Below are positions 1 through 36,974 of a DNA stretch of 36,974 bases, in pieces; within the stretch, counting starts at the first letter, position 1, and each line of letters begins with the position of its first letter. Source of the stretch: Prochlorococcus sp. MIT 0701 (GTDB lineage: Bacteria > Cyanobacteriota > Cyanobacteriia > PCC-6307 > Cyanobiaceae); contig NZ_JNBA01000017.1 in NCBI RefSeq assembly GCF_000760295.1, positions 1-36,974 of the forward strand, read 5' to 3'. The notes under the pieces were generated by a model. The model saw only the letters and a list, made by a program, of their open reading frames with translations. It did not search any database and was not told where the DNA came from. The translations under genes and the position numbers were made by a program.

Positions 1-603
1 AATGCCTATGCCCTTATTCCAGTCGGTGATACAGAGCAGCGCCTTAACAGTCGTTATTTAGGCGGCGCTTTAGATACCTACGGCTTAGATGTTGGTTATT
101 TCATCACGCCTGATCTCAATGCCTCTGTTGGTTATTACTACCAGCAAGGCGATCTTGATGATGCTGATGGTTCTGGTGTGCAAGTCGCGCTGGATTATGT
201 GATCGCTGATGGCTTAACTCTTGGCGTCAATCTCTCCCATGACGAAGCCTTTGATACAAGATTTTCAGGTAACATCAGCTATCGTTTTGGTAGCAACAGC
301 TCAGCAACAGCAATTGAGAAGAAAGCTTGGGAAATGCCAACAATCAAATCGCTATCTGAAAGCGTTAAAAACAGAAATATCCGCGTTCATGATGCAAAAG
401 ATCTACGTTCATCGACATGCCCGGTATTTGATGCGCGCAATGGTCTACTGCGGGGATACCTATCACCTACCTCACACTTAACCATCCAAACTCTATCAGG
501 CGGTGTGCAACCTCAGACCCACCGGCATTTCCACTACACTACAATAATTCATTGTAGCCCCGGCGCGCCTAAAGCAACTGAACACGGCTGGGAGCCCTCT
601 TGA
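1..603 (+). CDS. C-terminal part of an outer-membrane beta-barrel protein (inverse-autotransporter-like), partial at 5' end
   Basis: The frame is open from base 1 to the stop at 601-603, about 200 residues, so the start lies outside the window. The first 100 residues alternate polar and hydrophobic positions as in outer-membrane beta strands (for example YGLDVGYFITPDLNASVGYYY and LTLGVNLSHDEAFDTRFSG), and the last strand ends in SYRFG, an aromatic-rich strand end. This resembles, from memory, the beta domain of inverse autotransporters (intimin type). After the barrel comes WEMPTIKSLSESVKNRNIRVHD, a linker that often follows such barrels. The last 60 residues look like random sequence, so the original C-terminal passenger may have been lost. 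It could also be another porin-like barrel. The nearest plus-strand partner in style is the secreted repeat protein at the right edge of the window, but the two are 34 kb apart and no direct link is shown. Confidence 0.6.
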   Translation, partial: NAYALIPVGDTEQRLNSRYLGGALDTYGLDVGYFITPDLNASVGYYYQQGDLDDADGSGVQVALDYVIADGLTLGVNLSHDEAFDTRFSGNISYRFGSNSSATAIEKKAWEMPTIKSLSESVKNRNIRVHDAKDLRSSTCPVFDARNGLLRGYLSPTSHLTIQTLSGGVQPQTHRHFHYTTIIHCSPGAPKATEHGWEPS

Positions 604-824
604 GTACTGGCCTGTCTGGGATTTAACGTCTCATCAAAACTCTCATAAAAGCAGCTAATTAACTGTTCAATGCCTGGCACTATCTGAGTACAGAGTCTGC
701 TTATTTGAGGGAATATCTTTACGAGCTAAGTTTCATTAAAAGCTCAGACATAGTGAACTCAGCCTCTACATTGAACGTCTCTGTCAATACAATTACTTCC
801 TCTGTTAGTTCACAAAAAAAATCA

Positions 825-1621
825 CTAAAATAATAGCCGCGAATCTCCATCTCTGATGCCATTGGCTTTCCTGAATCTCAACGAAATTTGATGCCAACCC
901 TCAGGGATTTGATTGAGGCGAACATCCCAATCCCATGGCAATCGTTGTTGGCCTGGTGAAACCCTCTTCTTCTTGCTTGTAGTTCTTGAATGACTGACTA
1001 GCCGTTTAAGCATGCGACTCCCCCAATGGCACTTGGGAGCGCCTTTGCTCTTGTGGCGATAGCGCTGGCAGAAAGGCTCATAGCGCTTGGCACAACCATC
1101 AAGCGTTGCCGATAGATTTAAAAAGGCTGGATGCCATTCACTGATGCCGTCTGATTGCAGCCTGCTGTAGTGGCCATAGTTGCTATAGGGATCAAAGAAT
1201 CCTTTCCTTACCCCTGCTGCTTTGGGATTGGCATGGATATATCTGAGCGTGTTCAATATTCTCCGGTGATCTTTTGGGTGGATCGGCGTTGAGAAATACC
1301 TGGCCTCCCAGAAGTGCCCACAACGCCCGCTCAAGCGGTTCAGGGCCATGGCTGAATACCAAGCAATGCTGAGTACAAAGCAAACCCATGCATCAACCTC
1401 GGCAAATCCTTGGCATCGGTTGGCTTAAGCAGCAAGTGAAGGTGGTTAGCCATCAGGCACAGCCCATACACCCTCACGGCAAATTTCTGCTTGGCTTTAT
1501 TGAGCACTGCCAACAACACATCACGCCTAAGGGCTTTGGCGATCAAGAACTGCCGGCTATTGCAGCGCAGCGTGATGTGAAAACTGCAGCCAGCCGGCAG
1601 TAAGCGTTTTGCTCGAGCCAT
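825..1621 (-). pseudogene. REP-associated tyrosine transposase (Y1_Tnp / RAYT), frameshifted
   Basis: Two minus-strand pieces together make one transposase of about 265 residues. The N-terminal piece (1340-1621, 93 aa) begins MARAKRLLPAGCSFHITLR and carries the HUH metal-binding motif in LMANHLHLLLKP. The C-terminal piece (825-1349) carries GHFWEARYFSTPI and the helix RYIHANPKAAG, whose Tyr is the expected nucleophile. The reading frame breaks near 1350-1381, where two similar units (1350-1364 and 1365-1381) encode AWYSA and ALYSA. A 17-base duplication would shift the frame and leave the first piece ending in a premature stop. RAYT proteins act on REP/BIME hairpins and are usually single-copy domesticated transposases. 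I saw no REP family nearby. It is probably inactive unless frameshifting restores it. Confidence 0.85.
1350..1381 (-). repeat. Imperfect tandem duplication causing the transposase frameshift
   Basis: On the minus strand GCTTTGTACTCAGCATT (1381-1365) is followed at once by GCTTGGTATTCAGCC (1364-1350). The units are 17 and 15 bases long and differ at a few positions. The first is read ALYSA in the upstream frame and the second AWYSA in the downstream frame. A duplication whose length is not a multiple of three explains the frame change. Confidence 0.6.
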
Positions 1622-1726
1622 GGGCTGACGGCATCAGCGCTCAAGCATTAGCCATGCTTCCAACCAAATTCCTTAGCAGCTCTACGCGAGATTATGGAGA
1701 TGGCCGAGCCTGGCCAGACGAGATCT

Positions 1727-2512
1727 TCACCAGTTTTTGAGGGTCTCGATCGCATCGGTTGTACAGCTCAGAATGTGATCGGCGCCGGCCTGCTTCAGTC
1801 GATCTTCATAGGCGTTGCGTGCTTCTTGTTGCTTGATCCCATGCAAATGGGGTGGCGCGACTGCCAGGCTCATCCATTGCTGCTCGGGTTGTTGCTGGCG
1901 GGCATGGATCACTGTGCGCACATCGGCCACCGTGTCGCCTAGGTAGGCGACTGTTGGAACGCCTTGACCCAATCTCCTACCAGCAAGTTGGCTGGCTAGT
2001 TGAAGCAGGCCAGTGGGATCTGGTTTGTCAGGTGCTTCGCCCATGGCGATCAAGGCTGGATGCTTGAGCCCCAAGCGTTGTTCCAATACAAATCGGGCAG
2101 AAGGAGGCTCAGCACCACTAACAAATCCCCAGGCGAAATCAAGCGAACTCAGCTCCTCAAAGAATCTTTGATTGACCAGCAGTGGCTCATTGCGGATAAA
2201 GCCCTGCCAATTGCGGGGGTCGCCATTGGGATCACCGCCAAAATAAAAACGACTAAACACGTCTATGAGCTGCTCGCGGCTCGGAAGTTCTAGGGCTTGG
2301 TTACGGCTTTTCTGATCACGTCTGAGGAGCTCCAGGCTGGCGTCCCAGTCGTTATTCCAGCTGCCTTCTGTTTTGAGTGCGTCGATCACAGCGACGCTGG
2401 GACGCCAGCCGCTGTAATGGTGCACTGTTTCCTGGATGGCACGACGGTAGCTGGCTGCTACATCGCGGATCACGCCGTCGATGTCAAACAGCAGCAGGCC
2501 TTGCAGGTTCAG
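1727..2512 (-). CDS. HAD-superfamily hydrolase (HAD-IA type phosphatase), start codon uncertain
   Basis: A HAD phosphatase-like protein of about 260 residues. Motif I is LLLFDIDGVIRD (nucleophile Asp in DIDGV), the Lys of motif III lies in APDKPDPTGLL, and the acidic motif IV is YLGDTVADVRT. It therefore probably hydrolyses a phosphate ester, but the substrate cannot be told. The first ATG/GTG/TTG codon in frame is the GTG at 2473, which lies inside motif I and would delete the catalytic Asp. The frame is open upstream to a TAA at 2537-2539 and contains only CTG or weaker candidates (2512 or 2506). I therefore extend it to the CTG at 2512. It is divergent from the PSRP-3 gene, with a 65-base gap to the ATG at 2578. 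Confidence 0.75.
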   Translation of the reverse strand: MNLQGLLLFDIDGVIRDVAASYRRAIQETVHHYSGWRPSVAVIDALKTEGSWNNDWDASLELLRRDQKSRNQALELPSREQLIDVFSRFYFGGDPNGDPRNWQGFIRNEPLLVNQRFFEELSSLDFAWGFVSGAEPPSARFVLEQRLGLKHPALIAMGEAPDKPDPTGLLQLASQLAGRRLGQGVPTVAYLGDTVADVRTVIHARQQQPEQQWMSLAVAPPHLHGIKQQEARNAYEDRLKQAGADHILSCTTDAIETLKNW

Positions 2513-2529
2513 TGGATAGAGAGTGTTGA

Positions 2530-3132
<603 letters not shown>

Positions 3133-3167
3133 TCAAGCCAGCCGATCGAATGAAGTCTGCAGACCCG

Positions 3168-3193
3168 CTCCGCCTTTAAGGCGGAGTTTTTTT
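3168..3193 (+). terminator. Rho-independent terminator after PSRP-3 gene
   Basis: Perfect hairpin with arms CTCCGCC and GGCGGAG around a TTTAA loop (3168-3186), followed directly by seven T (3187-3193). It ends the PSRP-3 transcript and separates it from the convergent atp/transaldolase transcript. Confidence 0.9.
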
Positions 3194-3236
3194 AATGGCA
3201 AGACTGAAGTGGAGGCTTCATGGGCGAGCTTGCAGT

Positions 3237-3908
3237 TCAGGCTCCAGAGGATGCGTCTTGCTCAAACGCAGCAGCAGCTTCCAAGGTGGCCTTGACCTCA
3301 AACAGCTCCTCAGCCAGCTCAGCACTGATCGTGAAGGTGTCGATTCCTTCTGCTGCCAAATGGCTTAGATCCCGACGATTGCGCAAGCTAGCCACCAGGA
3401 GTTTGCAGCTGCTGCCAACTCCTTCTAGGGCTCGTTGCATTGCTATCAATTCGGTGTAGCCATCACGGCCTTGATCGTTAATCCGTCCGAGGTAGGGGGC
3501 GATGTGTTGAGCGCCTAAGGCCGCAGCGATCAAGACCTGGGGGGCTTCAAAACAGGCCGTGAATGTGATGGGGATTTCTGCGGCGATCAGGGTGCTTGCT
3601 GCTTGGCTTCCTGCTTGGGTAATCGGCAGTTTGACGTGAATAGTGAGAGCTGGAGTCGTCAATTGAGCCAAGGCAGCGCCGCATTCTGCTAGCTCGATGG
3701 CATGCTTTCCCCATGCTTGAAGATGTAGCTCTAAACAACCAAGTTGTTCGGCTGCAGCAGCCAAGCTCTTGAGATGATCAAGTTGGCAGGGTTGTTGGGC
3801 TCGTCTCAGCAGTGTTGGGTTGGTTGTGATGCCAGTAAAAAGGCCTGTAGGAAGCCATGCTTCCCATTCGCTGGGGTCTGCGCTGTCGAGTAAGAGCTGC
3901 AGAGTCAA
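3237..3908 (-). CDS. Transaldolase-like protein (short TalC/fructose-6-phosphate aldolase family)
   Basis: A 223-residue aldolase-barrel protein. The strand-1 motif GLFTGITTNPTLLRRA (residues 22-37) is typical of transaldolases, and Lys93 in HVKLPIT is the expected Schiff-base residue. ITFTACFEAPQ and the late GIDTFTIS fit the family. The length fits the compact TalC/FSA branch (about 215-220 aa) rather than classical transaldolase (about 320 aa). Substrate (sedoheptulose-7-phosphate or fructose-6-phosphate) cannot be settled by eye. It lies 33 bases downstream of atpC on the same strand, so it may be read through from the atp operon. The start ATG at 3908 precedes LQLLLDSADPSEW, the usual first strand. 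Confidence 0.85.
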   Translation of the reverse strand: MTLQLLLDSADPSEWEAWLPTGLFTGITTNPTLLRRAQQPCQLDHLKSLAAAAEQLGCLELHLQAWGKHAIELAECGAALAQLTTPALTIHVKLPITQAGSQAASTLIAAEIPITFTACFEAPQVLIAAALGAQHIAPYLGRINDQGRDGYTELIAMQRALEGVGSSCKLLVASLRNRRDLSHLAAEGIDTFTISAELAEELFEVKATLEAAAAFEQDASSGA

Positions 3909-3941
3909 CTCAATGTCCTCAGCAGCTGCCTATTGATTTGC

Positions 3942-4343
3942 TTATTTAGTGGCTTGAACTCGCGCTCGGGCGCGATTGAAGTTCTGCTGTGCTTTTATTT
4001 TTTCGGTTGAAGGTTCCTGACCTTCCATTTGGCTCACTTTGGCTTTGGCTTGTTCCAGCTCTGCTTCAGCCGTTGTTGCATCAATGCTATTGCCGAGTTC
4101 GGCACCATTAACCAACACGGTGACATCGTCTGCCTCAACTTCGGCGAATCCACCCATCAGGGCAATGGAGTTCCAGGCCCCATTGGTTCGAACCCTCATC
4201 ACACCGATGTCCAGGGCCGTGACAAGCGATATGTGGCCTGGCAGGATGCCAATTAGGCCTGTGGTGCTGGGAAGAATCACCTCTTCGGCAGTGCCGTCGA
4301 ACACACTCTGGTCAGGTGCCAGAACGCGGAGGGTGAGAGACAT
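3942..4343 (-). CDS. atpC: ATP synthase F1 epsilon subunit
   Basis: A 133-residue epsilon subunit of the F1 sector on the cytoplasmic/stromal face of the thylakoid. The N-terminal beta sandwich starts [17 protein letters not shown] and continues [18 protein letters not shown], the family signature. The C-terminal part is the usual two-helix inhibitory hairpin ([16 protein letters not shown] and [12 protein letters not shown]). Length is normal. It follows atpD by 84 bases on the same strand, the standard cyanobacterial atpB-atpE pair (named atpD-atpC here). Confidence 0.97.
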
Positions 4344-4427
4344 GGTTCGCAGGCTTGGGTTTGACGTGGAGAAACTGAATGGAGATGAAAGTGATCAGCG
4401 GAGAGATGTCTCACTCCCCGCTGGGCT

Positions 4428-6067
<1,640 letters not shown>

Positions 6068-6121
6068 TCCAGGTCGTTATGTGGTGCTTCGGCGCCCTGT
6101 TCTTGCTCTTTCAATACACCC

Positions 6122-6433
6122 ATGGCAGCTGTTTCTCTCAGCGTCTCCACCGTTAAGCCTCTCGGAGATCGCGTTTTTGTGAAAGTCTCTGAATCAGAGG
6201 AGAAAACTGCGGGCGGCATCCTTTTGCCTGACACCGCCAAGGAAAAGCCCCAGGTGGGCGAGGTGGTTCAAGTTGGCCCTGGAAAGCGCAATGACGATGG
6301 TTCCCGCCAGGCTCCCGAAGTGGGAGTTGGAGACAAGGTTCTTTACAGCAAATACGCAGGTACAGACATCAAGCTCAGCACAGATGAGTACGTGCTGTTG
6401 TCCGAGAAGGACATCCTGGCTGTCGTCAACTGA
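6122..6433 (+). CDS. groES: Co-chaperonin GroES (Hsp10)
   Basis: A 103-residue co-chaperonin that caps the GroEL ring in the cytoplasm. [25 protein letters not shown] holds the first strand and the mobile loop, and [14 protein letters not shown] and the C-terminal EKDILAVVN are standard. I start at the ATG at 6122 ([18 protein letters not shown]); the frame is open upstream but is unlike GroES there. It is followed after 81 bases by groEL, and both are expected to share the CIRCE-controlled promoter. Confidence 0.98.
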
Positions 6434-6499
6434 GCTTTGCGGCTGACTCTGACTTTCAGCTGACACCGGCTTTCAACTGACCAAATCCATCATTTTTAA

Positions 6500-8149
<1,650 letters not shown>

Positions 8150-8157
8150 TCAAAGCC

Positions 8158-8175
8158 GGGACTCTTCGGAGTCCC
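8158..8175 (+). other. UUCG-type hairpin after groEL
   Basis: GGGACTC and GAGTCCC enclose a TTCG tetraloop starting 8 bases after the groEL stop. There is no T run behind it, so it is more likely an mRNA 3'-end stabilising hairpin than a terminator. Confidence 0.6.
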
Positions 8176-8210
8176 ACAAGTCACAAGTTACATGTCATCA
8201 AGAACAGATC

Positions 8211-8238
8211 AAAAGCACCCTTCTGGGTGCTTTTTTTT
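8211..8238 (+). terminator. Rho-independent terminator of groESL
   Basis: AAAAGCACCC and GGGTGCTTTT form a hairpin with a TTCT loop (8211-8234), and the T tract runs to 8238. It lies 62 bases after the groEL stop. Confidence 0.93.
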
Positions 8239-8365
8239 GGCTGATATGAAGGACGATTGCTGGTAGTAACTCTTAGAGAGTTGTGCTAATCAAGTGGCAT
8301 GATCATTGCTGTCTTGATGCTTGCATTGCAAGATCAATTTGAAGCTGAACTTACTGTAGAAATTT

Positions 8366-8866
8366 TTATGACATCGCTTTTCTTAATGCATAGATAGCGG
8401 CACCAGTGCGTTCGTAAATGTGCGCTTTTGTGCGCTTCATTTCGATGCCATATGGATTAGTGAAGATCGCAAATAGTATGCGCGCAAATCTAAATAAATT
8501 CTTCTTTGTGGATGTTTGGCTTGCGTCTTCCCGTTTGACCAGCAATAGCATTTCTTCGTCAATGATTTTGTTGTCGCCAAATGCTTTCAGCATCTTTTCT
8601 TTCTCTGAACTGTTGATCGTATCGAGGATTACCCTTAGCCCTCTGATTGAGTCTCGGTCACCTCTTGCAATCTCCCTGGTAATACTTTGATAGAGGTTCT
8701 CCCATTTGTATGGCTCTTCTTTGAATAGATATGATGCCGGGCTGCTTGAGCTTGCCTTTGACAATCTCGCCTTTTCGTCTTCTTCATTTTGTTGTGATTT
8801 CCAGTAATCATATAAAGGAGAAGCCTTTTTTATGATTGTTGCAAGTTCTTTTCCTTTGGGAGGCAT
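8366..8866 (-). CDS. Hypothetical protein, 166 aa, charged
   Basis: Not recognised. The protein starts MPPKGKELATIIKKASPLYDYW, is Lys/Glu/Ser-rich, has a likely amphipathic centre (SITREIARGDRDSIRGL to NSSEKEKMLKAFGD) and ends with RTKAHIYERTGAAIYALRKAMS. No signal peptide or membrane span is evident. Coding is supported by length and by low but even codon bias; the base composition is clearly more AT-rich than groEL and gpmI on either side. It stands alone on the minus strand between the groESL terminator and another orphan gene. It could be a lineage-specific or transferred gene. Confidence 0.55.
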   Translation of the reverse strand: MPPKGKELATIIKKASPLYDYWKSQQNEEDEKARLSKASSSSPASYLFKEEPYKWENLYQSITREIARGDRDSIRGLRVILDTINSSEKEKMLKAFGDNKIIDEEMLLLVKREDASQTSTKKNLFRFARILFAIFTNPYGIEMKRTKAHIYERTGAAIYALRKAMS

Positions 8867-8982
8867 TTGATTCTCAGGGCAAATGATTTTTTATGGGGAG
8901 GTATATTTATGGGGCACTGATTTGTTGGCCAGAATGCCACTGAATGGGCTGGAAGCTTCTCGTTGAGATGCCGGGTGGCTAA

Positions 8983-9273
8983 TTATTTGACGTTTTGATG
9001 GTCAATACCTGTTTCTTTCTCATAGGCAATGACCAGGTCAACCAATTCTTTCTTGAGTAATCCTTTTAGCTTATCATTTGACTCCTTGACGGGTACCATT
9101 TGCTGTTCATTCGTTTGCTCGTCTTTCGTTACCCCAGCATTAATCAAAGAGGCAAGCCTTTTAAATGAGTCAAAGACAATAAAAGTAAGCCTGATGAGAA
9201 GTAAGATGATTGTATCGGTCGTGATCTTTTCTTCTGGCGCTTTTGACGTCTTCTCCTCTGGTGCCTTTGCCAT
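8983..9273 (-). CDS. Hypothetical small protein with one hydrophobic segment, 96 aa
   Basis: Not recognised. The N-terminus holds a short repeat (KAPEEKTS, then KAPEEKIT), followed by a hydrophobic stretch TIILLLIRLTFIVFDSF (about residues 21-37) that may be a membrane span, then a charged C-terminal half (DKLKGLLKKELVDLVIAYEK). ATG at 9273. It shares strand and low GC with the 166-aa gene 116 bases downstream, and the two may be one small transcript. Confidence 0.5.
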   Translation of the reverse strand: MAKAPEEKTSKAPEEKITTDTIILLLIRLTFIVFDSFKRLASLINAGVTKDEQTNEQQMVPVKESNDKLKGLLKKELVDLVIAYEKETGIDHQNVK

Positions 9274-10014
9274 TTTGGGTTTCCGATAAATGTCTTGTCG
9301 ATAAGGAATCAGTAGAGCAAGTCGCCATCGCCGACACTTTGATTATAGCTTGAAGCCCATTTGGAGCATAGTGTTTGGCCTCTTGATTTTAGCAAAGGAT
9401 CTTTGACTTGCTTTTGTGTGTAAGAAGCTTTGATTCTTGATTTTTCATTCCTTCTTTTTCTTGTTGTATTCATTGTAAGCCGCAGAAGCATATTGCAACT
9501 CTTCGACTATGCATCAAAGATCCTTGCTTTATTGTCTTTGCTGCTTATCGTATGCAACATTCTTCGATGTATCATTTGAGCGATCTATTCTTGTTTGAAC
9601 ATTAGCAAAATTGCTTTGTTGGCTCATTGATGAGATTCTTTTTGTGCTCAAGATGATCTTTGCGTTACTACTGCTGCTTTAGGCAAGCGCATGTTGCTGA
9701 TCGATGGCGATTGCCTGCTTAAGACAGTACTTAGAGCTATGTAATTCTTTGAATAAGCTATGGCTATGCCAACTCGTAGTGAGCATGGATATGTCTGGAG
9801 CTCATTTCTATTGCCATGCTCAACTTTCTTTTTTTGCTTTGCGGGGTATTCCCCTAGGGGCCTTGCTTCTGAGTTGTGTTGGAGGTGTTGAGTTTTAGCT
9901 TGGCATGCAAAAAAAATGGTGATGAGTTCGATATCGATTGGCGTGGTTCATCACATGTTTGTTCAATCCTTTTAGCAATGATCCTGCGAGCCTACGGAGG
10001 AATCAAAGCTCAGT
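9274..10014. other. Long low-GC intergenic stretch, no gene recognised
   Basis: About 740 bases. Short frames exist (9309-9491 minus, 9704-9898 plus), but neither has a convincing start context or family resemblance. The only structure I can support is the terminator-like hairpin at 9909-9954 for the secG transcript. TTG-, TTC- and TTTG-rich runs give the region a skewed composition. Confidence 0.6.
9909..9954 (-). terminator. Probable terminator of gpmI-secG
   Basis: On the minus strand GTGATGA (9954-9948) and TCATCAC (9925-9919) can pair around a 22-base loop, followed by CA and eight T (9916-9909). The loop is large, so the call is moderate. It lies 60 bases after the secG stop. Confidence 0.5.
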
Positions 10015-10245
10015 TCAAGTGAGCCAACCAGCGCTGAGGATTACTGCAAGAGTCAAGAATATGGCTAGGCATGTCCAGGTGATCCTGTTCAATGTTGCCT
10101 CGGCACTGCTGGTGCTTGTGAAACTGGAGCTGCCGCTAGCTGATATCCCTCCCATGCCACCACCCTTGGGGCTATGCAGCAGGACCAACAGCATCAAGAG
10201 AACGCCAGACGCGACCCAGACCCAGGAAAGAACAGACGTAATCAT
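10015..10245 (-). CDS. secG: Protein translocase subunit SecG
   Basis: A 76-residue protein with two membrane spans: VLSWVWVASGVLLMLLVLLH (about residues 5-24) and ITWTCLAIFLTLAVILSAGW (about 54-73). The loop HSPKGGGMGGISASGSS is the SecG hallmark. It is the small accessory subunit of the SecYEG channel. It follows gpmI by 57 bases on the same strand, so the pair is probably cotranscribed. The gene is below the size at which many callers are confident, but the loop motif makes it secure. Confidence 0.95.
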   Translation of the reverse strand: MITSVLSWVWVASGVLLMLLVLLHSPKGGGMGGISASGSSSFTSTSSAEATLNRITWTCLAIFLTLAVILSAGWLT

Positions 10246-10302
10246 GGCCTCAGTCTAGGGATGTGTTGATCATGCTCTGACCTCAACTCGCGATCGTTCG
10301 CC

Positions 10303-11931
10303 TTAAACGGGTTGAGGAAGTCGTGCAGATGGCGTTGGTGACTCAATGGCTTGAATCAACGATAAGCCTGACATGGCATCGGGCTTAGGTAAATCCAGCA
10401 GTTGCAGCAGCGTGGGTGCGATGTCAGCCAGGCCACCGCCTTCACGCAGCTGGATGTCATTGCCGTAGCCAGCCAGCTTGCGTTTCTCTCCTTCTACCAA
10501 GATCACAGGCACGGGGTTCGTGGTGTGAGCCGTCCAGGCCTGACCATCTGGACCTTGCATCAGTTCGGCATTGCCATGGTCAGCCGTGATCAACAGAGTG
10601 CCGCCCATTCGCCCGATCGAATCAAGCAATTGGCCGATGCAGCGGTCCACGGTGCTGATGGCTTCCTGAGCGGCTCCCATCACACCGGTGTGCCCGACCA
10701 TATCTGGATTGGCGTAGTTGATGATGACCAATGAATACACACCACTCTCAATCGCGTTCACACAACTCTTGGTCAGCGTGTCTGCGGACATCGCTGGAGC
10801 CAGGTCATAGGTGGCCACGCGGGGGGATGGCACAAGATGACGCTCCTCTCCTGCTAGTGGCTGTTCGATGCCACCATTCATGAAATATGTGACGTGGGGA
10901 TATTTCTCTGTTTCGGCAGTGCGGTATTGGCGTAGGCCGTGTTCTGAGACCACCTGACCGAGCAGATCGTCGAGTGATTCGGCGGGGAAGGCAACTGCTA
11001 CAGGGAGATCGAGTTCGTACTGGGTGAAGGTAACGACATCGAGGCGGGGCTGATTGGCTCGCGGGAAACCATCGAAGTCTGGAAGTGTGAGGGCTTGCAC
11101 CAATTGCCTGGCGCGGTCAGGACGGAAGTTGAACATCACTAGGCCATCCCCGTCTTTTAAGTAGGTATTGCTAAGACGTGTGGGTTCTAGAAATTCGTCG
11201 GTGGTGCCGTTGGCATAACTTGCGCTGAGAACGTCTTCGGCAGCGACTCTGCTGATCGGTTGATTTGGGTCGGTGAGTACCTCATAGGCCCTGATCGTGC
11301 GCTCCCAGCGGTGGTCACGGTCCATGGCCCAATAGCGGCCGCAGAGGCTTGCTAACTCTCCTACTCCACTGGCGTTGATGGCGTCTTCGATTTGGTGTAG
11401 GTATTTGCTCGCGCTTTGAATCGGGGTGTCTCGTCCATCGGTGATGAGATGCACTGCCACTTTGTTGAGCCCAGCTGCGGCAGCCCAGTGCAAAAGACCG
11501 CAGAGATGGTTGATATGGCTATGGACACCGCCATCGGAACAGAGTCCCAACAGATGAAGTGTGCCGTCAGACTTGCGCAATCGTTCGGCGAGGGCAATCA
11601 GGGCAGGAGTTTGCCCCAGTCTTCCGGCTTGTACGGTTTCACTGATGCGAACGAGTTCCTGACGGATCACCCGACCCGCACCGATGGTGAGATGACCTAC
11701 CTCAGAGTTGCCCATCTGGTTGTCTGGCAGACCGACAGCGGCACCACTGGCTTCGATCAGGGCGTGGGGGTAGGCATGCCAGAGGGCATCCATGATTGGA
11801 GTCTCAGCACTACGGATGGAGTTGTGCTTACGTTCCTCACGATGTCCCCAGCCATCAAGGATCGCCAGCACTACAGGTGCAACCCGGCCGAAATGCCTTG
11901 AATTTCCGGAACTGCTGCTGGACATGTTCAC
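10303..11931 (-). CDS. gpmI: 2,3-bisphosphoglycerate-independent phosphoglycerate mutase
   Basis: A 542-residue alkaline-phosphatase-superfamily enzyme converting 3-phosphoglycerate to 2-phosphoglycerate with two Mn ions. Metal-binding DGWG is at residues 26-29, the phosphoserine is Ser76 in MGNSEVGH, and later metal sites are in [12 protein letters not shown] and ITADHGNAE. Length is somewhat above 510 because of a Ser-rich N-terminus; the ATG two codons on (11925) is an alternative start. It is divergent from pyrR (157 bases between starts) and precedes secG. Confidence 0.97.
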
Positions 11932-12088
11932 ACCCGGCTATTGCTTATTAAGGACTTCTCCGGATTGAAGTTACTTCCTCCTTTGCTCTTGGTCTGCATT
12001 TGTGCTGACTTCCGTCAGCTTTTACGCATTGATTGTTGTTGGAGGCAGGAGAAGATCGGCATAAACTCACGTCTTAATCGTCACGACC

Positions 12089-12640
12089 ATGATCGACAAA
12101 GGTAGTGATGAACGAGTTGAGATCCTCTCTGAGCAGGAGCTCGGTCGCACCCTTTCGCGCCTTGCTTCTCAAGTACTCGAGTCTGTCTCTGATAGTCGGG
12201 AACTTTTGTTCCTGGGAATTCCTACGCGAGGGGTGCATCTGTCTCGTGTCTTGGCCAAAGAGTTGGAACCCATTGCTGGCCATAGCATTGATCAGGGAAG
12301 TTTGGACCCCACCTTTCATCGTGATGATCTTGGTCGAGTCGGTACTCGGATGGTGCAACCCACCGATCTCCCCAACAGCGTTGAGGGGCGAGAGGTTGTG
12401 TTGGTGGATGATGTGATTTTTACCGGCCGCACGGTGCGCGCTGCCCTTGAAGCTCTTCAGGCCTGGGGCAGGCCTCAGCGGGTGATGTTGTTGGTGATGG
12501 TGGATCGCGGGCACCGTGAAGTGCCGATTCAACCAGATTTCTGTGGTCGCAAAGTGCCGACTCGTCGCACGGAAAGCATCGAATTGCGCCTCTCTGATGT
12601 GGATGGAGAAGAGGGGGTTTACTTGCGCCAGTTGCCTTGA
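12089..12640 (+). CDS. pyrR: PyrR-type bifunctional regulator / uracil phosphoribosyltransferase
   Basis: A 183-residue type I phosphoribosyltransferase. The PRPP-binding motif is VVLVDDVIFTGRTVRAAL (residues 103-120). FLGIPTRGVHLSRVLA (41-56) and the SLDPTFHRDDL loop match PyrR. In Bacillus PyrR binds pyr mRNA to attenuate it. No pyr gene or attenuator is visible beside it here, so in this organism it may act mainly as an enzyme or at distant targets. The start ATG at 12089 is followed by IDKGSDERVEILSEQEL, the expected N-terminus. It is convergent with the Hsp70-like gene. Confidence 0.93.
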   Translation: MIDKGSDERVEILSEQELGRTLSRLASQVLESVSDSRELLFLGIPTRGVHLSRVLAKELEPIAGHSIDQGSLDPTFHRDDLGRVGTRMVQPTDLPNSVEGREVVLVDDVIFTGRTVRAALEALQAWGRPQRVMLLVMVDRGHREVPIQPDFCGRKVPTRRTESIELRLSDVDGEEGVYLRQLP

Positions 12641-12770
12641 TGAGGACTACACGCTGAGCTGGTGAACTTTTTGTTCATGCACCGGCGCCGTTCGTCTTGA
12701 TGACAGAGGTCAGTTCAGCCCATGGTCGTCTTGCCTTTGGATTGCGTTGAGGTTGGTGTGGATGAATCAG

Positions 12771-14396
12771 TTACTGCACGGTGCCCAGCTTTTGCTTGTC
12801 TAGCCGCTCACCACTGCGTAGATCTAGCCCCTCCATCTGCAGCTGGGCATCGTCGTCGATGGAGAATTGCAACCTCAGGCAGTCTTGCCCCGGCTGACCG
12901 GGTGGTTTTAGTGCAAGTGAAGCTGTAGGGCAGGTCCCTGGCCAGGGATGCAGTTTGCGCTCTGCTGGCTTTGATTGCAGGGTTGGCATTCCATCGATGT
13001 AGATAACCTCATGGCTCTCGTTGATGTCTGGCTCACCAAGCACCACCTCAAGCTCCAGTTGATCGATCCGGCTGGCGGCCAGGACGAGCTCAAGGGGGGC
13101 GGTTGTTGGCCAGGGTTGACCGGCGAGAAACAGCGGATGCCAATGATGTTGTCCACCTCGCTGATCCCAGCAGCGCAGAGATACACCACGGTGTAGTACA
13201 TCCTGAACTTTGACCCCCGGTGTGAGTTGCAGGGCTCCAACAGCAACGGCCTCTATGGGTGGAGGCGTGAGGAGTGGGGCTGGTTGCGTTTGCTGCTGCA
13301 ACCAATTGCGAACGAGGGGGATTTGTGCGCCGCCGCCGACGGCTACGACGCCCTGTAGGTCTTGGAGGTTGCAACCATTGCCACGCCCCCTTGCGAGGGT
13401 TTCATTGAGCAGGCTGGCCAGGCTGTTAAGAAAGCCTCTGGCGATGAGCAGCTCTTCCAGCTCCCTGCGGCAGAGACGTAGAGGAAGGACTGCATTGCCT
13501 TCTGGATCGGCAGCAATTTCCAGTTGGGTGGCCTCAGCGCGAAGATCCACCTGGCTAAGGCGGCATTTGAGACGCTCTGCAGCATTGAGGAGTGTTTCTG
13601 AGAGCGGAACGTCGGGATAGAGATGATTAGCAATCCAATGATCCAGGTCCCGTCCACCCAGCTTCAGTCCAGCCTTGCCCAGCACGCGTGCGCAGCGCAG
13701 GGCTTGTTTGCTGCTGTCCTGGAGATCTTGGCCAGCAAATCGAAGTAATTGGGCGATTGGAGCCGCTCGTCCTTCACCACCTTCGAGGGCTACTAGGGAG
13801 AGATCAATGGTGCTGCCACCGATGTCCATCACCAACAGCTTGGAGCCTGGGGGTAGGCCGGCACCCATGGCAGCAGCGGTGGGTTCATCAACCAGGGCGA
13901 TCTCTTCGACCGGCAGTGTTGTGCAAACCTGATTCAGCCAAGTTCTGTAGGGGCGGTAGCTTTCCACTGGCGCAGTGAGCACAAGACGTCGCACCTCGAT
14001 ATGGGGTGGGAGTCGGCGCCAGATCTGCTGCAGCAAGATTTCTCCGGCCTTTTCTGGCGAGAGGCAAGAGTCATTGCTTTTGGTTGGATGAGGTGCACCG
14101 ATCCAGCGCTTGAAGTCTCTGCTCAGGCTTTGGTGACCCTGCCCCACCAGGCCTGCTTCGTCTACTTGCTTCCCTACTAGAGGGTTGGGGTCATTGCTTT
14201 GGCCGGCCCAGATCAAACTAGGTACTTCGCCCGGACGACGACTGATTGGTGGTAGATCGAGGAGTTGAGGGCTGGCAGCACGTTCAGCCTGGAAGGCCAC
14301 AACCGTGGTTGTGTTGCCAAGGTCAATGGCAAGGGTGCCAACTTGTTGGAAAACCTGAAGCTTTTCTTCGCCCTCAGGGGGCATGTCCATGGCCAT
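12771..14396 (-). CDS. Hsp70-family (DnaK-like) protein, short and divergent
   Basis: A 541-residue protein with the actin/Hsp70 ATPase fold: phosphate-1 IDLGNTTT (residues 24-31), LVDEPTAAAMGAG (168-180), phosphate-2 LVMDIGGSTIDLSL (188-201) and adenosine motif VVAVGGGAQIPLVRNW (350-365). The usual C-terminal substrate-binding domain is much shorter than in DnaK (about 635 aa) and the EEVD-like end is absent. It is therefore probably a cyanobacterial DnaK-like paralogue with its own client set. Start codons at 14396, 14390 and 14384 are all possible; GTG at codon 19 would trim it further. It is divergent from a 96-aa conserved gene with only 34 bases between the starts. Confidence 0.9.
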   Translation of the reverse strand: MAMDMPPEGEEKLQVFQQVGTLAIDLGNTTTVVAFQAERAASPQLLDLPPISRRPGEVPSLIWAGQSNDPNPLVGKQVDEAGLVGQGHQSLSRDFKRWIGAPHPTKSNDSCLSPEKAGEILLQQIWRRLPPHIEVRRLVLTAPVESYRPYRTWLNQVCTTLPVEEIALVDEPTAAAMGAGLPPGSKLLVMDIGGSTIDLSLVALEGGEGRAAPIAQLLRFAGQDLQDSSKQALRCARVLGKAGLKLGGRDLDHWIANHLYPDVPLSETLLNAAERLKCRLSQVDLRAEATQLEIAADPEGNAVLPLRLCRRELEELLIARGFLNSLASLLNETLARGRGNGCNLQDLQGVVAVGGGAQIPLVRNWLQQQTQPAPLLTPPPIEAVAVGALQLTPGVKVQDVLHRGVSLRCWDQRGGQHHWHPLFLAGQPWPTTAPLELVLAASRIDQLELEVVLGEPDINESHEVIYIDGMPTLQSKPAERKLHPWPGTCPTASLALKPPGQPGQDCLRLQFSIDDDAQLQMEGLDLRSGERLDKQKLGTVQ

Positions 14397-14430
14397 GGCC
14401 AGGTTGTAGTCATCACAAGGTTAAGAGACA

Positions 14431-14721
14431 ATGACGATGGATCGGTTGCAGCGCCTGGTGCTCTCTTTTTATCGAGAGGACCCTTGCATTGAGGCTGAGC
14501 TGGAACCGTTGCTCGATTGCCATATGACCCGTAGTTGGGGGAGTATCCGGATTGAGTGTGTGGATGAAGAGCACTTGGAGGAAGTCAGCGCTTTGCTGAC
14601 TCATCTGAGGCTTCCTTTGGCCGCCTTGGGACTTGGCCGACAGATTGTCTTGCGGGTGCCGGGTTCCTTGCAACGGACATATCCCATGCATGTGCCCTTT
14701 CACAGTGATCTATTGGCCTAA
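14431..14721 (+). CDS. Conserved hypothetical protein, 96 aa
   Basis: The sequence (MTMDRLQRLVLSFYREDP, then a predicted alpha/beta fold with RIECVDEEHLEEVSALLTHL and LGRQIVLRVPGSL) looks like a real small soluble protein. I do not know its function. No membrane span. The start could also be the ATG two codons later. It is followed by rpoZ 48 bases on, so it may be the first gene of a transcript with rpoZ and the DUF1818 gene, and it is divergent from the Hsp70-like gene at very short distance. Confidence 0.75.
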   Translation: MTMDRLQRLVLSFYREDPCIEAELEPLLDCHMTRSWGSIRIECVDEEHLEEVSALLTHLRLPLAALGLGRQIVLRVPGSLQRTYPMHVPFHSDLLA

Positions 14722-14769
14722 TGCTGAGCAGCGCTCGCCTAAAGTGATCTGGATATATGAGAAGTTTCT

Positions 14770-14997
14770 GTGATCACATCGGGAGTGGATCCCAAAGACC
14801 TTGCCAAGCGTGGGGAGAGTCTTATCCGCCAGTCGAGCAACCGCTACCTCACTACGGTTCGAATTGCGTTTCGGGCTAAGCAGCGCCGTTTCGATGATTT
14901 TGATGGCCTTTTGGAGGAATCGAGTGTGAAGCCGGTTGCACGTGCCATCGTTGAACTAAGCGACGAGCAGGACCAACCGGATCTGCTGCCTGGCTGA
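14770..14997 (+). CDS. rpoZ: DNA-directed RNA polymerase subunit omega
   Basis: A 75-residue omega subunit of the cyanobacterial type: [36 protein letters not shown] and [23 protein letters not shown] are strongly typical of marine picocyanobacteria. It helps assemble and stabilise the polymerase beta-prime subunit. The start is GTG at 14770 ([11 protein letters not shown]). Only four bases separate its stop from the DUF1818 gene, so the two are translated as an operon. Confidence 0.95.
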
Positions 14998-15001
14998 GGT
15001 C

Positions 15002-15379
15002 ATGATTCAACAGGAGGGGCCTGGCTGGCGACTTGCCAGGGACCCTGCCAGGACAGCCTTCCCGGTGCTGATTGGAGGGGAAAGCTGGGCTATTGAGCTC
15101 ACTCAAGATGAGTGGCAATGTTTGCAGTCTCTGGTTGTTGAGCTCACTGATCAACATCAGCAGCTTGTTGATCAGCTGCTGGCAGAGGAATCTGTCTGCC
15201 TGGAGATGGAACGTCAGCCGTGGTGGGCCTGTCTGGATGGTGATCGTCACAGCTGGAGCCTGCAGGTGATTTTGCAGGGCGATGGCGAGAAGGCCCGAGG
15301 CGCTGAAGGGTGTTGGTCGGTACCTGCTGCGCAAGCGATGGCAACTGCGATGAGAACCGCCTGGGACTTTGATCAATGA
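15002..15379 (+). CDS. DUF1818 family protein
   Basis: 125 residues starting MIQQEGPGWRLARDPART, with the family's pattern of a Trp-rich middle (QPWWACLDGDRHSWSLQVIL) and the end GCWSVPAAQAMATAMRTAW. DUF1818 proteins are small, cyanobacteria-specific and functionally unknown. It starts four bases after rpoZ, so it is cotranscribed and possibly translationally coupled. No membrane or signal sequence. Confidence 0.85.
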   Translation: MIQQEGPGWRLARDPARTAFPVLIGGESWAIELTQDEWQCLQSLVVELTDQHQQLVDQLLAEESVCLEMERQPWWACLDGDRHSWSLQVILQGDGEKARGAEGCWSVPAAQAMATAMRTAWDFDQ

Positions 15380-15692
15380 TTAGAGAGGCTGATCGATGGC
15401 GGGAGGATTGATCTCTCCCCGACCTTGCGCAAGGTAATGCACAGCTTTTCCACAGCCTGCAGGCTTGAATCGCCCCCTCGGCTCAAGCATGTGGAAAAAG
15501 GGCTGCATAGGTGGTTGTCCCCTTGACGTGGATCGTTCTTGCTTCCCGTCGGGACTGCATGCCGATGGCCTTGCGGCGGAAGGCTGTCAGGCCATTGTTC
15601 TTGTCATGAGACGGCTTGAGATGGGCTCGCGGGTGGGGCCTTGACGGGAGAGGTTGAGATGTGGAGAAGTGGTGTCGTGCTTAGGAGTCAAG
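15380..15692. other. Intergenic region with paired DnaA-box-like hairpin
   Basis: 313 bases without a convincing gene if the DUF2811 start at 15693 is right. The notable content is the inverted repeat at 15444-15501. A weaker in-frame ATG at 15654 would shorten the gap to 274 bases. A GTCCCCTTGACGTGG stretch near 15517-15531 could hold a -35 (TTGACG), but no clear -10 is seen. Confidence 0.6.
15444..15501. repeat. Inverted repeat with two opposed DnaA-box-like sequences
   Basis: TTTTCCACA (15446-15454) and its exact reverse complement TGTGGAAAA (15490-15498) face each other. An inner pair GCTTGA (15463-15468) and TCAAGC (15483-15488) adds a second stem. TTTTCCACA is the usual DnaA box in cyanobacteria (E. 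coli box TTATCCACA). It may be a DnaA-binding or titration site or a hairpin in an RNA leader. Function is inferred. Confidence 0.55.
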
Positions 15693-16025
15693 ATGCAATT
15701 GGGGGATGTCAAAGAGATCGCAGAAGAAGGTGTGAAGCAGCCGACGCTGCAAGCCCAGGAGCTGCAAGCCCAGGAGGTTCAAGCCCAGGAGGTTGTAGAG
15801 GATGTGAGGCTCGATGGTGTGGTCAGCTTCCAGGCCGAGTTGCCTCTGCCTCTGCAAGAGGCCATGGCAGGCTTTATCGAGACATGTCCCAATTGGGATC
15901 AGTATCGGTTGATCAAAGCAGCTCTGGCTGGCTTCCTTGTGCAGAACGGGGTGGATTCAAGAGAGATCACCCGTCTTTACGTGGCCAACATGTTTTGCAG
16001 CAACTCTCTGATGCAGGGGTTTTGA
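15693..16025 (+). CDS. DUF2811 family protein with QAQE repeats
   Basis: 110 residues if started at the ATG at 15693, which has GGAG five bases before it; an ATG at 15654 would add 13 residues (MRCGEVVSCLGVK). The C-terminal 70 residues match DUF2811 in VSFQAELPLPLQEAMAGFIE and NWDQYRLIKAALAGFLVQNG, a small cyanobacterial family of unknown function. Before that lies a three-fold repeat of five residues (LQAQE, LQAQE, VQAQE). The gene stands alone, convergent with the EVE-domain gene. Confidence 0.8.
   Translation: MQLGDVKEIAEEGVKQPTLQAQELQAQEVQAQEVVEDVRLDGVVSFQAELPLPLQEAMAGFIETCPNWDQYRLIKAALAGFLVQNGVDSREITRLYVANMFCSNSLMQGF
15746..15790 (+). repeat. Three 15-base tandem repeats in the DUF2811 gene
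   Basis: Units at 15746-15760, 15761-15775 and 15776-15790. The first two are GCTGCAAGCCCAGGA and the third GGTTCAAGCCCAGGA. They keep the frame and encode the QAQE repeats, so copy number could vary by slippage without breaking the gene. Confidence 0.85.
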
Positions 16026-16175
16026 ATGCTGCTGCTGGCTTATTCGTCAGTGGCAGCAGGGTGCGCCTTGCCTGGCTGAAGCGTCGTTAGTTGGCTGTGG
16101 CGCGAGCCCCAGAAACACGTTCTTGGCATATGTTCTGACAAGAGCAGCTCTTCAGTGATTGGTTTTGAGGAAGGG

Positions 16176-16652
16176 TTAATGGAGTGGTCCAAGCCATTGC
16201 AGCAGATCATTAGCAGTGCTTTTTGGAATCGGCAAGATTGAGAGGCGATTGCCCTTGCGAAGCACCGGTAGTTGTTCAGCGCTGTATTTGTCTCGCAGAC
16301 TTTCTAGGCTTAGTAGTTCACTAAAGCGTCCGAGATAATGCAGTCGGACGCAATCCCAACGGGGTTTGTCTGGTGATGACTTCGGATCGTAGTACTTGGC
16401 TTTTGGATCAAATTGTGTGGGGTCCACCAGGCCGGTTTCAATAACCTCCATGAGCCCTACGATTCCAGGAGGCTTGCAGTTTGAGTGATAAAAGAATGCC
16501 TTGTCTCCTATGAGCATCGAACGCATAAAATTGCGTGCTTGGTAGTTGCGAATCCCATCCCATAGGGTGTTGCCTTCTTTTTTGAGGTGGTCGATGCCGT
16601 AGGCATCGGGCTCGCTTTTCATCAACCAGTAGTTAATATTGTTGTCAGCCAT
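16176..16652 (-). CDS. EVE-domain protein (DUF55 / THYN1-like)
   Basis: A 158-residue PUA-like EVE domain. NYWLMKSEPDAYGIDHL opens the fold, WDGIRNYQARNFMRSMLIGD carries the conserved RNYQARN segment, and FYHSNCKPPGIVGLMEV follows. EVE domains bind modified bases in DNA or RNA. The normal length and intact motifs suggest function. Upstream on the same strand, 73 bases away, is the endonuclease V gene, so both may be one transcript linked to DNA damage or modification. A relic of a second EVE gene lies at 17306-17383. Confidence 0.92.
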   Translation of the reverse strand: MADNNINYWLMKSEPDAYGIDHLKKEGNTLWDGIRNYQARNFMRSMLIGDKAFFYHSNCKPPGIVGLMEVIETGLVDPTQFDPKAKYYDPKSSPDKPRWDCVRLHYLGRFSELLSLESLRDKYSAEQLPVLRKGNRLSILPIPKSTANDLLQWLGPLH

Positions 16653-16725
16653 TGCTAGAGAAGAAGTTAGGGATACTTTAGACGTTTTGAGGCTTGCTGG
16701 AATGAGTGTCCAGCTTACCCTGCTT

Positions 16726-17151
16726 TTATTCTTGTTCGATTACCTTGCTTTTTGTCCAGCGATACCAAGTTGGCTTTTGATTAATTTTTTCTTTAATTCT
16801 TTCTCTTATTAGCTCAATATCTTTTGCTTTAGGTTCCCAGTCTTTATACAAGTCACTTGGCCACTGTTCTTTTTTGAATTGGCGTTCTGGATTTGGATGC
16901 ATGCCTCTGCTTTTCATTTCATCTATGAGTTCAAAATATCTTTTATGCAAATACTTACCTTTGTTATAGAAGAACTTGACGTGTCCAATATTTAAGGTGA
17001 ATTCTTTGGGTAGTTGTTCTTTGGTTCTCTTCCAGTTTTTTGACTTTATTGAGCGTTGAAGTGCTGAGCCAACCATGAAAATTTCCCTATATTCCGCCAC
17101 TAAATGTTGATCAGACAATTCGCTTGGCTTAATCAAGTTGATTCTTGTCAT
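16726..17151 (-). CDS. Pyrimidine-dimer DNA glycosylase / AP lyase (T4 endonuclease V family)
   Basis: A 141-residue protein aligned by eye with T4 DenV: MTRINLIKPSELSDQHLVAEYRE is nearly the T4 N-terminus. The nucleophile Thr2, Arg3, Arg22 and catalytic Glu23 are kept; the T4 Arg26 is Met here. HVKFFYNKGKYLHKRYFELIDE and the C-terminal PTWYRW (the dimer-binding WYKYY region of T4) also match. It cuts the glycosyl bond at UV-induced cyclobutane dimers and then the backbone. AT-rich compared with neighbours, which fits phage-type origin by transfer. Probably cotranscribed with the downstream EVE gene. Confidence 0.93.
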   Translation of the reverse strand: MTRINLIKPSELSDQHLVAEYREIFMVGSALQRSIKSKNWKRTKEQLPKEFTLNIGHVKFFYNKGKYLHKRYFELIDEMKSRGMHPNPERQFKKEQWPSDLYKDWEPKAKDIELIRERIKEKINQKPTWYRWTKSKVIEQE

Positions 17152-17535
17152 AAAAACTCTTTTCTGATCAATGGATCAACCAATCGTTTTGTTGAGCACG
17201 TTGCAAGATTGGCACCAACTTGCCTCCATCCCGATCATCTACCAGGAATGGCATGGCTGCAGTGATCGAGAAATGAACTTGGTAGAATTTTGCTAGAATA
17301 GAATTTCATGCTTCACTGAGATCACTTTCTATCACAACATACTCACTGTTCATCAACCAGTAATTAGGTTCTTGCTTTGCCATGGGATCTCAAAAGAAAG
17401 TGGTGGTTCGGATAAAGTTTGGATAGCACCCCTGTCTCAGGGGCTTATTCGTTATGAACCTTTCAAGCCAATCGAGCTATAGAGGCATTCCTTTGAAAAG
17501 GCAATTAACTTGATGTCAATCCCGAATGAAAAGCT
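17152..17535. other. Intergenic region holding the EVE relic
   Basis: 384 bases between the divergent endonuclease V and oxygenase genes. Apart from the EVE relic at 17306-17383 I see no gene. The stretch near 17440-17535 presumably carries the oxygenase promoter, but no clear boxes stand out. Confidence 0.6.
17306..17383 (-). pseudogene. Remnant of a second EVE-domain gene (N-terminal codons only)
   Basis: On the minus strand an ATG at 17383 opens MAKQEPNYWLMNSEY, which matches MADNNINYWLMKSEP of the intact EVE gene. After that it runs into unrelated residues and stops after 25 codons at 17306-17308. About 12 residues are recognisably homologous, so this is a broken 5' end. Sequence upstream of the two ATGs is not similar, so it is more likely an older or different EVE allele than a recent copy. 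Confidence 0.7.
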
Positions 17536-18177
17536 GTGACTTTGGATCTGATTGCTTGTTATCGCAACCCTGGTTTCGAGGCTGTTGCTGATGGGGTTAT
17601 GTCATTCTTTGATCGGCGCCTTGATCTTCAACATAGTGGAGTCGCCTTCGGTAATGACTCATCTTCATCCGAGTCAGAACCAGCCAAAGTGTCAACCGAT
17701 ATAAGCCTTGTTGCAATTGATCGTTCAGATCCAGAGGCATTTGCTCTTTCAGATGTGATTGTTCGAGGTGTTACTGCTGCTCTCGACCAATATCTTCAGG
17801 ATCGTCCGTTATTTAGAGACTGCTCTCCAGAGCAGTCTCTGTTTGTCATTCCGATTTTTAATATCCAACGTTATGGCCCTGGTGAAGGTTTTAAGCGCTG
17901 GCATTGTGATTGGACTGTCAGCGATGAGGCAACAGAGCCTGTTCATAGAATGCTTGCTTGGATTCTTTATTGTAATGATATTGATTCGGCTGGCACTGAG
18001 TTTTATTGGCAGCAACATCATGAACCTGCAGAGCGAGGTAAACTAGTCATTTTTCCTGCAGGTCCATCTCATATTCATCGCGGCCGAGTCAATAATGAAA
18101 GCACTAAAACGATTGCTACAGGCTGGATTAATGCAGGCAGTAGAGACTCCTATCTTTCTCGTTTGGCAGCATCTTGA
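17536..18177 (+). CDS. 2-oxoglutarate/Fe(II)-dependent oxygenase (prolyl-hydroxylase-like)
   Basis: A 213-residue protein with a double-stranded beta-helix oxygenase signature. RWHCDWT gives the HxD pair (His123, Asp125), LYCNDIDSAGTEFYWQ holds the middle GTEF turn, and FPAGPSHIHRGRVNNESTKTIATGW supplies the distal His (179 or 181) and a basic residue (Arg184 or Lys191) for 2-oxoglutarate. Such enzymes hydroxylate proteins or small molecules; the substrate is unknown. The N-terminal third is less conserved. Start GTG at 17536. The AEC transporter gene follows after 66 bases on the same strand. Confidence 0.85.
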   Translation: MTLDLIACYRNPGFEAVADGVMSFFDRRLDLQHSGVAFGNDSSSSESEPAKVSTDISLVAIDRSDPEAFALSDVIVRGVTAALDQYLQDRPLFRDCSPEQSLFVIPIFNIQRYGPGEGFKRWHCDWTVSDEATEPVHRMLAWILYCNDIDSAGTEFYWQQHHEPAERGKLVIFPAGPSHIHRGRVNNESTKTIATGWINAGSRDSYLSRLAAS

Positions 18178-18243
18178 AACTTTGGTTGAAAAGCATATTC
18201 TCAGACCAAGATTCATAAGGTTTTTTTACACCGAGGTCGTTAA

Positions 18244-19167
18244 ATGTTAATTCTGCGACTCTTTAGTGAATTGTTGCCCTTGCTGGCATTCGGCTATTTG
18301 ATTGGTCGCTTTAATACAAGACTTTCATCTCAAATAGCCCCACCACTTATCAACTTTGGCATACCAGTCAGCCTGATGGGTCTTCTGCTCAAGAGTGGGA
18401 TGGATTGGCGTCTTTTTGAGGCCCTTGCGATGTCCTTACTTGCCATTGGATTGGTGATAGTTGCAATTAGGATTTTCCCAAAGATTAGAAATCTTATTGG
18501 CAGTCGAAGTTTGCTGTTGGGTAGTGTCTTTGGGAATTCTGGCCATTTTGGGATACCTGTTTCATTGGCTCTTCTGCCAAGTCAGGCACTCAGCTTTAGC
18601 ATTGGTTATGACCTTGGCGCCACGTTACTTGTATGGAGCTTAGGGCCCATACTTTTAGCAAACTCCTCATTCGAATTGAAGGGAATAGCTGCTTGGACAA
18701 ATCTTTTACGTGTTCTGACTAGTAGTCCTGCGACTAAGGGATTGGTTGGGGCATTTTTAGTTCAGTTGACTCCATGGAATGATCAAATCACCTCTGCTCT
18801 TTGGATCCCATCCAGAATTGTGATTGTTCTAGCTCTAATGATTGTTGGGATACGTTTGGGTTCTTTTGGGTCTGTTAATAATCCAACTATTAGAAACTTG
18901 TTCTCATTAGTTGGGCCCAGCTTGCTCATAAAGCTGATGTTTCTTCCTGCCTTAATGTTGGCTCTTGCCAAGGCTTTTGGCTTGTCAGCTTTGATGTGCA
19001 AAGCTCTTGTCTTACAGGCAGCCACACCCACAGCTATTTCTGTGCTGTTGTTAGCTGAAGCCAGTGGTCAGGAGCAAAACGTTGCTGTTTCTTTAGTGGC
19101 TTGGAGCACTTTAATTTCCTTGTTCACAGTCCCTATTTGGTATTTAGCTCTTCAATCAATCAATTGA
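18244..19167 (+). CDS. AEC family transporter (auxin-efflux-carrier-like permease)
   Basis: A 307-residue integral membrane protein with eight to ten predicted spans, starting MLILRLFSELLPLLAFGYLIG. GSVFGNSGHFGIPVSLALLP carries the AEC N-terminal motif (NxGxxGxP), and the second half repeats the fold with VLQAATPTAISVLLLAEASG. The length matches bacterial AEC permeases, which move organic acids or related anions. Substrate unknown. It follows the 2OG oxygenase and precedes a small secreted-type protein by nine bases. Confidence 0.9.
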   Translation: MLILRLFSELLPLLAFGYLIGRFNTRLSSQIAPPLINFGIPVSLMGLLLKSGMDWRLFEALAMSLLAIGLVIVAIRIFPKIRNLIGSRSLLLGSVFGNSGHFGIPVSLALLPSQALSFSIGYDLGATLLVWSLGPILLANSSFELKGIAAWTNLLRVLTSSPATKGLVGAFLVQLTPWNDQITSALWIPSRIVIVLALMIVGIRLGSFGSVNNPTIRNLFSLVGPSLLIKLMFLPALMLALAKAFGLSALMCKALVLQAATPTAISVLLLAEASGQEQNVAVSLVAWSTLISLFTVPIWYLALQSIN

Positions 19168-19176
19168 TCTCAGCAA

Positions 19177-19569
19177 TTGAAGTGTTTGAGTAGAGCTTGG
19201 AGGAGGCCTCTCTCTGGACTTCTACTTGCTGCCTTCTTAGCTCTTGCAAGCTCTAAACGCACTATAATGAGCTCAAGCAGTCTTCAAATCTTACCGATGG
19301 ATTTTTCTGGTCCGGATGCAATTGATAAAGCGATTGAGGCAGGGATAGATCTTGATGGAAGCCCCATCCCTTTAGAGATGCTGAAACTCTACAAGGAGGT
19401 GATGGATCAAGAAGGTGCGAGAAAGAGGAGTGGCGTCAAGAAGTCAATGCGTAATCGAATTGTCCGTTCAGGAGCAAAGCATTTCGACCAAGAGAGCCTC
19501 AATCAACGTCTTATAGATGCTGGATGGGAAGGCTTGAAATCAAAAGAGATTGAGTTTTTCTTCAGTTGA
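19177..19569 (+). CDS. Conserved small protein, probably exported, 130 aa
   Basis: Begins at a TTG (19177) with RAWRRPLSGLLLAAFLALASS, which looks like a signal peptide. An ATG at 19267 would give a 100-residue cytoplasmic form. The C-terminal part (MDFSGPDAIDKAIEAGIDLDG, KKSMRNRIVRSGAKHFDQE, LNQRLIDAGWEGLKSKEIEF) looks to me like a family seen in marine picocyanobacteria, of unknown function. It begins nine bases after the AEC transporter, so it is probably cotranscribed. Confidence 0.7.
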   Translation: MKCLSRAWRRPLSGLLLAAFLALASSKRTIMSSSSLQILPMDFSGPDAIDKAIEAGIDLDGSPIPLEMLKLYKEVMDQEGARKRSGVKKSMRNRIVRSGAKHFDQESLNQRLIDAGWEGLKSKEIEFFFS

Positions 19570-19749
19570 TTTAGATTGTAGATGTGCGGAATTAATGATT
19601 AGTGATTGGTAGGAACTTAGCTTTTGCTAGGCAAATCTAAGAAAAGACCTGTTATCGAATTGAGGATTGCAGTCGTTAAAAGTTATTGATTTGACTTTTC
19701 CTTTAGGCTGTTGTGTGATTAGAATCAATAGTGAGAGTGTGATTGTTCA

Positions 19750-20271
19750 TTGTCCAGCCGCGAAGCCAAGCATGAAAGCAGATTGAAAAGTCTTCCTGCT
19801 TCGCAGGAGCTTTTAAAACTAGAAGCCTTGGCTAGAAAGCAAGGGAGCGGGATTGAGATTAATTCACTCAATGGACTTTGGAAGTTTGTATCTGTTTGGA
19901 AGCAAGGCAAAGAGAAAGAAGACTTGTTCTCTTCTTTCATGCTTCGATTTATTTCTGCGAGCCTAGAGCTAAGGCAAGACAAGGGCAGTCATGAATCAAT
20001 GCCTTTAGTTATTGTTAACTCTGTTGTGATTGGCTTGCTAAAGCTTGAATTCATAGGTCGAGGTGAACTCAAGGGATCGCAGCCTCTACTGCCTTTCTTT
20101 TTTGATCAAATCAAAGTTAGTTTTGCTTCAAGGGTCTTATGGAGCCGCCCGTTAGATGAGCCTGAAGAGAAAGAAAGGCCTTTCTTTGCTCTGATCTCAA
20201 TGGGGGCGAACGGTGAGTGGCTTGCGGCTAGAGGCCGTGGGGGCGGCCTTGCGCTTTGGCTCAAGGGTTAA
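19750..20271 (+). CDS. Conserved hypothetical protein, 173 aa (possibly fibrillin/PAP-like)
   Basis: A soluble protein starting at a TTG (19750; no other start is available because TGA precedes it at 19732). Central SLNGLWKFVSVWKQGKEKED and the end FFALISMGANGEWLAARGRG, then GGGLALWLKG, have the outline of a lipocalin-like fibrillin/PAP domain, but this is only a suggestion. Convergent with murD in the ancestral arrangement. Its last 72 codons lie inside the duplicated segment, and a deleted copy of this end is at 22011-22138. Confidence 0.6.
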   Translation: MSSREAKHESRLKSLPASQELLKLEALARKQGSGIEINSLNGLWKFVSVWKQGKEKEDLFSSFMLRFISASLELRQDKGSHESMPLVIVNSVVIGLLKLEFIGRGELKGSQPLLPFFFDQIKVSFASRVLWSRPLDEPEEKERPFFALISMGANGEWLAARGRGGGLALWLKG

Positions 20272-20615
20272 ATCAATCAAGCAGCCCTTTAAGGCTTAAT
20301 GTTGCACTAGCTATTAGTCATTGATTTGCAAGTAGGTTTGCTGTTAAAAATAGAGCACTAATTGCTCCGTTATTGAGCAAAGGAATGAGCCAGAAAGTCA
20401 AAGCCATTGATCCGTTAGCAGTCAATTAGGCCGTTAAATGTGGTTTGATTAGGCTGCGGAAATGATTCCCGTGGGCTTCGAAGTCTTGCTATTGATCAAA
20501 ACTCGCGCAGGCTGGTGAAAGCAACAGGCAGGCGGCTTGTCGCTCTAGGCCGAGGGGAATGGCCAAAATCACAGCAGCGTTGAGGTTGGTGCAGCAATGC
20601 AAGTCACCACGGAAG
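20057..20615. repeat. Direct repeat copy A: end of 173-aa gene plus end of murD
   Basis: 559 bases that match 22011-22482 in the same orientation. The 148 bases 20178-20325 are identical to 22045-22192, including about 54 noncoding bases after the stop. The remainder to 20615 is similar but clearly diverged. It keeps 87 bases (one 10-base repeat unit and what follows it) that copy B has lost. Confidence 0.9.
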
Positions 20616-20886
20616 ATAGAGGCATAGTATGTATATTTAGTAGAGCAAATTGGACCTAGGAAAATATAATAATATCTTCTATACCATTATGAATAGCTCT
20701 TAGGAGTATGCTTTGCACGAGTCTTTTTAATGGTTGTGGTGAGTAACGGCTTAATCAGGATTAGTGAGAAACAAAGGCTGATGGACTACAACATTTCTTA
20801 TAAGGCTTTAACTGACCTCAACACTGCAGGGTTGCTTAGGTTAGCTGCACTACAATACTGAAACTCTAGAGCAACTCTTAGGCTGC
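20272..20886. other. Gene-poor region: repeat A tail and left flank of the insert
   Basis: 615 bases. The first 344 are the noncoding and murD-relic part of repeat A. From about 20616 to 20886 the sequence is unique, AT-rich and without a recognisable gene; it holds the left flank of the insert and the 3' side of the SET-like gene. Confidence 0.6.
20426..20615 (-). pseudogene. murD 3'-end fragment
   Basis: The minus strand reads FRGDLHCCTNLNAAVILAIP, then QAACLLLSPACASFDQ, then a TAG where intact murD has Tyr, then QDFEAHGNHFRSLIKPHLTA and a stop. It is the last 60 or so codons of murD with a nonsense mutation and no 5' part. The intact murD is at 22293-23675. Confidence 0.9.
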
Positions 20887-21885
20887 TTACCAGTAATAGG
20901 CAATTGCTGATAATTGATAGCAAAGAGCTTCTTTAAGTAAAGAACTTATTTTACTATTGGATTGATCTAGCTTTAATAACAGATTGCAGATCTCTTCTTG
21001 GTTGGAAGTGAATGCCTTGTTTAATATTTCTCGAGGTTTGTATTCAGGGAATGGTTTTAGAGTTGCAGTTAGTTGTCTGATTGGGAAAGTAGGGTCGAAT
21101 TTATTGCCAATAGGCAAATAATCAAGCAATAACTCATTATCTTGATTTTGTAAGTGGATTAATCCTTCTATGCCAGATCCTCCTTGAATTCGAACTGGTT
21201 TCTTAGTTGTAGAGACATTGATTACTATAGGGAATGAAAAAGCAAAAGGCTCTTTGCTACTAAAGCCATAGCCAAAAAACATCCTTATTGGATCATTGCC
21301 TTTAGAATAGCTATGTAGGAACTCATGATCGCCTTTCTTCTTTTCAGTGGAAAGACCTGCACTTCCATTAGTTGAGAATGTCTGAAAATTATGATTGTGA
21401 TTGATGAGTTCAAAAATAGGAGCTAAGTATTTCCCCTTCTTGTAGTCCACAAATCTAGACTGGATAAAATTACTGAATATAACTTCTTCCCAATTGCCTT
21501 TATGCCTAGTCTTTAAGTCTAAAGCTCCTAGGTTTTCAAGTATGTTAATGACCTCAAGTGGTAATTTTCTAAGGCCATCCTCGAATCCATTTATCACATC
21601 CCATACACTAGCTTCAAAGGCAATAGATTCAAGGTAATTGTCGATGAATTTTCTTGTTTCAGGTGTGCAAGGAGATTCGCTGTCGATTTTTATTTCTTTG
21701 GAATCAATATAAAGGTATTTAGAATGAATCAACAAGTTTTCTGGGACTTGAATTTTTGATGGAAGTTCTGGATCCAAAGGGAATAGTCCTCTTCCATATT
21801 GACCTTCTCTGAGGTCGACATTTTCTGCAATTCCACCAAGATCCCGAAAATCAATGAGGATTTGTTGCCAAGAATTAACAACCAT
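20887..21885 (-). CDS. SET-domain protein (LSMT-type lysine methyltransferase-like)
   Basis: 332 residues. GGIAENVDLREGQYGRGLFP (residues 17-36) resembles the first SET motif (GRGL/F plus basic lead), and FIQSRFVDYKKGKYLAPIFE then LINHNHN (140-166) resembles the SR...P...D.LNHS core of Rubisco large-subunit methyltransferase relatives; Asn162-His163 would be the NH pair. The usual Asp before it is replaced (FELINH). The function is therefore protein lysine methylation by inference, with unknown target. It is strongly AT-rich and lies alone in the insert between the two direct repeats, so it was probably acquired. ATG at 21885; the C-terminal 100 residues are not recognised. Confidence 0.6.
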   Translation of the reverse strand: MVVNSWQQILIDFRDLGGIAENVDLREGQYGRGLFPLDPELPSKIQVPENLLIHSKYLYIDSKEIKIDSESPCTPETRKFIDNYLESIAFEASVWDVINGFEDGLRKLPLEVINILENLGALDLKTRHKGNWEEVIFSNFIQSRFVDYKKGKYLAPIFELINHNHNFQTFSTNGSAGLSTEKKKGDHEFLHSYSKGNDPIRMFFGYGFSSKEPFAFSFPIVINVSTTKKPVRIQGGSGIEGLIHLQNQDNELLLDYLPIGNKFDPTFPIRQLTATLKPFPEYKPREILNKAFTSNQEEICNLLLKLDQSNSKISSLLKEALCYQLSAIAYYW

Positions 21886-22010
21886 CTTTTTTGAGTGAAT
21901 GCTGTGTGGATGGCCTGATTAAACAAGTCAATAGAATTATCTCTCGATTAAATCAAATTGAAATCGTCTCGTTAGATGCGGTAATGAATGAGCATGTTTC
22001 TATTTAGTAC

Positions 22011-22138
22011 GTCGCGGTGAACTCAAGGGATGGCAGTCTCTATTGCCTTTCTTTGCTCTGATCTCAATGGGGGCGAACGGTGAGTGGCTTGCGGCTAGAG
22101 GCCGTGGGGGCGGCCTTGCGCTTTGGCTCAAGGGTTAA
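22011..22138 (+). pseudogene. 3' fragment of the 173-aa gene
   Basis: Reads in frame RGELKGWQSLLPFFALISMG and then the same end as the intact gene, stopping at 22136-22138. No start codon precedes it before a stop at 21989. It has lost 29 codons by the deletion in copy B. Confidence 0.85.
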
Positions 22139-22482
22139 ATCAATCAAGCAGCCCTTTAAGGCTTAATGTTGCACTAGCTATTAGTCATTGATAAGTAAGT
22201 AGGGTTGCCGTTAAAAATAGAGCAACAATCGCACCATTATCGAACATAGAAATGAGTCATAAAGTCAAAACTAGTTATCAGTGAGCTATAGATTAGGTCG
22301 TTAACTGTGGTGTAATTAGGCTGCGGAAATGATTGCCGCGGGCTTCGAAGTCTTGGTATTGATCAAAACTCGCGCAGGCTGGTGAAAGCAACAGGCAGGC
22401 GGCTTGTTGCTTGATGCCCAGTGGAATGGCCAAAGTCACAGCAGCGTTGAGGTTGGTGCAGCAATGCAGCTCACCGCGGAAG
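22011..22482. repeat. Direct repeat copy B: deleted end of 173-aa gene plus end of murD
   Basis: 472 bases matching 20057-20615. An 87-base in-frame deletion has its ends in the 10-base repeat GCCTTTCTTT (20091-20100 and 20178-20187 in copy A; 22045-22054 here). From 22293 on it is the real murD 3' end. Confidence 0.9.
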
Positions 22483-23675
22483 CCTGATGTTTTGATCAGC
22501 TCTTGCAGTTCGGATGCACCTGCTCCAAATAGCACTACGGCACAGGCTTTCTGATCCAATTGCTGTAGCCATCCAGAGGCCTCGCCCTGTTTGGTTTGTC
22601 CACCCGCCAGCACAACGGCAGGAGCAGGGACGGCCTTGAGCCCCACACAGGCGGCGTCATAGTTCGTGGCCTTGCTGTCGTTGTACACGCTCATTTGCTG
22701 GATATGCCCAAGCGGTTCGAGTCTGTGAGGCACGCCTGGGAACGAGCGCAGGCTGGCTTCGATGGCCTGTGCAGTCAGGCCTGCTTTTCGGGCTGCGGCT
22801 GTCACCATCAGCAGGTTTTGAAGGTTGTGCTGTCCAGGCATGGCCAGAGCCGAAGCAGCAAAGAGCCTTCCTTGCGGTTCCCTAACCATCCCCTCGGCGT
22901 CAATCCAAAAGTCGGCGGGATGGTTTGCATGACCAGGGCCTTCGCTGCTCACCCACAGCCCCTCATCCCAGCTGGATCTTTGGCTGCGAAGATCTGGATC
23001 ATCGCCATTGAAGATGCGGATCTCGGAGCGCTCCAGTAGGCCACGCTTGATCTTTCGGTAAGCATCAAGGGTGCCGTGGCGTTCGAGGTGGTCGGGGGTG
23101 AGGTTGGTCCAAATGCCAATGCGGGGGGCAATCTCAGGAGCGGCTTCGATCTGGTAACTGCTGAGCTCCATGACCAGCCAGTCGGGGCGCTGTTCTTTTG
23201 TTTGCCGCCAGTTCAATGCGATTTCGGCCGCGGCATGGCCAACATTGCCGCCCATTGGTGCCCTGAGGCCATTGCTTTCAAGCACATGATTGAGCAGATG
23301 GGTCACTGTTGTTTTGCCATTCGTGCCGGTAATGGCGATCCATGGCAGATGGCTCAGGCTTCGCCAGGCCACTGCCATCTCTCCAATGATGTCAATGCCG
23401 CGTTGACGCAGTGCAGACAGTGTTGGGTGGTCCCAGGCAATACCAGGGCTAATGACCACGGCATCAAGTTGATCCAGCCAAGGGATGAAGCTGGTCAGCT
23501 CTAGAGGTTTGCCTAGCTCTACAGCAATTCCCTGCAGACGTAGATCAGCTGCCAAAAGTTGGAGATTCGACTCGATGCTGCGCTCAAGCACTGTGACCTG
23601 ATGTCCCTCTGCTTGTAGAAGTCGTGCCGCACCGATGCCGGAGCGTCCAAGCCCCACGACCACAGTGCGTGCCAT
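22293..23675 (-). CDS. murD: UDP-N-acetylmuramoylalanine--D-glutamate ligase
   Basis: 460 residues, normal length. N-terminal Rossmann-like ARTVVVGLGRSGIGAARLLQ, ATP-binding ITGTNGKTTVTHLL (residues 115-128), YNDSKATN and the C-terminal DFEARGNHFRSLI are all present. It adds D-Glu to UDP-MurNAc-L-Ala in the cytoplasm during peptidoglycan synthesis. The frame stays open to 24083 across the tRNA gene, but the ATG at 23675 is the family start. Its 3' end is the source of the fragment at 20426-20615. It lies 30 bases downstream of tRNA-Val on the same strand. Confidence 0.97.
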   Translation of the reverse strand: MARTVVVGLGRSGIGAARLLQAEGHQVTVLERSIESNLQLLAADLRLQGIAVELGKPLELTSFIPWLDQLDAVVISPGIAWDHPTLSALRQRGIDIIGEMAVAWRSLSHLPWIAITGTNGKTTVTHLLNHVLESNGLRAPMGGNVGHAAAEIALNWRQTKEQRPDWLVMELSSYQIEAAPEIAPRIGIWTNLTPDHLERHGTLDAYRKIKRGLLERSEIRIFNGDDPDLRSQRSSWDEGLWVSSEGPGHANHPADFWIDAEGMVREPQGRLFAASALAMPGQHNLQNLLMVTAAARKAGLTAQAIEASLRSFPGVPHRLEPLGHIQQMSVYNDSKATNYDAACVGLKAVPAPAVVLAGGQTKQGEASGWLQQLDQKACAVVLFGAGASELQELIKTSGFRGELHCCTNLNAAVTLAIPLGIKQQAACLLLSPACASFDQYQDFEARGNHFRSLITPQLTT

Positions 23676-23704
23676 CGATGAGAGTCCTGTCTTTGTAAGG
23701 GGAG

Positions 23705-23776
23705 TGGGCGATACTGGAATCGAACCAGTGACTCCTACCGTGTCAAGGTAGTGCTCTACCTCTGAGCTAATCGCCC
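23705..23776 (-). tRNA. tRNA-Val (GAC anticodon)
   Basis: A 72-base cloverleaf on the minus strand: acceptor GGGCGAT/ATCGCCC, D arm GCTC-AGAGGTA-GAGC, anticodon stem CTACC/GGTAG with loop TTGACAC (anticodon GAC), and T arm ACTGG-TTCGATT-CCAGT. The discriminator is A and CCA is not encoded. It sits between the PSII S4 gene and murD and may be processed from their shared transcript. Confidence 0.97.
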
Positions 23777-23854
23777 GCGGGGCCCTTCGATCAGAGTGAG
23801 TGGTGACCGGTGGCTTTTCAAGAAGCGAAGCTAGCAGCCTGGCGATACGAATCT

Positions 23855-24646
23855 TCAGTGCCGCAGCATTTCCACCCGCCAACGCTGACGCTTGGTCATT
23901 TCCAGCGCCAGCACCTTGAGCGTGCCTCGACCCTGAAGTTGCAGGCGATCGCCCACTACAAGTTCTCGACTTGTTTGTCGGACTGGTTCCCAGTTCAGGC
24001 GAAGGTGACCTTGCTTGATTTGGTTGACCACCTTGGCTCGCGAGAGACCAAAGCCGGCTGAGGCGATTGCATCGATCCTGCAAGAGGCCTCAACACTGTT
24101 CAATCGGCGGGTCAGGCGGTGGGCTGGTGGCTGCAGTTGAGCCACTGCAACAGCTTCACAGTTGATCTCTACCTCTCGCACTCTGCTGCTGCGGCCGTCG
24201 AGATTGACGGCTAACTCGGGAGTGCAAAGGGCTTGTGCACCGCGATCACCGCGAATCCAAAGATCTCCAAGTTGTTCTGGTCGAGCGTCGATCGCCTCTA
24301 GGGCTTGGCGGAGATCTGTTGGGCTGGGGGAATCAAATAAAAAGTTGCCATGCAGTAGCAGACCATGGATCGGGGCTGCTTCTGAGGGAGTGGGGTGATG
24401 GTTGTCTTCGCTGCGGCTGCAGCACAGCCGCTGACGTTCAGCGCCAGGGTGACCACCGTCGGCGTGCCAGTGCAGATCAGTGAGGCTGGCAAACCTATGC
24501 AGGGCTTCCTCCCGCAAGGGGGCAGAAACAAACGCACTCCAGCTGGGCTGCCAGGTCCGTAGCACCGTGTCTGCCTGGACCAGCAGGGCTTCCATGCCTC
24601 TTGGATCCAGACAACCTTTGAGCAGCTCTTGCCGCGGCAAGATCAC
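23855..24646 (-). CDS. Photosystem II S4-domain protein
   Basis: 263 residues of the cyanobacterial PSII S4 family (YlmH-like). The N-terminal part LPRQELLKGCLDPRGMEALL is typical. The C-terminal S4 RNA-binding domain is SCRIDAIASAGFGLSRAKVV through HLRLNWEPVRQTSRELVVGD. It is thought to bind RNA and to be linked to PSII biogenesis. The start is GTG at 24646, which overlaps the stop of the upstream membrane-protein gene (GTGA), so the two are translationally coupled. Confidence 0.85.
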   Translation of the reverse strand: MILPRQELLKGCLDPRGMEALLVQADTVLRTWQPSWSAFVSAPLREEALHRFASLTDLHWHADGGHPGAERQRLCCSRSEDNHHPTPSEAAPIHGLLLHGNFLFDSPSPTDLRQALEAIDARPEQLGDLWIRGDRGAQALCTPELAVNLDGRSSRVREVEINCEAVAVAQLQPPAHRLTRRLNSVEASCRIDAIASAGFGLSRAKVVNQIKQGHLRLNWEPVRQTSRELVVGDRLQLQGRGTLKVLALEMTKRQRWRVEMLRH

Positions 24647-25209
24647 AGCTTGCTCAGTCTTGTTATTTCAAGGGGATTTGCTTCTCGTAGCACTTTCCAG
24701 GGCATATCGATGTCCATTGGTGTCTCCAGCAGCAGCAGCCAGCGACCTTGCTCATGGCGATTGCGCAGGATGCGAACGTCTTCGGCATTTTCCATTTTGA
24801 CGCTCATGGCTGATGCATAACTACCCATCCAACCTGAGCCCAGGCCCAGCAGGCCACCGATGATTGATGCAACCAAGGGGCCGAAGCTGGCAAAGGTGTC
24901 CATATCCGTCATCAACGTCATGGTGATACCGGCGATGAAGCCAAACGGCAGCAACCAGAAGGACATCACTTTTTGACGCCGCTGGCGGGCCAGTTTGGGG
25001 CTAAGCATTTCGACCGAATCGATGTCCATGCTTTCGAGTGTGTCGCCATTCCCCTTGGTCTCGGAGGCTGCTATCTCAGGCTTTGTTGTGCTTGTGGTTA
25101 CAGGCGGCACCAGCTCACAGCGGATTAGAGGGGTCTTTGCTGCCCTGAGTTGTTCATTCAATTGATCTGCGGGGTCTCTTTCGGCGAGAACAAGAACGCA
25201 AACAGCCAT
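24643..25209 (-). CDS. Conserved membrane protein, 188 aa
   Basis: ATG at 25209 gives MAVCVLVLAERDPADQLNEQ; the frame is open further upstream, but that part looks noncoding. Two membrane spans are predicted: VMSFWLLPFGFIAGITMTLM and a glycine-rich FGPLVASIIGGLLGLGSG. A Ser/Thr-rich linker precedes them and a charged C-terminal tail (ENAEDVRILRNRHEQGRW) follows. Function unknown. It overlaps the PSII S4 gene by four bases and is divergent from serA (103 bases between starts). Confidence 0.8.
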   Translation of the reverse strand: MAVCVLVLAERDPADQLNEQLRAAKTPLIRCELVPPVTTSTTKPEIAASETKGNGDTLESMDIDSVEMLSPKLARQRRQKVMSFWLLPFGFIAGITMTLMTDMDTFASFGPLVASIIGGLLGLGSGWMGSYASAMSVKMENAEDVRILRNRHEQGRWLLLLETPMDIDMPWKVLREANPLEITRLSKL

Positions 25210-25312
25210 ACAACACACCTCAATCGTTTGAATTCTGAACCCTGGTTTGCGGTCTACAGGGCTTGGAGCATGTAGATCTCTACAGTGCCCTGCGGCAGTC
25301 TTGCGCTGGTTG

Positions 25313-26899
25313 ATGACGAAAGTTCTGGTTTCAGACCCTATCGACCAAGCGGGAATTGACATCCTCGCTCAGGTGGCACAGGTGGATCAGCGTGTGGGGC
25401 TGTCAGAGGATGACCTTAAGGCGATGATCGGCGACTACGACGCTCTGATGATCCGATCTGGTACGCAGGTCACGGCGGCTGTGATCGAGGCCGGCGGACG
25501 TTTACGCATCATTGGTCGGGCGGGTGTTGGCGTCGATAATGTTGATGTGCCGACGGCGACTCAACAGGGTGTTCTGGTGGTGAACTCGCCGGAGGGCAAC
25601 ACCATTGCTGCTGCCGAACAGGCATTGGCTTTAATGCTTTCGCTTTCTCGGCATGTGCCTCAGGCCCATGCCAGCACGATGGCTGGGGGTTGGGATCGCA
25701 AGAAATATGTAGGCAACGAGCTCTATAAGAAAGTTCTCGGCGTGGTTGGGCTCGGCAAGATCGGCTCCCATGTGGCTCGGGTCGCCAATGCCATGGGTAT
25801 GGAGGTGATCGCTTACGACCCCTTCATCTCTGCTGACCGTGCTCAACAGATGCAGGTACGACTCTCGAGCTTGGAGGATCTTTTTGAGCAGGCCGACTAC
25901 ATCACCTTGCATCTCCCGCGTACTCCCGATACCGAGAATTTGGTCAATGCGGAATTGCTGGGCAAGATGAAGTCCACAGCAAGGCTCGTGAATTGTGCTC
26001 GCGGAGGCATCATCGATGAGTCAGCTCTGGCTGATGCCTTGAAGGCTGGAGTGATTGGCGGGGCGGCGTTAGATGTTTATGCCCAGGAGCCATTGGCTGC
26101 CGATTCGCCGCTGCGCTCTGTGCAGGAGCGCTTGATCCTTACGCCCCACCTTGGAGCTTCGACGACAGAGGCGCAGGAGAACGTGGCTGTTGATGTGGCG
26201 GAACAGATTCGCGACGTTCTTCTTGGTCTGCCTGCCCGTAGTGCCGTGAACATCCCTGGCCTCAGTGCAGAGATCATGGAGCGGCTCAAGCCGCATTTGC
26301 AATTAGCCGAGACCTTGGGGCTGTTGGTGAGCCAGCTCTCCGGAGGGCAGTTGCAGGAGCTTGAAGTACGTCTTCAGGGGGAGTTCTCTCAGCATCCCTC
26401 TCAGCCTCTGGTTATTGCTGCTCTAAAGGGCTTGCTAACAAGTGCCCTTGGCGATCGGATCAATTACGTGAATGCGTCCTTGGAAGCCAAGGGCCGTGGC
26501 ATTCGTGTATTGGAGGTCAAGGACGATACAAGTAAGGATTTTGCCGGGGGATCCTTGCAACTGACGACTCGTGGTGACCAGGGCGGTCACAGCGTGACTG
26601 GTGCGGTGTTTGCCAATGGCGATCTACGCATCACCACCATTGATGAATTCCCGGTCAACGTGTCGCCTAGTCGACACATGCTGTTGACCAGGCACCGGGA
26701 TATGCCTGGGATCATCGGCCAGTTGGGCTCCGTGCTTGGTGAACACAACGTCAACATCGCATCGATGCAGGTGGGGCGTCGCATTGTTCGCGGTGATGCG
26801 GTGATGGTGCTGAGTATTGATGATCCAATTCCGCCCAGCTTGCTGGTCACCATCCATGCGATTAATGGCATTAAGGAAGCCCATCCGGTCACCCTCTGA
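25313..26899 (+). CDS. serA: D-3-phosphoglycerate dehydrogenase
   Basis: 528 residues, the long form with ACT regulatory domain. NAD-binding GVVGLGKIGSHVARVA begins near residue 143, the catalytic Arg lies in LVNCARGGIIDE, and the catalytic His in ILTPHLGASTTEAQ. The C-terminal ACT domain has HRDMPGIIGQLGSVLGEHNV, expected to bind serine as feedback inhibitor. It is the first step of serine synthesis from 3-phosphoglycerate. The ATG at 25313 starts MTKVLVSDPIDQAG; the open frame before it (from 25247) is unlike the family. prmA follows after 14 bases. Confidence 0.97.
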   Translation: MTKVLVSDPIDQAGIDILAQVAQVDQRVGLSEDDLKAMIGDYDALMIRSGTQVTAAVIEAGGRLRIIGRAGVGVDNVDVPTATQQGVLVVNSPEGNTIAAAEQALALMLSLSRHVPQAHASTMAGGWDRKKYVGNELYKKVLGVVGLGKIGSHVARVANAMGMEVIAYDPFISADRAQQMQVRLSSLEDLFEQADYITLHLPRTPDTENLVNAELLGKMKSTARLVNCARGGIIDESALADALKAGVIGGAALDVYAQEPLAADSPLRSVQERLILTPHLGASTTEAQENVAVDVAEQIRDVLLGLPARSAVNIPGLSAEIMERLKPHLQLAETLGLLVSQLSGGQLQELEVRLQGEFSQHPSQPLVIAALKGLLTSALGDRINYVNASLEAKGRGIRVLEVKDDTSKDFAGGSLQLTTRGDQGGHSVTGAVFANGDLRITTIDEFPVNVSPSRHMLLTRHRDMPGIIGQLGSVLGEHNVNIASMQVGRRIVRGDAVMVLSIDDPIPPSLLVTIHAINGIKEAHPVTL

Positions 26900-26913
26900 A
26901 CAAGGCTGATGAG

Positions 26914-27819
26914 ATGAACTCTGCTTCTGCTCTTCGCTGGTGGCGTCTTGCCTTGCCCATTGCCGATGAGCTGGAAGAGTCGCTGATCTGGAAGCTGACA
27001 GATCTGGGAATCTGTCGCATCGCTGTTCAACATGCACCTGAGAAGGCTGAGCGCACCCTGTTGGCATGGTTGCCATCGTCTGAGTGGTGCGAGTCGGATA
27101 GAGATCAGCTGATGGTCAACCTGCGTCCTCTGGCAGACCCCTTTGGCCTGACATTAGCCAACCCCACTTGGTGCGAGATAGCAGATCAAGACTGGAGTTT
27201 GAACTGGAAGCAACATTGGCAACCCGATCCGGTGGGGCAGCGTCTGTTGATCTTGCCTGCTTGGTTGGATCTGCCGCAGGAGTATGCCGATCGGCTTGTT
27301 GTGCGAATGGACCCTGGCAGTGCTTTTGGTACTGGCAGTCACCCAAGCACTCGCCTTTGCCTGGAGGCGCTGGAGAGGAACCCACCGCTGGGCTTGAGGG
27401 TGGCAGATCTTGGCTGTGGCAGTGGGGTGCTGGGTTTCGCTGCACTGGGTTTTGGGGCCAGGCAGGTCCTGGCCGCTGATACCGATTCCCATGCTGTCTG
27501 CGCCTCTAGAGCCAATGCAGAGCTCAATGAGCTCGATTTAGATCGTTTAAGGGTTGTGCATGGTTCTGTGGATGCTTTGTCAGCGCAGCTGCAGGGAGAG
27601 GTCGTCGACCTACTGCTCTGCAACATCCTTGCTCCTGTGATTGAGGCTTTGGCACCAAGTTTTGAACAGTTGTTGAGTGCCAATGGTCGAGGTCTGCTCA
27701 GTGGTTTGCTGGTTGATCAAGCGCCAAGGCTTCAGATGGTTTTAGAGGCGCTGGGATGGCGGGTGAATTGCCTGAATGAGCAGGGCTGCTGGGGGCTTTT
27801 AGATGTTTCTAGGCGGTAA
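26914..27819 (+). CDS. prmA: Ribosomal protein L11 methyltransferase
   Basis: A 301-residue SAM-dependent enzyme that methylates ribosomal protein L11. SAM motif I is LRVADLGCGSGVLGFAALGF, the PrmA-specific MDPGSAFGTGSHPSTRLCLEA precedes it, and the target-site motif is DLLLCNILAPVIEAL. The N-terminal substrate-recruiting domain is present. It follows serA by 14 bases, so it is probably in one operon with it. Confidence 0.95.
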   Translation: MNSASALRWWRLALPIADELEESLIWKLTDLGICRIAVQHAPEKAERTLLAWLPSSEWCESDRDQLMVNLRPLADPFGLTLANPTWCEIADQDWSLNWKQHWQPDPVGQRLLILPAWLDLPQEYADRLVVRMDPGSAFGTGSHPSTRLCLEALERNPPLGLRVADLGCGSGVLGFAALGFGARQVLAADTDSHAVCASRANAELNELDLDRLRVVHGSVDALSAQLQGEVVDLLLCNILAPVIEALAPSFEQLLSANGRGLLSGLLVDQAPRLQMVLEALGWRVNCLNEQGCWGLLDVSRR

Positions 27820-27983
27820 TTCCGTGCTTATTTTTATATAAGCCAGGGTTATCAGTAGTCGTTCTTTGATTGGACTTAGCCGGGCAGATTGCACGATCAG
27901 ACTGTATTTTTGCTGTCAGGGTGTTAGAAGAAGCGCTCCAGGGGGGTTTTACTTCTGGGTTTCTATGCGTTTCCATCCATTCC

Positions 27984-28283
27984 ATGGCTTCCTACAAAGT
28001 CACCCTGATCAGCGAGAGCGAGGGTCTGAACAAGACCATTGAGGTTCCCGATGATCAGTACATTCTTGATGCTGCTGAAGAGCAGGGCATCGATCTGCCC
28101 TACTCCTGTCGTGCAGGGGCCTGCTCCACATGTGCAGGCAAGCTCACAGGTGGTTCTGTGGACCAGTCCGATCAGAGTTTCCTAGACGACGATCAGCTTG
28201 AGGCTGGTTTCGTATTGACCTGCGTCGCTTATCCAACCTCTGATTGCACCATCAAGACCCATGCAGAGGAAGAGCTTTATTGA
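27984..28283 (+). CDS. petF: Plant-type [2Fe-2S] ferredoxin I
   Basis: A 99-residue soluble electron carrier from photosystem I to FNR and other enzymes. Cluster ligands are Cys42, Cys47, Cys50 (CRAGACSTC) and Cys80 ([11 protein letters not shown]). The [15 protein letters not shown] loop and the end HAEEELY are typical of cyanobacterial PetF. The ATG at 27984 starts [11 protein letters not shown] frame extends 38 codons further upstream but is unlike ferredoxin. 164 bases separate it from prmA, with TATATA near 27835 as a possible -10 of its own promoter. Confidence 0.97.
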
Positions 28284-28338
28284 GCTCCGCGCGAGTTGTC
28301 TCTGTTCCCGATCAGTGCTTGCGAATCGGGATCCCATC

Positions 28339-28363
28339 AGCCACCCTCAGCGGGTGGCTTTTT
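28339..28363 (+). terminator. Rho-independent terminator after petF
   Basis: AGCCACCC and GGGTGGCT pair around TCAGC (28339-28359), followed by a run of T. It lies 55 bases after the petF stop and close to the following gene. Confidence 0.88.
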
Positions 28364-28397
28364 GCTTCAAGGTGATGTTGATGGCTCTGTTTTAGAT

Positions 28398-28817
28398 GTG
28401 ACTTCTGTTGCCCCTGGCAGAGCGGATATCGATGTTGTGTTGGAGCACGGCAGCATTCACACCAGTCCTGGTGGGCAATACAGTTTTCGTGTTATCGGTT
28501 CTTGTTGCCGGCTGTTTGATCGCGAGGAACTGCCCTGGCCTTGCTGTCGCCTTGCCTGGCGGAGCAAGGAGCCAAGTTGGCGACGTGTGGGCCGGCGCTT
28601 TGTTGCTGATGTAGCAGCTCGACGTTGTCCGTCTTATGTCGTTGAGCTACTGCAGCCTGGCTCAAAGCCCACAGTCACAGTGCTGACGTTGTTTTCTCAG
28701 CGTTTGACGCCGGGTTTGCAGGAGTGGTGGTATAGCCGTGGACAGCTTTCAAAGGACCCAGCAAATCTGCTGCCAGCTTCGATGCTGCTTGCAACGGAAG
28801 AGACCCCATCGTGTTGA
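28398..28817 (+). CDS. Conserved hypothetical protein, about 139 aa
   Basis: I choose the GTG at 28398 (VTSVAPGRADIDVVLEHGS). A TTG at 28362 is possible, and the frame runs further upstream across the petF terminator, where coding is unlikely. The protein is basic and Cys/Trp-rich (GSCCRLFDREELPWPCCRLAW, RRVGRRFVADVAARRC) with the conserved-looking end LTPGLQEWWYSRGQLSKDP. No domain recognised and no membrane span. It stands directly behind petF and before a gene-poor region. Confidence 0.6.
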   Translation: MTSVAPGRADIDVVLEHGSIHTSPGGQYSFRVIGSCCRLFDREELPWPCCRLAWRSKEPSWRRVGRRFVADVAARRCPSYVVELLQPGSKPTVTVLTLFSQRLTPGLQEWWYSRGQLSKDPANLLPASMLLATEETPSC

Positions 28818-30134
28818 TCGGCAAAGGGCTGATTGGCTACTGATTTGGCATTTCGATCAACGGAAAAACTATCGTTACTTCTATTCACCTAGATAGCTGA
28901 TTGAAGTAGTTAATAGAGCATTCCCCATCTTCTGATTGCATCATCGACAAGCCAAAGCAGCTTTCTTTGAACGAGGCTGTGTGTATAGAAGCAGCAGATG
29001 ATTTGCTGAGTAGGAGCGTAGCGAGCAGACTTTGCGCATGGAAGTTACTATTCATCGTCTTTGGCTGACTATGCAAAAGTCTTGTTGAGCCATGATCAGG
29101 TCACGAGTGAAGGCAAGCTTCGATTCTTTCCTAAAACTTACAGCTCAGATTATGAGAAGCTTGTCTGTTCGCCATAAGAAGAAATGAGATCACTTGTCTT
29201 ATTGCTGAGCTGGCAGTGGGATGACATTTATTTGTCTCCCCATCTCAACGCAGCCGCTGTAACTACAGCCATTAATATCCAATCCAGATCTGCCATTAAT
29301 GCGAGATCCGTTGGTGGATGGAGGCATGATCGTGACATGCTTCGCCCTTTGATTGATGTCTTGCTAAGCAGTGAAAATATATCAGTGTCACTGATTGATT
29401 TGTTCAGGTCTTGGTGGTGCAGGCAATCAAAAGACAATTTATTTGCATTGAATACTAGCTGCTTTGGTCTTTGAGATTGATGGCTCGTCTTCGTTTTACC
29501 TTGTTGTAGATGCTAAAGACTGTTGGTTGAAACTGCAGGCCATGCTTCTGCTAGAAGTGATGCTTGCATGCTGATTAAGAGCTTCAATTAGAGGTTAAAG
29601 AGAACCATTTAAATGGCTCGTCTTTGTTTTCAGTTCTGCAATCCAAATGCTTAAGCAAGGTGTTCTTAAGCAAGCTGTTGTGAAGGCTTGGTTGCTGAAA
29701 CGCTTGTCTTTTGCGGCAACCATTGAATTTGAGCAGTAGATCTTTACCTCGACAGCAAGCGAAGCGTCTCAGAGGTCATTGTTCTGAAGATCGGCTTACT
29801 GGATCAAGTCCATGCCTTCAAACCAATCATTCCACCCAGCTCGAGAGCGATAGTGCAGGCGGCATCAGTCTTGACGCAGACCCTCTCCTGGGACCTCCTC
29901 ATTTGATCTAGGGCTAGTTACTCGTTCCCCTGGGAGGTTGAGAGTGCGCAACCGACAAGCCTTTTCCTGTAGAAGACATGTCGGTCATCAGCTTGTTCAA
30001 TCAGCTTGCTCAATGAGCTTGTTCACTTAGCCATTAAGACAGGAACAAACACTGGAGTTGTAGATCGCTATTGATTTTAGATCGCGATTGAAGATAAGAC
30101 TCTTGTGAGCGAGAACACTGCCAATTTTTTAGGC
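28818..30134. other. Gene-poor region of about 1.3 kb
   Basis: Frames at 28885-29076 (minus), 29184-29474 (plus) and 29711-29911 (plus) have no recognisable family and poor start contexts. I see no tRNA, CRISPR or transposase. ATGGCTCGTCT followed by TCGTTTT or TTGTTTT occurs at about 29479 and 29613, and a 13-base tandem repeat lies at 29988-30026. It may hold a decayed gene or a non-coding RNA. Confidence 0.6.
29988..30026 (+). repeat. Three 13-base imperfect tandem repeats
   Basis: TCAGCTTGTTCAA, TCAGCTTGCTCAA and TGAGCTTGTTCAC follow one another without gaps. Purpose unknown. Confidence 0.75.
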
Positions 30135-30166
30135 AAAAAAAAGGACCCCAGTTTTGGCTGAGATCC
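30135..30166 (-). terminator. Rho-independent terminator of psbV
   Basis: On the minus strand GGATCTCAG (30166-30158) pairs with CTGGGGTCC (30151-30143), with two G-U pairs, around CCAAAA, followed by eight T. It lies 28 bases after the psbV stop. Confidence 0.88.
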
Positions 30167-30193
30167 CCTGATTGTTTTTTGCTTCTTGAGCGA

Positions 30194-30706
30194 TCAGAAG
30201 TAGATCTTGCCACCACCCCATTGGTCGCCCTGTACTTTCTCAGCGGTGAGGATGTAACCGGCGATTAGGCGCAGGTCGTCATCGTTGAGCGAGCGCATCT
30301 GAACGTAGACATCGCTGCTGCTGATGCCTGGGTGGGTGTCGGCAATGCTGTATTCCCCGTCATATGACATGGGATTTTTCAGGAAGTTGACCAGGCCGTC
30401 CACGTTGTCACGAGCAGGTGATGCCAGTGAGAGAGCTTCAAGGTCGAGACCAACGTTTTGATTGGTCTTGGTGACGCCTTGGTTATGGCAGGTGGCGCAG
30501 TTGCTTTTGAAGAGCTTGCTAGCGCTCTTGATTTCTGACTCGCTGAAGGTCACCTGCTGTCCGCCTGAGCCTGCGGGAACGGTGAGGGTCTCGGCATCCC
30601 ATTGGGCAGCCATGGCTGGAGAGCTAATGCTCAAGCCAATTATTACGGGCAAAACGATCAATAGTTTGATCAGGGACCGTCCCAGGGATGCAAAGAGAGA
30701 GGCCAT
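30194..30706 (-). CDS. psbV: Photosystem II cytochrome c550 (PsbV)
   Basis: 170 residues with a Sec signal peptide ending PAMA (residues 30-33); the mature protein starts AQWDAET. The haem site is CATCH (70-74). After cleavage the haem ligands are His41 (CATCH) and His92 (ADTHPG), exactly the numbering known for cyanobacterial cytochrome c550. It sits on the lumenal side of photosystem II and stabilises the oxygen-evolving cluster. Several Prochlorococcus lineages lack it, which helps place this genome. A terminator follows and the gene seems to be transcribed alone. Confidence 0.97.
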   Translation of the reverse strand: MASLFASLGRSLIKLLIVLPVIIGLSISSPAMAAQWDAETLTVPAGSGGQQVTFSESEIKSASKLFKSNCATCHNQGVTKTNQNVGLDLEALSLASPARDNVDGLVNFLKNPMSYDGEYSIADTHPGISSSDVYVQMRSLNDDDLRLIAGYILTAEKVQGDQWGGGKIYF

Positions 30707-30775
30707 GGAATACGCCAGTTACTGACAGAAGCGACAACACCTTGTATCACGGGGCGGGAGCTCTAAGGGCCGTAA

Positions 30776-31756
30776 TCAAGAACTGTTGCAGCGCGGAGCC
30801 ACTTCAAAACTGAGGAAATCCTTGGCGAGGATCGTGTTCGAAAAGATGGCTTGAGCCTCTCGTAGCAGGTCATTTGGGGTTACAGGATTGCCTGGTGCAT
30901 AGCGGGGACTGAGGTGAGTCAATACGAGTTTCCCGACGCCGGCTTCGGCAGCTGTTTGGGCCGCCATGGTGCTGGTGGAGTGCTGCTTCTGATAAGCCAT
31001 TTCTGCTTCGCTATGGGCGAAGGTTGATTCGTGGATCAGCAGGTCCGCGCCTTTGGCTAGGGACACAGCAGCTTCTGAAAACACCGTATCGGTGCAGAAC
31101 ACGATGCTGGCGCCTGGGCGATCTGGTCCAGAGAAGTCGCGGCCATCCACCACGCGACCATCATCAAGGCTGACCTGTTCACCACGCTTTAAGGCGGCAT
31201 AGACGGGGCCTGGCGGGATGCCGAGGCTTTGGGCTCGTTCAAGGTTGAAATGGCCTGGCTTGGGTTTTTGCTCCACGCGATAGGCGTAGGCCGGCACGCG
31301 ATGGGTGAGCGGTGTGCAGCGCACCAGGATGTCTTTGTCTTCAAACACAATCAGGTTCTGCTCCGCTGCGTCCCGCACGCGATGAACCTTGAGGGGGTAT
31401 CCGATTCTGGTGGAGCTAGTGCGCAGCACGCCTTGCAGATAGCTTTCAAGTGGATCTGGGCCGTAGAGATCCACGCCGTTGCTGTTGCCGGATAGGCCGA
31501 GGCTGGCCAACAGACCCGGCAGGCCAAACACATGGTCGCCATGCATGTGGCTAACGAACACTCGTCTGAGTTGAGAAAGACGCAGGTCGCTGCGTAGGAA
31601 CTGATGCTGAGTGCCTTCTCCGCAATCAAACAGCCACAACTCAGCACGTTGGGGCAGCCGTAGAGCTACGGCTGAAACATTGCGGGCTCGTGTCGGTACG
31701 CCCGAGCTGGTGCCGAGAAAGGTGACCTGCAAGGCCTTGCACACCCCAAAGACCAT
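30776..31756 (-). CDS. rnz: Ribonuclease Z (tRNA 3'-endonuclease)
   Basis: A metallo-beta-lactamase-fold nuclease that removes 3' trailers from tRNA precursors without CCA, such as tRNA-Val in this window. Zn ligands lie in [16 protein letters not shown] (HxHxDH, residues 70-75), [19 protein letters not shown] opens the fold, and [19 protein letters not shown] and LTHLSPRY complete the site. ATG at 31756 ([15 protein letters not shown]) gives 326 aa; an ATG at 31801 is further upstream and less likely. Divergent from the SpoIID-like gene. Confidence 0.95.
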
Positions 31757-31828
31757 GCTGCCATGGCTTGGGGCCTGGCCTGGTTGTTGTGATCGGGGCA
31801 CACTGAATGTTCTTGTAGAGCATGTTGA

Positions 31829-33256
31829 TTGGCTTTGCCCTCGCCGCTATGGGCTATGGGGTTGGTCGGCGGGGTAACACTCACGGCCGTAAGCCCTGCT
31901 GCCCAGGTGATTGCTGTGCAGGAGCCAGTGATGCGGGTGTTGGTGCTGGAAGCATCAGCGCTGCGTCTGCGAGCTGATGCTGAGCAGCCTTTGCTTGTGG
32001 CAGGCCTGGGTTCGAGCGAGCAGAGACTGAGGGGGCTTTCGGTTCGCAAGCAGCGCGGTCAGCTGCAGCTGACCCTTGAGGGGCGATCACGGCGATCGGT
32101 GTCGCTTGCTTTGCAGCGTGAGCTAAGGGTTCGCAGTGCGGACCCACGCGGGATATGGCTGGGTAAGCGTCGCTATCGCGGTGAGTTGAGGGTTCGATCT
32201 GTTGGTGCAGGGTTGCAGGTGGTGAACCACCTGCGCGTGGAGGACTATCTGGCCAGTGTTGTGGGCAGTGAGATGCCGCAATCCTGGCCGTTGGCTGCAC
32301 TACAGGCTCAGGCGGTGGCGGCTCGCACCTATGCCCTTGCTCAGCAGGGCAAAGCAGGTGGTTTTGATCTCAAGGCCACCGTTGCCAGTCAGGTGTATCG
32401 CGGTGTGGAATCTGAAACCGCCAACACCCTGAAGGCGGTGGAAAGCACCCATTCGCTGGTTTTAGTGCATGGCGGCAAGTTGATCGATGCTGTCTTTCAC
32501 AGCAGCTCTGGCGGGGCAACAGAAGCCAGCGGGGCAGTATGGACTAAGCAGCTGCCTTATCTGGTCAGCGTGCCGGACCACGATCAACACAGCCCTGTGC
32601 ATCAGTGGGAAGTGTGGTTTGAGCCGCATCAGTTGCGAAGAGCGTTCCGCGAAACCGGTGGTGTGAACAGCATTGCTGTGTTGGGCACCACGGGCACGGG
32701 CAGAATTCGTCAGGCTCGTGTGCAGGGGCCTCGTGGTGATTTGCTGCTGAGCGGCAAGCAGCTGCGCCAGCGTTTGGGCTTGAAGAGCACCTTGGTGCGC
32801 TTTGAAATGCTTGCCTCGAAGTCTGCAAAGCCTGGCGCAGGCGTTGGCCTTAAGCGCTTTGAGCACAGCTTTGGTGAACGCAACTCTTATGGCGCTGGAA
32901 CGGTGTTGATGGGCTCTTGGCGTGATGAAGCAACAGCCAGCGTTGATGCCAATGCCAGTTTCATGGGCCTGACCCCGCCACCGCCTTTGCCGCCTCTGCC
33001 GGTTCGCTCAACACGCCGCTCGCGCCATCAGCCGCTGTTGTTGCTTGCGATGGGGCAAGGTTTTGGCCATGGAGTCGGCATGAGTCAGTGGGGTGCCCAT
33101 GGCCTGGCGCAACGGGGTGCAGATTTCCGCCAAATCCTCAATCACTACTACCGAGGCGCAGAGATTGTTCCCTATCGGCAGCTACAGAATTCCTCTTTGG
33201 CCTTCCTGTGGCGCTCTCGCCAGCCTGGAGGGGTTGAGAGAATGGGAGACGCCTAA
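31829..33256 (+). CDS. SpoIID/LytB domain protein (peptidoglycan-associated)
   Basis: 475 residues from a TTG at 31829, or 466 from the ATG at 31856. The hydrophobic start [20 protein letters not shown] suggests export. The SpoIID core is [19 protein letters not shown], then [18 protein letters not shown] (catalytic Glu in SEMP), then [16 protein letters not shown] and [20 protein letters not shown]. SpoIID proteins are lytic transglycosylases on denuded glycan. In a non-sporulating cyanobacterium it probably has a cell wall remodelling role. The stop touches the next start (TAA then TTG of nagB), so the two genes form an operon. Confidence 0.9.
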
Positions 33257-34081
33257 TTGAACCTCTTGCGGCCTTCTGTCGCCTCTGAGCAAGCGTTCGC
33301 GAGCACGATCACGGTGCGAGAGAACCTGCCCAGCCTTGTGGAAGCTGTTGTGGATGCACTGGAGGGGCATCTAAGGCAGCGGCTGGGGGAGCAGAGGCCG
33401 AAACCGCTTGGCTTGGCGACAGGCCGCACGATGGTGCCGATCTATGCCGCACTGGTGGCCCGTGTGCAGCGTTGGCCAGCTGATGAGCTGGAGCATTTGC
33501 GGCGCAGCTGGTGCAGCTTCAATCTCGATGAGTATGTGGGTTTGGGGGCAGCTGATCGGCGCAGCTTTGCGGCCTATATGGCGCGTCATTTAGGCAAGCC
33601 GTTGCAATTGAGCCCGCAGCAGTTGCATCTTCCTGATGGAGAGGCGATTAATCCAGAGCAGCAGGCTTGCAGTTATGCCGCTCAGTTGCAGAGTTTTGGT
33701 GGTGTTGGCGTGCAGTTGCTGGGCTTAGGCAGCAATGGCCATGTGGGCTTCAATGAGCCGCCTTGTGGCCCAGATGCCTCTTGCCGGGTGGTGTCGTTAT
33801 CGGAGTCCACCCGGCAACAGAATGCGGCTGCTTTTGATGGTGATCCCAGCCAGGTGCCATCTCAAGCACTCACGCTTGGATTACAAGAAATACTCGCGGC
33901 TGATGAGATTCATCTGATCGTGACGGGTTCAGCCAAAGCAGAGATTCTCAAGGCGTTGCTTAATTCGCCATGCACTGAACAGTTGCCAGCAAGTTGGTTG
34001 CGCAATCATGCTCGGGTTTCACTTTGGGCAGATCAATTAGCTGTTACTGGAGAGAAAGTTTCTGAAGCGAATGTCAGTTAA
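33257..34081 (+). CDS. nagB: Glucosamine-6-phosphate deaminase / isomerase family
   Basis: 274 residues. LGLATGRTMVPIYAAL, FNLDEYVGLG (residues 88-97; catalytic Asp) and LLGLGSNGHVGFNEP (154-168) are the NagB signature, rather than 6-phosphogluconolactonase. It converts glucosamine-6-phosphate to fructose-6-phosphate and ammonia. The start is a TTG directly after the SpoIID-like stop, with GGGAG eight bases before it (33244-33248). Its partner suggests reuse of amino sugars from cell wall turnover. Confidence 0.9.
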   Translation: MNLLRPSVASEQAFASTITVRENLPSLVEAVVDALEGHLRQRLGEQRPKPLGLATGRTMVPIYAALVARVQRWPADELEHLRRSWCSFNLDEYVGLGAADRRSFAAYMARHLGKPLQLSPQQLHLPDGEAINPEQQACSYAAQLQSFGGVGVQLLGLGSNGHVGFNEPPCGPDASCRVVSLSESTRQQNAAAFDGDPSQVPSQALTLGLQEILAADEIHLIVTGSAKAEILKALLNSPCTEQLPASWLRNHARVSLWADQLAVTGEKVSEANVS

Positions 34082-34372
34082 AGTTTGATTTGAGTTTTAG
34101 TTCGTAGCTGCATGCAACGAAGAAAACGATTATTTGGTGGTAGATAATTAATAACGTCGAGATAGTGCGTTATTGGCATAGCCTTTTGCTTACTGAAGGC
34201 ACTTGCTTGGGCGAAGAGGCGTTAAATCTTGGTTGCTAATACTGGGCTTGAATGAGGTTTGTGAACTATCTGGATATCATAGTAATATTGCTATCGGATT
34301 ATTGGAATAGTTGCATTCTTTGGAAAAATCAGTAATGTCTTTTAGGTATAAAATTTTACTTGAGTTTCGGTA

Positions 34373-36974
34373 ATGCGTAATAAGTCTCTTCTGCTTTCAG
34401 TCGCTGTGTTTTTGGCGGCTGCTACGCCATCAATTGTTTTTGATGCTAGTCGAGCTCAGGTCGGTGCAGCAGATGTCGCCACTGAAACTGATTCTGGATC
34501 TGGGGCCGATACAGGCACGGATTCAACGACCGACACAGGCACGGATTCAACGACCGATACAGGCACGGATTCAACGACCGATACAGGCACGGATTCAACG
34601 ACAGAGTCAGATACCACTGCAGAAGCCGACACAGAAGCTGAGGCTGATGATCAACCAGCGGAAATTAGAGGAAACGATATTACAATCACGGGAGATTATA
34701 AATGGGGCGATAGCGAAGTAGATGAAGTGACAGCAGGAACCACAAGCCCATTCTCTAAGATTATTATTAATGAAGGCGGAACGCTTTCCTTGGATGGAAC
34801 ATCAATCACGCCTTCTGATCCGCTTTGGTTGATAAGAGTAAAGGGCGAGCTTGAGGGGTCTTGTAGTGATTGGTGTTTTAAGGGATATGGCGTTAATCTG
34901 TCAAACGGTAATGGTCTTAAATTTGAGGTTGATGGAGCGATCAACCTCAGCTCCTATCAGGGCGTTTCGTCAGCGGACAAGTTTTATGTGTCTGGGGGAG
35001 TCGATATCAAAGGTAATTTTGACTTAAAAGGCGGTGACAACCTAATCAAAATCTCAAATGGAGCAATATTTAAGGTGGGTAAGGATTTTGATATGGGTGC
35101 AGGAAAAGATCAGATTACCGTTGGGTCTGGCCAGCTTAATATTGATGGCAAACTGAATACAGGAACAGGTAATGATTCAATAACGGTTGAAGAGGGAGGG
35201 TCTATTACGATGACGAACTTAAGTCTTGGGCCTAACCCGGGTGACACTAATACGATTACCAACGCAGGAACTTTTACTATTAAAAATTCTTCCACTGGCG
35301 GCTCTGGCAACCTGCAGGCGGGTTCGGGGAATGCCCTGATCACTAATAGCGGGGTTATTGATGTAGCTGGAAACACTCAAGCCTATGCAAACTTTGGCAT
35401 AGATCTTGATAGTGGTAATAACATGATTGAAAACACTGGTTCGATTACAACAACTAAAATTCAAAGTAAGGATGGCGATGATGTTATCAATAACACTGGC
35501 ACGATTACCGCAGATAGCATTTCAATGGGAGATGGTAGTAATACGTTGAGCAACACTACTGACGCTACGATTAGGCTGTCTGGCGCTCTATCTGGAGGCT
35601 CTGGAAATGATGTTATTGAAAACAGCAATTCTACTTTGGTGGCTGCATCGATTAATCTTGGTAATGGGTCTGATAATAATACTCTTAGTAATTGGAAGGG
35701 GCATGGTTCGAGCTTGATGGATGTTTCTGGTGAGATCACCGGAAGTGATAATGGCCATAATGGATCCTTTATGGATACTATTCAGAATACGGGTGTTTTG
35801 AAGGCTGGCAAGATTGATCTGAAGTATGGCAATGACAAGCTGGTTAATAATGAGGGAGGTGTTATTGAGGTCTCGGGAATTATTGATATGGGAGGAGGTG
35901 ACGATATCCTTAGAAATGATGGAACTATGACGGCTGACCGTATCCTTCTCGCTGCTGGTTCTGACACTTTAGAGGTTAATAGCCCCATTAACTCCAGACA
36001 AATAAATGGCGGTAATGATGGTGGAGCTATTGATGTTGTCAGGTTTGGTGCAAATGGCGGAACGGGAACGATTGATGGTAGTAATTATATTAATTTCGAG
36101 AGGGCTGTTCAGGTTGATGGTACATGGAATTACGACAAGGATTTTAGCCACATCCCGCAGTTCGTTGTATCTGGCGGGGTAATGGAGGCAAATGATGATG
36201 AACCGGCCACATTTGATAATCTAACGCTTAAAGGCGGCCAGATTCAGACTGATATCCATGACCACAGCGGGGATTCATATCCAGCACCTATCAAGGTGAA
36301 AGGTAGCTTTAATTATGAGAGCGGCTCTTTAGTGATTAACGCAGAACAGATGACCAACCCTACTGGCTCATTTAACATTATTGATGTTGATGGAAGTGAA
36401 AGTGAGATCAGCGAACTTGCCACCAAAACTACTCTTAGATATGGAGATCAAGAATCTGCTCCCTTCACTGGCCTAGGTAAGGACCACACGCTGGATGAGG
36501 CTGCATTGCGTGATGTTTATCTCGAGAAAGGATCGCTTGTGCTGATAGTAGAGGATAAGACTAAAGAAGACATTGAAGAAGGGTTAGACCCAGGCAATTC
36601 AGGCGGCGGCTCAAGCTCTGGCGGCGGCTCAAGCTCTGGTGGTGATTCAAGCTCTGGAGATGATTCAAGCTCTGGAGATGATTCAATCGATGAGCTGCTG
36701 CCAGGTTGCGACGATGACGAGGATCTCTGTGACATCATTGCCGATCACCCTGATGATGATGATGCAGCGGATGAAGATGAAGCTATAGCTGAAGACATTG
36801 TTGACGAGATTCTTCTACCAATCATTGATTCAGATGGAGATAGTGATGATGATGTTGCTCTGCCATTACTTGACTATGGCCAGCTTGCTCGCCTTGTTGT
36901 CTCTGGACTGATGCCACGCAATGTGGATGGTCCTGGTCAATCAATGTCCACCTACAACAATCTGCTGGTTGATA
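34373..36974 (+). CDS. Large secreted repeat protein (adhesin/autotransporter-like), 3' end outside window
   Basis: Open from the ATG at 34373 to the window edge, 867 codons with no stop. A signal peptide MRNKSLLLSVAVFLAAATPS probably ends near residue 28 (ASRA). Next come four TGTDSTTD units (47-78) and an acidic stretch. Then a long run of Gly/Asn/Asp-rich repeats of about 20-25 residues, such as GDDVINNTGTITADSISMGD and GSGNDVIENSNSTLVAASIN, fits a parallel beta-helix passenger. Near 744 lie 18-base Gly/Ser/Asp repeats and an acidic linker with two Cys (GCDDDEDLCD). The end SMSTYNNLLVD reads like the entry into a C-terminal barrel. Only two other Cys are seen (164 and 168). No domain name can be fixed. 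Confidence 0.8.
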   Translation, partial: MRNKSLLLSVAVFLAAATPSIVFDASRAQVGAADVATETDSGSGADTGTDSTTDTGTDSTTDTGTDSTTDTGTDSTTESDTTAEADTEAEADDQPAEIRGNDITITGDYKWGDSEVDEVTAGTTSPFSKIIINEGGTLSLDGTSITPSDPLWLIRVKGELEGSCSDWCFKGYGVNLSNGNGLKFEVDGAINLSSYQGVSSADKFYVSGGVDIKGNFDLKGGDNLIKISNGAIFKVGKDFDMGAGKDQITVGSGQLNIDGKLNTGTGNDSITVEEGGSITMTNLSLGPNPGDTNTITNAGTFTIKNSSTGGSGNLQAGSGNALITNSGVIDVAGNTQAYANFGIDLDSGNNMIENTGSITTTKIQSKDGDDVINNTGTITADSISMGDGSNTLSNTTDATIRLSGALSGGSGNDVIENSNSTLVAASINLGNGSDNNTLSNWKGHGSSLMDVSGEITGSDNGHNGSFMDTIQNTGVLKAGKIDLKYGNDKLVNNEGGVIEVSGIIDMGGGDDILRNDGTMTADRILLAAGSDTLEVNSPINSRQINGGNDGGAIDVVRFGANGGTGTIDGSNYINFERAVQVDGTWNYDKDFSHIPQFVVSGGVMEANDDEPATFDNLTLKGGQIQTDIHDHSGDSYPAPIKVKGSFNYESGSLVINAEQMTNPTGSFNIIDVDGSESEISELATKTTLRYGDQESAPFTGLGKDHTLDEAALRDVYLEKGSLVLIVEDKTKEDIEEGLDPGNSGGGSSSGGGSSSGGDSSSGDDSSSGDDSIDELLPGCDDDEDLCDIIADHPDDDDAADEDEAIAEDIVDEILLPIIDSDGDSDDDVALPLLDYGQLARLVVSGLMPRNVDGPGQSMSTYNNLLVD
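34511..34606 (+). repeat. Four 24-base tandem repeats (TGTDSTTD)
   Basis: Units at 34511-34534, 34535-34558, 34559-34582 and 34583-34606, nearly identical at the DNA level (the last ends ACAGAG, giving TTE). In frame, so unit number may vary between strains. Confidence 0.92.
36602..36685 (+). repeat. 18-base tandem repeats (GGGSSS drifting to GDDSSS)
   Basis: Four full units and one partial unit: GGGSSS, GGGSSS, GGDSSS, GDDSSS, GDDS. Units start at 36602, 36620, 36638, 36656 and 36674. The drift from Gly to Asp runs in order along the array. The frame is kept. Confidence 0.88.

Follow-up and report, generated by a model that had tools for sequence, protein, structure and literature searches.

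A probable classical autotransporter gene, interrupted by a contig end, in Prochlorococcus sp. MIT 0701

We identified at the end of the analysed DNA a gene whose product is very likely a classical (type Va) autotransporter with a length of about 1,210-1,270 amino acids. The analysed stretch, hereafter the window, is contig C17 in its entirety (36974 bp), one of 53 in the assembly. Reading of its open frames placed the start of the gene at an ATG at position 34373 on the forward strand, from which the frame extends over 867 codons to position 36973 and lacks a stop codon because the contig stops inside the gene. The window would thus hold the 5' two thirds of the gene; we looked within it for a barrel or a stop and found neither before the contig ended. 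Most likely, the protein is of a known kind that has been little described in picocyanobacteria and that was lost in close relatives. Four lines of evidence (the barrels of its homologues, a barrel tail on contig C29, the synteny of the locus and a beta-helix model of the passenger) make it very probable that the gene encodes an autotransporter of this type rather than a giant protein.

Domain layout and predicted passenger fold

All the features of the gene are encoded on the forward strand. The N-terminus (MRNKSLLLSVAVFLAAATPSIVFDASRA followed by QVG) resembles, as judged by eye, a Sec signal peptide (34373-34456), with MRNK, a hydrophobic core and a likely cleavage site between SRA and QVG after codon 28. 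After it comes an acidic, low-complexity Thr/Asp linker, in which Tandem Repeats Finder detected four copies of a 24-bp unit encoding TDTGTDST (34506-34602; 4.0 copies, 97% match, score 187). The Gly/Asn/Ser/Asp-rich run that follows spans about 500 amino acids (16% G and 11% N) and its BLOSUM autocorrelation peaks at lags of 20-23 (z up to 4.5). Structure prediction, periodicity, motif counts and structural matches delimit in this part of the gene a putative beta-helix passenger (34919-36088) with rungs of approximately 20-23 residues, some of them carrying RTX-like GxGxDxPhi turns. A conserved C-terminal passenger segment (36089-36577), 38-41% identical to homologues, occupies the position of an autochaperone or beta-helix cap. 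Beyond it, about four copies of an 18-bp unit (36602-36686; ~4.2 copies, 89% match, score 85-103 in Tandem Repeats Finder) encode a linker that changes from Gly/Ser to Ser/Gly/Asp. Alignments then revealed a strongly acidic linker (36690-36859) with a C-x6-C pair (C779/C786; LPGCDDDEDLCDIIAD) that is kept in many homologues and, lastly, a conserved pre-barrel segment ending in DYGQLARLVVSGLMPRNVDGPGQSMSTYNNLLVD (36860-36973), where the contig ends and the barrel is missing.

A sequence-only reading of the window had described this succession, from the signal peptide through the two repeats and the Gly/Asn run to the Cys-bearing acidic linker, as a single frame, and we recovered every element. 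It also held that the repeats keep the frame, as they do, both units being multiples of three; variation of repeat length by slippage is possible in this gene. The genomes that we searched contained no second copy of the gene. The same reading could not place the protein in a named family. This stands for the 867 codons, since searches of Pfam (E up to 10), NCBIfam and PDB sequences with the 867-aa protein gave no meaningful match, but not for the relatives, whose barrel is PF03797.

We modelled the passenger with AlphaFold, using as input codons 91-867 of the window protein and three short homologues. The model (pTM 0.69) predicts a beta-helix over approximately residues 183-600, with pLDDT values mostly of 80-95. 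The conserved C-terminal segment comes next, and the linkers are either disordered or modelled with low confidence. The top structural match in VIA-align was the passenger of the UpaB autotransporter (Z 24.6; 322 residues at 3.4 A), followed by 3p4g, an ice-binding RTX beta-helix (Z 23.2), and by pertactin (Z 21.8-23.0). Foldseek alone matched the passenger model to no PDB entry under E 0.001, so the results support the beta-helix fold and no particular relative. The Asn-rich part is therefore predicted to be a beta-helix, nearest among known structures to autotransporter passengers such as UpaB and pertactin, in agreement with the earlier suggestion of a secreted, beta-helix-like surface protein.

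The passenger carries five GxGxDxPhi turns (0.25 expected), which are at least 22 residues apart and present in only some rungs. They are isolated turns rather than the tandem GGxGxDxUx nonapeptides of RTX proteins, for which the window protein gave no Pfam match, and PF12951 (PATR) repeats were likewise absent from the passenger in Pfam searches at E up to 10. The beta-helix and GxGxD-type turns are shared with 3p4g, the calcium-dependent RTX beta-helix from an antifreeze protein of an Antarctic bacterium, which differs in the spacing of the turns and, by the present reading, in the export route. The closest passengers are richer in these turns, with 9-10 copies mostly 21-34 residues apart versus ~0.25 expected (L034 2163-5864, frame residues 235-546; L084 6027-7769, residues 208-465). 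Perhaps each beta-helix rung in those autotransporters has one RTX-like, calcium-binding turn.

Homologous barrels and the missing tail

We searched 400 genomes of the same family (Cyanobiaceae type) for relatives of the window protein. The last 110 residues matched proteins in 15 of the 400, four of the matches being in G008. Searches with the passenger returned only weak matches, some of them to large proteins lacking a PF03797-type barrel, and no relatives were found among viral contigs and phage records. We read 19 full-length homologues (1,102 to 3,707 aa) and all 19 continue for 343-405 codons beyond the NNLLVD motif or a variant of it before reaching a stop, with a conserved barrel C-terminus ending in RASGGVTFQF and variants. 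PF03797 (Autotransporter) was matched above the curated cut-off in six of seven scanned homologues, several of which also have PATR repeats in their passengers. Adding 343-405 codons to the 867 of the window predicts a total of ~1,210-1,272 aa (about 1,250), an ordinary size for an autotransporter. Hence, the earlier description of the protein as very large is not borne out, even if some relatives are truly large. The C-terminus of a homologue, modelled from four sequences, had a mean pLDDT of 44; this low-confidence barrel best matched those of NalP, EstA, AaaA and BrkA, and it had a helix at the segment ending in YNNLLADTLFERLP, where a linker helix would enter the barrel.

In the homologues, the NN-containing segment is also separated from the Pfam barrel by approximately 100 residues, most of them acidic. 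For the conserved NN we considered Asn-Asn autoproteolysis as in EspP; these extra residues speak against a simple equivalence. The linkers before the barrel vary in kind, with Pro/Lys/Asn, Asp/Gly-rich and Gly/Ser repeats (L015 5064-8783 and 9093-15842; L013 2840-6898; L014 3443-8407). From these sequences, the spacer seems to be exchanged freely around C-x6-C and NNLLVD segments that persist.

The earlier reading proposed looking for a C-terminal barrel, and this was seen in the homologues and, as a tail, in the same genome. A barrel profile (A2) run against this genome identified three places: the end of the window, a piece in the interior of contig C39 and the edge of contig C29. The C29 tail comprises 83 codons (102834-103082, reverse strand), lies exactly on the right edge of the contig (103083 bp), and ends in WRASGGVTFQF and a stop, with an aromatic residue at the very C-terminus. 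It adjoins yebC and truB and converges with yebC. On the other side, the window gene is preceded by a nagB-like gene (33257-34081, forward strand) of the glucosamine-6-phosphate deaminase/6-phosphogluconolactonase family, which marks the left side of the syntenic locus. In G003, a genome of the same genus, a single contig carries contiguously the nagB-like gene, yebC and, between them, an in-frame relic (46 codons) of a barrel end. The left part of this region is 91% identical to the window as far as position 34201, 172 bp before the ATG; its right part matches C29 with the same identity, starting within the last 45 codons. This gene order indicates that the edges of C17 and C29 flank one locus. 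By synteny, the C29 tail with its terminal aromatic residue probably belongs to the window gene, the sequence in between being an assembly gap that hides roughly 260-320 codons.

Judging from the same alignments, G003 is a case of loss of the window gene through an internal deletion that spared the barrel end. In G001 and G004, only 0.4-0.6 kb separates the nagB-like gene from the adjacent yebC, with no autotransporter. The locus clearly illustrates the rapid loss of a surface protein, which is present in one species, a relic in its sister and absent from two more.

The barrel piece on C39 was ruled out as the missing tail. Flanked by ksgA- and glutamate-dehydrogenase-like genes, it sits in the interior of a contig of 414 kb; its upstream part is unlike a barrel, and G003 has this relic too. 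The piece belongs to a second, decayed autotransporter locus between these two genes, where only the last part of the barrel is left (G000 C39:203889-204221, L003 about 1390-1835; G003 L062 1331-1708; G002 C2:4131-4471). Stops or frame breaks interrupt the G003 and G002 copies.

Proposed export route and rival explanations

In the established route of type Va autotransporters, Sec export is followed by insertion of the barrel, translocation of the passenger and its folding outside. In the cell, the Sec signal peptide of the window protein would bring the chain to the periplasm, and a C-terminal PF03797-type beta-barrel, encoded mostly in the gap and with its last 83 codons on C29, would insert in the outer membrane. 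The beta-helix passenger would go out and fold outside with the aid of the conserved C-terminal passenger segment, and the low-complexity acidic repeats could act as flexible spacers at both of its ends. This proposed layout, with its putative signal peptide, predicted beta-helix passenger, conserved C-terminal passenger segment and expected C-terminal beta-barrel ending in an aromatic residue, resembles that of UpaB, pertactin, Ag43 and EspP; the acidic low-complexity spacers, the C-x6-C pair and, in the homologues, the ~100 mostly acidic residues before the Pfam barrel set the present proteins apart. The passenger would most likely remain on the surface of the cell, where it could serve in adhesion, aggregation or shielding, a role suggested by its fold and by the one proposed for exported proteins of marine Synechococcus in interactions with other cells (PMC4949707; PMC9387257). 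Surface proteins decide the encounters of these abundant phototrophs with grazers, phages and partner cells.

The locus could also hold two tandem genes, with the barrel of the window gene inside the gap and the C29 tail being part of a second, nearly identical barrel whose duplication broke the assembly. Neighbouring or tandem autotransporters with 88-100% identical barrels do occur in G008, G282 and Synechococcus sp. UW140, where a contig likewise ends in such an array. However, a second gene is superfluous to explain the data and G003 keeps a single relic at the locus. We consider this arrangement rather unlikely; it would alter the gene count and leave the kind of protein the same. It is more doubtful still that the head and tail survive around a broken mid-barrel, making the gene a pseudogene like the C39 relic and the G003 locus. 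Relics of the family are indeed common (C39 in this genome, two loci in G003 and one in G002), yet the frame is open throughout the 867 codons and the 83-codon tail alike, and the tail still has its stop and terminal aromatic residue.

A giant RTX or SwmB-like surface protein exported by type I secretion would account for the few GxGxDxPhi turns, five against the 0.25 expected, and has precedents in marine Synechococcus, in which SwmB and other giant surface proteins range from >2,000 to >10,000 aa and are reported to have RTX- or cadherin-like repeats (PMC4949707; PMC9387257). The window protein is similar to them in being strain-specific, repetitive and probably exported, and differs in its predicted size of ~1,250 aa and in belonging to a family with its own barrel. 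The putative N-terminal signal peptide, recognized by eye, and the lack of a match to calcium-binding RTX repeats also argue against type I secretion, which is refuted in the main by the C-termini of the homologues, all of which reach the barrel soon after the same point. This explanation is, therefore, highly improbable, and a type Va autotransporter continues to be the preferred reading.

Distribution and evolution of the barrel family

The barrel profile, relics included, matched 44 of the 400 family genomes (6 of 59 genera), even though little seems to have been written on classical autotransporters of picocyanobacteria. Among 291 sampled genomes of the class, matches were confined to this family. 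Searches of the open-licence literature on autotransporters in picocyanobacteria or Synechococcus found no description of the group, which is weak evidence of absence. The named members (Synechococcus sp. UW105, UW140 and AG-679-A04) have autotransporters that share with the window protein the pre-barrel motif, the C-terminal passenger segment and, very probably, the barrel family. Many of their passengers contain PATR/autotrns_rpt repeats, whereas that of the window protein does not.

Paralogues within genomes have barrels that are 88-100% identical and passengers that are only 26-40% identical, a contrast that hints at a modular surface repertoire. Trees of the C-terminal passenger segment and of the barrel disagree on G219a: one tree groups it with G114/G264 and the other with G008 and further members, on well-supported forks in both cases. 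Together, the identity contrast and this conflicting placement suggest that passengers are shuffled on a common barrel. Faster evolution of the passengers could by itself account for part of the contrast. The four G008 copies do not group by genome in the barrel tree, and gene conversion of the barrel is thus not demonstrated by the tree. One may tentatively propose, at somewhat less than even chances, that picocyanobacteria have a barrel-plus-linker cassette whose uniformity is maintained by recombination or recent duplication, with different passengers being joined to it and lost again, the window gene carrying one such passenger with turns that may bind calcium. If true, a cassette with exchangeable passengers would give picocyanobacteria a fast-changing surface repertoire.

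In G282, two tandem autotransporters (L040 1965-6254 and 6705-11063) have barrels that are 99% identical and passengers that are 31% identical. In Synechococcus sp. UW140, the contig ends inside one of two neighbouring autotransporters (L067 1-1371 and 1705-6159), whose barrel parts are identical over all 1,167 compared bases, as could result from either recent duplication or gene conversion.
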